Made by a program: the position numbers and the translations under genes
Part shown: positions 1 through 64,000 of the stretch, piece by piece
How positions within the stretch are numbered: position 1 is the stretch's first letter
Layout: the number at the start of each line of letters is the position of its first letter
Assembly (NCBI GenBank): GCA_027061995.1
Contig: JAMOUT010000079.1
Span: forward strand, 1 to 64,000
Direction: 5' to 3'
Origin: Candidatus Aminicenantota bacterium
GTDB taxonomy: Bacteria > Acidobacteriota > Aminicenantia > JAMOAD01
Length of the DNA stretch: 64,000 bases
Notes under the pieces: generated by a model
What the model was told of the DNA's origin: nothing
Seen by the model: only the letters and a program-made list of their open reading frames with translations
The model's database searches: none

Positions 1-120
1 CCTACAACAAGAAATTCAAAACCGATTGATTTTATAATGCTCACTCAAATTTACGGCAATTCCAATCCAAAGCACCAATGGATAGATGATATTGAGATTA
101 GGGATGGTTTACCTGAATAA
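1..120 (+). CDS. C-terminal end of a gene truncated by the window edge; possibly a concanavalin A-like/polysaccharide lyase-type secreted protein
   Basis: Frame 1 is open from base 1 to TAA at 118-120 (...FIMLTQIYGNSNPKHQWIDDIEIRDGLPE*); the DDIEIxDG ending resembles lectin/glucanase-fold C-termini. Confidence 0.4.
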   Translation, partial: PTTRNSKPIDFIMLTQIYGNSNPKHQWIDDIEIRDGLPE

Positions 121-161
121 ATCCGCATAAAGTTTTTGTAAAAAAAAGTTGTTTTTAAATA
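84..161 (+). repeat. Left copy of ~75 bp imperfect direct repeat (pairs with 2842-2916)
   Basis: agatgatattgagattagggatggtttacctgaataaatccgcataaagtttttgtaaaaaaaagttgtttttaaata; differs from the right copy by about 3 substitutions and a 3-bp A-tract indel. Confidence 0.9.
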
Positions 162-222
162 AAATAGCGAGCGGCAATAATTTCGCAAGAGTAATAAAAC
201 AAAAAATACAATTCATATCCCC

Positions 223-251
223 TTTACATTATTTCCTTTCGTTGTTATAAT
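223..251 (+). promoter_or_regulatory. Sigma70-like promoter for abiEi
   Basis: TTTACA-N17-TATAAT with TG extended -10, 15 nt before the ATG at 267. Confidence 0.6.
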
Positions 252-266
252 ATACAAGAAACAGAA

Positions 267-842
267 ATGAAATATATGAATTTGTTAAACTTTTATGAAA
301 CAAATATGATAATTAAACCGGAAGATGTCTATTTTTTCGGGAATATTAAAACCGTTAGACCGCAACTAAGCAAATGGGCAAAATCGGGAAAACTTATTGA
401 ATTAAGAAAAGGTTATTATCTTTTGCCGAAAAAGATAAAAAAATATCCCCCGCATTTTTATATCGCAAATACCATTTATTTTCCTTCTTACATCAGTCTT
501 CAATCCGCACTATCCTTTTACGGTTTAATTCCAGAAGCAGTATATTCAATTACATCCGTTTCAACAAGAAAAACCTATGAAATCAAAAATAAACTTGGAA
601 ATTTTATCTACAGACAAATTAAAAAAGAGCTTTTTTTCGGATATAAATTACATAAAATAAATGATTTTCCCGTATTAATCGCAGAACCCGAGAAAGCCAT
701 AATTGATTTGATTTACCTTTCTCATTCGGACACAAAATCATTCAGACTACAAAATCATGAGATTTTGAATAAACAAACAATCAAACTGTATTTAAAGAAA
801 TACCCTAAATGGGTTAATAAAAAGATAGAGGAGATTTTATGA
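267..842 (+). CDS. AbiEi-like type IV antitoxin (winged-helix transcriptional regulator)
   Basis: N-terminal wHTH pattern (LSKWAKSGKLIELRKGYYLLP), C-terminal EPEKAIIDLIYL motif; 4-bp overlap with an AbiEii-like gene. Confidence 0.8.
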   Translation: MKYMNLLNFYETNMIIKPEDVYFFGNIKTVRPQLSKWAKSGKLIELRKGYYLLPKKIKKYPPHFYIANTIYFPSYISLQSALSFYGLIPEAVYSITSVSTRKTYEIKNKLGNFIYRQIKKELFFGYKLHKINDFPVLIAEPEKAIIDLIYLSHSDTKSFRLQNHEILNKQTIKLYLKKYPKWVNKKIEEIL

Positions 843-1633
843 AAGAGAGATTAAAAGAGATAGTTTCAAAATATGATGAACCTCTCTTAAAACTTAATAA
901 AGGAAGGGAATTTTTACAAGAAATTATCCTCTTTTTGCTCTATAAAAAAGGTTTTTCAAGTTATCTGATTTTTGAAGGTGGAACCGCTCTGAGATTGCTT
1001 TACGATTTGCGAAGATTCTCGGAAGATCTTGATTTTTCTGTTTCAAAGGAAATCAATTATGAAAAACTTAAAGAAAAGCTGAAAAGAGAACTTTTATTAA
1101 TGAATTATCAAGTTGAAACAATTTTAAAAGAGGATAAAAATGTTGTTGTATTAAATATTAAATTCATTGAACTTTACGAAGTATTAAAACTTCCGTATAA
1201 AAAACAACTTTCTATTCATATGGAGATTGATAAAAGACCTCCGGCAGGAGGCAAAATTAAATCATCGCTTATCGGAAAAGAATTTTTTTCAAGAATCTAT
1301 CATTATGATTTATCATCGCTTTTTTCAAAAAAACTTCATGCAATATTTTTCAGAGAATATGAAAAAGGGAGGGATTTTTATGATTTACTTTGGTATCTGA
1401 AAAAAAAGATTAAACCTGATTTCGAGTTATTATACTCGGCAACACTTCAAACCAATCCCGAAAAAGCAAAGGAGCTTAAAGATTTGGATTGGGTTGAATT
1501 TTTGAAAAAAAGGATTGAAAAAGTAAATTTTAATAAAATTCGTAGTGATGTAAAACCATTTCTTGAAAATATTGAAGAAGCAAATTTTATAAATAAAAAG
1601 GACATTCTAAAAATTCTCGGGAATTTTTCATAA
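839..1633 (+). CDS. AbiEii-like nucleotidyltransferase toxin
   Basis: Nucleotidyltransferase motifs FEGGTALRLL and FSEDLDFS, and KGRDFYDLLWYL near the C-terminus. Confidence 0.85.
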   Translation: MKERLKEIVSKYDEPLLKLNKGREFLQEIILFLLYKKGFSSYLIFEGGTALRLLYDLRRFSEDLDFSVSKEINYEKLKEKLKRELLLMNYQVETILKEDKNVVVLNIKFIELYEVLKLPYKKQLSIHMEIDKRPPAGGKIKSSLIGKEFFSRIYHYDLSSLFSKKLHAIFFREYEKGRDFYDLLWYLKKKIKPDFELLYSATLQTNPEKAKELKDLDWVEFLKKRIEKVNFNKIRSDVKPFLENIEEANFINKKDILKILGNFS

Positions 1634-1800
1634 TTGCCGATATTACCGATAATATTTTAAAAAACGGATTTTGTTTTGGGGGGAGAAGAACTCAATGGAT
1701 TTTCGTGTCTTACGCTTTTTATCTCCATTGTAATAATTGCTTAAAAGGTTGTTTTGTCAAGATATAAAGATGAGATCAAAGTGATAAAATTTTATTAAAT

Positions 1801-1829
1801 TTGCAATTCCTATTTCTATATGTTAATTT
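1801..1829 (+). promoter_or_regulatory. Predicted promoter of lpxR-like gene, leaderless geometry
   Basis: TTGCAA-N17-TAATTT with TG extended -10; 5 nt to the ATG at 1835; no SD. Confidence 0.5.
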
Positions 1830-1834
1830 AAAAA

Positions 1835-2836
1835 ATGAAAAAAAGTTTTTTAATGTTTATTTTTTTTCTGTTTTTTCTAAGCTTTCAAATATCGGCTGAT
1901 ACTCTTTCCCTTGTAATTGAAAATGACTTTTTTTCGGGAACTGATAAGCATTACACAAATGGTATAAGATTCGGGTGGCTGGGAAAGGGGATAGACGGAG
2001 CAAATCTTGAGTCAAAAAATAATTTTTATTCAAAAATTGTAAAAGGATGGATAAAACTAATCCCATATTTATCGATAGATAAAGATAAATCTTACAACTT
2101 TGGTTTTAGCCTTTATCAAATGATGTTTACCCCAGAAGATATCACAAAAAAAGAACCCAATCACGATGATATCCCGTATGCAGGCCATCTTGTATTATCG
2201 TTTCTTTTGTTTGAGCATGATACTCATTCTTACAATGAATTTAAATTTCAAATTGGTATTGTCGGACCCGATTCAGGAGCCGAAGCAGCTCAAAAATGGT
2301 TTCATAATTTAATAGGGGGAGTTGAGCCTCAGGGGTGGGATACTCAACTGCCCAATCATACCACATTCGGAATAGTTTATGAGCATGGGGTAAGAAGATG
2401 GGAAAAGAGTTATGGTAATGGTTTTTCTTCAGATTTAATCGGTAATATAAGTTTGAGTCTTGGAAACTTTTTTACGGGTTCATCCGTTGGAGCAATGTGG
2501 AGAATTGGAAAAAATTATCCGAAAAATTTTAATGTTTATTATTCGGGGATGATAAATGAGGGGGCTCTTTTGGGTTTACAGACTTTTAATCGGGGCTTCG
2601 GATGGTCTGTAAATTTCGGGCTTTATTTGGATATAATAGCTTATCTTTATGTTATTGATTCCGCAAAGGAATACAATATTGATAGAGGGTATTTTTTGGG
2701 ACGGGCTGTCATCTCTTTCAGCTTATACTTTAACAATTTCCAAATTTCGGTAACAAAGCAAATTCGCACATCAAGCTTAAGCTCTAAGAGGAATGAGTTG
2801 TCTTACGGTGCTGTTTCAATTTTATGGAGAATATGA
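1835..2836 (+). CDS. LpxR-like lipid A deacylase / DUF2219 outer membrane protein
   Basis: Signal peptide, then DTLSLVIENDFFSGTDKHYTNGIRFGWLG and IPYAGHL motifs typical of the LpxR family. Confidence 0.8.
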   Translation: MKKSFLMFIFFLFFLSFQISADTLSLVIENDFFSGTDKHYTNGIRFGWLGKGIDGANLESKNNFYSKIVKGWIKLIPYLSIDKDKSYNFGFSLYQMMFTPEDITKKEPNHDDIPYAGHLVLSFLLFEHDTHSYNEFKFQIGIVGPDSGAEAAQKWFHNLIGGVEPQGWDTQLPNHTTFGIVYEHGVRRWEKSYGNGFSSDLIGNISLSLGNFFTGSSVGAMWRIGKNYPKNFNVYYSGMINEGALLGLQTFNRGFGWSVNFGLYLDIIAYLYVIDSAKEYNIDRGYFLGRAVISFSLYFNNFQISVTKQIRTSSLSSKRNELSYGAVSILWRI

Positions 2837-2841
2837 AACGG

Positions 2842-2916
2842 AGATGATATTGAGATTTGGGATGGTTTGCCTGAATAAATCCGCATAAAGTTTTTGTAAA
2901 AAGTTGTTCTTAAATA
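2842..2916 (+). repeat. Right copy of ~75 bp imperfect direct repeat (pairs with 84-161)
   Basis: agatgatattgagatttgggatggtttgcctgaataaatccgcataaagtttttgtaaaaagttgttcttaaata. Confidence 0.9.
2843..2878 (+). pseudogene. Relic of the 3' end of the gene at 1-120 or of a paralogue
   Basis: Reads DDIEIWDGLPE* in frame immediately after the lpxR stop; matches DDIEIRDGLPE* at 88-120. Confidence 0.7.
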
Positions 2917-3016
2917 TAAGACCCTGCTTATAGTAATTTATTTAGTTTGATTTTATGATTAATTTTTAATATCTCTTTATTATGAAGAATATAAAAAGAG
3001 TAAAGTTATAAAAGGT

Positions 3017-4417
3017 TTATTCTATTAAAAATCTTGAAAAACGGATTGCGGCTTTTGGGTTTATTTCAACAACAAAACACGAGCCATTCTCAATTACAAA
3101 TGGTCTTATCTCCGAATCTTTGGAAACGGGGGTATAAAAACTTGCCGGCTTTGTCCAATTTTTACCTTTATCAAATGAGGCGCTCATAAGATCTCTGAGA
3201 CTTACGAAAATTCTGTCCGGCATTTTTATATTAAGGTGAGGCATGGATTTATCCCTCTTTTTGAAAAGTTTCCAAAGATCGGTTCCGTATTGGTAATCCA
3301 TTCCGAGATTTGTTCTATAAAAAAACCCTTCCCCTATAACCGCTCCCGTATAATATTCCTGATAAACTCCGAGAATAGAAAAATCTTCCGATAAATAGGC
3401 TTCCCCTCTGTTCGAGTATGCTCCGAATGTTTGAGTATAGTTTGAGCCCCCGTCCGATGATACAAAAGCCACTCCCACCATATTCCTTCCGTAGCGGGTG
3501 AGAAATTCAAGACGGATTCCCCCTTTATTATTGACAACCATATCAATAGGTTGCAACCCTTCTCCCTCATAGAGATTTGATACATCATAGGAAAATTTTT
3601 CTTTGGATTTCCAACTGTCTCCGAAATCCGTTGATGAGTTCGTATAAATATTTAAAATATTTGAGGGGGTTGAGGTTGAAAATATACAGTAAAAATTCGA
3701 ACCGCCCGCCCATTTTAAATAACTAACCGTTAAATCTTCCTTTTGAGAAGGGATAAATTCGGGATATTCGCCGATTTGCTTCCAGCTATCTCCGTAATCA
3801 TCCGACTTAAATATTTTCAAATCATCAATTCTGTATAATTTTTCATTTATGTTGAGTAATTCTCCCGATACACTTTTCGGAGATTCCCATTTTAACCCTT
3901 TATCTTTTGAGAGGATAAATTTTTGTTCGTATTCGGATGTTTTATCAGCCATCTCTTTATAAATTATGATTATATTTCCGTTTTTAAAATACAAAAGATT
4001 TCCGATTTCTCTTTTATACACCCCCTCTCCGTCCAAAACAATGGAGGATGAATTACAAACAGGGGTATGAGAAATTGAAACGGAAAATTTATTTGAGGTT
4101 GTATCTCCGTTTTTAACACTTATAAAGATATTTTTCTTGCTTATATTAAGAGGTATTCCCGTAATGTTTTTATCTATGGTTGCTTTAAGTTTTTTACTAT
4201 TTATAAAAACAGTGGGAACGGATTTATCATCCGCAAGAACCGAAGATTTTTCATTAAAATTCATCCCTTCCACAATAATTGTCGAACCTGTTTTACTTAA
4301 AATCATCTCGGGAGAAACCTTTAATATATAGATAGCCTCATCATCCATTTTGCATCCCGAGAGAAAGAGAATAGGGAATAATATAAAAACCATAATCGGA
4401 AAATATTTTCCGTTCAT
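3017..4417 (-). CDS. Lipoprotein with IPT/TIG-like domain and BNR/sialidase-like repeats
   Basis: Lipobox LFLSGC; IPT-like N-domain (ILSKTGSTIIVEGMNF); SxDxGxxW Asp-box repeats; SD aggagg. Confidence 0.6.
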   Translation of the reverse strand: MNGKYFPIMVFILFPILFLSGCKMDDEAIYILKVSPEMILSKTGSTIIVEGMNFNEKSSVLADDKSVPTVFINSKKLKATIDKNITGIPLNISKKNIFISVKNGDTTSNKFSVSISHTPVCNSSSIVLDGEGVYKREIGNLLYFKNGNIIIIYKEMADKTSEYEQKFILSKDKGLKWESPKSVSGELLNINEKLYRIDDLKIFKSDDYGDSWKQIGEYPEFIPSQKEDLTVSYLKWAGGSNFYCIFSTSTPSNILNIYTNSSTDFGDSWKSKEKFSYDVSNLYEGEGLQPIDMVVNNKGGIRLEFLTRYGRNMVGVAFVSSDGGSNYTQTFGAYSNRGEAYLSEDFSILGVYQEYYTGAVIGEGFFYRTNLGMDYQYGTDLWKLFKKRDKSMPHLNIKMPDRIFVSLRDLMSASFDKGKNWTKPASFYTPVSKDSEIRPFVIENGSCFVVEINPKAAIRFSRFLIE

Positions 4418-4576
4418 TTTTCCCTCCTGTTTATCATCTCTAATTATATACTTTTAAATGAATTTTTTAAATCAATCTGCAAAAAGACCTTAACTAATAA
4501 GAACAGTTTAGTCGATAATATGAGAAAATCAAGAAAATAGCGGGAAACTTTTAAGTTAAAAGTATAAACCTTTTTT

Positions 4577-6700
4577 CTAAAAATTATAAGCAATCTTAAG
4601 TAAAATCGTCCTTTTTTTAGAGATTAACCTGTTTTCGGTTTGTAAAATTTCACTGTAAACGAGATAGACATGGCTTTTGGCTTTCGGAATAAAGTGAATC
4701 CTTACATTTGCAACCAACTCATTATCTTCATTATTGTATTGAAGAAAAGCTGAAGTAAAAAAGTTTGTTGTGGGATTAAAATTTATCCAAACGGCAGGTT
4801 CGTAAGTTTTGAATTTTCCGTTGGCTAACGAGATATCATTATATGAATAATCTATATTAAGAGAAAAAACTCTTGAAATTTTTATCCTTCCCTCCAAGAC
4901 AAATTCTTTTCTTTTCCCCGTATAAAAATCTCCGAAATTATAAAAAAAAGCTGCTGAAAGTGTTCGTGATTTACTTGTGTCAAACTGAATCTCCCATTTT
5001 TTTTCTTTATACATCCCTTGATTTATTATTATTCCTTCGTAAATTTCAAAATCCTCGTCTAATAGTTCTTTTCGTGTTTGAAAATTAAGCTCGAATGATT
5101 CCCCCGACCTTGTCTCGAATCCGAACAACCTGTATTCGTAAAAATCCTCAAGAAGGTTTCCCGAAAGGTCGGATGTCTTGTAATTTTTAATTTTGAATAC
5201 AAAATATTTAAACCCCGCTTTATTTATTCTCGGTCTTGTTTTTATCTGCCAATCAGACCTCTTAATTCCTGTTCTATAAACAAAACCTATTTCCGGTTTA
5301 AAATTTTCTTCAATAACATAGTGCTTGAAATAGACATCAAAAAGATTGTTCGGATAATTAACATAAAATTGATAGGCTTTGTTTTTATCATCTTTTGTAT
5401 CCGAATCATATGTTTTTGCCGCAAAACCTCCTATAATGAGATTTTTATCACCCAAAAAATTAGAAAAGGAGAGAACTCCGTCAACTCCGAGAGATGAATT
5501 ATATTTTCCATTTGTGTATCTGTTGGTTGCGATAAATCCGACATAGGATTTTTTTAATATTTCCCTTCTGACTCTCACTGCGGAATAATTTGAGGGAGCA
5601 TATTCCCCGCTTCGGGAAGTTTCAATGTTAAAGATTCCTATATCATATTTTCCCGCTTTTCCTGTGAGCCGTGCCCCTCCCAAAATCGGAACCTCCTTTC
5701 TATCCGGAGAAAGACCGATTCTTCGGGTGTAGAGAGGCTGAACTTTCCCGGGAATTCCAAAAGAAAATATCCCCGCTCCTTCAAGGAAGAACTCCCTTTT
5801 TTCAGGATAAAAGAGGCTGAATCTCGTGAGATTTATCCTTTTTCTGTCAACTTCCACCTGGCCGAAATCAGGGTGAGCCGTCATATCAAGTGTTAAAGAT
5901 GAAGTCAATGAATACTTTAAGTCAATTCCCGCCCTTAACTTATAATCGGTATTTATATCTTTCTCTTTTTGAATCCCCGATAGAATATAAGGTTTGAGGT
6001 TTATTTTGTTCCCTCTTTTTATCCCCGAAATCCCTTTTAAAATTCCCGCTTTTGAAATCAGCATTATCCCTTCGTTTCTATGAAAGGCTGTCCATAAATC
6101 CTCCTCGTTTTTTCTTGCGATAAATCTTCTGAAATTTATCCCCCACTCTGTTTTTTCAGGATTGAATTTAAGAGTTGAAAACGGAATTTTTATCTCCGCA
6201 CTCCAACCGAAAGTTGTTATTGTTGCCTTTGTATCCCAAATCCCGTTCCAATTTTTGTTTTCATACTTTCCTTCATCCGTTATATATGAATCGAGTTTTG
6301 CTCCATTGGGATTAACGATAAACAAAAATCCGCTTCTCATATCCTTGTAAGTATCAATGATAATTGAAATACTATCATCACTTGAAAAATCTCCGTCTCT
6401 TTCCATCTGTTTTGCAAAAATTTTGTTTGGTTCTGGATCAAAACACTTTATCCCGATATAAAGATTTTTATCATCATATAAAACCCTAATCTCTGTTTTG
6501 AAGGAAGCTTTTTTGCCTACATCGGGTTCTTTCTGAAGGAAATTTGTTGCGGGGATGGCTTTTTCCCAAACATCTTCCGATAGTTTGCCATCAATTCTGA
6601 TATCCGACTTTATTTTTATCGCTTTTATACTTTTAAAATTTTCTCCGTATAAAGAGGACACAAGAATAATGATTATAATTAGTAAGGAATATTTTTTCAT
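4577..6700 (-). CDS. DUF5916-type protein: N-terminal CBM9-like domain plus C-terminal outer membrane beta-barrel
   Basis: Signal peptide; IRIDGKLSEDVWEKAIPATNFLQKEPDVGKKASFKTEIRVLYDDKNLYIGIKCFD; barrel-like C-terminal half. Confidence 0.7.
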   Translation of the reverse strand: MKKYSLLIIIIILVSSLYGENFKSIKAIKIKSDIRIDGKLSEDVWEKAIPATNFLQKEPDVGKKASFKTEIRVLYDDKNLYIGIKCFDPEPNKIFAKQMERDGDFSSDDSISIIIDTYKDMRSGFLFIVNPNGAKLDSYITDEGKYENKNWNGIWDTKATITTFGWSAEIKIPFSTLKFNPEKTEWGINFRRFIARKNEEDLWTAFHRNEGIMLISKAGILKGISGIKRGNKINLKPYILSGIQKEKDINTDYKLRAGIDLKYSLTSSLTLDMTAHPDFGQVEVDRKRINLTRFSLFYPEKREFFLEGAGIFSFGIPGKVQPLYTRRIGLSPDRKEVPILGGARLTGKAGKYDIGIFNIETSRSGEYAPSNYSAVRVRREILKKSYVGFIATNRYTNGKYNSSLGVDGVLSFSNFLGDKNLIIGGFAAKTYDSDTKDDKNKAYQFYVNYPNNLFDVYFKHYVIEENFKPEIGFVYRTGIKRSDWQIKTRPRINKAGFKYFVFKIKNYKTSDLSGNLLEDFYEYRLFGFETRSGESFELNFQTRKELLDEDFEIYEGIIINQGMYKEKKWEIQFDTSKSRTLSAAFFYNFGDFYTGKRKEFVLEGRIKISRVFSLNIDYSYNDISLANGKFKTYEPAVWINFNPTTNFFTSAFLQYNNEDNELVANVRIHFIPKAKSHVYLVYSEILQTENRLISKKRTILLKIAYNF

Positions 6701-6902
6701 TTAAAAATTCTCCTTGAAATATTATTCATATAAACAAATAATATCAAAAAGCATCTTATTATAAAAGGGAGAAAAGCAATAAATCATTTTCAGAATAAAT
6801 TAATCTTTATGACTATTATACAATGATTGAAAATTTGACAGTTTGTTAATATAATAAAAAACAGAAATTTCAATAAAAAAGGTAAAAAAAGCGGAGGAAA
6901 GA

Positions 6903-8759
6903 ATGAGCAAAAACCGAGAAATATTAAAAAGATTAATCATGATTTTTCTATTTATTATTATATCCATATATCCTCTTGAGTCTTCTGTCAATAAAATCAA
7001 TGTTTTAGGATACCAAATTGAGTTGGTAGGTAAGATGAAAAACTTTAAAACCAATTTTAATGTTAAAAAAGTTGAAAAAAACTTGGAGATATTAACCATA
7101 ACTCTTTCTTCTGAAAAACCTGCAACTCCTCCGAGAATTTCTTTAAAGTGGTCGGTGCCATCTTATAATATTGCAGGGTTTTGGAGTGTTAGCTCCTGGA
7201 TGGGAAAAATAGTTAACGCCGATTGGTATCCTTCGAGGGTTAATTCCATGTTTGCAAAGAATGCACCTGTATTTTCATTGTTCGGGTATGATAATTCTAA
7301 CAGACTTAGTGTAGCTGTTTCAGATGCTTTAAACTCGATTAAAATGTCCGCAGGCATCAGGGAAGAGGATGGGAGAATTTATTGTAATATAGAATTTTTT
7401 AAGGAAAAATATAAAAAAACTGATAATTATTCGGTTAAAATAAGATTTGACAAAAGGGATATCCCTTATTTCAAAGCTCTTTCGGAAATTCCCGATTGGT
7501 GGGGCTCTTTTAAAGGATACACCCCTTCGTCCCCTCCGAAATCGGCAAAACTTCCCATGTATTCCACATGGTATGGTTATCATCAAAATATCTCCCCCGA
7601 GGCTCTTTTAAAAGAGGTTGATATTGCCAAAAAACTTGGTTTTGAAACAATTATTATTGATGATGGTTGGCAAACTCTTGACAGTAGCAGAGGATATGCT
7701 TTTACAGGAGATTGGAAACCTGAGAAAATCCCAGATATGAAAGAGTTTGTCAAGGAAATACATAAAAAAGGGATGAAAATTATCTTATGGTATGCCGTCC
7801 CTTTCATGGGGGAAAAAGCTGAAAATTTTAAAAGATTCAAAGGCAAATATCTCCGTTATTGGACAGGTCAAGGGGCATATATTCTTGACCCGAGATATCG
7901 TGAAGTCAGAGAATATATCCTTAATATATATAAAAAAGCGATAACAGAATGGAATCTTGACGGATTTAAACTCGATTTTATGGAGAGATTTTCAGCGGAT
8001 AAAAACACAGTGCTTGAAAAAAAAGACGGGAGAGATTTTGCTTCCGTGAATGAAGCCGCGGATAAACTTATGACAGACATTATGAGTGAATTAAAAAAAA
8101 TAAAACCTGATATAATGATTGAATTCAGGCAGCCTTACATAGGACCTCTTATGAGAAAATACGGAAATATGTTTCGGGTGGGAGACTGCCCCAATAGTGC
8201 CGTCTCAAACAGAGTGGGGATTGTTGATTTAAGACTCACAAGCGGTAATACTGCTGTTCATTCCGATATGCTGATGTGGAATTACGGAGAAAGGGTAGAA
8301 ATTGCGGCATTACAATTCTGGAATATTATTTTCGGAGTGCCTCAGGTGTCAGTCAGATTTGAAGATATTCCCAAAGAACATTTTAAAATGGTAAAATTTT
8401 TAACAAGATATTGGATTAAAAACAGAGATATTCTTATAAACGGAGTGCTTGAACCTTTATTTCCTCTGTCAAACTATCCCATAATATCCTCTTTCAAAAA
8501 CAATAAAAAAATCATTGCCCTATACAATGATATGGTTATCTCTATTAATAATAAAAAACCTTTGAAAAAAATGGATATAATAAATGCGAAAACAACAAAT
8601 GATATATTATTAAATATTAAAAATAGTCAGGGAAGATACGGATATAAAATATATAATTGCAAAGGGGAGATTATCAAAAAAGGTGAAATTAATCTGTCAA
8701 AAGGAGTCCATAAGATAGAAATCCCCGTATCTGGAATAGTTTCTTTGAATTTGTTATAA
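6903..8759 (+). CDS. Secreted clan GH-D glycoside hydrolase (alpha-galactosidase, GH36-like)
   Basis: Signal peptide; STWYGYHQNISPEALLKEVDIAKKLGFETIIIDDGWQ, DGFKLDFME, MIEFRQPYIGP; SD ggagga. Confidence 0.75.
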   Translation: MSKNREILKRLIMIFLFIIISIYPLESSVNKINVLGYQIELVGKMKNFKTNFNVKKVEKNLEILTITLSSEKPATPPRISLKWSVPSYNIAGFWSVSSWMGKIVNADWYPSRVNSMFAKNAPVFSLFGYDNSNRLSVAVSDALNSIKMSAGIREEDGRIYCNIEFFKEKYKKTDNYSVKIRFDKRDIPYFKALSEIPDWWGSFKGYTPSSPPKSAKLPMYSTWYGYHQNISPEALLKEVDIAKKLGFETIIIDDGWQTLDSSRGYAFTGDWKPEKIPDMKEFVKEIHKKGMKIILWYAVPFMGEKAENFKRFKGKYLRYWTGQGAYILDPRYREVREYILNIYKKAITEWNLDGFKLDFMERFSADKNTVLEKKDGRDFASVNEAADKLMTDIMSELKKIKPDIMIEFRQPYIGPLMRKYGNMFRVGDCPNSAVSNRVGIVDLRLTSGNTAVHSDMLMWNYGERVEIAALQFWNIIFGVPQVSVRFEDIPKEHFKMVKFLTRYWIKNRDILINGVLEPLFPLSNYPIISSFKNNKKIIALYNDMVISINNKKPLKKMDIINAKTTNDILLNIKNSQGRYGYKIYNCKGEIIKKGEINLSKGVHKIEIPVSGIVSLNLL

Positions 8760-8785
8760 TGATTATAATAAAAAACTTCTTCGGA

Positions 8786-9643
8786 TTAAACCTCTTTTTT
8801 AACAGCCCTGACAAGAGAATAAAGATTAAGCATAAAAGTTTCCATCGGTTGATCCATTGCATCTTTTATATCAAATTGTTTTAACATATAATCATTCACT
8901 ATTTCATTTTCGTCCGATCCTTTTAATAATCTTTCTCTGATATTCTCCCCTATCTCTTTTGCTCTATTGTAAGAATTATTTAAAAATTCGGAGACCTCTT
9001 TTTGTTTAAAGGGGGTATTGTGAGGTAAAGCAAGGATATTCATATCAAAAGATTTTATTTTTTCCATGGATTCCAAATATTGGGAGTAAGCTGAGAAAAA
9101 CAGAGGTTTTATCTTTTCGTTTTTTTCAAGTATTCCCGAGGAATCTCCGGCAAAAAGAATTTTATTATTCTCCTCGTAAAAAGAGAGAGAGCATCTTGTA
9201 TGCCCGGGAGTTTCAAAAACTTTTATTTTAAAAGTTCCCGATTCAATAATATCTCCCTCTTTTAATACCCTGTCTATTGTTAATTTTTCATAATCATTGT
9301 ATTTTCTCTCTTTTGTAATTGATTCATTCATCTCTTTAATGAAATCTCTTGCCTGCTTTTTTGAAAAAATTATTTTACTTCTTTCGGAGCCCATAATTTT
9401 AGCATCGGGAAACATCTCTTTTAGAAAAGGGATTCCTCCGCAATGATCATAATGGGAATGAGTTAAAAGGACAATATCAATCTTTTCATCAGGATTAAGA
9501 AATTCTTTAATAAATTTATTCAGAAGATTTACTCTGTCAAGTATCCCCGTATCAATCAGGACATTTTTATCCCCTTTTAAAAGATAAAAAGCAAAAGAGC
9601 CGTCAAAAGAATAATAAAAGTTTTCAAGCAATTGTTTTATCAT
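8786..9643 (-). CDS. MBL-fold metallo-hydrolase
   Basis: HSHYDHCGG and FAGDSSG motifs; start moved to 9643 where AAGGAG precedes ATG (longer ORF starts at 9682). Confidence 0.8.
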   Translation of the reverse strand: MIKQLLENFYYSFDGSFAFYLLKGDKNVLIDTGILDRVNLLNKFIKEFLNPDEKIDIVLLTHSHYDHCGGIPFLKEMFPDAKIMGSERSKIIFSKKQARDFIKEMNESITKERKYNDYEKLTIDRVLKEGDIIESGTFKIKVFETPGHTRCSLSFYEENNKILFAGDSSGILEKNEKIKPLFFSAYSQYLESMEKIKSFDMNILALPHNTPFKQKEVSEFLNNSYNRAKEIGENIRERLLKGSDENEIVNDYMLKQFDIKDAMDQPMETFMLNLYSLVRAVKKEV

Positions 9644-9659
9644 TCGTATCTCCTTATCA

Positions 9660-11174
9660 TTAAAATAATAAACTATCTTCATAAACGCGATATTGAATTG
9701 CCTCTGCGATATGAGATTCTAAAATTCTTTCTTCACCTTCAATATCGGCAATCGTTCTTGATAGTTTTATTATTTTATCATAAGATCGAGCTGAAAGGGA
9801 GAATCTTTCAATCGAATAATTCAAAAGTTTTTTTGAGCTTTCATTAAGATTAACAAATTTTTTAATCTCCTTTTTATTCATTAAGGAGTTTGTTTTAATG
9901 GAATCCCCGAACCTTTGATTTTGAAAATTTCTCGCTTTTTCAACCCTCTTTTTAATTCGTTCGGAAGATTCCCGTTTCTCCGAAGAACTTATCTCCTCCA
10001 CTTTCACTCTCGGCACCTCGATTATTATATCTATCCTGTCAAGAAGAGGTTTTGATAACCTGTTATAGTATCTTTGCCTTATATAATGGGGGCATTCTTC
10101 TCCGCTTATTGTATCTGTGCAGGGATTCATTGCTCCTATTAAAATAAAACGGGAGGGAAATTTGACGCTTGACGAAGCTCTGACTATACTTACCTCTCTG
10201 TCTTCAAGAGGTTGTCTTAAAACTTCAAGAGCACTTCTTTTAAACTCGGGCATCTCATCAAGGAACAAAACTCCATTGTGTGCTAAGCTTACTTCTCCGG
10301 GTGAAGGAGGTTGACCTCCCCCTATAAGACCTATATCCGATATAGTGTGGTGAGGAGATCTGAATGGCCTCTCTTTAATAAAAGGCCTGTTTTCTCCTAA
10401 TCGATTGGCTATACTATATATCCTTGTTGTTTCTATGATTTCATTAAGACTCATCTCAGGTAAAATCGTCGGGATTCTTTTTGCAAGCATGGATTTGCCG
10501 CTTCCGGGAGGACCAACCATCAAAACATTATGTCCTCCTGCCGAAGAGATTTCAAGAGCTCTCTTAACATGATATTGTCCCGCAACTTCCGAGAAATCCA
10601 CATCATATATACTATGAAAATTGTTTTGTCGGCTATAATTATCTTCCTTTTGATATTGAGGGGTGTATTCCCCTTTAAAAAAAGAGACAACCTCTTTTAT
10701 ATTTTTAAAATTTAAGATTTTCAACCCTTTTATAAGAGATGCTTCATTATAATTTTGTTGAGGAATAATAAGAATTTTTTCTTTTGATTTTGCCAAAACT
10801 CCGGCTGAAAGAACTCCATTAACCCTTCTTATCTCCCCTTCCAAAGATAGCTCCCCCATAATTATATAGTCCGACAGGCTTTCCTCTTTTATAATATTTT
10901 GTTCCAAAAGGAGCGATATTGCAATGGGAAGATCAAAATGGGAACCTGTTTTTTTTACATCCGCAGGTGCAAGATTCACTATAATCTTTTTATTCATCGG
11001 AACCCACCCATTGTTTTTCAAAACAGTGCTTACCCTGTCTTTACTTTCTTTAACCGATTTTTCTGGAAGTCCCACTATATTAAAAAAAGGAGAACCTTTT
11101 GAAATATCGGATTCGATTATAACCTCTTTTGCATCAATCCCGTTAAACCAACAACTAAGGACAGAAGAAGACAT
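9660..11174 (-). CDS. comM: YifB/ComM family Mg-chelatase-like AAA+ ATPase
   Basis: GPPGSGKSMLAKRIPTILP, RPFRSPHHTISDIGLIGGG, LSLEGEIRRVNGVL. Confidence 0.9.
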   Translation of the reverse strand: MSSSVLSCWFNGIDAKEVIIESDISKGSPFFNIVGLPEKSVKESKDRVSTVLKNNGWVPMNKKIIVNLAPADVKKTGSHFDLPIAISLLLEQNIIKEESLSDYIIMGELSLEGEIRRVNGVLSAGVLAKSKEKILIIPQQNYNEASLIKGLKILNFKNIKEVVSFFKGEYTPQYQKEDNYSRQNNFHSIYDVDFSEVAGQYHVKRALEISSAGGHNVLMVGPPGSGKSMLAKRIPTILPEMSLNEIIETTRIYSIANRLGENRPFIKERPFRSPHHTISDIGLIGGGQPPSPGEVSLAHNGVLFLDEMPEFKRSALEVLRQPLEDREVSIVRASSSVKFPSRFILIGAMNPCTDTISGEECPHYIRQRYYNRLSKPLLDRIDIIIEVPRVKVEEISSSEKRESSERIKKRVEKARNFQNQRFGDSIKTNSLMNKKEIKKFVNLNESSKKLLNYSIERFSLSARSYDKIIKLSRTIADIEGEERILESHIAEAIQYRVYEDSLLF

Positions 11175-11187
11175 ATCCTTAACCCTC

Positions 11188-12753
11188 CTAAAAATATATG
11201 ATTAATTTATCCCCCGGGAAAATTCTATTTGAAAAAAGATTATTCCATTGTCTTATTTTTCTAACGGAGATATTATACCTTCTTGAAATTTTGTATAAAG
11301 AATCCCCTTTTTTAACCCTGTAAAAAATCGCTTTTTTATTTAATTTTCTATAATTTAATTTTCTTGAAATTTTCCTGTATTTGATAGTTCCCGGAGAAGT
11401 GATAATAAGGATTCTACCCGGCCTTATAATGTTTGATCTTAAATTATTAGCGGATTTTAAAGCCCTTACCGACACATTATATTTTCTTGCTATTCTATAT
11501 AGCGTTTCCCCCCTTTTAACACGGTGTTCAACCCAATAAATCCTTTTTTTAATCGGAAGTTTTTTTAGTGTCAATAGTTTTTCTTCCGGAATATCCTTAG
11601 GAACTTTTATCTCGTATTCTTTCAAGAAATAAGGTGTGATTGTTCTTAATAATTCGGGATTATATTTTTTTATGGTTGAATAAGAGATTCCCAGTTTTTT
11701 TGATACAATTCTTAAATCAACCGGGGAGGGAATTTTTACTTTTTTATACTCAATTTCATTTAAAGAGGGAAAATCAATATTAAATCTTTGAGGATCTTTT
11801 ACTATAATCACAAGCGCGAGAAAAGCGGGAACATAATTTCTTGTTTCTCTTTTCAAATATCTTGTCCTCGAAAGATGCATAAAATCATTGACCTTTGTTC
11901 GTCTGAGAGCTCTGTCAACTCTACCCTCTCCCGCATTATATGCTGCAAGAGCGAGATACCAATCTCCGTATTTTTCATAAAGATGTTTTAATAATCTTGC
12001 GGCAGCATCCGTAGCTTTTTCAGGATTATACCTTTCATCCAACCACCAATTTACTTTTAAACCATAAAGAAGAGCTGTTGATCTCATAAATTGCCATAAT
12101 CCTTTAGCTCTGGCTCTTGAAACCGCTTTAATTTTAAAATTACTCTCAAGAAGAGGCAGGTAAGCAATCTCTTCAGGTATATTATATTTTTTTAAAACTT
12201 TGAAAATCATGGGGAGATATTCTATTCCCCTTTTTAAACCCATCTCCAAAGAGTTCTTTTTTCTTTCCGTATATACTTTAATGAATTGAGAAACATTATC
12301 ATTGATAATTATCGGTATATTATATTTGATTTTTTTTATCTCTTTTTCCACTGTTTGTTTTATTCGTATCGTTTCCTTGGGAGAAATCTTTTCCAAAGAA
12401 CTGCTGTCAGGGAAAAGTTCCGTAATATTGTTTTCATCTATTGAATCCTCTATTTCCGAAGCTTTTTCAATTATCTCCTCTGTTTTGATTTTAAACTCGG
12501 CTTTTTCTTTTATTTCGGCGGGAACATCAAAAAAAAGATAAACCGCTTTATCTAAAAATATTCTTCCTTCGGTTATCTTTCCTTCGTCAATATTTTTTTG
12601 CGCTTTATTTATTAATTCAAGAGCTTTTTTGTATATAACAGAGATATCTTCATTAAGAGTTAAACTTTCGGAAGATTTTGTCTTTTGCAGTGAAATACAT
12701 CCGTTTAGGAATAATAAAAATATTATTAGAAAGATAGGTTTTATATTTTTCAT
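11188..12753 (-). CDS. MltD-like lytic murein transglycosylase with C-terminal LysM repeats
   Basis: SLT motif (YLPLLESNFKIKAVSRARAKGLWQFM...ALAAYNAGEGRV); two LysM modules; ATGA overlap with the upstream GTPase gene. Confidence 0.85.
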   Translation of the reverse strand: MKNIKPIFLIIFLLFLNGCISLQKTKSSESLTLNEDISVIYKKALELINKAQKNIDEGKITEGRIFLDKAVYLFFDVPAEIKEKAEFKIKTEEIIEKASEIEDSIDENNITELFPDSSSLEKISPKETIRIKQTVEKEIKKIKYNIPIIINDNVSQFIKVYTERKKNSLEMGLKRGIEYLPMIFKVLKKYNIPEEIAYLPLLESNFKIKAVSRARAKGLWQFMRSTALLYGLKVNWWLDERYNPEKATDAAARLLKHLYEKYGDWYLALAAYNAGEGRVDRALRRTKVNDFMHLSRTRYLKRETRNYVPAFLALVIIVKDPQRFNIDFPSLNEIEYKKVKIPSPVDLRIVSKKLGISYSTIKKYNPELLRTITPYFLKEYEIKVPKDIPEEKLLTLKKLPIKKRIYWVEHRVKRGETLYRIARKYNVSVRALKSANNLRSNIIRPGRILIITSPGTIKYRKISRKLNYRKLNKKAIFYRVKKGDSLYKISRRYNISVRKIRQWNNLFSNRIFPGDKLIIYF

Positions 12754-14000
12754 TTGATATCAATATCAACTTTTAATGATAATATGGCACCATTTATGAT
12801 TTTGTTTTTTGAAATTTTCCATTTTTTTATTAAATCTCCCTCCTGATTTATAAACTGGATATAGATATGAGAGGAATCAATAATTTTCTCAGAAGGAATT
12901 TTCAAAGACAAATTTTTTTCTATTAAATTCTTCCCGTTTTCCATAGGAAGCTCTTTTGTCTTTTTATCTTTTGCCGATTGTTCCTCTTGCTCTTCACTAA
13001 CTTTATTTTTCTCTTCTTTTGTTCTTATGTTCTCCGCTTCTTCCCCTTTTTTATTTTTTTCTTCCTTTTTGATCTCCGTCTCTTCCTGTTCGGAACTCGC
13101 ATTTTCTATCTTATCGTTTGTATTATTTTCGTTTGTTTTTTGTTCAACCTCCATAGCAGTCCTTTCCTCAGACGGCTCTTCTTCAATATCTTCATCTATC
13201 ACCTCTATTTCTTCTGTTTCTGTCTCTATATCCTCTTCAAGCTCAAGTTCGCCCTCTATCTCCATCTCCTCTTCTATTTCAAGTTTTCCTTCTATCTCAG
13301 TTTTTCTTTCAGTTTCAGCCTGTTTTTCTTCATCTTTTGTTTCTTTTTTACTTTTTTCCTCGTTTTTATTGTCAGGTCCAGTTGACTCTTGAGGCTCCTG
13401 TAAATAATCTCCGAAAACTTCCTCTTTAACAGAATGGAGAGTTAAACGGGTTATCTCTCTTAATGTTTCAAGCACCCCTTTTCCTTTAACTGCCACAGCT
13501 TCAAAATAAGTTTTATTAGAAGGGTTAAGCCTCTTATTCAGTTCTTCAACCGGTAAAATATTGTTTAAATCCCTTTTATTGAACTGGAAAACGAGAGGTA
13601 TCTTATCAATTAAGATATTATTGAATTCAAGGTTTTCCAACATGTTTTTGTAATTTTGAATATTCGCTTCAAGAAGAGGCTCCTGAGAATCCACTACAAA
13701 AACAATGCCATCCACACCTTTTAAAACGAGTTTTCTTGTTGTATTATAATGAACTTGTCCGGGGACAGTGTAAAGTTGAAGTTTTGTTGTAAAACCTCTT
13801 ATTTTACCCACTTCCATAGGGAGAAGATCAAAAAAGAGTGTTCTTTCGGTGTCAGTATCCAAACTTACAAGTTCGCCCCTGAAACTTTTATCGGTTTTTT
13901 TATAGATATATTGCAGATTTGTAGTTTTTCCACTTAATCCGGGGCCATAATATACAATTTTAACACTTATCTCTTTTGTCGAATAATTTATAAATACCAC
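12750..14000 (-). CDS. MglA-like Ras-type GTPase with a long acidic repeat region and a short C-terminal domain
   Basis: P-loop GPGLSGKTTN, PGQVHYNTTRKLVLKGVDGIVFVVDSQ, NKRD; Glu/Lys-rich residues ~202-350; GTG start. Confidence 0.8.
   Translation of the reverse strand: MVFINYSTKEISVKIVYYGPGLSGKTTNLQYIYKKTDKSFRGELVSLDTDTERTLFFDLLPMEVGKIRGFTTKLQLYTVPGQVHYNTTRKLVLKGVDGIVFVVDSQEPLLEANIQNYKNMLENLEFNNILIDKIPLVFQFNKRDLNNILPVEELNKRLNPSNKTYFEAVAVKGKGVLETLREITRLTLHSVKEEVFGDYLQEPQESTGPDNKNEEKSKKETKDEEKQAETERKTEIEGKLEIEEEMEIEGELELEEDIETETEEIEVIDEDIEEEPSEERTAMEVEQKTNENNTNDKIENASSEQEETEIKKEEKNKKGEEAENIRTKEEKNKVSEEQEEQSAKDKKTKELPMENGKNLIEKNLSLKIPSEKIIDSSHIYIQFINQEGDLIKKWKISKNKIINGAILSLKVDIDIK
12951..13397 (-). 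repeat. Low-complexity, degenerate tandem-repeat coding region (Glu/Ile/Lys rich)
   Basis: Near-duplicate 12-aa units TEIEGKLEIEEE / MEIEGELELEED with matching nucleotide repeats. Confidence 0.7.
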
Positions 14001-14006
14001 AAAACA

Positions 14007-14035
14007 AGAATATCAGACTTTAAAAAATGTGTCAA
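14007..14035 (-). promoter_or_regulatory. Predicted promoter of mglA-like gene, leaderless geometry
   Basis: Minus strand TTGACA-N17-TATTCT with TG extended -10; 6 nt to the GTG start at 14000. Confidence 0.65.
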
Positions 14036-14130
14036 GTTTTTTATTCGATTTTCAGGGTTCTCAAAACCTAATATAGAAATTATCGCTTATTTAAGGTATA
14101 ATAAAAAATCGTTTCATTAGGAGGGATAAA

Positions 14131-14922
14131 ATGGAGATTATAATTAAAAAAGATAAAGAAGAGATAGCGGAAGAGATTATTAATCGAATTAAAGAACTTA
14201 TCAAGAAAAAAAGGCATCCTGTCATAGGTCTTCCGACCGGAAATACTCCGAAAATCATATATAAAAAAATGATAGAAGAATATGAGAAAAAGAACATTGA
14301 TTTTTCCGATATTGTAATTTTCGCACTTGATGAATATCTCGGCATTCATCTTGATCACCCTGCCTCAACAAGAGAGTATTTTAGAAAAAACCTTCTCAAC
14401 CATATAAATGTAAAAGAGGAAAACCTTTATTTTATTAACGGAACTCCGGACAATATTGAAGAGGAATGCAGAAAAGTTGAGGAAAATATCAGAGATAGAG
14501 GGGGAATAGATTTTGTGATTCTCGGACTCGGTCAAGACGGGCATATAAGTTTTAATGAACCCGGCTCTTCTCTTACTTCAAGAACAAGGGTAAAACCACT
14601 AACACAATCAACCATAAAACATTTGAGTCAATTTTTCGGAAACGAGGAAAAAACCCCGCGATTCTGTATAACTTTTGGTCTCGGAACAATTATGGATGCT
14701 AAAGAGATAGCCCTTATTGCTTATGGTTATCATAAAGCTGTTGCAATAAAGAAATGTGTCGAAGGACCCATATCAGCCTCTTTTCCGGGTTCAATTGTTC
14801 AAATGCACCCCAAAGCAAAAATTTTCCTTGATGATGAATCAGCGAATTTATTAGATGAAAAAGAATATTATAAATGGGCATATGAGAACAAACATAAGAT
14901 GTTCGATTATCTCAATAAATAA
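14131..14922 (+). CDS. nagB: Glucosamine-6-phosphate deaminase
   Basis: GLPTGNTPKIIYKKM, FALDEYLG, GLGQDGHISFNEPGSS; SD aggaggg. Confidence 0.93.
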   Translation: MEIIIKKDKEEIAEEIINRIKELIKKKRHPVIGLPTGNTPKIIYKKMIEEYEKKNIDFSDIVIFALDEYLGIHLDHPASTREYFRKNLLNHINVKEENLYFINGTPDNIEEECRKVEENIRDRGGIDFVILGLGQDGHISFNEPGSSLTSRTRVKPLTQSTIKHLSQFFGNEEKTPRFCITFGLGTIMDAKEIALIAYGYHKAVAIKKCVEGPISASFPGSIVQMHPKAKIFLDDESANLLDEKEYYKWAYENKHKMFDYLNK

Positions 14923-14924
14923 AC

Positions 14925-15386
14925 ATGGACACTATTTTAATAGAGATTAGATCGGTTCTAACGGTTGATTTGATTTTAAAAAACTTTCCCGAATTAAAAT
15001 CCAAAAAAAAATTTATTCAAAAAGGGCTTGATATTGTTAAAGTGAAAACACCTAAGATTTATCGCTATTTATCAAAGGAAAATGCTATTATTAACTTAAG
15101 AAAATATAAAATAATTATAGAGCATGACCCCGGAATAAAACAGAAAGAGATAAGAAAAATATTGAATTATTGGATTAAAAGGGCTAAAATAAAAAGGATG
15201 TTTTTGTCATTTGTGGAATTACTAATTATCCCTTTTACCGCAATATTAACCCCTATACCGGGACCCAATTTTATTTTTTACGCTGTTTTTCTTCTATTTT
15301 ATTTTCATGTATCGGGGTATCTCTCTTTGAGAAAAATCAGAGTTGAAGATTTAAACATTGAGTTTGATGAAAAAAAATTATGTTGA
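14925..15386 (+). CDS. Small membrane protein of unknown function (possible Mit_KHE1/K+-H+ exchange-related family)
   Basis: C-terminal hydrophobic segment with PGPNFIFYAVFLLFYF; packed between nagB and endoQ. Confidence 0.4.
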   Translation: MDTILIEIRSVLTVDLILKNFPELKSKKKFIQKGLDIVKVKTPKIYRYLSKENAIINLRKYKIIIEHDPGIKQKEIRKILNYWIKRAKIKRMFLSFVELLIIPFTAILTPIPGPNFIFYAVFLLFYFHVSGYLSLRKIRVEDLNIEFDEKKLC

Positions 15387-16560
15387 TTTGCATATACACT
15401 CCCCTTTTTCTCTTGCCACATCAAAAAAGATGGATGTGGATAATCTTGAAATTATGGCTATTAAAAAAGGGATTGATATTCTTGCAACGGGGGATATCTT
15501 TCATCCCGAATGGCAGAATATTTTAAAAACAAAATTAGTGGAAAAAAAAGACGGGTTTCACAAACTTAAAGACGGTAAAACAAATTTTATCCTTTCGGGA
15601 GAAGTCTCTCTCGTTTTCGGAGAGGTGGGAAAAAAGAAAAAAGTTCATGTTTTGATTTTATGCAAAGACTTTGCGGAAACAGAAAAACTGACTAAGATAT
15701 TTTCGGCATACGGTAAGCTTAAATCAAACGGAAGACCTTTTTTAAAAATGAGCCTTAAACAATTATCCGATTATATAGAAAAAGAGACTAAGGATTGTTT
15801 TATAATAGCAGCTCATATTTGGACACCCCATTATTCCCTTTTCGGTTCAAAGTCCGGATTTAATTCTTTGGAAGAAGCTTTTGAAGGAAAGCCCACCGAT
15901 AGGTTAATTGCCATGGAAACGGGGTTATCTTCCGACCCACCTATGAATCGGCTTGTTAAAGATGTAATGAGATACACGCTTGTATCAAATTCCGACTCTC
16001 ACTCTCCTCTGAAAATAGGAAGAGAAGTGAATGTTTTTCAAAACATCTCCTCTTTTGATACATTGATAAAAAGTATAAAAACAGGAAAAAATTTTTTATA
16101 TACAATAGAGTTTTTCCCGGAAGAGGGAAAATATTTTTATGACGGGCATAGAAAATGTAGTGTTTCTCTTCATCCCGAACAAACTTTTAAACGAAAAACG
16201 ATTTGCCCTGTTTGCGGAAAAAAATTAACGGTCGGTGTTTTAAACAGGGTTTACGAACTGTCAAAAATACACGGAGAATTCAAGGGTGAAACAATCCCTT
16301 TTAAATATTCCGTTCCCCTTATAGAAATTATAGCTGCTGTTTTAAAAAGGAAAGATAATTCCCCAGTTGTTTTAAGAGAATACTATGCTCTGTTGGATAA
16401 AATAGGCAAAGAGTTTTATATTCTTGAAGAAGCGGAATTTGACTTGATTAAAAAATATTCGGGAGAGATGCTTGCAAAATCCATTACCGCTCTTAGAGAA
16501 AACAGAGTCAAAAGAATACCCGGATTTGACGGACAATATGGTAAAATTATTTTTGAATAG
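15367..16560 (+). CDS. Endonuclease Q-like PHP-domain protein
   Basis: YVDLHIHSPFSLATSKKMDVDNLEIMAIKKGIDILATGDIFHPEW, SNSDSHSP, zinc-binding CPVCGKKLTVGVLNRVYEL; start taken at the ATG at 15367. Confidence 0.8.
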   Translation: MKKNYVDLHIHSPFSLATSKKMDVDNLEIMAIKKGIDILATGDIFHPEWQNILKTKLVEKKDGFHKLKDGKTNFILSGEVSLVFGEVGKKKKVHVLILCKDFAETEKLTKIFSAYGKLKSNGRPFLKMSLKQLSDYIEKETKDCFIIAAHIWTPHYSLFGSKSGFNSLEEAFEGKPTDRLIAMETGLSSDPPMNRLVKDVMRYTLVSNSDSHSPLKIGREVNVFQNISSFDTLIKSIKTGKNFLYTIEFFPEEGKYFYDGHRKCSVSLHPEQTFKRKTICPVCGKKLTVGVLNRVYELSKIHGEFKGETIPFKYSVPLIEIIAAVLKRKDNSPVVLREYYALLDKIGKEFYILEEAEFDLIKKYSGEMLAKSITALRENRVKRIPGFDGQYGKIIFE

Positions 16561-16561
16561 A

Positions 16562-18022
16562 TTATTCTATTGAGTTCAAAAAACCGATGCTTGTAAAATT
16601 TTTAATTTTTACGGATTTTTTAATATAAAAAATATTAGGTTTAATAAATAGAGGAAGAAAAACTTTTTCTCCGATAGCTATTTTATGAGCTTTAACAAAA
16701 TAATCATATCTCAAATTAGCATCAATCTCTTTCAGCCCGAGATCTATTAACTTGTCTAAGTTTTTATTAGAATAATTAAACATATTTAAAACACCATGGT
16801 ATTTTGTTCTCGTATGAAAAAATCTAACCAAAATATCATCAACCCCACCCGTATCAGTTGCATACCTGAAAGGGGTTATGCTAAAGATGCCATCATCAAA
16901 TAGTGTAAATCTCCATTTTTTATTAGTCTCTTCTTTTAATTCAAGATTTGAAAACCCTTGTTTCTTTAAGAGGTTGTATATATATTTAGCTATCCGCATA
17001 TTTATAAAATCACTGTCAGGATAAATTATTATCATCTTTTTCCTTTTTTGATTAGGGCTTATATTATAGTCAGCAATTTGTTTTTTAGTAATATAATTAT
17101 GCTTTAACCAAGGGGGAACAAAAGTGTTTGATATATAATCTTCGGGAATATTTAAATAATTAACGAGTTTTTTTCTGTTAATTAACTGCGATATATATTT
17201 TCTTACCTTTATGTCCGACAAAGGCTTAACTCTTGGGTTTAGAATCAGGAAATATACAAAATTGCTTGGTTTATTAATTATATTATAATATTCACTTAAA
17301 TTATTATTTAACTTTACACTTAAATTACTTATTATATCGGGATAATTATCTTCCAATGATTTTTCGCTAAATTTATAATTAAAAACAAATTTTATCTTTT
17401 CTAACACCCCTTTTTCGCCCCAATATCGGTTAAATCTTGTTAATAAAATGCTGTGTTTTTCTATTTTATCAAATTTAAAAGGGCCTGTTCCTATTAAATC
17501 TTTTTTCTTTAGTTTTCTGTTTATTTTAAAAGAATCTTTGAAATAGATTATTTTTATATCCGATATTTGAATTAAAAAATCGGGAATCCTTTTGTTCAAG
17601 CAAAATTTAACCTTATATTTCCCCTCTGTTAATACTTTTTCTATTGAATTAACTATAAAAATATAGGGGGAATATATGCTTAATTTTTTTAATCTTTTAA
17701 AATTTTTTACAATATCTTTTGCTGTCAATTCTTTATTATTATGGAAAAAAATTCCGGGAAGGATATCAAAAACCCATTCTTTAGGTTTGGGATTATACCA
17801 TCTGTATGCCAAAGAAGGTTCTATTCTAAAATCAAAACTTTTTTTTACGAGAGATTCAAACACATTATCAAATACATTAATATCTGTAGCCCAATTAGTT
17901 AAATGGGGATCAACGATATAAGTCCCGGAAGGAAAGGCAATCACAAGCTCCTTTTGTTTATGTTTGCAGCCGGGATAAAGAAAGATGATTAAAATTAATA
18001 CGATAATTATTTTTTTATTCAT
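16562..18022 (-). CDS. Extracellular solute-binding lipoprotein, family 5 (peptide/nickel type)
   Basis: Lipobox FLYPGC; Y..NPKPKEWVFDILPGIFFHNNKELTAKDIVKNF typical of SBP_bac_5. Confidence 0.8.
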   Translation of the reverse strand: MNKKIIIVLILIIFLYPGCKHKQKELVIAFPSGTYIVDPHLTNWATDINVFDNVFESLVKKSFDFRIEPSLAYRWYNPKPKEWVFDILPGIFFHNNKELTAKDIVKNFKRLKKLSIYSPYIFIVNSIEKVLTEGKYKVKFCLNKRIPDFLIQISDIKIIYFKDSFKINRKLKKKDLIGTGPFKFDKIEKHSILLTRFNRYWGEKGVLEKIKFVFNYKFSEKSLEDNYPDIISNLSVKLNNNLSEYYNIINKPSNFVYFLILNPRVKPLSDIKVRKYISQLINRKKLVNYLNIPEDYISNTFVPPWLKHNYITKKQIADYNISPNQKRKKMIIIYPDSDFINMRIAKYIYNLLKKQGFSNLELKEETNKKWRFTLFDDGIFSITPFRYATDTGGVDDILVRFFHTRTKYHGVLNMFNYSNKNLDKLIDLGLKEIDANLRYDYFVKAHKIAIGEKVFLPLFIKPNIFYIKKSVKIKNFTSIGFLNSIE

Positions 18023-19733
18023 TGGCTTTTAAGTATATATGAAAAACACTCCCTTTATTTTTTTTGCTCTCGACCTCAATTATACCTTGATGTTTCTTTG
18101 CTATAAGATAACAAGAAAACAACCCTAATCCAGTTCCTTTTTTTTCTTTTGTTGAGAAAAACGGTTCGAATATCTTTTCCATATTCTCCTTTTTTATCCC
18201 TATGCCATTATCCGCTATTGATATTTTAATATAATGTGATCGGGGAAGAATATGATGTTCTTTTAAGTATATCTCTGAAAGAGATATCCTAATCTCTTTC
18301 TCTCTTTTAACCGATACAGCATCTTTTGCATTAAGAATAATATTTATAAGCATTTGAATGATATCTTCCTTATTCCCCTTTATCTCGGTTTCCACCGGCA
18401 AATTTATCTCTTTGATAAGATTTGTGTTTGAAAGATTCCTTTTAACCAAAGATAATGCTTCGTTAAGTATGTTTACGATTTGATGTGATTGAAATTCCTC
18501 TTTTACCCCTTTTGAAAATTTTAAAAAATTATTAACGAGATTTTCCGTGTTTTTCAAACCCTCCTCCATGTTTAGAACATAGTGTTTAATAGATTCATTA
18601 GAGGTGGAATCTTTTATAATATCAAGATATCCTGAAATTACTCCTATCATATTTTTAATGTCATGAACAAAACTGGAAACAAAGACACCGAGACTTTCCA
18701 TTTTTTGAGCGAAAACTATTTTTTCCCTCATCTTTACTTCATCAGTAATATCATTAATCATTACAACTCTCTTATTGTCAGGAATATTATATGAGAAAAT
18801 CAAAAAATATCTATCTCCGATTTTCTTTTCAACCGATTTATTAAGGCTCTTTAAAGAGTCGAATATATACCATAAAAGTTTAGTGTTTTTTTCGTATTTA
18901 TTGCAAAATTTAGAATTTTTAAAAATGATTTTTTGATTTTTGTCAACAATTATTATCCCGTTGGGAGAATTTTCGATTACAGATTCGAGAAGTTCTCGTA
19001 ATTCTCTCTCTCTTTTAATGCTTTTACTTATCTCCTCTGCCATCTCACTCATTGTTAATGAAAGATCTTTAAACTCATCGGTACTACTCAACTCTATCTT
19101 TTTGTGAAACTCTTTTTTTCTCATTTTTTCCGCAAATTCGGATAATCGTTCAACGGAATTTGTAATTCTTGAACTATATTTATTTAGAATCACCGCAAGA
19201 ATAACGAATATGGGAAGATTGATAAGAAAAATCAGAAAAAAAGATTTTAAAAAATAATCTAAAAAAAGAATATATCTGTAATAGTAAACAATCGTAAACA
19301 GATGTTCCCCGTTTTCTTCTATCAGGGGAACAAATACAAGATAGTATCCTTTTTTTATCATCTTTTTTAAAGCTATGTTTTTTAGGTTAAGATAAGGAAA
19401 TTGAACCAATGGTTTTTTTACCCTTTTAAAAAAATCGGAAGAACTATATATCAATTTATTATTAATGGAATATATCTCAATATTTTTAAGAGATTCGTTC
19501 ATTTCTAATAATTCGAGTATTTTGGAATGGAATTTTAGAGGGAACCTATTAAGATAATGCCTCATATCCATCCCTATTTTATCAGCGGTATTTTGAGAAA
19601 AGATAAAATTACTCTCTTTAAAACTGTTTTTCTCGAAAAAACTGAATAAACCACCCATTATCATTGAGTTCATTAAGATAAAAATTAAAATTAAAATGAT
19701 ATAAGATAAAAAAATCTTTTTTTTAAATCTCAT
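18015..19733 (-). CDS. Membrane sensor histidine kinase (periplasmic sensor, HAMP, PAS, HisKA-like, HATPase)
   Basis: Two TM segments; H-box SFVHDIKNMIGVISG; N/G boxes (NIILNAKDAV, DNGIGI, GTGLGLF). Confidence 0.88.
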   Translation of the reverse strand: MRFKKKIFLSYIILILIFILMNSMIMGGLFSFFEKNSFKESNFIFSQNTADKIGMDMRHYLNRFPLKFHSKILELLEMNESLKNIEIYSINNKLIYSSSDFFKRVKKPLVQFPYLNLKNIALKKMIKKGYYLVFVPLIEENGEHLFTIVYYYRYILFLDYFLKSFFLIFLINLPIFVILAVILNKYSSRITNSVERLSEFAEKMRKKEFHKKIELSSTDEFKDLSLTMSEMAEEISKSIKRERELRELLESVIENSPNGIIIVDKNQKIIFKNSKFCNKYEKNTKLLWYIFDSLKSLNKSVEKKIGDRYFLIFSYNIPDNKRVVMINDITDEVKMREKIVFAQKMESLGVFVSSFVHDIKNMIGVISGYLDIIKDSTSNESIKHYVLNMEEGLKNTENLVNNFLKFSKGVKEEFQSHQIVNILNEALSLVKRNLSNTNLIKEINLPVETEIKGNKEDIIQMLINIILNAKDAVSVKREKEIRISLSEIYLKEHHILPRSHYIKISIADNGIGIKKENMEKIFEPFFSTKEKKGTGLGLFSCYLIAKKHQGIIEVESKKNKGSVFHIYLKANE

Positions 19734-19745
19734 CTGTATAACTCG

Positions 19746-19780
19746 AAAAATGATAGGGAGGGGAGGTAATTCCTCCCCTC
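19746..19780 (-). terminator. Hairpin between OPT transporter and histidine kinase genes (terminator/attenuator)
   Basis: Perfect AGGGGAGG (19759-19766)/CCTCCCCT (19772-19779) stem, 5-nt loop, followed on the minus strand by TATCATTTTT. Confidence 0.6.
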
Positions 19781-19796
19781 TATATTGATAAATTAC

Positions 19797-21878
19797 TTAT
19801 TCTGACATTTGAGTTGCCGGTTCATCAGGATCTCCGGCATTATTAATAGGGATTCTTACGAGAAGATATCCGAGAGCAACCATTATAAGAATACTTATGT
19901 AAAAAGGGGAATGAGGCCATATATTCGGAACTTTTACATCAAAGAAAGCAAGAGCGGCGAAAAGCAATCCCATTAACGCTTCACCGGCAATTAATCCTGA
20001 GGCAAGTAAAACCCCTCTATTATCAATCCTTGCTTTTTGGTTATTATTGTATTTTCTTTTTTCAATTATCATGTCAACAATCCATCTGATTATTCCACCG
20101 ACAAAAATGGCTGCCACTGTTTCAAAAGAAAGATACATTCCCACACTCACAAGCATAGGACTTTTTACCTTAACAAGTATAAATCCGATTGCCATAATTA
20201 TTCCGACGATAATCAAAGGCCATACCATTTCTCCGCCAACGATTCCTTGTGAGAGTTTTGCCATTAACCCTGCTTGAGGAGCAGCTAATACATCTCCTCC
20301 GAAACCTCCTTGATATCCTTGAATCTTTGCCATTTTCAAATCTCCTGCATTCAATATAAAAAGGGGAATCCACATTACAAGTGCTGAAATAATAACTCCT
20401 ATAAAATCTCCCACCTGCATCTTCCAAGGAGTTCCTCCGAGGATATGTCCCACTTTCAAATCTTGCAACATCTCTCCCGATACGGCAGCGGAAACACAAA
20501 TGACACCTGCAACAGCAAGGACAACTATTACTCCGCTTGTTCCTTTCGCCCCGAGAATAACCATTAATATTGCGGCTATAACAAGAGTTGAAAGGGTTAA
20601 TCCAGAAATCGGATTATTAGAAGAACCTATAAGTCCGACAAGATATCCGGAGACCGCTGCAAAGAAAAATCCCGCTATCATCATTACCAAAGCGGCTACA
20701 AGAGCGGGAACAAAATTTGCTTTACTAAAATCCATAAACCACCAATATACGATAAAAGTTAGCACTGAAATACCGAGCAATCCCATAAAAACGATTTTTA
20801 TACTTATATCTTTATCCGTTCTTTTGGTAGCCGCACCGGCGGTTGCCGCTTTTTTAACATCGTCTATAGATCTTTTGATTCCTGTTATTAAACTTTTTCT
20901 CATCCCGTAAAGGGTCCATGCAGCACTCATTAACATACCGCCAATTGCAATAGGTTTTACGATATTAGCAAAAATATTTTTAGAAACCTCCGTCCATGTC
21001 AAAGCTCCGGCTGCCACCAGAGAGCTGTATTGAGGTGCGAGAATAAGAGTCAATAAAGGAACAAAAAGCCCCCACGCAAGAACACCACCTGCAAAATTTA
21101 ATGCAGCGAGTCTCGGGCCTATAATATAACCAACTCCGAAGAAAGCAGGACTCAATGCCGGAGACTTTAACAAAATACCACCACCTGTGCTAACTCCTCC
21201 AAATACTGATTCCTTAATTTTTTCTCCGTTTTTTAAAACCTCTTTGGTAATATGAGTTCCCGGAATAATCTTATTTGCAAAAGAAGAAAAAGCTTCCCAT
21301 TTTGAAGCAAGAACATGGAAACTTTTTAAAAATTCGATTAAGCCACCTATACCCATGGCATAAAATAGATATTTGGCCCCTGTTGTTCCGCTTCTCCCCG
21401 CTTTATGAATTTCAGATGCTGCAACAGATTCGGGAAAAGGAAGTTCGGGATCTTCAACCATAACTCTCCTTAAAAGTGTAACAAAAAGAATTCCTGCAAT
21501 ACCACCTACCAACATTATTACGGTTGATTTCCAATATCCGGCAAATGAACCGAAAAATTCAGGACTCCATACTCCAGCAATCAAAAATGCAGGTAAAGTA
21601 AAAATAGCTCCTGCTGCAACCGATTCTCCGATTGAACCAACTGTTCTTGTAAGATTTTCTTCAAGTATATTATTCCCCTTGAAAAGTCTCAAAAGAGCCA
21701 TCCCAAGAACTGCCGCAGGGTATGTAGCGGCGATTGTCATCCCCGCTTTCAAACCAAGGTAAGCATTGGCCGCACCTAATACAACGGCAAGAATGATACC
21801 AATTAATAATGCTCTTAAAGTAAATTCTTTAAAATCAGTTTCATCCGGAACAAATGGTGTAAATTTTTTCTCTGCCAT
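19797..21878 (-). CDS. Oligopeptide transporter, OPT family
   Basis: FTLRALLIGIILAVVLGAANAYLGLKAGMTIAATYPAAVLGM, ENLTRTVGSIGESVAAGAIFTLPA, PESVAASEI. Confidence 0.9.
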   Translation of the reverse strand: MAEKKFTPFVPDETDFKEFTLRALLIGIILAVVLGAANAYLGLKAGMTIAATYPAAVLGMALLRLFKGNNILEENLTRTVGSIGESVAAGAIFTLPAFLIAGVWSPEFFGSFAGYWKSTVIMLVGGIAGILFVTLLRRVMVEDPELPFPESVAASEIHKAGRSGTTGAKYLFYAMGIGGLIEFLKSFHVLASKWEAFSSFANKIIPGTHITKEVLKNGEKIKESVFGGVSTGGGILLKSPALSPAFFGVGYIIGPRLAALNFAGGVLAWGLFVPLLTLILAPQYSSLVAAGALTWTEVSKNIFANIVKPIAIGGMLMSAAWTLYGMRKSLITGIKRSIDDVKKAATAGAATKRTDKDISIKIVFMGLLGISVLTFIVYWWFMDFSKANFVPALVAALVMMIAGFFFAAVSGYLVGLIGSSNNPISGLTLSTLVIAAILMVILGAKGTSGVIVVLAVAGVICVSAAVSGEMLQDLKVGHILGGTPWKMQVGDFIGVIISALVMWIPLFILNAGDLKMAKIQGYQGGFGGDVLAAPQAGLMAKLSQGIVGGEMVWPLIIVGIIMAIGFILVKVKSPMLVSVGMYLSFETVAAIFVGGIIRWIVDMIIEKRKYNNNQKARIDNRGVLLASGLIAGEALMGLLFAALAFFDVKVPNIWPHSPFYISILIMVALGYLLVRIPINNAGDPDEPATQMSE

Positions 21879-21890
21879 AAAACCTCCTTC

Positions 21891-22262
21891 TTAATAAGCT
21901 TTTTTTATAACTTCATAAACTGTTTTAATCAATTTTTCGGGTTTTACCGGTTTTTTCAGGTAATCGGAAGCACCTCTCTCTTTAGCCTCTTTAACATCCT
22001 CTTCCCCCTGTTCGGTTGAAAGCATTATTACCGGAATCTCTTTAAACTCATCCGTAGCTTTGACTCTTGATAAAAACTCCATACCATCCATATTAGGCAT
22101 ATTTATGTCACATATAATCAAATCCACAGTGTTCATAGATAAGACATTTAAGGCTTCAAGGCCATCTCCTGCCTCAAGTATCTCACCCTTAAACACTTTT
22201 TTTAATGCTATTTTAACCATTTTACGGATTATTGCGGAATCATCTACTAATAAAAAATTCAT
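21891..22262 (-). CDS. Single-domain response regulator, CheY-like
   Basis: LVDDSAIIRKM...LIICDINMPNMDGMEFL...PVIMLST...DYLKKPV. Confidence 0.92.
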   Translation of the reverse strand: MNFLLVDDSAIIRKMVKIALKKVFKGEILEAGDGLEALNVLSMNTVDLIICDINMPNMDGMEFLSRVKATDEFKEIPVIMLSTEQGEEDVKEAKERGASDYLKKPVKPEKLIKTVYEVIKKAY

Positions 22263-23128
22263 TATTTTCCACCTCCTGGTTTCCTATAAACCATAACTCC
22301 TTTTAAAGGTTTAAGTAGAAACAGATTTGTTACTTTAAACAAAGTATCGGACATCCCGAGAAACAAGTAGCCGTTAGGAACCAAGTTATCATAAAGGTTT
22401 TTAGCAACTATTTTTTTTGATTCAATATCGAAATATATTAAAACATTTCTGCAAAAAATTATGTCCATATTTTTTAGTGTTGCTGTTTGAGTTTTTGAGA
22501 ACAGGTTTACAATACTAAAACTTACCATTTTTTTTATCTCTTCATTTATTTCATAAAAATTTCCTTTTTTGGTGAAATATTTTTCTTTAAGCTCCGGCGG
22601 GGTATTTCTTAAATCAGGTTCTGAGAAAAAGCCTGCTCGTGCGCTATTAATTACATCTGTATTTATATCTGTTCCATAAATATTAAAAGTTACACCTTTG
22701 TTTAGCAACCCTTTTTCCTTTAGTAATATTGCTATGGAATAAGGTTCGGAGCCATTTGAAGAAGCCGCACTCCAGATTCTTATACTTTTCATGTTTGTTT
22801 TTTCACTCAATTTTGTCTCTATCATTTCGGGCAATACAATATTTACCAATGCTTCAAGCTGAGGTTTTTCTCTGAAAAAATAGGTTTCATTAACTGTTAA
22901 AAGATTATATAAATCTTTTAATTCCTGCTTTCCGCGAGGATCAAATTTCAGAAAACTGATATATTCCCTTATGGAAGAAAATTTTGATTCCTCTATCCTC
23001 TTAATTATCCTTTTTTTAAAGAAATGCCACTGACTTCCAACAAAAGCAAGACCTGTTTGTTCATAGAGGTATGTCCTGATCAACATAAGTTCATTTTCAG
23101 AAACATTTGTTAATTTCATTTTGGACAC
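22262..23128 (-). CDS. CheR-family protein-glutamate methyltransferase
   Basis: NETYFFREKPQL, RIWSAASSNGSEPYSIAILL, FNIYGTDINTDVINSARAG, IIFCRNVLIYFD. Confidence 0.92.
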   Translation of the reverse strand: MSKMKLTNVSENELMLIRTYLYEQTGLAFVGSQWHFFKKRIIKRIEESKFSSIREYISFLKFDPRGKQELKDLYNLLTVNETYFFREKPQLEALVNIVLPEMIETKLSEKTNMKSIRIWSAASSNGSEPYSIAILLKEKGLLNKGVTFNIYGTDINTDVINSARAGFFSEPDLRNTPPELKEKYFTKKGNFYEINEEIKKMVSFSIVNLFSKTQTATLKNMDIIFCRNVLIYFDIESKKIVAKNLYDNLVPNGYLFLGMSDTLFKVTNLFLLKPLKGVMVYRKPGGGK

Positions 23129-25548
23129 CAGTCAAATTCAAAATTTAAAAGGAAGGGGTCAATCTCTTCAAGCTTTAGTTTTCCTATTGATTTAAGAGAA
23201 TCATCTCCCGTTTCCTTATATATGTTATATAAATGGATATAAGCGGTTCCTCTGACACTGACCGAAGATTCTTTTAAAGCGAGTTTTAGGTGAGAAACAC
23301 TCTCTTTTGTTTTTAATTCCCTGTATATTCTTAAAAAATTTCTTTTCTCTATACAAGACCTTAGTTCTCCAAATAAAGTTATAACTTTATTATGATATGT
23401 TTTCGATAAGCTGACCATATATTCGAAAAGCTCATTAAAAAATTTTTTACTTGCAAACATAAAATAGATTAAATCTTGACAATAAACATTCATCTCCTTA
23501 AAAGCCAATAAAATGATTTTGAGAACATAATCGGGAATTTCCTCCTTTTGTTCCTTTAATCGGTTTTTAATAATATTAACCCCGGGGAAATATTTTGTTT
23601 GCTTAATGATTTTTATCCCGTTGCTTACAACCGTCCAGTCTTCGCTTTTTTTAATTATCTCGCTAATCTGTTTTAATATATTTTCATCTTCTGTTTTTCC
23701 ATTGCTCAAACTCTCCAAAACAGCCGAGAGGAGGTAAGGATCTTCAATAGCAAGATATTTGTAAAGTTGTTTATTAAAATCTTTGATTTTTAGTTTAGCA
23801 ATATTTTCTATTACGAAATAGATAAAACTTTTTGTTTGAGATGTCTCAAGAATATCTTTGAATTTGTCCCATACGACCTCTTTGTTAAAATCAGCGAGAG
23901 TATTAAACAAAAGGGAAAAATTAATATCTCTGTCAGGTTCAAGTAATGAAAGGAGAAAATCAATCGCTTCCTCCGTTCCTATTCTGCCGAGCGCTATTAT
24001 CACTTCATCTTTTACTTCATAATCCTCATCATTAATTAACGAACCTATTGAATTTATAACATCAAAATTAACTTTATCCCTATTATCGGCATAATAATAT
24101 CCCATGCTTCTCAAAGCCATTGCTCTGACCTTGGGAGAAGAATCATTGATAAACAGAGTGATGTTCTCGTCGAGATAATCGGATCTCATCATCCCGAGAG
24201 CTCTTATTGCCATCTCCTTTACATTCTCTTCTCCCGAATTGGCGGCTTCAATAAATTTCGGTTCAAAATTCCGGTATTTTGCAAAAACAATGGCTGCTTT
24301 GCTCATAACCTCCCGATTTTTTTCCTTTTTTAATATATTAAATAAATCCAATAACTCTTTTTCATTTAATTTATCGCCGAACTCTTGAAAAATAGTGGTT
24401 TTAATAAGCTCCTCGTTGGAGCTCATTAGTTTTAAGAGAATCTTCTTATTTACCTTTTCCTTAATAGCAGCAAATTTAAGAAGTGATTTTTTTGTTAATA
24501 CTCCGTATTTTTCATCATCTATCAGTTCCCAAATATCCACATCTCTCTTACTATTGTTAAGTAAGATTTCTTCAACAAGTTCATTAATCTCCTCTTTCTC
24601 TAAAAATGGAAGCAGAATGGATATTTTTATTTTTAATTCAGCCCATTTAAAGGCTTCAAGAACATCAATCATCTGTTCTCCCGAAAGATTATCAAGGACT
24701 TTAAAAAAATTGTCTATAGCCTTTCTATCCATTTTGTCTTTTATTTTAGCTTTCAGGATTTTCAAAACCCATGCATTTCCCTCCTCTTTAAGCATGATTT
24801 TCATATTATTTATTATTTCGGTGAGGGAAAGAACAGCCGAAATCACTATATCATCATCTTCGGAAGATAAAAAATCCAAAAGAGGGATAACTCCCCTTTC
24901 ATCTCTGATTTTACCGAGGGTTTCAATGACGGGAAGTTGCATAACTTCAGAATCAAGATATTTTATCAAAAACGGGATAGGATAAGATGCTCCAATATCA
25001 CCGAGAGCGATAATATAAGGTATTTTACTCCATTCATCTTCCTCTTTTTCCATTTTTTCGGTAAGAAGGATAACTTCAAGTTCGGCTTTCAGAATACCAA
25101 GGGCTTCAATAGCGCTTTCTCTAACATTTTGATCGTTATCATCAAGCATAACAGCTATATCGCTTATTGCTTCTCTCGCTTTTATCATTCCGAGAGTATT
25201 TAAAGATAGTATCCTAACATCAGTATCAGAACTTTTTAAATTTTCCACAAGATAAGGAATTGCAATATCACCTCTTTCTTTTAATATTGACCTCGCCGCA
25301 TTTCTTTCCTTGGCATTCTGAGATTTGATTTTATCAACCAGTAAAGGAACATCTTCCTTTTCAATAATTTCTTGCAATACCTCGACAATAGAATTTCTTA
25401 TTTGCCATAATGGATGATTAACATTATCTATCAATATTTTTTTTGCTTCACTGTCAGGTATTTGAGAAAGGACTTGAACAGCGGAAAGAGCTTCCTCAAG
25501 ATTTTCAGATTTAATCATTTTTTTATAAATATCAAGTTCGCTATCCAT
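23116..25548 (-). CDS. HEAT-repeat scaffold-type protein
   Basis: Repeated alpha-helical units (DVRILSLNTLGMIKAREAISDIAVMLDD; KVRAMALRSMGYYY; DEVIIALGRIGTEEAIDFL). Confidence 0.85.
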   Translation of the reverse strand: MDSELDIYKKMIKSENLEEALSAVQVLSQIPDSEAKKILIDNVNHPLWQIRNSIVEVLQEIIEKEDVPLLVDKIKSQNAKERNAARSILKERGDIAIPYLVENLKSSDTDVRILSLNTLGMIKAREAISDIAVMLDDNDQNVRESAIEALGILKAELEVILLTEKMEKEEDEWSKIPYIIALGDIGASYPIPFLIKYLDSEVMQLPVIETLGKIRDERGVIPLLDFLSSEDDDIVISAVLSLTEIINNMKIMLKEEGNAWVLKILKAKIKDKMDRKAIDNFFKVLDNLSGEQMIDVLEAFKWAELKIKISILLPFLEKEEINELVEEILLNNSKRDVDIWELIDDEKYGVLTKKSLLKFAAIKEKVNKKILLKLMSSNEELIKTTIFQEFGDKLNEKELLDLFNILKKEKNREVMSKAAIVFAKYRNFEPKFIEAANSGEENVKEMAIRALGMMRSDYLDENITLFINDSSPKVRAMALRSMGYYYADNRDKVNFDVINSIGSLINDEDYEVKDEVIIALGRIGTEEAIDFLLSLLEPDRDINFSLLFNTLADFNKEVVWDKFKDILETSQTKSFIYFVIENIAKLKIKDFNKQLYKYLAIEDPYLLSAVLESLSNGKTEDENILKQISEIIKKSEDWTVVSNGIKIIKQTKYFPGVNIIKNRLKEQKEEIPDYVLKIILLAFKEMNVYCQDLIYFMFASKKFFNELFEYMVSLSKTYHNKVITLFGELRSCIEKRNFLRIYRELKTKESVSHLKLALKESSVSVRGTAYIHLYNIYKETGDDSLKSIGKLKLEEIDPFLLNFEFDWCPK

Positions 25549-25560
25549 TCTGTTCTCCTT

Positions 25561-26784
25561 TTATTTATTTTTCAGACTAATGATTATATCTCTTGTATCT
25601 CTTGCTATAACAAGTTCCTCGTTTGTAGGGATAACTAAAATTTTAACCTTTGAATCAGGAGAAGATATATCAGCTTCTTTTCCCCTTAACCCTTTGTTTT
25701 TTTTCTTATCCAATTTAATCCCGAAAAATTCCAACCCTTCCAGCGTTTTTTCTCTTATATAGTCGGAGTTTTCCCCTATACCGGCGGTAAACACTATAAT
25801 ATTGACTCCACCCATAGCTGCAATATATGAGCCTATATATTTTTTTAATCTGTATGAATATATGTCAAGAGCAAGCTTAGCTCTCTTATCATTTTTTAGT
25901 GCTTTTTCTTCAAGATCTCTCATATCACTTGAAATACCTGAGATTCCCAAAACTCCACTTTTCTTGTTTAATAGACTGTCAACCGAAGCAGGGTTCATCC
26001 TGAAATCTCTTGCAAGAATCATGGGTATTGCTGGATCAATGTCTCCCGAACGAGTTCCCATTACAAGTCCTTCAAGCGGAGTATATCCCATTGAAGTATC
26101 TATTGATTTTCCTTTGTCAATAGCGGCAATGGAGGCACCATTTCCAAGATGAACTGTTATTATTTTCAGGGTTTCATACTTTATTTTTAAAAATTCAGCG
26201 GCTCTACGAGAAACATATCTGTGCGAAGTTCCGTGAAAACCATATTTTCTTATCCTGTTTTTTTCGTAAAATTCATAAGGGATGGGGTATATATAAGCTT
26301 TTTCCGGCATTGTTTGATGAAAAGATGTATCAAAAACACCCACCTGAGGAACCTCCGGTAATATTTTTTTTATTGCGGTTATCCCCATTATGTTTGCAGG
26401 ATTATGAAGAGGTGCGAGAGGGATACATTCTTTTAAAGTTTCCATAAAATCATCGGTAATAAGAGAAGATTTAATGAAAAATTCTCCGCCGTGAACCACT
26501 CTGTGTCCTACGGCTTTAATCTCGTTAATGTTCTTTATTACACCGAAATCATCATTTAAAAGAATTTTGATTATTATATCAATGGCAGTATCATGGTCGA
26601 GGATATGATCCTCTATTATTATTTTCCTCTTTTTTGCCTCATGTTTTAGCCTTGAACCTTCAAGCCCTATCCTCTCTACAACCCCTCGGGCAAGAACTTT
26701 CTCTTTACTTATTTCTATTAATTGATATTTGACGGATGATGACCCACAGTTTAAAACAAGAATATTCGTTTGATTATCTTTCAT
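25561..26784 (-). CDS. ackA: Acetate kinase
   Basis: NILVLNCGSSSVKYQ, VGHRVVHGG, HLGNGASIAAI, GTRSGDIDPAI, FTAGIGENS; start set at MKDNQTN. Confidence 0.95.
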   Translation of the reverse strand: MKDNQTNILVLNCGSSSVKYQLIEISKEKVLARGVVERIGLEGSRLKHEAKKRKIIIEDHILDHDTAIDIIIKILLNDDFGVIKNINEIKAVGHRVVHGGEFFIKSSLITDDFMETLKECIPLAPLHNPANIMGITAIKKILPEVPQVGVFDTSFHQTMPEKAYIYPIPYEFYEKNRIRKYGFHGTSHRYVSRRAAEFLKIKYETLKIITVHLGNGASIAAIDKGKSIDTSMGYTPLEGLVMGTRSGDIDPAIPMILARDFRMNPASVDSLLNKKSGVLGISGISSDMRDLEEKALKNDKRAKLALDIYSYRLKKYIGSYIAAMGGVNIIVFTAGIGENSDYIREKTLEGLEFFGIKLDKKKNKGLRGKEADISSPDSKVKILVIPTNEELVIARDTRDIIISLKNK

Positions 26785-26791
26785 AATATTA

Positions 26792-26800
26792 ATTTTAACA
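26792..26800 (-). promoter_or_regulatory. Extended -10 of ackA, leaderless geometry
   Basis: Minus strand TGTTAAAAT with 7 nt to ATG; no SD; -35 weak. Confidence 0.45.
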
Positions 26801-26875
26801 GAAAAAAAAATATTTTTCCACAATAATAAAAAAGTTAAGATTTTAAGGCAAAAAAGGTTTCGGATTCTTGATTAA

Positions 26876-26904
26876 TTGACAGATAAGAAGGCTTGTGATA
26901 TTTT
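26876..26904 (+). promoter_or_regulatory. Predicted promoter of HD-GYP regulator, leaderless geometry
   Basis: TTGACA-N17-TATTTT with TG extended -10; 5 nt to the ATG at 26910. Confidence 0.65.
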
Positions 26905-26909
26905 AAAAG

Positions 26910-27992
26910 ATGTTAGAAAATGTTGTTTTCGATAAAATTATGGTTGTCGATGATGAAGAAAACATAAGGATACTTGTAAAAGAGATTCTTGAAGAACAGG
27001 GGGGATACAGGGTAGATGCATTTAAAAACGGAAAAGAGGCGCTTAATCAATTCTTAAAAGCAAAAGATGATTATGCTGTTATTATGTCTGATATTAAAAT
27101 GCCTGTAATGGATGGGATGGAATTCCTTAAAGAGGTCAAAGCGGTAAATCCTGATATGGTGATTATAATGATATCTGCCCTTAATGATATTAATTCCGCC
27201 ATAACCGCTATGAATAATGGAGCTTATACCTATATTACGAAACCTTTTAAGATTTCCGAACTTCTTCTTGTAATTAGAAAAGCCATAGAAAAAAGAAAAT
27301 TGTTAATGGAAAACAGGCAGTATCAAAAGAATCTTGAAATAATGGTGGAAGACAAGACCATTGAATTAAAAAAAGCATACGAAGAACTGAATGACATATA
27401 TGAATCAACATTAACAGCTCTTGTTAATGCGCTTGATGCCAGAGATACCGAGACAGAGGGACATTCCGAAAGAGTTGTTGCATATACCATGGAGTTGGCG
27501 AAACTTATGGATATTAAAGATGAAGAATTCTTGAATATTCTAAAAACAGCCGCTCTTCTTCATGATATCGGAAAAATAGGGATAGAAGATTCGATATTGA
27601 GAAAACCTGGTAAATTAACAGACGAGGAATGGGTTCAAATGAAAACGCACCCTGTGTTAGGATACAAAATAATCAAGAACATAAAGCAATTGAATGAAGC
27701 TGCTCAAATTGTTCTTCATCATCACGAGAAGTATGATGGAACAGGGTATCCTTTCGGATTAAAAGGGGAAGAGATTCCCATAGGTTCACGGATTTTTGCT
27801 GTTGCCGATACTATTGATGCGATGACCTCTGATAGGCCATATAGAAAAGCTTTGCCTTTTGAAAAAGTTGCCGATGAATTAAAAAATTTCAAAGGGGAGC
27901 AATTTGATCCTGATGTTGTTGATGCTTTTTTTGAAAAACCCCTTGATGAATGGAAAGAGTTTAAAGAAACACTAAAAAATCTGGGTAATTAA
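26910..27992 (+). CDS. Response regulator with HD-GYP domain
   Basis: Receiver (MVVDDEENIRIL...MSDIKMPVMDGME) plus HDIGKIGIEDSILRKPGKLT and HHEKYDGTGYPFGLKGEEIPIGSRIFAVAD. Confidence 0.95.
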   Translation: MLENVVFDKIMVVDDEENIRILVKEILEEQGGYRVDAFKNGKEALNQFLKAKDDYAVIMSDIKMPVMDGMEFLKEVKAVNPDMVIIMISALNDINSAITAMNNGAYTYITKPFKISELLLVIRKAIEKRKLLMENRQYQKNLEIMVEDKTIELKKAYEELNDIYESTLTALVNALDARDTETEGHSERVVAYTMELAKLMDIKDEEFLNILKTAALLHDIGKIGIEDSILRKPGKLTDEEWVQMKTHPVLGYKIIKNIKQLNEAAQIVLHHHEKYDGTGYPFGLKGEEIPIGSRIFAVADTIDAMTSDRPYRKALPFEKVADELKNFKGEQFDPDVVDAFFEKPLDEWKEFKETLKNLGN

Positions 27993-30208
27993 ACAGAGAA
28001 TCTCTTTTTCAACAGTTCTTCGAGATATTCTTCCCCTACAAGAACATCTCGCGGCTTACTTCCCTGCTGTTTGCCGACTATCCCTTTGTCTTCCATGATT
28101 TCGATATATCGAGCCGCTTTATTATAGCCGATTTTCATCCTTCTTTGAAGAAATGAAGCGGAGGCTTTTCCCGTATGAATTATTATTTTCAAAGCTTCTA
28201 TAAATTCGGGATTATTTATATCGCCCATTGTTTCCTCTTGAATTTCAGCCATATGTTCTTTTATGTTAAGGATGGAAGAGTCAAATTTTGGTTTTGTCTG
28301 GTTTCTCAGAAATTTTATAACCCTTGCAACCTCTTCCTCTGAAACATATGAACCATGAACTCTCTGTAAAATAGAGGAAGCGGGGGGCATAAACAGCATA
28401 TCTCCCTTTCCGAGAAGTTTTTCTGCCCCTGTTGTATCAATTATTGTTTGTGAATCATGACGGGAAGGAACTGTCAACGCTAATCGTGACGGGAGATTAT
28501 TCTTTATGGTTCCTGTTATTACATCAATAGAGGGTCTTTGAGTGGCGAGAATCATATGTATTCCCGCAGCTCTTGCCATCTGAGCCAAGCGGGCTATTGA
28601 ATTTTCAACATCTTTTGAAGCTACCATCATTAAATCCGCTAATTCATCTATTATAATAACTATATACGGCATAAGCTCTATCTCTTCCTTTTCCCATTCT
28701 TCGGCAATTCGTATTTTACCTTTTTTTATGGCTCTTATCTTTTGATTATACATATATATATTTCTACTTTGAAATTTAGCTAATTTTTTTAATCGAGCTT
28801 CCATCTCATAGATAGCCCATTTTAGAGCCATGGAAGCTTCTTTAGGGTCCAAAACAACTTTTGTTTTAAGATGAGGCAATTGCTCATATACGCTGAATTC
28901 AAGTCTTTTCGGGTCAACTAAAATAAAATTCACCTCTTCCGGGGTTGCTTTGAATAATATGCTTAATATTATGGAGTGAATAGCCACACTTTTCCCCATC
29001 CCCGTTGCTCCGGCTATTAACAGATGAGGCATTGAATCAAGAGAGGTAACAACGGGAAATCCTCTGACATTTTTTCCGAGAGAGATAGTTAAAAGACTGT
29101 TTGAATTTTTGTATATCGAACTTTCAAGAATCTCTTTTAAATAAATGGTTTGTCTATTATAATTCGGAATTTCAATCCCAAGCGTGGCTTTTCCTTTTAT
29201 TCTGCTTATTCTGACATTTTCAGCTTTCAGAGCGAGAGAGAGATCCTCCGAAAGAGAGATAATTTGGGAAATTTTCACCCCTTTTTCAGGTTTATACTCA
29301 AAAGTGGAGATTACAGGTCCGGGATGATATTCCACAACTTTTCCCGCTATGTTAAATTCTCCTAACTTCTCTTCTATTATCCTTTTCTTTACATATAATT
29401 CCTTGTCATCAACAGACAATTTTTTACCCGGAGGTGAGTCCAAGAGTGAAAGGGGGGGAAGGGTAAAACCCTCTTTTTTTCTAATGACTTTCTTTGTTTC
29501 TTCGGGTAATAATTTTATCTTCGGTCTTTTCTTTTCTTCTGCTTTTTCTTTTTTTCTCCTTGCTTTCATAAAATTATTAAACCCCTCTTCCGTTTTCTTA
29601 ATTTTGCTTTTTCCCTTAAGCAGAGACTCCCTCTTTCTTCTCTCTTTGAAAATATCGTATTTAGCCTTTAATTTTGTAATGAAAAGAATTATATTGACAA
29701 TAAAATGTTTTATGGAGAAGTTAAAAGATAAAATCAGGGAGATGAGAAAAAGAAAGAAAAGAGTTAGTGCGGCTCCCATTACATTTAGGTTATTAACAAA
29801 CAGTATGGATATATATTTTCCCAGCAGCCCCCCGTTTACTGTGGCTATCCCTTTAATTGTAAGTGTTTCCTTTGTAAAAAACAATAACCCTGAGGCTGAG
29901 ATTATAAAAAGGATATAACCGAATAATATTTTTATTGATAATTTTGTTTTCCCTTCGGTAAACAGATTATAGCTTAGTATTATAAAGATAAATATGAAAA
30001 AGTAGGACACTATTCCGAAAAGATAAAAAAAGAGATCAGCGCAAAAAGCTCCGAACTTTCCCATTATATTTTTTACCGTAATATTGGAAGAGGTGAAAAT
30101 TCCCGAATCATTGGGGTAATACGATAAAAAACTTAGAATTAAAAACAGAGAGATAAAAAAAAGAAAAACACCAAAACTCTCCTTTAAAGTATCTCTTTTT
30201 TCCTCCAT
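27989..30208 (-). CDS. ftsK: DNA translocase FtsK/SpoIIIE
   Basis: N-terminal TM helices; LIAGATGMGKSVAIHSII, LVDPKRLEFSVYE, IIDELADLMM; C-terminal gamma-like wHTH. Confidence 0.93.
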   Translation of the reverse strand: MEEKRDTLKESFGVFLFFISLFLILSFLSYYPNDSGIFTSSNITVKNIMGKFGAFCADLFFYLFGIVSYFFIFIFIILSYNLFTEGKTKLSIKILFGYILFIISASGLLFFTKETLTIKGIATVNGGLLGKYISILFVNNLNVMGAALTLFFLFLISLILSFNFSIKHFIVNIILFITKLKAKYDIFKERRKRESLLKGKSKIKKTEEGFNNFMKARRKKEKAEEKKRPKIKLLPEETKKVIRKKEGFTLPPLSLLDSPPGKKLSVDDKELYVKKRIIEEKLGEFNIAGKVVEYHPGPVISTFEYKPEKGVKISQIISLSEDLSLALKAENVRISRIKGKATLGIEIPNYNRQTIYLKEILESSIYKNSNSLLTISLGKNVRGFPVVTSLDSMPHLLIAGATGMGKSVAIHSIILSILFKATPEEVNFILVDPKRLEFSVYEQLPHLKTKVVLDPKEASMALKWAIYEMEARLKKLAKFQSRNIYMYNQKIRAIKKGKIRIAEEWEKEEIELMPYIVIIIDELADLMMVASKDVENSIARLAQMARAAGIHMILATQRPSIDVITGTIKNNLPSRLALTVPSRHDSQTIIDTTGAEKLLGKGDMLFMPPASSILQRVHGSYVSEEEVARVIKFLRNQTKPKFDSSILNIKEHMAEIQEETMGDINNPEFIEALKIIIHTGKASASFLQRRMKIGYNKAARYIEIMEDKGIVGKQQGSKPRDVLVGEEYLEELLKKRFSV

Positions 30209-30215
30209 CTTATTA

Positions 30216-30224
30216 ATTATAACA
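30216..30224 (-). promoter_or_regulatory. Extended -10 of ftsK, leaderless geometry
   Basis: Minus strand TGTTATAAT with 7 nt (taataag) to ATG; TTCATA 17 nt upstream of the -10. Confidence 0.5.
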
Positions 30225-30256
30225 GAAATATCCCCTTTTATGAAGAAACAAGTTGT

Positions 30257-30284
30257 TTGAAATTCATTTCTATTATGGTATAAT
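30257..30284 (+). promoter_or_regulatory. Promoter of rpsT
   Basis: TTGAAA-N16-TATAAT, followed by SD GGAGGA at 30299. Confidence 0.6.
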
Positions 30285-30310
30285 ACTGAATTACTTATGG
30301 AGGAATGGTA

Positions 30311-30589
30311 ATGCCTAATTATAAAAATGCGGAAAAAGCTTTAAAAGTTGCGGAAAAAAGAAGAATAGTTAACAAAAGAAATCTTTCTACTATGAGAACT
30401 TATATAAAGAAATTGAGAAAAGCTATTGAAAACGGGGAAGAGAAAGAAACTGTCAAAACAATGCTTATGAAAACAGTATCAATTATAGATAAAACAGTCA
30501 AAAAGGGAGCTATTAAAGATAATACCGCAAGCAGGTATAAATCAAGACTTTCAAAACAAGTAAATAATTATATTCATCGGGAAAATTAA
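30311..30589 (+). CDS. rpsT: 30S ribosomal protein S20
   Basis: MPNYKNAEKALKVAEKRRIVNKRNLSTMRTYIKKLRKAI...DKTVKKGAIKDNTASRYKSRL; SD GGAGGA 6 nt before the ATG at 30311. Confidence 0.92.
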   Translation: MPNYKNAEKALKVAEKRRIVNKRNLSTMRTYIKKLRKAIENGEEKETVKTMLMKTVSIIDKTVKKGAIKDNTASRYKSRLSKQVNNYIHREN

Positions 30590-30632
30590 TTTTAATTATT
30601 TTTTAAAATTAAACGGATAAAATATTTTTTAA

Positions 30633-32960
30633 GTGGGGAAAAATTATTTTTACTATTTTTTCTTGATTTTAATATCCTTTGTTATCGGAGGTATTTGGGT
30701 ATTTGTTGCGGAACCCGCTACTAATTTTATTATAGAAGGAATGATTGTTACTCTTTTTTTTCTCCTTCTCTCTCTTTTAATCAATAAAGATAAAAGATAC
30801 GGATTCTTTTTCTTTGTTTCTTTATCTCTGTTTTCATTATTTCTTTTTTCATTATACTATCAAAGAAACCTTAATAATTATAAAATAAAAACAGAGCGAT
30901 ATAATAAAACGCTCGCAAACAAAGGATATTTGTCTTTAGGTGGGATTGTCGAAACAACTCCGGAAATTTATAAAAATAATCACGGGTTTTTTATATTGAA
31001 AATAAAAGATAAAAAATACCCCTCTCTTAAAAATCCAAGGGTGAAAGTTTATTTTAAATATAAAGAAAAATTGTTTTTTTTTCGTGGAGATTTTATAAAT
31101 ATTTATGCAAGATTTTATTCAATTAAAAGATATGATAATTTTTATAAATCCTTTTCCGATAACTATTTTTTATCGGAGAGAATCTCGGGATTAGCATATA
31201 TAAAAACAATGGCTCTTGTTAGAAAAACAGGGGTGAAAAATCCCATATATCATCTCCTTTCAAAGTATAAGTATGATTTTTCAAGGTTTCTTAATAAAGT
31301 TAGAAAGGATAAACAAAGTGTGTCCATTATAAAGGCGATGATAATAGGGGAAAGAAAAGGGGTGCCGGATAATACAAAATTTTTGTGGAAAGAAAGCGGA
31401 ATATATCACCTGCTTGCGATTTCCGGTGCTCATGTCGGGCTTCTCTCGTTGCTTTTATTCTATCTGTTAAAGCTATTTAAAATCGGAAAAAGGAAAATTT
31501 ACTGTTTTCAAATATTTTTTATTCTCTCATTCCTTCTTTTTATAGGTTATAATCCCCCCGTGTTCAGGGCTTCCATTTTAATTATTTTATATTTTATAGG
31601 AAAACTTTTGTGGAGGGATGTAGATATTCTCCACCTTGTTTCTTTGTCGGGAATCATCTATCTTATTCTTTTTCCTCTTTCTCTGCTTGGAATCGGATTT
31701 ATATTGACATATTACACTACTATTTTTCTTATCTTAATTTTTAGAAAGTTCTCACATCTCTTTTTTATATCCTTAAGGGTGGAGACCTCCCTGTATCTTG
31801 TTTTTTTCGCTTTTATTATCTCTTTGCCTCTAAATATATATTTTTTTAATTATGCTCCCTTTGGTTCGGTAATCATTAATTTCATAGCCTTTTTTATTAT
31901 CCCTCTTGTATTGTTTTTTTCTTTTTCTTCTCTCCTCCTTTTCAAAATAAGTTCTGTGGCGGCTTATTATCTGATTAAGCCTGCTATTTTTTTGATTAAT
32001 TTCATAAATATTGTTACCGATAAAATAGGCTCCCATCTCTATATAAGACCTGTAACGCCCCCTTTTATTTTTGTTCTTATATCTATCGGTTTTTTATTAT
32101 CCTTTGTTTTGACAAACAAAAAGAGACCGGTTTTTTTTATTATTGTTATTCTTTCTTTATTATTCCTAACGATTTTCCCCGAAAAAAGGGGGGGTAACCC
32201 TTCCGTGTATTTTCTCAATGTGGGGCAGGGAGATTCCGCTTTTGTGGAAACCGCCTCGGTAAAATTTTTAGTGGATTGCGGAGGTAGTTATAAAAAGGAT
32301 AATTTTGTCGGGGAATATATTGTATCGGGTTTTCTGTTTAAACACAGGGTAAAGCATTTAAACGGTATTTTCATATCCCATTTTCATCCTGACCATTATT
32401 ACGGATGTTTGAGGGTTATTAAAAATTTTAATATTGATAAAATTTATATATATAATTCAAAAGAGGATATTGATGGTTTTAGGGAATTAAAGGCGGCCGT
32501 TAATAAAAAAAGAACAAAAATCATTTTACTTAAATATGGAGATAAGTTAAAGTTGGGAGAATCTCGAATTACTATTCTTCATCCGAACAAGAAAATCGTG
32601 GAAAAAGCTGATAACAATGATTCTATGGTATTAAAAATAGTTTTAAATAATAGCAAGATTCTTTTTACGGGAGATCTTGAAAAAGAGGGGGAACAAGAGA
32701 TGCTTTTCCGTAAGGAGAATATAAAATCCGATATTTTAAAAGTTGCTCATCACGGGAGTAAAACCTCTTCCACGGAGGAATTTATAAAAAAAGTCTCTCC
32801 CGAATTTGCTGTTATTTCCGTTGGGAAACAAAACCGGTATCATCTCCCTTCAAAAGGTGTTTTGAAAAGATTAAAAAATACCGGAGTAAAGATTTTTCTT
32901 ACCTCAAAAAAGGGGGTAAAATTTTTTCTTAATAAAAAGAAGATAATGATTGATAGATAG
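30633..32960 (+). CDS. comEC: ComEC/Rec2 DNA uptake channel with C-terminal MBL domain
   Basis: Multi-TM competence domain (LLAISGAHVGLLS...NPPVFRASILI) plus MBL (FLNVGQGDSAFVE, SHFHPDHYYG, VAHHGSKTSS); GTG start. Confidence 0.9.
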   Translation: MGKNYFYYFFLILISFVIGGIWVFVAEPATNFIIEGMIVTLFFLLLSLLINKDKRYGFFFFVSLSLFSLFLFSLYYQRNLNNYKIKTERYNKTLANKGYLSLGGIVETTPEIYKNNHGFFILKIKDKKYPSLKNPRVKVYFKYKEKLFFFRGDFINIYARFYSIKRYDNFYKSFSDNYFLSERISGLAYIKTMALVRKTGVKNPIYHLLSKYKYDFSRFLNKVRKDKQSVSIIKAMIIGERKGVPDNTKFLWKESGIYHLLAISGAHVGLLSLLLFYLLKLFKIGKRKIYCFQIFFILSFLLFIGYNPPVFRASILIILYFIGKLLWRDVDILHLVSLSGIIYLILFPLSLLGIGFILTYYTTIFLILIFRKFSHLFFISLRVETSLYLVFFAFIISLPLNIYFFNYAPFGSVIINFIAFFIIPLVLFFSFSSLLLFKISSVAAYYLIKPAIFLINFINIVTDKIGSHLYIRPVTPPFIFVLISIGFLLSFVLTNKKRPVFFIIVILSLLFLTIFPEKRGGNPSVYFLNVGQGDSAFVETASVKFLVDCGGSYKKDNFVGEYIVSGFLFKHRVKHLNGIFISHFHPDHYYGCLRVIKNFNIDKIYIYNSKEDIDGFRELKAAVNKKRTKIILLKYGDKLKLGESRITILHPNKKIVEKADNNDSMVLKIVLNNSKILFTGDLEKEGEQEMLFRKENIKSDILKVAHHGSKTSSTEEFIKKVSPEFAVISVGKQNRYHLPSKGVLKRLKNTGVKIFLTSKKGVKFFLNKKKIMIDR

Positions 32961-32962
32961 GA

Positions 32963-34243
32963 TTATTTTTCCTTTTTTAAACTTTCCTTTAATTTTTTCC
33001 AATAGTTGTATCTTTGTAAAATCTGTTTTTCAAACCCCATATTATCCGGAAAATATAAAGATAAAGCGGAAAGCTCCTTAGGGATGGTTTCCATGCTTGT
33101 TGTTTTTTCTTTAAAATCATGGGCATACTTGTATCCTTCTCCGTATCCCTCCTCTTTCATAAGTTTTGTCTCTGGATTCCGGAGATGAATGGGGATAGGT
33201 TCGTGAGATGTTTTTTTAGCAATTCTCTTACTTTTTATTTCGGCTTTGTAAATTGAGTTGCTTTTCGGAGCGAGAGAAAGATAGACTGTTGTGTAAAACA
33301 GGAATATATCTCCCTCGGGTTCTCCGATTATCTCAAATGCTTTAAAAGAGTTAATAGCTATCTCAAGAGCTTTGGGGTCAGCTAAACCTATGTCCTCGGC
33401 AGTGATTCTTATTAATCTTCTTAGAATATATTTCCTATCCTCTCCGGCTACAAGCATTCTTGCGAGCCAATACAGGGAGGAGTTAATATCAGAATTTCTT
33501 ATGCTTTTATGTAGTGCTGATATTATGTTGTAGTGGGATTCCCCTTTCTTATCATAAAAAGTTTTTTGTTCGGATACAAATTTTTTAATTTTTTTAACCG
33601 TAATTTTCCCTTTAACATTTTTCTTACTGATGAAATCAAGGCTATTAATAGCTGACCTGACATCCGAACCATAAATTGAATATAAGAATTCTATTATCTC
33701 TTTATCGAATTTCATCTTTCTGTTTTTTTCCAAATAGGCGACTCCATTCTTTAATATTTTATGAGTTGCCTCTTTGTTAAGAGGGTTGAGCGTAAATATT
33801 TTCACCCTTGAAATCAATGCTTTGTTTAGTTCGAAAGAGGGATTTTCGGTTGTTGCGCCAACGAGGAAAATCGTTCCCTTTTCAAGATAACGGAGGAAAA
33901 GGTCTTGCTGTGCTTTATTGAGTCTGTGTATTTCATCTATAAAAATAAAAGAGGGGGTTCCGTTGAATTTAAGAAGTTTTTCCCCTTTTTCACAAAATAG
34001 TTTCGCTTCTTTCAGATTAAAAGTTGATCCTGTAACTTTTAATATTTCACCTGTCTGATTTTTTAGATAAATTTCTATAATTGATGTTTTTCCGCAACCC
34101 GGTTCTCCCCATAAGACAAAAGAGATTGGGATTTTTTTATCAATAGATTCTTTAATTACTCCTGTTTCACCGCAAAGATGATCCTGACCTATTATTTCAT
34201 TACATTCTTTGGGTCTTAATATTTCTGTCAGAGGCGGATTCAT
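32963..34243 (-). CDS. rarA: Replication-associated recombination protein RarA/MgsA
   Basis: LRPKECNEIIGQDHL, LWGEPGCGKTSIIEIY, IFIDEIHRLNKAQQD, LVGATTENPSFELN. Confidence 0.9.
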   Translation of the reverse strand: MNPPLTEILRPKECNEIIGQDHLCGETGVIKESIDKKIPISFVLWGEPGCGKTSIIEIYLKNQTGEILKVTGSTFNLKEAKLFCEKGEKLLKFNGTPSFIFIDEIHRLNKAQQDLFLRYLEKGTIFLVGATTENPSFELNKALISRVKIFTLNPLNKEATHKILKNGVAYLEKNRKMKFDKEIIEFLYSIYGSDVRSAINSLDFISKKNVKGKITVKKIKKFVSEQKTFYDKKGESHYNIISALHKSIRNSDINSSLYWLARMLVAGEDRKYILRRLIRITAEDIGLADPKALEIAINSFKAFEIIGEPEGDIFLFYTTVYLSLAPKSNSIYKAEIKSKRIAKKTSHEPIPIHLRNPETKLMKEEGYGEGYKYAHDFKEKTTSMETIPKELSALSLYFPDNMGFEKQILQRYNYWKKLKESLKKEK

Positions 34244-34340
34244 ATTGAATATTATCATAAAAACAGATATATATGAATTAATTTATCTCTTAAAAAAACG
34301 GATGTTCCGTCTATTGTCTGCAAGCAATAAACAAGAAAGA

Positions 34341-34372
34341 GGAAATAATAGGTAAGATTATAACTTATTTCC
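34341..34372. repeat. Inverted repeat GGAAATAA-N16-TTATTTCC in the rarA/orphan gene intergenic region
   Basis: Perfect 8-bp arms in an otherwise non-coding divergent intergenic region. Confidence 0.6.
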
Positions 34373-34516
34373 TTAATGAAAACCTCGTGGATAATGATAT
34401 GATTTATTATTATAAAATTAAACTCTTTTTGATTTTGTTTTTAAAGTAGTGATATGCGACGATAATATCATATATTTGTGTGTATAGTTATATATTTGAT
34501 AATATATCCCCTGAAA

Positions 34517-34545
34517 TTGACAATAAAATATTTTTATGTTAAAAT
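34517..34545 (+). promoter_or_regulatory. Strong sigma70-type promoter for the orphan gene
   Basis: TTGACA-N17-TAAAAT with TG extended -10; inside the longest called ORF, supporting a GTG start at 34595. Confidence 0.75.
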
Positions 34546-34594
34546 AACCTGTAATGTATATCGCAAAAATCCCGAAATTAAAAGGAATAACCAG

Positions 34595-36316
34595 GTGTTT
34601 ATAGAAAAAATTATAGAAAAACTTTCTGAAGAGAAAACAAAGCATTTATCTAAAAAGCTTTGTATTGAAGCCGGAAGACTTGATATTTTAAAAAAGAAAT
34701 TATTACATACCTTAACAAGCGAAGCCTTTTTATCGAAAAATGCACAGGATTATATAGATGATTACCGGGATCTTATGCGTGCGATGTTTAAGAGTGGAGG
34801 GAAGGGAGAGTATCCGCAAGCATTTAAACCTCTTGTTGATGAACTTGCATGCAGAGGTTTACTGTTTTTTATAAACAAAGAACACTCTCAAATTTTGATT
34901 CCTTTTGAATATTATTTTGTATCAGGCTTTTTTCAACCATCGTATTTTTCTCTTTTATATGCTTTTCAAAATTATAATGAAAAAATTTTGAGAATTATTT
35001 CGCAATATTATAATCTTGATGGCTCTAATGGGATAAAACTTACTTTGGCAAGAAAACTATATTCTTTTATTATTAAATATATAAATTTAATTAAAGAAAA
35101 TTTTACGGAAGAAGAGAAAAAAACACTTGAAATTCTTTATTATAACAGAGGAAAAGAATTCTGGGATAAAACTTTTAAGGATTTAATACCGGTATCGGAA
35201 ATAAAAGATAAATTTTATGTTAAAGAGCTTTTTTTCAAAGCAAAAAAAGATAGTCCGATTTTTTCTCTTCTTCTAAAATCAATATTAATTCCCGTATCGG
35301 ATAGAACGAGAATCTTTGTAGAAGAATTAACTGTTCCTTCGGAATTCGAACAAATTCTTTTCCAAGAGTTTAGAGAGAAAGAGAATAAGATAATTTGTGA
35401 TTTGCAGGAGCTATATGTAAAAAAGACGGACCTTGTTCCCAAGGGAGTTGTCAAAGAATTTAAATATGATTTAAAAAGAATGCTTGGTTTTATAGCCGGA
35501 ATGAAGATGAAAGCTACCACTACAAAAAAGATTTATTATAAAGATCTGAAAAGAGTTGTGGATAATTTTGAATGGGAACAAAATTATTTTGATCTTTTAT
35601 GGGATTTTATTAAAACAAAAAAAATGCTCGAAACCTATCCTGAAAATAGAATCTTTAAAATTTCGGATAAAGGATTAAAAATACTCTTCTCGAATAATAA
35701 AGAGATAGTTAAAATACTGTATGATTATTTTTTGACCCACGAATGCTGTTCCGAAGAGATTAAAAAAATTGTTTTAAAAGATCTTGTTGATTCTTACCCG
35801 TGTTATGTTGACATAAGGTATTTTATAGAACTATCGAAAAAAGTTGCTTCCGAGCTTTCTCAGCTTATTATTAAAGAGGACCTTTCTTTGAACGAAACCT
35901 TTTATCAAATATATTACCTTCTTTATAATCTCGGTTTTGCCAAAAGGATTAATGTTCATCGGGAGCATTACAGTATAAGTATTTTGGCTTTGACTCATGA
36001 AGGATATCTTTTGGCATCGGGAAAGGATGATGAACTTGATGAAGGGGAGATGGAGATTGATCTTGAATTTAATGGTAACACTGTTCGTTTACCCGTAACA
36101 ACCGATTTTAAAATCATAAATATCTTATTGCGGGTGGGAGATTTAATCGGTGTGAGCGAAGATTTTGTCTTTGCTCTGAAATCAGAGAAGATTAAGGAAT
36201 TTTTGTCCGAAATAAAAGATTTAAATATTGGAGAATTTCAAGCTCTTATAGATGATTTGAATAGTGAGAACTTAAAAAAAAGTTTTGGTTCGGAAGAGAT
36301 TGAAAAAGTAAATTAA
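34595..36316 (+). CDS. Protein of unknown function (~573 aa), possibly winged-helix repeats, weakly reminiscent of helicase-associated (XPB/Ssl2 N-domain-like) proteins
   Basis: SD AAAGGAA before the GTG at 34595; no catalytic motif recognised. Confidence 0.55.
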   Translation: MFIEKIIEKLSEEKTKHLSKKLCIEAGRLDILKKKLLHTLTSEAFLSKNAQDYIDDYRDLMRAMFKSGGKGEYPQAFKPLVDELACRGLLFFINKEHSQILIPFEYYFVSGFFQPSYFSLLYAFQNYNEKILRIISQYYNLDGSNGIKLTLARKLYSFIIKYINLIKENFTEEEKKTLEILYYNRGKEFWDKTFKDLIPVSEIKDKFYVKELFFKAKKDSPIFSLLLKSILIPVSDRTRIFVEELTVPSEFEQILFQEFREKENKIICDLQELYVKKTDLVPKGVVKEFKYDLKRMLGFIAGMKMKATTTKKIYYKDLKRVVDNFEWEQNYFDLLWDFIKTKKMLETYPENRIFKISDKGLKILFSNNKEIVKILYDYFLTHECCSEEIKKIVLKDLVDSYPCYVDIRYFIELSKKVASELSQLIIKEDLSLNETFYQIYYLLYNLGFAKRINVHREHYSISILALTHEGYLLASGKDDELDEGEMEIDLEFNGNTVRLPVTTDFKIINILLRVGDLIGVSEDFVFALKSEKIKEFLSEIKDLNIGEFQALIDDLNSENLKKSFGSEEIEKVN

Positions 36317-36318
36317 AG

Positions 36319-37257
36319 TTAGGAAAGATAAAAAACCATTTCAACCTGAGTTCCCACTTTTTTTTCCGAAAGAATAACCAATTTATCGGCAAATCTTTTC
36401 ATGTTCGGTATTCCCATGCCGGCTCCGAAACCTAACTCTCTTACATAATCTTCCGCTGTTGAAAAACCTTCTTTCATTGCAAGATTCAAATCCTCTATCC
36501 CGACACCAAAATCTATAACACGGACAATGATTCTATCTTTTTTCAGAAAACAATAGATATCACCTTTACTTTTACTGTGGATAACAACATTTGTCTCAGC
36601 CTCGTAAGTGGCTATCCCCACTCTTCTTCTTATCTCTTCTTCTATATCTTGCTCTTTAAGAAATTGTTTTAGATGGGCGGCTCCTTCCCCTGCGGCACTT
36701 ATCTCCGTTGAATTTATATTGTAGTGAAATTCAGCTTCGGATATTTTTAATGATTCCCCTGTAATTAATGATCTGTCTTGATTTAGTTTTGATTTTCTTT
36801 TTTCATCATGAAGATAGATTAAGCTGAATTTTTCAAGGATGCTATGAAGGATATCCTCTTTGCTTATTATGCCGACAACCTTTCCGGTTTTATCCACAAC
36901 AGGAAATCTGCCGTATCTGTATCTGTTAAATTTTTCAACTATCTGTGATAATGTTTCTTTTTCTCTAACCGATATAACGGTTTTACTCATATGTTTTTCT
37001 ATTCTATTCTCTATAGTGCCGGATTCGAGAGCGAGAATTATATCTTCTATGCTTACTATCCCTATCAATGTTTTATCCTGTTGAACAATTGGAATGCCGG
37101 AAACTTTTTTGATTTTCATCATCTCCTTTGCCTGACTCATTTTTTTATCAGATGTAAGGGTTACAACGGTTTTTGTCATGATTTCTTCAGCTTTCAGGTC
37201 CTGGAAAATACGGATATATTTGGTTAATTTGCAATATTTATTATCTCCGTTCATCAA
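36319..37257 (-). CDS. CBS-domain pair fused to RsbW-like HATPase domain
   Basis: Two CBS motifs (MTKTVVTLTSDKKMSQAKEMM...; MSKTVISVREKETLSQIVEKF) then GIATYEAETNVVIHSK, DFGVGIEDL, GFGAGMGIPNMKRFAD. Confidence 0.88.
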   Translation of the reverse strand: MMNGDNKYCKLTKYIRIFQDLKAEEIMTKTVVTLTSDKKMSQAKEMMKIKKVSGIPIVQQDKTLIGIVSIEDIILALESGTIENRIEKHMSKTVISVREKETLSQIVEKFNRYRYGRFPVVDKTGKVVGIISKEDILHSILEKFSLIYLHDEKRKSKLNQDRSLITGESLKISEAEFHYNINSTEISAAGEGAAHLKQFLKEQDIEEEIRRRVGIATYEAETNVVIHSKSKGDIYCFLKKDRIIVRVIDFGVGIEDLNLAMKEGFSTAEDYVRELGFGAGMGIPNMKRFADKLVILSEKKVGTQVEMVFYLS

Positions 37258-37594
37258 TACCTCTTAATCCGGCATTATAAAGTTTTCCGCATGCCGCATA
37301 CATATATGTGTTTGTATGGACCAAAAGGAGATTCGCCTCTTTTGCCATTTCAATCGTTTTTTCGGGAATCTCCTTCCCTCTGACAAAAACAAGACCGAGA
37401 AGATCTGTTACAATCGCTGTTCTTATCGCTTGTATGGAAGTGTGCCCCGTTAATATTATCATATCGGGTTTTGAGAGAGCGAGAACATCGCTCATCATGT
37501 CGGCCGCTCCGATATATTTTACCTCTTTTTCCATCTTGTCTTCCCCCGATAAAACAGTTCCTTCCAAAATTTTAACCATATCTTTAACTTTCAT
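37241..37594 (-). CDS. DRTGG-domain protein
   Basis: ~117 aa stand-alone DRTGG-like fold pattern (YIGAADMMSDVLALSKPDMIILTGHTSIQAIRTAIVTDLLGLVFVRGKEIPEKTIEMAKEANLLLVHT). Confidence 0.75.
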   Translation of the reverse strand: MKVKDMVKILEGTVLSGEDKMEKEVKYIGAADMMSDVLALSKPDMIILTGHTSIQAIRTAIVTDLLGLVFVRGKEIPEKTIEMAKEANLLLVHTNTYMYAACGKLYNAGLRGIDERR

Positions 37595-37603
37595 AATAAT
37601 CTT

Positions 37604-37632
37604 ATTATACTTAAACCGATTTATTATGTCAA
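37604..37632 (-). promoter_or_regulatory. Perfect consensus promoter of the DRTGG/CBS-HATPase pair
   Basis: Minus strand TTGACA-N17-TATAAT, 9 nt before ATG; no SD. Confidence 0.8.
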
Positions 37633-37870
37633 ATCATTAACGATTCAATTTCTTGAATCTTGCTGTCCGATCACTTTGTTTTTTCGGGTTATGTGCAAGA
37701 AACTATGCGTCTTTTCCCTTTTTTATGTTTGGATTTATAAAAAGCCGAACTACTATTTTGTTCTAAGATTACCAATGGTTTCAATTATCTCAAATTTACT
37801 TTTTGTATTTTGCTTAAAGACTTTTAAAGATGCTTTCTTAAACTGTTTTAACAACCATTGTTCGATTTTC

Positions 37871-37890
37871 AGGGGAAACCCTGGGACTCT
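37871..37890. repeat. Hairpin with GNRA-type tetraloop in a non-coding region
   Basis: TTTCAGGG-GAAA-CCCTGGGA (5 Watson-Crick pairs plus U-G/U-G/U-A extension). Confidence 0.5.
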
Positions 37891-37918
37891 TGATAAATAA
37901 TAAAAAATATTTTAAAAT
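37890..37918 (+). promoter_or_regulatory. Predicted promoter of PPIase lipoprotein, leaderless geometry
   Basis: TTGATA-N17-TAAAAT, 7 nt to the ATG at 37926; no SD. Confidence 0.65.
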
Positions 37919-37925
37919 AGTTTAT

Positions 37926-38927
37926 ATGAAAAAAAAGCTATTTATTTTTATGATTATTGCTCTTCTTATTTTACCTTATTGTAAACAACATGGTAAAAGG
38001 ACAAATACATCTGATAAAAATATTATAAAATCGGATAAAAAAGAGGAAAAAAAAGTCTTAATTTTAAAACTTGGGGATAGAGCCTTTTATGATAAGGATT
38101 TTTTAGAATATCTTAAAAGGAATATCGGAAATTCCTATAAGCAATTACCGGAAGCGGTTATTGATAAAGTTTTTAATAATTTTTTAAATGATTTGTTTAT
38201 TTATGTATATGCTAAGGAACAAGGGATAGAAGTTTCTTCCAAAGAGATAAAATTTTATTTAAAAAAAATAAAATTAAATAATTTGGATAATAGAAAATTA
38301 AAACCTTTCATTATGAGAAGATTAATTATTGAGAAATTTTTATCTCAAGTATTGGCATCCATTCATGTCTCAGATAAGGAAGTAAAAGCTTATTACTACA
38401 GGAACCTAAAGCTTTTTAAAAGACCGGCTGAAATAAGGTTGAGTCAAATTGTTGTTAAGGATGAGAAGGAGGCGCTTGATATAAGGGCACAATTAAAAAA
38501 AGATAAAAATTTGTTTCCTAAGATTGCAAAAGAAAAATCAATAGGCTCGGAAAAGAGTAATGGTGGAGATATGGGATATTTTTCAAAAGGACAACTTCCC
38601 AAAGATATTGAAAGGGTGGTTTTTTCTCTTAATACGGGGGAGATTTCACAGGTTGTCAAGTCTCCTTACGGATTTCATATTTTTATGGTTACAAAAAAGA
38701 AGAAAAAAAGATTGATGGCTTTTCAGTATGTATCCTCGATGATTAAATTAAAAATAAAACAGATGAAATTTGAAAAAAAGTGGTCTGAAATCTTAAAGAA
38801 GGCGAAAAACACCATTCCTCTTGTAATTTATAAAGAAAATCTTGAAAAATTTAAGAAGAGTATTTTAGACAAAAGAGAAATTGTTAATAAAGATGGCTTA
38901 TACAACAAGATGAAAAAAGGAGAATAA
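37926..38927 (+). CDS. Parvulin-type peptidylprolyl isomerase lipoprotein (PrsA/SurA-like)
   Basis: Lipobox LILPYC; AEIRLSQIVVKDEKEALDIRAQL...GGDMGYFSKGQLPKDIERVVFSLNTGEISQVVKSPYGFHIFMV. Confidence 0.87.
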   Translation: MKKKLFIFMIIALLILPYCKQHGKRTNTSDKNIIKSDKKEEKKVLILKLGDRAFYDKDFLEYLKRNIGNSYKQLPEAVIDKVFNNFLNDLFIYVYAKEQGIEVSSKEIKFYLKKIKLNNLDNRKLKPFIMRRLIIEKFLSQVLASIHVSDKEVKAYYYRNLKLFKRPAEIRLSQIVVKDEKEALDIRAQLKKDKNLFPKIAKEKSIGSEKSNGGDMGYFSKGQLPKDIERVVFSLNTGEISQVVKSPYGFHIFMVTKKKKKRLMAFQYVSSMIKLKIKQMKFEKKWSEILKKAKNTIPLVIYKENLEKFKKSILDKREIVNKDGLYNKMKKGE

Positions 38928-38928
38928 A

Positions 38929-39888
38929 TTGATAAAAAAAAGAATATTATTAACTGTATTACTATTGTTTACAATAGTTGGTTTTAGTCAGGAGATAGCG
39001 GATAAAATTCTTGCTGTCGTTAACGACGAGATTATAACCCTCTATGATTATCAATCAAGAGCTGCGGAATTATATAAGTTTCTTTCCCAAAGTTTACGGG
39101 GGGAAAAGCTTCAAAAGATTTATGAAAAACAGAAAAGTCAATTATTGGATATGATGATAGAGGAAAAGCTTCTTATCTCGAAAGCTAAGGAGCTTGATAT
39201 TAATGCAGATGCGGATATAGATCTCTATATAGAAAATATAAAAAAACAAAATAAAATCGAATCTGATGAAAAATTGAAAAAGATTCTTTCAAAGGGTGGA
39301 TTAACATATGAAGATTGGAAGAAAAATCTGAAAAAGCAGATTATTCAACAAAAGGTTATCCAAAAAGCTATGGGAGATAAAGTTAAAATAGAAAATACGG
39401 CTTTAATGGATTATTATAATAAACATAAGGAGGAATTTAGGAAAGAAGCTGAATACGAGATTATGGCGATTTATCTTTTGGAAAGTGATTATCCGGGAGA
39501 TCAGATTAAAAATATAAAGGATAAAATAGATAAAGAATTGCAAAGAAAAGAATTTAGTAAAGTAGCGGCTGAGTTTTCTTCGGAGCCGCTTAAAAGCAAG
39601 AAAGGAAACCTCGGTATTTTTAAAAAGAGTGAATTGGATAGTGTGATACTAAATTCTGTTAAAAAGCTTAAGAAGGGGGAGATCTCAAAGTGGATACAGT
39701 ATAAGGAGGGCTGGATAAAGATAAAATTAAAAGATTTGAAAAAATCAAAGATTATTCCTTTTAAAGATGTTCAGGATAAGATTTATGAAAAACTTTATAA
39801 AATTAAAAGGGAAAAATTTCTTAAACAGTATGTAAAAAAATTAAAGAAAGAAGGATATATTAAGATATATAATAATAAAAAACAATGA
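38929..39888 (+). CDS. SurA-like periplasmic chaperone/parvulin PPIase
   Basis: Signal peptide; ADKILAVVNDEIITLYDY; degenerate rotamase domain KKGNLGIFKKSELDSVILNSVKKLKKGEISKWIQYKEGWIKIKL; TTG start. Confidence 0.85.
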   Translation: MIKKRILLTVLLLFTIVGFSQEIADKILAVVNDEIITLYDYQSRAAELYKFLSQSLRGEKLQKIYEKQKSQLLDMMIEEKLLISKAKELDINADADIDLYIENIKKQNKIESDEKLKKILSKGGLTYEDWKKNLKKQIIQQKVIQKAMGDKVKIENTALMDYYNKHKEEFRKEAEYEIMAIYLLESDYPGDQIKNIKDKIDKELQRKEFSKVAAEFSSEPLKSKKGNLGIFKKSELDSVILNSVKKLKKGEISKWIQYKEGWIKIKLKDLKKSKIIPFKDVQDKIYEKLYKIKREKFLKQYVKKLKKEGYIKIYNNKKQ

Positions 39889-40580
39889 TTTTCGGTTATA
39901 ATACAGAGATATTATATAAAAAAAGGAAATATCATATTCAAACAGAGGATAGGGGCATTAAACATCCCGTCATAGAAACATTGGTTTATAATAAGGGGGA
40001 GATAGTTTTTTCAACAAAACAAAACTATGGACACCTTCTTGAGTATCAAGATGTTGAAAAAAGGGTGAAAAAAATTCTCGAAAAACAGCATAATGATGTT
40101 ATTGGTAACATAAAAGAGGGTAAATATGATACTCTCTTTGGAATTGAGGAAACACAGGAGATTAAGCTTGAAAAAAAATTAGAGGAAGAAACTCTCGGAC
40201 ATAAAGAGCAAGAAAAGTCCAAAACAAAAGAAAAAAGCGATCTTTTAAGAATTATTAAAAAATATTTGGATAATCTTTCCGACAAAGAGATCTTTTATAA
40301 TATCCATTTTCCTTTAATTGATTTTAATGAAGATAAAAAAGTTGTAACCATAACTGGTAGAATAACCATTTACCGGACAAAAAAACCTTTAATAAATACT
40401 CCTGTTGAAATTTTATTAAGAGATAAAAAGAAAAAGATTATCTCTTCCGTCGATGTTAAGACAAATTATTACGGGGAATTTAGATCTGAAATTTTCGTAA
40501 ACTCAAAACCTTATTGGGCGGATATAGTCATAAAAAACGGAGAGGATAACAAAATTTCAGCTTTATTTTACACAAGATGA
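39885..40580 (+). CDS. Conserved protein of unknown function
   Basis: MIFGYNTEILYKKRKYHIQTEDRGIKHPVIETLVYNKGEIVFSTKQNY plus C-terminal Ig/CarbD-like beta domain; 4-bp overlaps on both sides. Confidence 0.6.
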   Translation: MIFGYNTEILYKKRKYHIQTEDRGIKHPVIETLVYNKGEIVFSTKQNYGHLLEYQDVEKRVKKILEKQHNDVIGNIKEGKYDTLFGIEETQEIKLEKKLEEETLGHKEQEKSKTKEKSDLLRIIKKYLDNLSDKEIFYNIHFPLIDFNEDKKVVTITGRITIYRTKKPLINTPVEILLRDKKKKIISSVDVKTNYYGEFRSEIFVNSKPYWADIVIKNGEDNKISALFYTR

Positions 40581-43243
40581 ATAAAAAGAAAACTCTATAT
40601 ATAATTGATGGTAATTCCCTCTTATACAGAGCTTTTTTCGCAATTAGAAATTTAAGAAACAAAGAGGGGTTTCCGACGAATGCGATTTACGGATTTATCT
40701 CTATGGTTAACAAGATTATCAAGGAGAAAAAACCCGAATACATAGGGGTAACTTTTGATGTAAGTAAAAAAACTTTTAGAACGGATATCTTCAAAGAATA
40801 TAAAGCTCAAAGAAAACCGATGCCGAATGAATTGGCGATGCAAATTCCGTATATAAAAGAGTATCTTAGTCACATGAATATTAAAACAATAGAACTTGAA
40901 AATTATGAAGCTGATGATATTATGGGAACAATAGCCGAAAAATTAAGAAATAAGGGGGTTACCGTTGTTTTGGTAACAGGGGATAAAGACCTGTTTCAAC
41001 TTGTTAATGACAGTGTTTTTATATATAATCCCTCGAAAGATATTTTATTTGACAGGGAAAAAGTTAAAGAATTTTTCGGGGTGTATCCCGAGCAGGTTAT
41101 TGATCTTCTCTCTCTTGAAGGGGATAAATCCGATAATATTCCCGGAGTTCCGGGAATAGGAAAAATTACTGCCAAAAAGCTATTATCGGAGTTTCATTCA
41201 ATAGATAATCTTTTAAATAATTTGGATAAAATAGATAAAAAACGGGTTAGAGAGAAAATAAAGAACAATCTTGATAAACTTGAATTAAGTAGAAGATTGG
41301 TTCCTATTAAAAAAGACCTCCCTTTGGATATTGATTTGAATGATTTTGTATATAGATTACCTAACGAAGATAATTTGACAGCTTTTTATGAAAAATTCGG
41401 ATTTAAATCTCTATTAAAAAACAGTTCCTCGAAGAGCAAAAAAATTATGCAAAAATATGAAACGATTGTTACAAAAGAAAAATTGAAAAATCTTGTTGTT
41501 GAAATTAAAAAAAATAGAGAGTTTGTTTTTGATACTGAAACAGATAATTCCAATCCGGTAAAAGCTGATATTCTCGGAGTATCAGTTTGCGTTAAAGAGG
41601 GGGAAGCTTTTTATATTCCGATTAAGCATCAATCATTATCATCCGAGCTTTCCCGAGAAGATATTATAAATTATCTGAAACCTGTTTTTAATGATAACGA
41701 TATAAAAAAAACAGGCCATAATATAAAATATGATATTATAGTATTAAATAAATTCGGGATTAATGTAAAAGGGGTAAAATGGGATACAATGATTCTTTCC
41801 TATCTACTTGAACCCAACAGACATTCTCATAAGCTGGATGACCTTTCGATGGACTATCTCGGATATAAAATGATTAGTTATAAAGAGATTGCGGGCGTTG
41901 GCAAAAAAGAGTTGACGCTTGATAATGTTCCACTTGAAAAGGTCAGTTTTTACTCTTGCGAAGATTCGGATATAACTTTCAGATTGAAGGAGATTCTCTC
42001 CGTGGAAATAAAAAAGGCCGGATTATTAGAACTATATAATCGCCTTGAACTTCCCTTAATTGATGTTCTGGTTCATCTTGAAGAATCTGGTATAAAACTT
42101 GATGTTTTCAAGCTAAAGCAATTATCCGAATTATTAAAACAGGAGATAGAGAACCTAAGAAAAGAGATATATTCTCAGGCAGGTATAATTTTCAATATAA
42201 ATTCCACACAGCAACTCGGAGATATCTTATTTAATAAACTCAAACTTCCAATCATAAAAAAAACCAAGAAATCAAAAGCATTCTCAACTTCTGTGGATGT
42301 TTTGGAAGAACTAAAATATATTCACCCCATTGCCGGCAATATCTTACGATACAGGCAACTCACAAAACTGAAATCCGGATATGTGGACGCTCTTCCCTCC
42401 TTGGTATATCCTAAAACAGGCAGAATCCATACCTCTTATAATCAAACGGTTGCAGCTACCGGAAGACTCTCTTCAAGTGATCCGAATTTGCAAAACATCC
42501 CTATTAAAACAATGATTGGGAAAAAAATCAGAGAAGCATTCATCCCCGAGAAGGGGAGTCTATTTTTATCCGCTGATTATTCACAGGTTGAATTAAGAGT
42601 TTTGGCATATCTTGCTCAAGATAAAGCTTTAATAGAAGCTTTTAAGAAAGGGGAGGATATTCACTCCTTTACAGCTAATCTTTTGTTTTCGGATTTGGAT
42701 ATCCCCTTTGAAGAAAAGAGAAGAAGGGCAAAAATAATTAATTTTAGTATTATTTACGGCAAGACAGCCTATACCCTTTCAAAAGAGCTGGGGGTTGACA
42801 GGAAAGAAGCGCAAAAATTTATTGATGATTATTTTTTAAGATACAGTAGTGTTAAAGAATTTATTAATTTAAGCATTGTGGAAGCTGAAAAATACGGGTT
42901 TGTTAAAACCTTGTTCGGCAGAAAAAGAGCTATTCCCGAGATTAGAAGTAATAATTCAAATGTAAGATCTCACGGAGAAAGAATGGCGATTAATACAAAG
43001 GTGCAAGGAAGTGCTGCTGACTTGATGAAAAAAGCCATGATATCCGTTTATAAAGAGATAAAAAAACACTCGTTAAAAACTAAAATAGTTCTTCAAGTTC
43101 ATGATGAACTTGTTTTCGAAGTTCCCGAAAAAGAGAGAGAGCAGGTTCAAACATTGGTTAAACAGAAGATGGAAACAGTCCATGATATTTCGGTTCCATT
43201 GATTGTGGACATGAAATGGGGAGAAAATTGGGCGGAAGCTTAA
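40577..43243 (+). CDS. polA: DNA polymerase I
   Basis: 5' nuclease (DGNSLLYRAFFAIRNLRNKEGFPTNAIYGF), 3'-5' exo (FVFDTETDN), polymerase motifs (SADYSQVELRVLAYLAQD, INFSIIYGKTAYTLSKEL, VQVHDELVFE). Confidence 0.97.
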   Translation: MNKKKTLYIIDGNSLLYRAFFAIRNLRNKEGFPTNAIYGFISMVNKIIKEKKPEYIGVTFDVSKKTFRTDIFKEYKAQRKPMPNELAMQIPYIKEYLSHMNIKTIELENYEADDIMGTIAEKLRNKGVTVVLVTGDKDLFQLVNDSVFIYNPSKDILFDREKVKEFFGVYPEQVIDLLSLEGDKSDNIPGVPGIGKITAKKLLSEFHSIDNLLNNLDKIDKKRVREKIKNNLDKLELSRRLVPIKKDLPLDIDLNDFVYRLPNEDNLTAFYEKFGFKSLLKNSSSKSKKIMQKYETIVTKEKLKNLVVEIKKNREFVFDTETDNSNPVKADILGVSVCVKEGEAFYIPIKHQSLSSELSREDIINYLKPVFNDNDIKKTGHNIKYDIIVLNKFGINVKGVKWDTMILSYLLEPNRHSHKLDDLSMDYLGYKMISYKEIAGVGKKELTLDNVPLEKVSFYSCEDSDITFRLKEILSVEIKKAGLLELYNRLELPLIDVLVHLEESGIKLDVFKLKQLSELLKQEIENLRKEIYSQAGIIFNINSTQQLGDILFNKLKLPIIKKTKKSKAFSTSVDVLEELKYIHPIAGNILRYRQLTKLKSGYVDALPSLVYPKTGRIHTSYNQTVAATGRLSSSDPNLQNIPIKTMIGKKIREAFIPEKGSLFLSADYSQVELRVLAYLAQDKALIEAFKKGEDIHSFTANLLFSDLDIPFEEKRRRAKIINFSIIYGKTAYTLSKELGVDRKEAQKFIDDYFLRYSSVKEFINLSIVEAEKYGFVKTLFGRKRAIPEIRSNNSNVRSHGERMAINTKVQGSAADLMKKAMISVYKEIKKHSLKTKIVLQVHDELVFEVPEKEREQVQTLVKQKMETVHDISVPLIVDMKWGENWAEA

Positions 43244-43317
43244 AAACTTTTAAAGATATTGCTTTTTTTTAAAATTTTGTATATATTTATATATATAATT
43301 TTAGGAGGTTTACTACG

Positions 43318-43788
43318 ATGAAGAAAGCATTAGTATTATCAATGATTGTTGTAGTTCTTGCATTTTTTATGATGGGCTGTGTTTCTAAAAAACAGGTTGA
43401 TTCTATTGAGAATTATTCAAAAAAATCTGTTGAACTTAACACAAAACTCGTAGATGATGTAGCTGCTGTAAAATCAAAAGTAGATGCAAATAACAAGGTT
43501 CTTGTTGAGGGTTTTAAAAATCTCAATGTTAAAGGTGATAATATAGCCAAAGCTATCGAAGATTTGAAAAATATCACTAAAGGAAATGTTGAAATTTACG
43601 GAACTGTTGCAAACTGCTTTGTTTTAACAGTTAGAGAACAGGGCACAGTTGATTCGAAAGCTGTTAAATATTTAAAGAAAGGTGATGTTGTTAAAGTTGT
43701 TACGGTTGATAATGGCTGGGCACATCTTGCGGACGGTGGTTTTGTAGCCGTAAAATATTTGCAGTTCAACTATAAGATTACTCTTTAA
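43318..43788 (+). CDS. Small lipoprotein with coiled-coil and C-terminal SH3-like domain
   Basis: Lipobox FMMGC; helical segment; LTVREQGTVDSKAVKYLKKGDVVKVVTVDNGWAHL; SD aggagg; followed by a strong terminator. Confidence 0.75.
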   Translation: MKKALVLSMIVVVLAFFMMGCVSKKQVDSIENYSKKSVELNTKLVDDVAAVKSKVDANNKVLVEGFKNLNVKGDNIAKAIEDLKNITKGNVEIYGTVANCFVLTVREQGTVDSKAVKYLKKGDVVKVVTVDNGWAHLADGGFVAVKYLQFNYKITL

Positions 43789-43801
43789 TAGTTTAAAAGA
43801 T

Positions 43802-43836
43802 AAAAAAGGGGGATTAAAAAATCCCCCTTTTTTTTT
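43802..43836 (+). terminator. Rho-independent terminator
   Basis: AAAAAAGGGGGATT-AAAA-AATCCCCCTTTTTTTTT. Confidence 0.95.
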
Positions 43837-43875
43837 GTCCATTTATCCGTTTGAGGAAAGGGTTAACATAAATAT

Positions 43876-46800
43876 ATGCCTTATTTAAAAAAAATTGATA
43901 TTTTCGGGTTCAAATCCTTTCCTTCAAGGATTGAAATATTTTTCAAAAAAGGGGCTAATTTAATAATCGGTCCCAATGGTAGCGGGAAAAGTAATGTCCT
44001 TGACGCTCTTATATGGGGAATAGGAGAAACAAAGATTTCTTCATTAAGAGGGGGGAAAACCGAGGATATTATTTTTTCCGGTAATAGAAAGAAAAAACCT
44101 CTTGCCGCAGCGGAAGTATCTCTTATTTTTGATAATGAGGGGGAAGAGGTCAGATTGTTCAGAAAAGCATATAGGGACGGAGAATCGGTTTTCAGAGTTA
44201 ATTCCAAAAGAGCTCGTTTAAAAGATATCGTGGAAGAATTGTATAAGCTCGGAATAGGAGATAGAAAATATTTTTTTATTGAGCAGGGGATGATAGGAAA
44301 CATTATCACCATGGGACATCTCGAAAAAAGGATTTTGATTGAGGAAGCTGCTGGTATATCAAGATACAGAGAGAAGAAAAAAGAGGCTTTTCACAAGCTG
44401 TTTGAAACCGAGAATAATCTTAATATCCTAAACAATGTTCTTGAGGAGGTGAGTTCAGAACTTATAGTATGGGAGAAAGAGTTTGAAAAATTAAAAACAT
44501 TTAAACAGATAAAAAAAGAGTATAGGGATATAAGAAAAAAAATATATTATATAAAGTTAAGGCATCTTGAAACAGAAAGGGATAATCTTCTTAAAATCAT
44601 TAAAAATTTGTGGGAAGAGATTGAAGAGAGAAAAAATCAACAGAAAATCATTGAAAATCAATTGAATAAAAAACACTCGGAGCATTGGGAGATTCAAAAA
44701 ATAATTAAGGAAAAAGAGGATATCTTCTATAAACTCAGAGAAAAACTCGAAATTTTAAAAAATCAATTTAAAGCCAATAATAAAAGGATTGCCGATATTA
44801 AGGAAAATTTAACCAAGAATAAAAGTTGGATTGAACAGGGAGAAAAACTTATTATTGAGCTTAAAAACAGAGAAAAAGAGATTCAACAGGAAACAAAGAA
44901 AGGAAAAGAGGAAATTGAGATTCTTGAAAATAAGAAAACTTTTATCGACGAAAAAAAGAAAATAATTGAAAACAGACAACAGGAAGAGGAAAATAGGTTA
45001 AAAGAGATTCAAGATAGTTATATAGATATAATTTCCAGAAAAACCGAACAATACAATAAACTTATTAATTTTGAAAACATGATTAAATCATTTGACGGAA
45101 GGCTTAAAAGGATATTGGATAATCAGATTGAATTAAAAAAAGAGATTACCGTTTTGGAAGAAAAAAGAAAACAACTTGAGCGGATTGAGATATTTGATTT
45201 TAGGGAAAAGATTGAAATATTAAAGAGAAAAGTTTCTGAGTCTGAAGATAAATTACAGGCAAGCAAAAAAAAATACAGAGAGAAAGAACTTGAAGTTGAA
45301 AAATTATCGGCATTAAAAAAAGATTATAAAGAAAGACTTGATGAGATACTAAGTAAAAGAAAACTCGGAATAGGAAACAATTTAAAGATAAAAAAAGAGT
45401 TATCCGAGCCTCTTGCAATTTTCATAGAATCTTTATTAGAGTTATCTCCGTATGATAAAAATATCGAAATTGATAAAGAGAAATCATATATATTAAAACA
45501 ACCGAAGATAAATGATAAATACAAGGAATATATTGATAGTGATTATATGGAATATTTTCCCCCTTTTAAATATGCCGATTCCTTTGATAAAGCCATGGAA
45601 GAATGGAAAAAAGATAGAAACAATTATTTAACGACGGATGGTGTTTTTATCTCTTTTAACGGAGAAATTATCAAAAGGGAAAAAAAGGGGGTAATTTTAT
45701 TAAAAGAAAAAATAGCTAAAATTGAGGAAACTCTGAAAAAAGAGGAAAAGATTCTTGAAACCCTTATGAATGAAAAAGAAAATGATAAAACAGCTTCGGA
45801 TAACATGAGAAAAGAGCTTAAGGATCTATTAGAAAAACAAGATGAGGAAGATAGAAAGAAACAAAAGATAGAGAATGATATTAAACTCCTTGATACTAAA
45901 AAAGAAAGTATAAATTCCCAAATAAAGACTATTGAAAAAGAGTTAGAAAATAGTAAAAAGCAGATTTTGGAATTAAAAGGGGAAAAATTAAAACATGAGG
46001 AACTCTATAATATCACTGTAAAAGAGTTGGAAAAAATCGAAAGCAAGAAAAATAGAATTGAAGAAAATTTATCCGATATAAAAGCTGAAAAAATAGAAAT
46101 TATTGATGAAGAAAGAATAATCAACAATGATTTTAATGATAAGGAAAAAAAGGTTGTTTTGCTTGAGAAAGAGGGGGAAAATATAATAGAAAGGGTAAAT
46201 AATGAAAAAAACAGAATAGAGCAATATCAAAAGGAGATAATGGAACTCGAAAAGCAGGAAGAACTTTTAAAGCAGGAAACCATTGAATTGGAAGAAGAGA
46301 TAAAAAAACAGGAGAAAATTGTCAAGTCCAAAAATGATGAACTTTCGGAGATTCTTACGAAAGAATCGGATATAAAATTCGAGTTGGAGAAATTGGAAAA
46401 ATCTCTTAAAAAAGAGCAAAGAAAAATCATTAGTCTCAGTAATAAAAAGAATGAGAAAGAGATTGAAAAAGCGAGTCATGACAGAGATATAATAAATCTT
46501 GAAGATAATCTATGGAAAGAGTTGACGATAACACTCGAGGAATTGCTTAAAACAGAGATTGATGAAGAAGAAACAAGTATTATCAAGAGAGAGGAGGAAC
46601 TTTCAAGCAAGATAGAGGAGCTTTCGGAAGTGCGACTTGAAGCTGAAAATGAATATATGAAATTTAAGGATAGGTTTGATTTTTACAATAAACAAAAGGA
46701 AGATATCCAAAAATCAATAGATAACACAAAAGAGATTATTGCAAAGATTGATAATGAGAGCAGGAGCAGGTTTTTAACAACTCTTGAAAAAATCAATGAA

Positions 46801-47235
46801 AATTTCAAGCGGATTTATCAGACTCTTTTTAAAGGGGGAAGTGCGGAGATAAAACTTTTGGATGAAACGGATATTTTAAATTCGGGAGTTGAAATAAAGG
46901 TGAAACTTCCCGGGAAAAAACTCCAAAACCTGCAGCTTCTTTCTGGGGGAGAAAAAGCCCTTTCATCTCTTGCTTTTATATTTTCAATGTTTTTATATAA
47001 ACCATCCCCTATATGTGTTCTTGATGAGGTTGATGCCCCTCTTGATGAGGCGAACATTGAAAATCTTATGGTTTTAATCAATGAGATGAAAACAAACACT
47101 CAGTTTTTAATAGTAACTCACAACCCTAAAACTCTTGAAGTCGCAGATACTATTTACGGAGTAACAATGATAGAACCCGGGGTATCCTCCATCTATTCGA
47201 TAGATGTATCGGAAAAAGATAAAAAGATAGTGTGA
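43876..47235 (+). CDS. smc: Chromosome segregation protein SMC
   Basis: Walker A LIIGPNGSGKSNVLDALIWGIGE, long coiled coils, LSGGEKALSSLAFIFSM, Walker B PICVLDEVDAPLDEANI. Confidence 0.95.
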   Translation: MPYLKKIDIFGFKSFPSRIEIFFKKGANLIIGPNGSGKSNVLDALIWGIGETKISSLRGGKTEDIIFSGNRKKKPLAAAEVSLIFDNEGEEVRLFRKAYRDGESVFRVNSKRARLKDIVEELYKLGIGDRKYFFIEQGMIGNIITMGHLEKRILIEEAAGISRYREKKKEAFHKLFETENNLNILNNVLEEVSSELIVWEKEFEKLKTFKQIKKEYRDIRKKIYYIKLRHLETERDNLLKIIKNLWEEIEERKNQQKIIENQLNKKHSEHWEIQKIIKEKEDIFYKLREKLEILKNQFKANNKRIADIKENLTKNKSWIEQGEKLIIELKNREKEIQQETKKGKEEIEILENKKTFIDEKKKIIENRQQEEENRLKEIQDSYIDIISRKTEQYNKLINFENMIKSFDGRLKRILDNQIELKKEITVLEEKRKQLERIEIFDFREKIEILKRKVSESEDKLQASKKKYREKELEVEKLSALKKDYKERLDEILSKRKLGIGNNLKIKKELSEPLAIFIESLLELSPYDKNIEIDKEKSYILKQPKINDKYKEYIDSDYMEYFPPFKYADSFDKAMEEWKKDRNNYLTTDGVFISFNGEIIKREKKGVILLKEKIAKIEETLKKEEKILETLMNEKENDKTASDNMRKELKDLLEKQDEEDRKKQKIENDIKLLDTKKESINSQIKTIEKELENSKKQILELKGEKLKHEELYNITVKELEKIESKKNRIEENLSDIKAEKIEIIDEERIINNDFNDKEKKVVLLEKEGENIIERVNNEKNRIEQYQKEIMELEKQEELLKQETIELEEEIKKQEKIVKSKNDELSEILTKESDIKFELEKLEKSLKKEQRKIISLSNKKNEKEIEKASHDRDIINLEDNLWKELTITLEELLKTEIDEEETSIIKREEELSSKIEELSEVRLEAENEYMKFKDRFDFYNKQKEDIQKSIDNTKEIIAKIDNESRSRFLTTLEKINENFKRIYQTLFKGGSAEIKLLDETDILNSGVEIKVKLPGKKLQNLQLLSGGEKALSSLAFIFSMFLYKPSPICVLDEVDAPLDEANIENLMVLINEMKTNTQFLIVTHNPKTLEVADTIYGVTMIEPGVSSIYSIDVSEKDKKIV

Positions 47236-47237
47236 TA

Positions 47238-47379
47238 TCTCATTTACTTTAGTGTGTATGATACATAAAAAGGTTATAAAGAATAAGATAAACAGTGTTA
47301 TACCTGTTTTAATCATACTATAAAACAATTTATTTGAATTCCCGAAGATTATATCGGAATTTTTTTCCCATGGAATCAT
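47238..47379 (-). CDS. Candidate small membrane protein (ORF continues to 47107, antisense to the smc 3' end)
   Basis: MIPWEKNSDIIFGNSNKLFYSMIKTGITLFILFFITFLCIIHTK with an AGAGGA-like SD; fills the gap downstream of prsW. Confidence 0.3.
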
Positions 47380-47439
47380 AATATCCTCTATCTTTTTTAT
47401 TTGTTCTCAAGTTTTGCAAAATTCCTGCTCAGCTTTCAG

Positions 47440-48147
47440 CTATACTCTTTCCGTATCTTTATCTCTTTTTTTTGCTTCTACTATAAGTTTTTGCAATGTT
47501 TTCCCCGAAAATACGAGTAAAACAACTACAAACACAAGCAAAATAATAGCAATTGGAGGAAATATTTTTATTAACATCAATAAAAAATCGTATAAACCAT
47601 GAAGAATTACCGCTATTGTAAACCCTTTTTTGATTAATCTTTTTTCTTCATCCCGATTTTTTGCAAATTTAGCCATCCCTATATAATATCCCATAATTCC
47701 CGACATAAAAGCATGCATGGGAACAGCGGTTAAACCTCTCAATACAGCCGTTAATAACCCCCCTCCGGCGACATATATGATATTTTCAAAACATGCAAAA
47801 CCAAGACTAACAGTAATTGTGTATATTATGCCATCCATAATTTCATCAAATTTATCATTATGATAAATTGTTTTTTTTATAATGAAAAGTTTAGAGCCCT
47901 CTTCAATAACTCCCGCAACTATAAAAGCGCTAAAAGCTACCGTTAAAATGGGTGAAATTTTAAAAATGTTAAGCTTACTTACTATTACTTCAATAATAGC
48001 GACAATAAAAGTGCTAAAAAATCCCAATAAAAAAACTTTAAAAATCAGCCCTTTGGGTTCCGGTTTTAAATTGTCTTTTTTATAAAAATAGATTAAAAGA
48101 TAACCCACAGGTATTATGGATAAGCTGATAGATATTAGTAATTTCAT
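47440..48147 (-). CDS. PrsW-family intramembrane protease-like protein
   Basis: Multi-TM; FIVAGVIEEGSKLF and FACFENIIYV motifs, PMHAFMSGIMGYY, ILHGLYDFLLM. Confidence 0.85.
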   Translation of the reverse strand: MKLLISISLSIIPVGYLLIYFYKKDNLKPEPKGLIFKVFLLGFFSTFIVAIIEVIVSKLNIFKISPILTVAFSAFIVAGVIEEGSKLFIIKKTIYHNDKFDEIMDGIIYTITVSLGFACFENIIYVAGGGLLTAVLRGLTAVPMHAFMSGIMGYYIGMAKFAKNRDEEKRLIKKGFTIAVILHGLYDFLLMLIKIFPPIAIILLVFVVVLLVFSGKTLQKLIVEAKKRDKDTERV

Positions 48148-48283
48148 CAATAATATCCTTGTTATCACTCCTTTATAATCGATTATTTTAATTGAAAATA
48201 TTAAGCGTTTATTTCTTCATGTTAAAAAATAAACTCTAATATTGTCTCTCGTAAAAATTTGTTTAACTAAATATAATCAAAAA

Positions 48284-49912
48284 CTAAGAGGGTAACTCCA
48301 ATCCGTATCCCTGCTCTTTATCAGCCTTCTTTAGCATGAAAGCGAGAAATATAGAGATAACTCCCAATATAACAAGTATCAATATGGGGATAGTGTAATT
48401 GTAAACCGGAAGTTGCCCCGCTTTTCTCAGCTCCTGAATCTTTTCCGATATTTGGACTTCGCTCAAACCTTGGGCTGCAAAAGATTGCCTGAGAGCTCTG
48501 ATTTTTGCTATAACATCGGGATTCACAAGATCAAGCACTTTTCCTATCCCGGCAAAAAAAGCGAGCAAACCCCAGTTTTGAACAGTGAACATGGTTGCAT
48601 AAGCTGTTCCTATTCTGTATTCGGGCACTATCTTCGCAACCGATGGCCACATTGCTGCGGGGACCAAAGAAAAAGCCATTCCGAGACTTATGAGTCCGAA
48701 ATATCCGAGATAAACATTATTAAAAATAGAAAGAGAGAGGTGGGCGAAAATCAAAAGGAGAGAACCGAGTATCATTAATGAGGCGGCTTTACCCTTTTTA
48801 TCGACAAAATTTCCGAAAATCGGAGAAAACATAATGGTAGCCATAGGTATTAAACTTGCAACCTTAGGTCCGTTTTTCAGCCATATCGCCAAAGTATCTT
48901 TAATAGAATATATGAAAGATAGAAAAAGAACGCCCAGTATTATCAATGAAATGATTTTGGCTGATTTTGATTTAAGCTTGGAGGGTAATACGGGAAATAA
49001 GACCCCGAATAAAAACAGAACAACATATATCAGCGTATTTCCGAGGGTAGCGCTTCCGAAAATCACTATTTGAGAAGCATTTTTAGGTAAATCATAAGAA
49101 AAACCGAATTTATTTACGAGAAGATCAGGTGCGTATTGCATAAAAGGGAATACCGCCGAATAAAAAGCAACACACAAAAGAGATATTATTATGAATGATT
49201 TATCAGTAACAAGTTTTTTAAGGTCCGAGAATTTAAACTTTTCATCTTCGGAAACAGTTTCATTTAACTGTTTATCCAATTTTATATCAAAGAACATATA
49301 TGCTATAAAAAGAACAAACCCTATCCCTATTAAAGTTGCTGCAAAAGTAACGGCTACCGGAACATTATTATGAGCAATTTCAGGAGACAGAGATGTTCCG
49401 AGAGCGGAGCCCAACCTACCGAAACCTATGTTGATTGCCATTGCGAGGGCAAGCTCATACCCTTTAAACCACTTTACTATTGTCTTGGTTATGATAACCG
49501 CAGTGATCTCAAGCCCGATACCGAAAAGAATCCTGCCTATTATCATTATCAATAGCCTTTTTGAAGGTTCTGTTGTAAGAATACCACTTGCTCCCACAGC
49601 TACAATAGCTCCGCCGAGCGTAGCCACACTTCCGAAAATAAGCATTGAAAGTCTGATTCCCCATTTGTCGAGAATTATTCCTCCGATAATTATCATTCCG
49701 AATACATTGGCTATTGTTGTTAAGCTTATTAAGGTTCCGAACTGTGTCGAGGAGATACCAAGCTGACTTTCCATTAAAGGTTTTAAACCTGAAAAAAAGT
49801 CTTGAAACCAGTAAGTGGCAAACATTAAACCACTTACCATTAATAATGCAACCCATCTCATGATCACCGAATCACGAAGTGTTTTTTGAATTTTTTCTTT
49901 TACTTCGGTCAT
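48284..49912 (-). CDS. Major facilitator superfamily transporter
   Basis: ~12 TM; GGIILDKWGIRLSMLIFG motif A; FGIGLEITAVIITKTIVKWFKGYELALAMAINIGFGRLG. Confidence 0.88.
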   Translation of the reverse strand: MTEVKEKIQKTLRDSVIMRWVALLMVSGLMFATYWFQDFFSGLKPLMESQLGISSTQFGTLISLTTIANVFGMIIIGGIILDKWGIRLSMLIFGSVATLGGAIVAVGASGILTTEPSKRLLIMIIGRILFGIGLEITAVIITKTIVKWFKGYELALAMAINIGFGRLGSALGTSLSPEIAHNNVPVAVTFAATLIGIGFVLFIAYMFFDIKLDKQLNETVSEDEKFKFSDLKKLVTDKSFIIISLLCVAFYSAVFPFMQYAPDLLVNKFGFSYDLPKNASQIVIFGSATLGNTLIYVVLFLFGVLFPVLPSKLKSKSAKIISLIILGVLFLSFIYSIKDTLAIWLKNGPKVASLIPMATIMFSPIFGNFVDKKGKAASLMILGSLLLIFAHLSLSIFNNVYLGYFGLISLGMAFSLVPAAMWPSVAKIVPEYRIGTAYATMFTVQNWGLLAFFAGIGKVLDLVNPDVIAKIRALRQSFAAQGLSEVQISEKIQELRKAGQLPVYNYTIPILILVILGVISIFLAFMLKKADKEQGYGLELPS

Positions 49913-50129
49913 TTACACATCCTTTTTTTATTTTATGATAAACAATTAAAAATAATAAAAGAATTGATGAAAAAAGTCAACTCAATGATTGTCGTGAAAT
50001 TGAATTAAGTTGTTTTACGGTGAATCATATTGGATAAAAATTTAAAAATGCTATCCCTTGTAAAAAAATATCTTGATACCATACTATCGTTTGTATTATA
50101 ATCAAAGATATGTTTATAGGAGGTGCAAA

Positions 50130-51713
50130 ATGTTTGTTTTATCGGTGAAAAATTCAAGAAAAGTTGATGAAATAGCTTTTAATGATTATAAATTTCAATC
50201 TTCTCTTCTTATGGAAAATGCGGGAAGATCAGTTGTAGATGCAATTGAAAATAGTTTCGGAGAGGTTGAGGATACGGATATTGTTGTTATTTCGGGAAAA
50301 GGAAATAACGGGGGAGACGGAATGGTTACGGCGAGACATCTTTACAACAGAGGAGCAAATGTAACTCTTTTTTTATTAACCTCCCCCTCCAAACTAAAAG
50401 GTGATCCTCGAATAAATTATAAAATTTTAAAAAATTATAATATTGAAATCATTAAAATTTTAAAAGTGAATGATATTAAGAAATTATCCCAATATCTTAA
50501 TAATGCTGATATGGTTGTTGATGCGATTTTCGGCACAGGTTTTAAAGGAATAGTTTCAGGTTTTTATGAAAAGATAATAAAGGATATAAATGATAAATCA
50601 AAATTTACTGTTTCCATTGATATACCTTCGGGAATTAACGGAGATATTATAAATCCTGAAGGGGAACATATCTTTGCGGATTTAACTGTCAGTCTTGCCA
50701 ATCTTAAACCAGCCCATGTTCTTCCCCCTTCGGAAGAATATTGCGGAGAGGTTTTTATAGGAGATATAGGGATTCCTCAAGAGATAGTGGAAAAAAATTC
50801 TTTGTTTAAAATGATTGATGAGGAAGATTTTATGGAGCTCTTGCTTGACAGAGAACTTGATACACACAAAGGGACTTATGGTCACACTGTTATTATAGGG
50901 GGAAGCAGAGATAAATCCGGAGCAGTAGCTCTTGCCGCAAAAGCTGCATTAAGGGTTGGGGCGGGGCTTGTCTCTGTTGCGGTTCCCGAATCAATAATAG
51001 ACAGAATTTCCTCCAATACCCCTGAAATCATGTATTTTCCTCTGAAAGAAAAAAACGGTCTTATCTCTTCTGAAAATGAAGAGGCTCTTTTAAAATTTCT
51101 AAAAGATAAATCTTCAATTGTCATTGGTCCCGGAATGGGTGTTTCCCCCGAATTAAAGAGATTAATATTAAATTTAATAAATAAAACAGATCTTCCCGTT
51201 GTTATTGATGCGGATGCTCTTAATAATTTGGGAGAGGGGATTAAGGATATAAGAAAAGAGAATATCGTATTAACACCTCATCCGGGAGAATTCGAGAGGA
51301 TATCCGGCATTGATAAGAGTGAAATCAAAAAAAACAGATGGATTAAAGGGATTGAATTTGCCGAAAAAAACGGATTTAATTTAATATTAAAAGGATATAA
51401 AACTTTGATTGGATTCGGGAAAACAAAAGAGTTTTTTGTAAATCCCACGGGAAACCCGGGGATGGCAACAGGAGGAACCGGAGATGTATTATCCGGTATT
51501 CTCGGCGGTTTACTCTCTTCAAACGATTCTTTAATAGGGTTTAAAGCCAAGATTCTCGGTGGGGTTTTTATCCATTCTCTTGCCGCTGATCTTGCTGTAA
51601 ACAGAATAGGGGATCAGTCTCTTATAGCTTCGGATATTATCGATTATCTACCGGTGGCTTTTGATTATCTGAAAACCGGAGGGGAGGAAGAATTTGAGGA
51701 AGATGATTATTAA
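50130..51713 (+). CDS. nnr: Bifunctional NAD(P)H-hydrate epimerase / ADP-dependent NAD(P)H-hydrate dehydratase
   Basis: ISGKGNNGGDGMVTARHL, VDAIFGTGFKG, TVIIGGSRDKSGAVALAAKAALRVGAGLV, NPTGNPGMATGGTGDVLSGI; SD aggagg before the ATG at 50130. Confidence 0.93.
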   Translation: MFVLSVKNSRKVDEIAFNDYKFQSSLLMENAGRSVVDAIENSFGEVEDTDIVVISGKGNNGGDGMVTARHLYNRGANVTLFLLTSPSKLKGDPRINYKILKNYNIEIIKILKVNDIKKLSQYLNNADMVVDAIFGTGFKGIVSGFYEKIIKDINDKSKFTVSIDIPSGINGDIINPEGEHIFADLTVSLANLKPAHVLPPSEEYCGEVFIGDIGIPQEIVEKNSLFKMIDEEDFMELLLDRELDTHKGTYGHTVIIGGSRDKSGAVALAAKAALRVGAGLVSVAVPESIIDRISSNTPEIMYFPLKEKNGLISSENEEALLKFLKDKSSIVIGPGMGVSPELKRLILNLINKTDLPVVIDADALNNLGEGIKDIRKENIVLTPHPGEFERISGIDKSEIKKNRWIKGIEFAEKNGFNLILKGYKTLIGFGKTKEFFVNPTGNPGMATGGTGDVLSGILGGLLSSNDSLIGFKAKILGGVFIHSLAADLAVNRIGDQSLIASDIIDYLPVAFDYLKTGGEEEFEEDDY

Positions 51714-52122
51714 GAGCGAAGCACCTGAAGATACTCGTAAAATCGGGATAAATTTTGCGGAATCTCTAAAAGGGGATGAGATAATTATTGTATCGGGAGA
51801 ACTCGGTGTAGGGAAAACCCATCTTATTAAAGGAATTGCCGAATATTTTGATATAGATAGTAAAGAGGTGAACTCTCCCACCTTTACCATAATGAATATA
51901 TATTACGGAAAAATAACGATTTATCACCTTGATTTATATAGGGTTTCGGAAGAGGAAGCTGAAGAGATAATATCCGAGATCGAAGGCAAAGGGGTTATCA
52001 TTCTTGAATGGGGGGAAAAATTAAATCCGGTTTATTTTGATAATGTAAAATATTTTATAGAGATAGAATATGATAAAGAACTAAATAGAGAGATTAAAAT
52101 CAGGGGTTTGACAGATGTTTAG
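51703..52122 (+). CDS. tsaE: tRNA t6A biosynthesis ATPase TsaE
   Basis: VSGELGVGKTHLIKGIAEYF, VNSPTFTIMNIY, YHLDLYRV, ILEWGEKL. Confidence 0.93.
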   Translation: MIIKSEAPEDTRKIGINFAESLKGDEIIIVSGELGVGKTHLIKGIAEYFDIDSKEVNSPTFTIMNIYYGKITIYHLDLYRVSEEEAEEIISEIEGKGVIILEWGEKLNPVYFDNVKYFIEIEYDKELNREIKIRGLTDV

Positions 52123-52582
52123 ATTTTTAAAGAAAATATTATTTTTATTGTTAGTCGGAATCATAATTTACTTTTTTTTTACAAGGTTATATGTGTTTAA
52201 AGTTAAAGGCAACTCAATGTCTCCGACGATAAAGAATGGCTCCTTTGTGCTTGTTGTAAAATCTAATCGACTTATCAAAAGAAAATCAATAATAGTTTTT
52301 TTTGATCCGAAAACAATAAAGAATAAAAAGATGATTAAAAGAGTTTACGGCATGGGGGGAGATTACCTCATTATTAAAAAAAACGGTTATGAGGTGAAAA
52401 TCAAGCCTGAGAAAGGAGACAAAAGTTATCTTAAGATACCCGGAAACAGTTATTATGTTGTAGGAGATAATTTTTCCCTTTCAAGTGATAGTAGAGAAGG
52501 GTGGTTTGTTACAAAAGACCTTATTATAGGAAGAGCATTTATTGTATTCTATCCTATAAAATATTTTAAATTTTTACTTTGA
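52115..52582 (+). CDS. lepB: Signal peptidase I
   Basis: N-terminal TM; KGNSMSPTIKNGSFVLV; KRVYGMGGDY; YVVGDNFSLSSDSREGWFV. Confidence 0.9.
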   Translation: MFRFLKKILFLLLVGIIIYFFFTRLYVFKVKGNSMSPTIKNGSFVLVVKSNRLIKRKSIIVFFDPKTIKNKKMIKRVYGMGGDYLIIKKNGYEVKIKPEKGDKSYLKIPGNSYYVVGDNFSLSSDSREGWFVTKDLIIGRAFIVFYPIKYFKFLL

Positions 52583-52593
52583 ATTTATTATTG

Positions 52594-53691
52594 TTACATT
52601 CCGAATCCTGTTCCGAGAGCGACCGCCATTTTTACCATATCACCATCGGGTTTTACCCTTTTGGGATTTCTTGCCGCTTCCGCAAGAGATACATCTATAA
52701 TATCGTTTCCTCTGACCGCTACCATTTTACCGAATTTCCCTTTGACAACAAGTTCGACAGCATGGTATCCGAATCTTGTCGCAAGAAGCCTGTCAAAAGG
52801 GGAAGGGCTACCACCCCTTTGAAGATGGCCGAGAACAGTTACCCTTGTTTCCATCCCCGTTAAATCCTCTATTTCATCTCCCACTTTATTTCCCACACCT
52901 CCGAGCCTTATAGGCATACTCGGATCATCGACTATTTTCTTCACGACAACTTCCCCCCCCTCGGCTTTAGCTCCTTCACTGACAACAACAAGACTGAATC
53001 TTTTCCCTTTTTTAACCCTTTTTTCAATGCTTTTTGCCACATTTTCAATTTTATAAGGGATCTCGGGGATTAGAATAACATCTCCTCCGCCAGCTATCCC
53101 AGAATGGAGAGCTATCCAACCCGCGTCTCTCCCCATGACCTCTATCACCATTACCCTATGGTGCGATTCCGCCGTAGAATGAAGTTTGTCTATGGAAAAA
53201 GTTGCAACCTGAAGTGCGGAATCAAAACCGAAAGTTACATCTGTTCCGCCGAGGTCATTATCTATTGTCTTCGGAACGCCCACCATAGGGATTCCGTATC
53301 TTTCGTAAAATTCAAGAGACATGGTTTGAGTGCCGTCTCCTCCGATAGTAATAATGGCATCAATATCATTGTATTCTATGGTTTTTATAACTTGTTCGCT
53401 AACATCAATAAACTCAGGTTTTCCGTCTTTTAGTATCTTGTATTTAAAAGGGTTATCTCTGTTTGAAGTTCCGAGAATGGTTCCCCCTCTCGGAAGAATT
53501 CCCGATACATCCTTTTCTGTTATCTGGCTTACCTTTTTATTAATCAATCCTCCGAATCCGTCTCTTATCCCCATAACCTCAAGTCCGTGTTCATTTATCG
53601 CTGTTTTTACAACAGCACGAATAACCGCATTTAACCCCGGACAATCTCCCCCTGCTGTTAAAACCCCGATTCTTTTGATTTTATTTTTCAT
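52594..53691 (-). CDS. pfkA: 6-phosphofructokinase, predicted ATP-type with Gly104/Lys124
   Basis: GGDCPGLNAVIRAVV, GGDGTQTM, PKTIDNDLGGTD, MGRDAGWIAL, GHLQRGGSPS. Confidence 0.93.
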   Translation of the reverse strand: MKNKIKRIGVLTAGGDCPGLNAVIRAVVKTAINEHGLEVMGIRDGFGGLINKKVSQITEKDVSGILPRGGTILGTSNRDNPFKYKILKDGKPEFIDVSEQVIKTIEYNDIDAIITIGGDGTQTMSLEFYERYGIPMVGVPKTIDNDLGGTDVTFGFDSALQVATFSIDKLHSTAESHHRVMVIEVMGRDAGWIALHSGIAGGGDVILIPEIPYKIENVAKSIEKRVKKGKRFSLVVVSEGAKAEGGEVVVKKIVDDPSMPIRLGGVGNKVGDEIEDLTGMETRVTVLGHLQRGGSPSPFDRLLATRFGYHAVELVVKGKFGKMVAVRGNDIIDVSLAEAARNPKRVKPDGDMVKMAVALGTGFGM

Positions 53692-53865
53692 ATTAACCTC
53701 CTCCTTTTATATCATAAAAATATCCGAATATCTTCCGAGACTATTATCACAGTAAAAGAATAAAGAAAAAAATATATTAAAATTTAAAGAGTTTCCCATT
53801 CTCACATAATTCTCCACAAACCTATATACTATAAAATTATAATGAAACAGTGAAAATGTCAAGTA

Positions 53866-54894
53866 TTATATTTTTGCCCATGGTTCCGGAAGAAACAGTT
53901 TTTTATATAAATTCAGAGCATATCTGTCTGTCATCCCCGCAATAAAATCCATTACCCTTTTTTCAAGTGAATCTTCTTCGGGAAATTCTTCAACATACTC
54001 TTTCGGATTTTCAAGAAGATACTCGTATAACTCTTTAAGAATCTTAAATATTTTCGATTTTTCAGCACTGTGCTCCTCTTCCCTGTAAACTCTTTTTATA
54101 AGAAAGTCTCTTAATTCAATGGTGGCGGAATATATATCTTCACTCATCCTTATATAATCATAATCATGTTTCTTTGTTGTGAATATCAGATCTCTCACCA
54201 TCGTGTTTATCCTTTCTCTCTTGGAGTCTCCCAAAATTTTAATAAGATGAGGAGGGATCTCTTCCGATTTTATCATTCCCGCTCTAATTGCATCATCAAG
54301 ATCATGATTTACATATGCAACTATATCGGAATATCTGATAATTTGACCTTCAAGAGTTTTACTCATATTACTCTTTTTGAATATATCCCCGAAACCTTTT
54401 GAATGTTTAACTATTCCATCCCTGACTTCCAGTGTAAGATTCAACCCTTTTCCATTGTTTTCAAGTTTATCTATGACTCTGAGACTATGAAGATAATGCT
54501 TAAAACCGATTTCGGATAATTCGTTCAAAACAGCTTCTCCGAAATGCCCGAAAGGGGTATGTCCTATATCATGCCCCAAAGCGATTGCTTCAGTTAAACT
54601 CTCGTTTAATTTAAGAGCCATTGCTATTGTTCTTCCTATTTGAGATACTTCGAGAGTATGAGTTAAACGGGTTCTGTAATGGTCACCCGTAGGGGATATG
54701 AATACCTGAGTTTTATGCTTTAGTCTTCTGAAACTTTTAGAATGGATTATTCTGTCTCTGTCTCTTTGAAAAGGGGGACGAATATCCTCTTTTTCCTCAT
54801 ATTTTAACCTTCCTTCACTATCACTGTTTTTACATGCACGAGGATGTAAAAATTTTGATTCTATCTCTTCTATTTCCTCTCTTATATTCATCAA
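53866..54894 (-). CDS. dgt: Deoxyguanosinetriphosphate triphosphohydrolase-like protein
   Basis: [44 protein letters not shown]. Confidence 0.92.
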
Positions 54895-56576
54895 TTATCA
54901 AGGTGTTTTAAAACATTAACAGATACTTGCTGTGATAATTTTCTTGCTTCTTCGAGTGTCTCATTAGCTTTTGATTCAAGTTCTTTTCTGAATTTATCAT
55001 CATTTATTGAAGGAAGATTAATTTTAACATTCAGAAAGGCTCCTTCCGCTGCGGTTCTCGCCATCCATCCTGCGACTCCCACATCCGAAATAGAATTTAT
55101 ATTACCTATCTCGGACACTCTCTCTGCTATTTTTAAAACCCCTATTGTTTTTTCAAGAACTTTCATGGGAACCTCAGCCGCATATTGAGCCGCTTTTTCC
55201 ATTGCCCGCTCTCTTTGTTGTTTATCTTCATCCGTTTTTTTAGGAAGTCTTCTTGCTTCCATATAAAGATTAAAAGCATTTGTATCTTCATCTATCAATC
55301 TTACAAACTCTTGTTTAATTTTTTGAGCTTCGGCTCCCAATTCGGAAAATTCATTATTAAACTTTTCATAACCTTTTTTACCATAACTGAGTGCTGCTAC
55401 CATGGATGAAAGAGCGGAAGAGAGAGAGCCGGCAAGTGCGGCAATGCTTCCCCCTCCCGGGGCAGGTGAATCGGATGAAACTTCATCAACAAAATCTGTG
55501 ATCTTCATCTCTGTTAAAAGCTTGGACTTATAATCTTTTTCAATAATATATTCTATTATTTTTTCATCGGGATTAAAGGGAGAAACTGAACTTAACTCAA
55601 GAGATTTAACCGCAATATCAACAAGTTCTCTTTCGGGAACTCCGAGACTTTTCCCCTGTTTTTCAAGAAAATGTTTACCAACTTCAAGAATCGTTTCCTT
55701 GGGGATAAGACCAACGACTTCACTCCCCGTTACAAGCAAACCGAGTTTTTGTGCTTGCTCTATCACCTCTTCGTAAACTTTCCATAGAGGGGTTTTTTTA
55801 TAATTTAAAAGATTTATCGAAATCTGGGCTATTCCGTATTCATCAATATACCATCCGATGGCTCTGACATTTTTTAAAGTGCCGGGAACTCTTAATTTGT
55901 TTCCCTTTTCATCTTTAATGATTTTCCCGTTTTTATCCCTTTTTAACCTGCCGTTTTCCCTTATATTCAAAGCTATTTCATTGGCAAGTTTTTTATCTTT
56001 TGTATTAAGATTAACATTATAAGCGATTAAGAATTCTCTTGCACCTATAATTGTTCCCCCTGTTTTTGCAATTCGTTCATTGTATTCATCGGGACCAAAA
56101 TCAGGTTTCAGCTCTTTTAGTTTTTCGGGAAGAGCTTCATATTCTCCCTTTCTAACATAGGATAAGCTTTTTCTTTCCTCTGTTGTAGCTGCTTCCTCAT
56201 AAAGATATACCGGGATATTCAACTCTTTTCCCACTCTTTCTCCCAATTCTCTTGCTATTTTAACACAATCTTCCATTGTAACCCCTTCCAAAGGGACAAA
56301 AGGGACAACATCTGTTGCTCCGAGTCTGGGATGGGCTCCGGTCTGTTCTCTCATGTCAATGATTTCGGCCGCTTTTTCAATAGCTCTGAAAGCAGCTTCT
56401 TTTACAGATTCGGGATCTCCCACAAAAGTAAACACGGTTCTGTTTGTAGCTTCTCCCGGATCAACATCAAGAAGTTTAACCCCTTTAACCGAACGGATTA
56501 CTTTTTTTATCTCTTCCAATTTACTCTTGTCTCTTCCCTCGGAAAAATTGGGAACACATTCGACTAATTTTCTCAT
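54891..56576 (-). CDS. ftcD: Glutamate formimidoyltransferase / formimidoyl-THF cyclodeaminase (bifunctional)
   Basis: [38 protein letters not shown]-terminal [28 protein letters not shown]. Confidence 0.93.
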
Positions 56577-56735
56577 GAATCTCCTCCGAAATTTATTAAA
56601 ATATAATATACCTTATAAAAAGATTAAATTCAAGGTTTTGGGTTGAGAAGGAAAATCTTTAAAAAACGGATTAAAAATGTTATAATTTTTTCCAATTTAT
56701 TATCGGATTTAAATAAAAACCTTTAAGGAGGTAAA

Positions 56736-57953
56736 ATGAGTATAAAACAAGCGGAAGCAGGCAATATGGGAGATAAAGTCAGATCCGATTGTCGGGTTTT
56801 GTTAAAAACAGGGGATAAAATCAAAGGGATAAAACTTAATCTTGAAAGCAAGGTGAAAGCTCTATACGGAGAATCCATAAAAAAACTTGTTTTTGAAATG
56901 ATGGAATTTTTTGAAATAGAGGATATTGAGATAGATCTGTTTGATTCCGGAGCACTACCTTTTGTTATTATGGCAAGAATTGAAACAGCCGTAAAAAAAT
57001 TGGGTTTGGATAAAGGGAAAAAGTATCTTCCCGAATGGCAGTATGAATTTTCCAAAAGTGACAGGGATAGATTCAGAAGATCAAGATTATATCTTCCCGG
57101 AGACCAGCCCAAATTTTTTCTAAATGCTGCAATTCATAAACCTGACGGATTAATCCTTGATCTTGAAGATTCGGTAGCTCCTCCCGCAAAGGATTCCGCA
57201 AGAATACTTGTTAGAAATTCATTAAGAACCATTGATTTCATGAGTGCCGAGAGAATGGTCAGAATCAATCAACTACCTTTGGGACTTAAAGATCTTGAAG
57301 AGATCATCCCTCATAGGGTTGATTTGATTTTAATTCCCAAAGTGGAGTATCCGGAACAGATTAAAGATATAGATGAAAAAATAGATCAATTATTAAAAGA
57401 AAATTCAGAAACATTCGACCCTTTTTATATGCCGATAATAGAAAGTGCGGCGGGGATTATGAATGCTTATGATATAGCAAAATCCTCAAAACGGATAGTA
57501 GCTCTTGCAATAGGGCTTGAAGATTATACCGCTGATATAGGCACACAAAGGACAAAGGAGGGGAGAGAGAGTTTTTTTGCAAGATCGGTTATTGTTAATG
57601 CGGCGAAAGCTGTGGGAATACAAGCGATTGATACTGTTTTTTCCGATGTTACCGATATGGATGGTTTAAAAGAGAGTGTTCTTGAAGCTAAATCACTTGG
57701 TTTTGACGGTAAAGGGTGTATTCATCCGAGACAGATTAGAATCATTCATGAAGCTTTTGCCCCGACCGACAAAGAGATAGATAAAGCCAAAAAAATCGTT
57801 CTTGCTTTTGAAGATGCTGAGAAAAAAGGATTGGGAGTTGTGTCTTTGGGGAGTAAAATGATTGACCCCCCTGTTGTTAAAAGAGCATTAAGAATCATAA
57901 ATCTTGCTTTAAGAGAGGGATTGATAAATGAAAATTGGAGGGAAAAATTATGA
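56736..57953 (+). CDS. Fused citrate lyase gamma (acyl carrier, CitD) and beta (CitE) subunits
   Basis: N-terminal ~95 aa CitD-like (IKQAEAGNMGDKVRSDCRV...DSGALPFVIMARIETAVKK) joined to CitE (RSRLYLPGDQPKFFLNAAIHKPDGLILDLEDSVAPPAK); SD aaggagg. Confidence 0.88.
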   Translation: MSIKQAEAGNMGDKVRSDCRVLLKTGDKIKGIKLNLESKVKALYGESIKKLVFEMMEFFEIEDIEIDLFDSGALPFVIMARIETAVKKLGLDKGKKYLPEWQYEFSKSDRDRFRRSRLYLPGDQPKFFLNAAIHKPDGLILDLEDSVAPPAKDSARILVRNSLRTIDFMSAERMVRINQLPLGLKDLEEIIPHRVDLILIPKVEYPEQIKDIDEKIDQLLKENSETFDPFYMPIIESAAGIMNAYDIAKSSKRIVALAIGLEDYTADIGTQRTKEGRESFFARSVIVNAAKAVGIQAIDTVFSDVTDMDGLKESVLEAKSLGFDGKGCIHPRQIRIIHEAFAPTDKEIDKAKKIVLAFEDAEKKGLGVVSLGSKMIDPPVVKRALRIINLALREGLINENWREKL

Positions 57954-59515
57954 GCGATAAATATAAAACAGAGATAAATGCAGCGGGCAGAGAGGTGCTT
58001 GTTGAAATTAACGGAGAAAAACATATCCCTTTTAAAGGGGTGAACGGATATAAACCTAAGGGCAGAAAAGCGGCTCCGCCAATAAGATCCTGCATTGATT
58101 ATCCGTGGAATGGTGATAAAAGGGTTAAAAACATAAAAGAAGCTTTGAAAAAAGCGGGATTAAAAGACGGGATGACAATCTCAACTCATCACCATTTGAG
58201 AAACGGAGATTATGTCGCAAATATGGTTTTTGATGCTGCGGCAGAACTCGGAGTAAAGAACCTCAGATGGTTTCCGAGCGCTTCTTTTCCTGTTCATGCC
58301 CCGATTATTAAACATCTTGAAAGCGGAGTTGTTCATCATATAGAGGGAAGTATGAACGGACCTTTGGGAGATTTTTGTTCCGAGGGGAAGATGAAAGGGA
58401 CTGCCATTTTAAGATCTCACGGTGGAAGATACCAGGCGGTTCAGGATGGAGAGGTTCATATTGATATTGCCGTAATCTCTGCTCCCTGTGCCGACCCTTT
58501 CGGAAATGCAAACGGTTTGAGAGGACCTGCCGCTTGCGGTTTACTCGGGTTTGCTCTTGCTGATTCACAATACGCTGACAGAGTTATTGTTGTAACCGAT
58601 AATCTTGAACCTTTTCCCTGTATCCCTTGGCAAATTCAGGGAAATAATGTTGATTTTGTAGTGGAAGTTGATTCAATAGGAGATCCGTCAAAAATCATAT
58701 CCGGAACAACTCAATTGACCAAAAGTCCCGATAGATTGCTGATAGCGGAGATGGCTGTGAAATTCTCCGTTGAAGCCGGTATTGTTAAAGACGGATTCTC
58801 TTTTCAAGCCGGTGCGGGAGGCACATCTTTGGCTTTTGCCGTTTTTTTAAGAGATATTATGAAAAAAAACAATATAAAAGCAAGATTTGTCAGGGGAGGT
58901 TCCACAAAATATCTGACGGAGATGCTTGAAGAGGGGTTAACCGATTATATTCTCGACGGTCAAACATTTGATCTCGAAGGGGTAAGATCGATGAGGGAAA
59001 ATCCAAATCATCAGGATACCAGCCCTTTTACGAGCTATAATTTTCACGGAAAAGGTAATTTTGCTTCCATGCTTGATGTTGTGGTTCTCGGAGCAACCGA
59101 GGTTGATATTAATTTTAATGCTAATGTTGTAACTCACTCTGACGGAAGATTGCTTCACGGAATAGGGGGATGGCAGAATTGTCTCTACGGAAAAACAGTT
59201 ATATTACCGATACCTCTTTTCAGAGACAGAATCCCCGTAATTGTTGATAAAGTTACAACTCTTGTGGGTCCCGGTGAATTGATTGATGTTATTGTTACCG
59301 AAAGGGGGATTGCGATAAATCCGAGAAGAAAAGATTTGATAAAAGCGATGAAAGGGACAAATCTTCCCGTAAAAAGTATAGAGGAATTAAAAGAGGAAGC
59401 TGAAAAAATCAGCGGAGGAAAACCTCAAAAACCTCAACTCGATGAAAAAATCATTGCCGCGATAAAATGGGTTGACGGAACTATCATAGATGTTGTCAGG
59501 CAAGTGAAACAATAA
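57950..59515 (+). CDS. citF: Citrate lyase alpha subunit
   Basis: STHHHLRNGDYVANMVFDAAAELGVKNLRWFPSASFPVHAPIIKHLESGVV, FQAGAGGTSLAFAVFL; ATGA overlap with the citDE stop. Confidence 0.92.
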   Translation: MSDKYKTEINAAGREVLVEINGEKHIPFKGVNGYKPKGRKAAPPIRSCIDYPWNGDKRVKNIKEALKKAGLKDGMTISTHHHLRNGDYVANMVFDAAAELGVKNLRWFPSASFPVHAPIIKHLESGVVHHIEGSMNGPLGDFCSEGKMKGTAILRSHGGRYQAVQDGEVHIDIAVISAPCADPFGNANGLRGPAACGLLGFALADSQYADRVIVVTDNLEPFPCIPWQIQGNNVDFVVEVDSIGDPSKIISGTTQLTKSPDRLLIAEMAVKFSVEAGIVKDGFSFQAGAGGTSLAFAVFLRDIMKKNNIKARFVRGGSTKYLTEMLEEGLTDYILDGQTFDLEGVRSMRENPNHQDTSPFTSYNFHGKGNFASMLDVVVLGATEVDINFNANVVTHSDGRLLHGIGGWQNCLYGKTVILPIPLFRDRIPVIVDKVTTLVGPGELIDVIVTERGIAINPRRKDLIKAMKGTNLPVKSIEELKEEAEKISGGKPQKPQLDEKIIAAIKWVDGTIIDVVRQVKQ

Positions 59516-59561
59516 TTTTTCTTATTTGTAAATTATAAAAAGCGCATCTTTATTATTATAG

Positions 59562-62500
59562 TCACTTATATCTTATTTTATTAAAAAGAGAGTAAATTAT
59601 AGGTATTATAAATAGAGTCAGAAAAGTTGCTACGGTTAATCCACCGACTATTGTCAGCCCGAGAGGGATTCGCATTTCAGCACCTTCTGAAGTTGTAAAA
59701 ACCATAGGAAGCATCCCGAAAATGGTTGAAGTAGCTGTTATCAGAACAGGCCTTAATCTTGTTGTTGCCCCTTTTATAAGAGCTTCAAAATCATCCATTC
59801 CCCCTCTTCTTAATTGATTGATATAATCAACCATAACAATTCCATTATTAACAGCTATACCCGCAAGAATTATTAATCCCATCAAAACAACAATACTTAA
59901 TGGTTTTCCCCCTATGAAAATCCCCAAAACAACACCTATAAAAGCAAGAGGGATTGTAAACATTATAACGAAAGGGTGTAGTAAGTTTTCAAATTGAGAG
60001 GCCATTATCATATATACGAGAAGAATCGCTATAAGAAAGGCGATCATCAAATCTTTAAACCCTGATTTCATATCTTCATACTGTCCCCCGTATTCTATAA
60101 AATAGCCGGATGGTAGATTTTTCTCAAGGGGTTTTAACTTTGTTTTAAGATCTCCTATGACAGAGCCGAGATCTCTACCCATAATATTTGCATATATGGA
60201 TATTTTTCTAACTTGATTCTCTCTCTCTATTTTAAGAGGGCCTTCCCCCTCTTCAAGCGTTGCCAAATCATCAAGATAAACTGTTTTACCTTGAGGGGTA
60301 ACAATGGGAAAATGTTTTATATCTTCAATGGTTTTTCTATCGTTTTTATTAAGCAAAACTCTGATATCATATTCATCCCCTTTATCTTTGAATTTTGTCC
60401 ATGCTTTTCCGAGTGTATATGTATGAATAGTGGAAGCAATCTGATATACTGTTAAGCCGAGTTTATACGCTTTCTCTCTGTCTATGGATATATGAATCTC
60501 TTTTCTCCCCTCAGAATAAGAGGAATGAATATCTGAGAATCCTTTTATGGAACTCATGTTTTTTTCTATAATATCTGATAATCTTTTTAACATATTCAAA
60601 TCTTTACCATTAACCTGAACTTCAACGGGAAAATTTGAGCCTCCGAACATAGCTTGCCCGAGATCAACCGCTTCAAGTTTTTCCCCTTTGTAATGGGGTA
60701 ATTCTTTTTTAACCTCTTCAACCATTTCAAGTCCTGATAATTTTCTTCTTCCCTTGGGGACAAGTCTGACCCAAAAAACAGCTTCGTGAGGACCCGCAGG
60801 ATTGAATGCTTCGGAAGCTCCCCCTTGCTCGTCTCTTTCATTAAGTCCTACTATTGTGGTAACTGATACAACATCTTTTCTCACGGTGAATTTTTTTTCT
60901 ATCTCCTTTGCAACTTTATCGGTTGTGCTTAATGCTGTTCCGACGGGAAGTTTTAATTTCAAAAGAACCAAAGGTCTGTCCGTGGCAGGCATAAACTCGG
61001 AACCTGTAAAATTAAGAAGAAAGAGGGATAGGAAAAATATGATTATTATTGAAATCAAAACAGTTGCTTTATGTCTTAAAGCACTCTTTAACCATCTTTC
61101 ATATATGTTTTTATATTTTTCAAATGCTTTCTCTTTTGAGGTTTTAGAATATATCTCCTCTTTACTCATCCCCTTGAAAATAACGGAAGTTAACATGGGA
61201 ACAATTGTTAAAGCGACAAAAAGTGATGATAAAAGGGCAAAACTAACGGAAAGAGCGAGAGCTTGCGCAAGTTTTCCGACAACTCCGGAAGCAAAAAGCA
61301 TAGGAAAAAAAACACCGACAGTTGTTAGTGTAGAAGCTGTGATAGCCATTGCAACTTCATCCGTTCCTCTCGCGGAGGCTATCTCACTGTTTTCCCCCTC
61401 TTCAAGATGTCTGAAAATATTTTCAATAACAACAACCGAGTTATCAACAAGCATCCCTATTCCAAGCCCCAATCCCATAAGAGTGATAAAATTAAGGGTA
61501 TATCCCGCAACATAAAAAGAGATGAATGTAGCTATGATTGAAAGAGGAATCGATATTATAATTGTAAGGGTGGGTCGCCAATTGGAAAGAAACAGATATA
61601 TGAGTAAAACAACAAGAAAACCTCCCACAATAACATTTGAAGTTGTCCCTTTTGCTATTGTGGTTATTGCTTCTGATTGATCCATGGATATGAAGAATTT
61701 TATATCCGACGGTAGATCTTTTTTGATTTTTTTCAATTCAGCCTTTACCTTATTTGCCACTATTACCGCATTGGCACCCGAGCTTTTTGTTATAACAAAG
61801 AATAATCCGGGTTCATCATTAACTCTTGCTATATTCCTTGTATCTTTTTTACCGTCAATAACATCCGCAATTTCTGATAATCTTATGATTTTACCTGTTC
61901 TATTATATCCTACGGGAATTCTTTTAATCATATCAATGGACTTGAATTCTCCGACCGTTCTCAAAATATATTCGGTATATCCTTTCTCAATGTAACCCGC
62001 AGGTTGATTAAGATTTTCCGCTCTTAAAATTTGAAGAACTCGGTCGGGAGAAATCCCCATTTTTATTAATTTATCCTTTTTCAGCAGAACTTGAAATTCT
62101 CTTTCCTCAGGGCTAAAAACCTGAGCAGAAGCAACTCCGTCAATTCTGTTTAACCTTTCGCTAACCTCGTCTTCTATTATCTTTTTTAAATCAAAAAGAG
62201 ATCTTTTACCTTTTATTCCATACATTAAAACCGGAAATTGAGATATATCGAATTTAATAACAACAGGTTTTGAAACATCCTCAGGTAAAAATTTTTCATA
62301 CATCCCTATGGTTTCTCTGAGGTCTTGTGCTGCAAAATCAAGATTTGTTCCCCATTCAAATTCCACATTAATAACGGACAAACCCTCTTTTGATGCGGAT
62401 TTCACATCCTTAACATTTGTAACAGTGCTTATCCATCCCTCTATAGGTTTTGTAACCATCTCCTCAATATCTTTTGAAGAAGCTCCTTTATAGGGGGTAA

Positions 62501-62642
62501 CAATTGAAACAGTGGGAAATTCAAGATCAGGCATAAGATCAACACCGAGTTTTGTATATGAGATATACCCTAATAAAACGATTATCAGGGTTAACATGGT
62601 AATTGTTACTTTCTTTTTAACAGAAAAAGAGGCGAGACTCAT
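59562..62642 (-). CDS. RND efflux transporter (AcrB/MMPL type)
   Basis: VDLMPDLEFPTVSIVTPYKGASSKDIEEMVTKPIE, LGLGIGMLVDNSVVVIENI, GIAVNNGIVMVDYINQLR. Confidence 0.95.
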   Translation of the reverse strand: MSLASFSVKKKVTITMLTLIIVLLGYISYTKLGVDLMPDLEFPTVSIVTPYKGASSKDIEEMVTKPIEGWISTVTNVKDVKSASKEGLSVINVEFEWGTNLDFAAQDLRETIGMYEKFLPEDVSKPVVIKFDISQFPVLMYGIKGKRSLFDLKKIIEDEVSERLNRIDGVASAQVFSPEEREFQVLLKKDKLIKMGISPDRVLQILRAENLNQPAGYIEKGYTEYILRTVGEFKSIDMIKRIPVGYNRTGKIIRLSEIADVIDGKKDTRNIARVNDEPGLFFVITKSSGANAVIVANKVKAELKKIKKDLPSDIKFFISMDQSEAITTIAKGTTSNVIVGGFLVVLLIYLFLSNWRPTLTIIISIPLSIIATFISFYVAGYTLNFITLMGLGLGIGMLVDNSVVVIENIFRHLEEGENSEIASARGTDEVAMAITASTLTTVGVFFPMLFASGVVGKLAQALALSVSFALLSSLFVALTIVPMLTSVIFKGMSKEEIYSKTSKEKAFEKYKNIYERWLKSALRHKATVLISIIIIFFLSLFLLNFTGSEFMPATDRPLVLLKLKLPVGTALSTTDKVAKEIEKKFTVRKDVVSVTTIVGLNERDEQGGASEAFNPAGPHEAVFWVRLVPKGRRKLSGLEMVEEVKKELPHYKGEKLEAVDLGQAMFGGSNFPVEVQVNGKDLNMLKRLSDIIEKNMSSIKGFSDIHSSYSEGRKEIHISIDREKAYKLGLTVYQIASTIHTYTLGKAWTKFKDKGDEYDIRVLLNKNDRKTIEDIKHFPIVTPQGKTVYLDDLATLEEGEGPLKIERENQVRKISIYANIMGRDLGSVIGDLKTKLKPLEKNLPSGYFIEYGGQYEDMKSGFKDLMIAFLIAILLVYMIMASQFENLLHPFVIMFTIPLAFIGVVLGIFIGGKPLSIVVLMGLIILAGIAVNNGIVMVDYINQLRRGGMDDFEALIKGATTRLRPVLITATSTIFGMLPMVFTTSEGAEMRIPLGLTIVGGLTVATFLTLFIIPIIYSLFNKIRYK

Positions 62643-63739
62643 TTTTCTTCCTCCTTAACGAAAGCATTAGTGAAAAGTCCGAAATTTCCTTCGGTAATAA
62701 CTTTATCGCCCTCTTTTATCCCGCTTAAAACCTCTACAAAAACAGGATTCTTGAATCCTGTTTTAACGGTTTTTTCAATAGCTTTATTATTTTCCATTAC
62801 AAAAACTTTACTATTATCAATAACCGCTTTCGCCGGAAGAACGATGCAGCCGGATTTTTCTTTGTAATGGATTCTGACTTTAACAATTGTTCCGGGTAAA
62901 ACTTTTTTATCTTTATTGTTTGCAATAATTCGAGCTGATACCGATGATGTCATAGGATTAGTTTTTTCATTAACAGTTAAAACTTTTCCTTCTATCAAAT
63001 TATTCTTTAAAATGATTTCCGCTTTTTGTCCCGATTTGATAAGGGCGGCTTCCGAAGAGGGAATATCTATATCAACATAAATCTTACTGTAATCTTCAAG
63101 TGTATATACTCCCGTGCTTTGAGAAAATCCACCCATGGAAGGATTTATGAAATCTCCCTCCTCTTTATACTTCCCTGTTATTATTCCTGAAAAAGGGGCT
63201 TTGATTTTTGTGCTGTTATATTGGAATTTTGCAAGATTAAAACCTGCGGTTGCTCTTTTAAAATTATTAAGGGCAAGTCCATAGGCTGAAACAGCTTTTT
63301 CATATTGAGCTTTCGAGACTCCGTTTTTACTGTAAACAGCCGCTATCCTGATTTTGTTTTTTTTCGCATCATTAAGGTTTATTTTTGCTGATTCAAGCAT
63401 GGCTTTTGCTTGTTCGTATTGAGCTTTATAAGTGGTATCCTCAAGCTCAAACAAAAGGTCCCCTTTTCTGACAAAATCACCTATCTCTTTATAAAGTTTT
63501 TTTATTCTTCCGGGAACTTCGGGAAGAACAATAAGTGTATTATAAGATATAACCGTTCCCGCATAATCAAAGTATTCGCTTATTGAAGATATTTTAGCGC
63601 ACTCTGTTTTTACGAGAAAAGCCACGCTTCCCTTTGTTGATTTAGTATCATATCGTTTCCCTTTTTTACATGATGATATATTTATAATGGAAATAATTAA
63701 TGTAAGTATTAAAAATATGTTTTTTAATTTGGTTTTCAT
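62639..63739 (-). CDS. RND efflux periplasmic adaptor (membrane fusion protein), lipoprotein
   Basis: Signal with SSCKK; lipoyl/hairpin pattern VLPEVPGRIKKLYKEIGDFVRKGDLLFELED; IKAPFSGIITGKYKEEGDFI. Confidence 0.92.
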   Translation of the reverse strand: MKTKLKNIFLILTLIISIINISSCKKGKRYDTKSTKGSVAFLVKTECAKISSISEYFDYAGTVISYNTLIVLPEVPGRIKKLYKEIGDFVRKGDLLFELEDTTYKAQYEQAKAMLESAKINLNDAKKNKIRIAAVYSKNGVSKAQYEKAVSAYGLALNNFKRATAGFNLAKFQYNSTKIKAPFSGIITGKYKEEGDFINPSMGGFSQSTGVYTLEDYSKIYVDIDIPSSEAALIKSGQKAEIILKNNLIEGKVLTVNEKTNPMTSSVSARIIANNKDKKVLPGTIVKVRIHYKEKSGCIVLPAKAVIDNSKVFVMENNKAIEKTVKTGFKNPVFVEVLSGIKEGDKVITEGNFGLFTNAFVKEEEK

Positions 63740-63751
63740 TTTATCCTCCTC

Positions 63752-64000
63752 CTATTTAAAAATATTTTTTGAGACCAATGATTCTATCTTAAAGATGTTT
63801 GAATAATATTCATATATAGCTTTAAAATAATTAAGTTGAGAAGTAAGATATTTATTTTGAATAAGTTCAAGGTCAGTATATGATATCATCCCCTCTTTAT
63901 AACTAAGGGAAGCTATATCATACTCCTCTTTCGCATTTCTGTAATTCGCTTTTTGCAAAACTATCTTTGCTTTAAGGTAGCTGTCTTTTTTTACAGCATT
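63752..64000 (-). CDS. C-terminal part of TolC-type outer membrane efflux protein (runs off window)
   Basis: YRNAKEEYDIASLSYKEGMISYTDLELIQNKYLTSQLNYFKAIYEYYSN; frame stays open to the window end. Confidence 0.85.
   Translation of the reverse strand, partial: NAVKKDSYLKAKIVLQKANYRNAKEEYDIASLSYKEGMISYTDLELIQNKYLTSQLNYFKAIYEYYSNIFKIESLVSKNIFK

Follow-up and report, generated by a model that had tools for sequence, protein, structure and literature searches.

An AbiE toxin-antitoxin operon and an lpxR gene between two copies of a lipoprotein gene 3' end in a Candidatus Aminicenantota genome

AbiE is an abortive infection system, described as a type IV toxin-antitoxin by Dy et al. (2014, PMC3985639). 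Two kinds of known loci resemble the setting in which we found such a pair. In the effector-immunity arrays of Vibrio T6SS loci and in Rhs loci, a new module lies behind a gene and the old 3' end is displaced downstream in direct orientation, with no recombinase; the displaced ends in Vibrio have been attributed to homology-facilitated illegitimate recombination (PMC5361080). Integrative elements at gene 3' ends show a similar order: the gene stays intact, cargo follows, and a second, displaced 3' end lies beyond it in the same orientation.

The locus described here lies in the draft genome of an uncultured bacterium (G000; GCA_027061995.1), assembled in 104 contigs. The window, i.e., the whole stretch of DNA that was analysed, comprises 64,000 nucleotides of contig JAMOUT010000079.1 (C79) and starts at the first base of this contig. 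In contrast to the Vibrio T6SS and Rhs loci, the host gene encodes a lipoprotein instead of a polymorphic toxin, only one event is seen, and no immunity gene is carried. Unlike integrative elements, the locus has no integrase, its two gene ends have diverged, and neither a second site nor recurrence is found. The scar itself is real; its parts, the type of scar and the type of region are known, and the locus is no new kind of mobile element.

Genes and repeats at the start of the contig

The features of the region, in window coordinates, are the following:

1-120, + strand: 3' end (39 codons and stop) of a lipoprotein gene encoding 284 aa, the remainder of which lies at C12:58365-59219
84-161, + strand: left repeat copy, with the last 11-12 codons of the intact gene (DDIEIRDGLPE, then stop) and about 41-42 bp of 3' flank
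267-842, + strand: abiEi, antitoxin/transcriptional regulator, 191 aa (PADLOC AbiEi, 5.6e-53)
839-1633, + strand: abiEii, nucleotidyltransferase-like toxin, 264 aa (PF08843, 2e-24; PADLOC AbiEii, 1.6e-57)
1798-2838, + strand: block conserved with the related genome G003 (83% at the nucleotide level), comprising lpxR with the 37 bp before and the 2 bp after it
1835-2836, + strand: lpxR, outer membrane protein of the lipid A 3'-O-deacylase family, 333 aa (PF09982, 5.9e-71)
2842-2916, + strand: right repeat copy, with an orphan lipoprotein gene 3' end (DDIEIWDGLPE, then stop) and flank, starting 5 bp past the lpxR stop
3017-4417, - strand: BNR/TIG-domain protein, conserved right flank, with a 57% identical orthologue near the G003 lipoprotein gene

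The adjacent abiEi and abiEii genes form a single operon in which the reading frames overlap by 4 bp (839-842), and matches to both families identify the pair as AbiE. AbiEii scores 87.3 bits against PF08843 (cut-off 22.5), and the match of AbiEi to Pfam AbiEi_4 stays below the cut-off. The pair shares with AbiE (PMC3985639) the bicistronic organisation, the overlap and both family matches, and differs from it in sequence divergence only, including this sub-threshold AbiEi match. The nearest AbiEii among relatives, in genome G004, is 52% identical. From these assignments, the pair is a predicted type IV toxin-antitoxin for phage defence or addiction.

LpxR enzymes are deacylases that take the 3' acyl group off lipid A. 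The product of lpxR matches PF09982 over its full length (239.5 bits, profile positions 18-322 of 323), exceeds the cut-off across the barrel and carries an N-terminal signal-like segment, as expected of the family; it differs in having no close solved relative and in the fact that its G003 counterpart stands alone, not with AbiE. The protein is predicted to carry out this deacylation, independently of AbiE.

The initial annotation described near-identical repeats bracketing abiEi, abiEii and lpxR, with about three substitutions and a 3-nt A-tract indel, and alignment bore this out. The copies, at 84-153 (extended to 161) and 2842-2911 (extended to 2916), have the same orientation and a start-to-start spacing of 2758. 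They are 91% identical over a 70-nt ungapped core and 92% identical across 78 bases when a 3-nt gap is allowed; the gapped alignment contains three substitutions (two coding, one near the end) and the gap in the A-tract. The ungapped match of 64/70 compares with a best of 39/70 in 300 first-order Markov shuffles of the region, and the similarity is far above chance. Elsewhere in the genome, the repeat matches only at the end of contig C12, within the overlap of that contig with window positions 1-127. The repeat is thus specific to this locus, and a dispersed repeat family was rejected, as the genome-wide search gave no copy beyond the two repeats and the C12 overlap.

Window positions 1-127 are an exact copy of the final 127 bp of C12. 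We infer from this k-mer overlap, and not from reads, that C12 and C79 are neighbours in a k=127 assembly graph. No other 127-bp overlap with contig ends was found at the far end of C79; the C12/C79 overlap is the sole one at the contig ends checked, so the k=127 reading draws on that one pair in G000. The order of genes after joining (DUF6508, lipoprotein gene, the inserted genes, BNR/TIG) agrees with G003. The contig break falls within the left repeat, and a strain variant at exactly that site is possible. Separately, C12:1-106 matches C15:14312-14416 at 99%, and similar shorter pieces occur on many contigs, marking a dispersed repeat.

Positions G000:C79:1-117 encode lipoprotein residues 246-284 (100% in a protein match), and joining C12 through the 127-bp overlap yields the whole 284-aa gene, which terminates in the left repeat. 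Since C12 ends in this lipoprotein-like gene, the left repeat is the end of that intact gene. The right repeat matches this ending in the equivalent reading frame but has no gene in front of it, and is a non-coding remnant. The claim that the left repeat covers a gene 3' end and its flank was therefore correct, with most of the gene lying on C12.

The right copy has TGG (Trp) at the position where the intact gene, in the left copy, has AGG (Arg); TGG is also found in 44 of 45 relatives. Because the right copy keeps TGG, it seems to be an allele of its own, older than the left copy and not recently derived from it, as judged from two coding substitutions only.

Origin of the second gene end

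The corresponding place in G003 contains a DUF6508 gene, which precedes the lipoprotein gene in both genomes, followed by the lipoprotein gene (86%), an unrelated 276-aa ORF and the BNR/TIG orthologue. Only one gene end is present there, and both abiE and lpxR are missing. The 276-aa ORF is not present in G000. The slot is thus filled differently in G000 and G003, and the G003 locus is a case of other contents, not of a cleanly empty site. The initial annotation had proposed a search for an empty site with one repeat copy; the single gene end between the same flanks was found, but the slot holds another ORF.

The genes upstream differ as well. On C12, the lipoprotein gene is preceded by a PDDEXK-like protein (weak match), an AAA protein, an McrBC-family component (7.7e-95) and an AAA_14/DUF4143 ATPase (the McrBC-type restriction genes and this ATPase are located at L005:2495-6148). 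The counterpart place in G003 encodes an N6/N4 methylase with an MjaI-type endonuclease and two AAA_14/DUF4143 ATPases. Several defence systems are thus clustered in a variable region, as in a defence island: McrBC and AbiE here, and an MjaI-type restriction-modification system in G003. Provided that the C12-C79 join holds, the region appears to be variable and defence-rich, and AbiE adds one more system to it.

We favour, with a probability of about one half, the reading that the abiE/lpxR DNA entered by recombination at the lipoprotein gene 3' end and displaced the old end downstream. Incoming foreign DNA would have been anchored by its homology to the lipoprotein gene, recombining homologously on the left side and being joined illegitimately inside the old gene end on the right. 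In this way abiEi-abiEii, together with lpxR at the same time or in a later step, would have come to lie between the new and the old 3' ends. We infer both the order of events and the one-sided homology; an older allele at the right end fits them, as a one-sided homologous exchange with an illegitimate join would leave the old end in place. The complete lipoprotein gene obtained by joining C12, the differing upstream defence genes in G000 and G003, the single gene end in G003 and the Vibrio precedent speak for displacement. Against it stand the small number of informative sites (two), the occupied slot in G003, the right flank gene, which is only 57% identical, and the C12-C79 join, which is drawn from the k-mer overlap. 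Diagnostic microhomology is absent at the right junction. Under displacement, no recombinase is needed to place a toxin-antitoxin pair after a resident gene, and the event leaves a readable scar in the form of a second gene end. Direct repeats at gene 3' ends may accordingly be displaced gene ends rather than att sites.

The abrupt start of the right copy 5 bp past the lpxR stop, as expected of a deletion end point, would suit a different history, in which abiE/lpxR landed between two tandem lipoprotein genes and the second copy was then deleted except for its last 33 coding bases. Two alleles per genome are plausible in a family so widely transferred. However, no tandem copy exists in G003, G001 or the loci of the other 44 relatives, and duplication, insertion and deletion would all be required. 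We consider a collapsed tandem duplicate less likely than displacement.

The textbook geometry of the locus (an intact gene with a replaced end, cargo and a displaced end in direct orientation) and the ancestral codon in the right copy would also agree with integrase-type insertion, i.e., a small element carrying a replacement 3' end that kept the gene intact, its integrase being lost or acting in trans. Yet there is no recombinase ORF between the repeats, just as the initial annotation had reported, even if one in trans is conceivable. The copies have diverged by three substitutions and an indel, the repeat is absent elsewhere in the genome, no second copy lies near any of the 45 related gene 3' ends, and lpxR occupies a different, separate context in G003. 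We regard such an insertion as doubtful, and as less probable than a collapsed duplicate. As displacement, tandem collapse and integrase insertion all give the same geometry, the two informative sites do not separate them. The earlier proposal of an insertion at a gene 3' end or a tandem-gene collapse agrees with the single gene end in G003 and the locus-specific repeats.

An artefact of assembly or strain mixture, with a chimeric start of C79 (gene ends from different strains) or a wrong link to C12, is very improbable: the contig break lies within the left repeat, where the assembly graph must fork given the exact 127-bp overlap, but both copies lie in one continuous contig from base 84 with the complete operon and lpxR between them, C12 is the only contig with the overlap, and the joined order agrees with G003. 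We give scarcely more credence to the broader idea that the lipoprotein gene 3' end is a recurrent recombination anchor that admits defence and envelope genes, homology being supplied by alleles in the community.

An integron-like cassette was also considered and rejected, as the 3' flanks of related genes share no common site in the repeat. Inspection of the repeat by eye recognised no attC-like structure.

Separate histories of abiE and lpxR

The pairing of AbiE with a lipid A-modifying enzyme had been put forward as a possible joint defence/envelope-modification island. The comparisons, which covered five genomes at the level of the order and 142 at the level of the class, speak against it. 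The lpxR gene is 89% identical to G003:C42:328-1326, which comes right after the ATP synthase genes, at the end of its contig and without AbiE, and the block conserved between the two genomes contains lpxR only. The GC content of the abiE genes (27-29%) differs from that of lpxR (35%) and of the rest of the window (33%). In G000, tRNA-Val follows the ATP synthase genes, and no scar of lpxR was found behind that operon.

Among the 142 genomes of the class, AbiEii occurs in 71 and LpxR in 42. Outside the present locus, the two share a contig only in G063:C3, about 200 kb apart, and AbiEii does not lie near LpxR in any of the other 41 LpxR-bearing genomes. These counts leave the pairing as a single occurrence, and a recurrent AbiE-LpxR unit was rejected on the basis of this class-wide comparison. 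The two parts appear to have separate histories. Nothing ties AbiE and LpxR functionally, and their adjacency says nothing about a shared function; a literature search for AbiE together with LpxR found no relevant paper.

The lipoprotein family

The lipoprotein gene (L003:683-1537) belongs to no Pfam family. Homologues 55%-85% identical to its product were found at 45 other loci (L038-L083) in unrelated gene contexts, and the titles of their metagenome-assembled genomes span many phyla, with Bacteroidota, Campylobacterota, Aminicenantes, Thiotrichaceae, Rhodobacteraceae and others among the names. A comparison of the neighbours of the gene across the other phyla gave none that recur, and in some cases the homologue is the C-terminal domain of a larger protein. 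This distribution points to a widely transferred and strongly conserved family.

Two of these loci carry near-identical direct repeats of 65-92 bp, L042 at 3-67 and 9004-9068 and L053 at 5064-5155 and 9355-9446; they contain palindromic stretches and bear no relation to the lipoprotein gene end.

An AlphaFold2 model of one homologue (L038:8001-8849) is a beta-sandwich with a pLDDT of 92. Among solved structures, it best matches alginate/glucuronan lyases and X122 domains (TM 0.47-0.51, about 12% identity), so the modelled homologue is predicted to have a lectin/polysaccharide-lyase-like fold.
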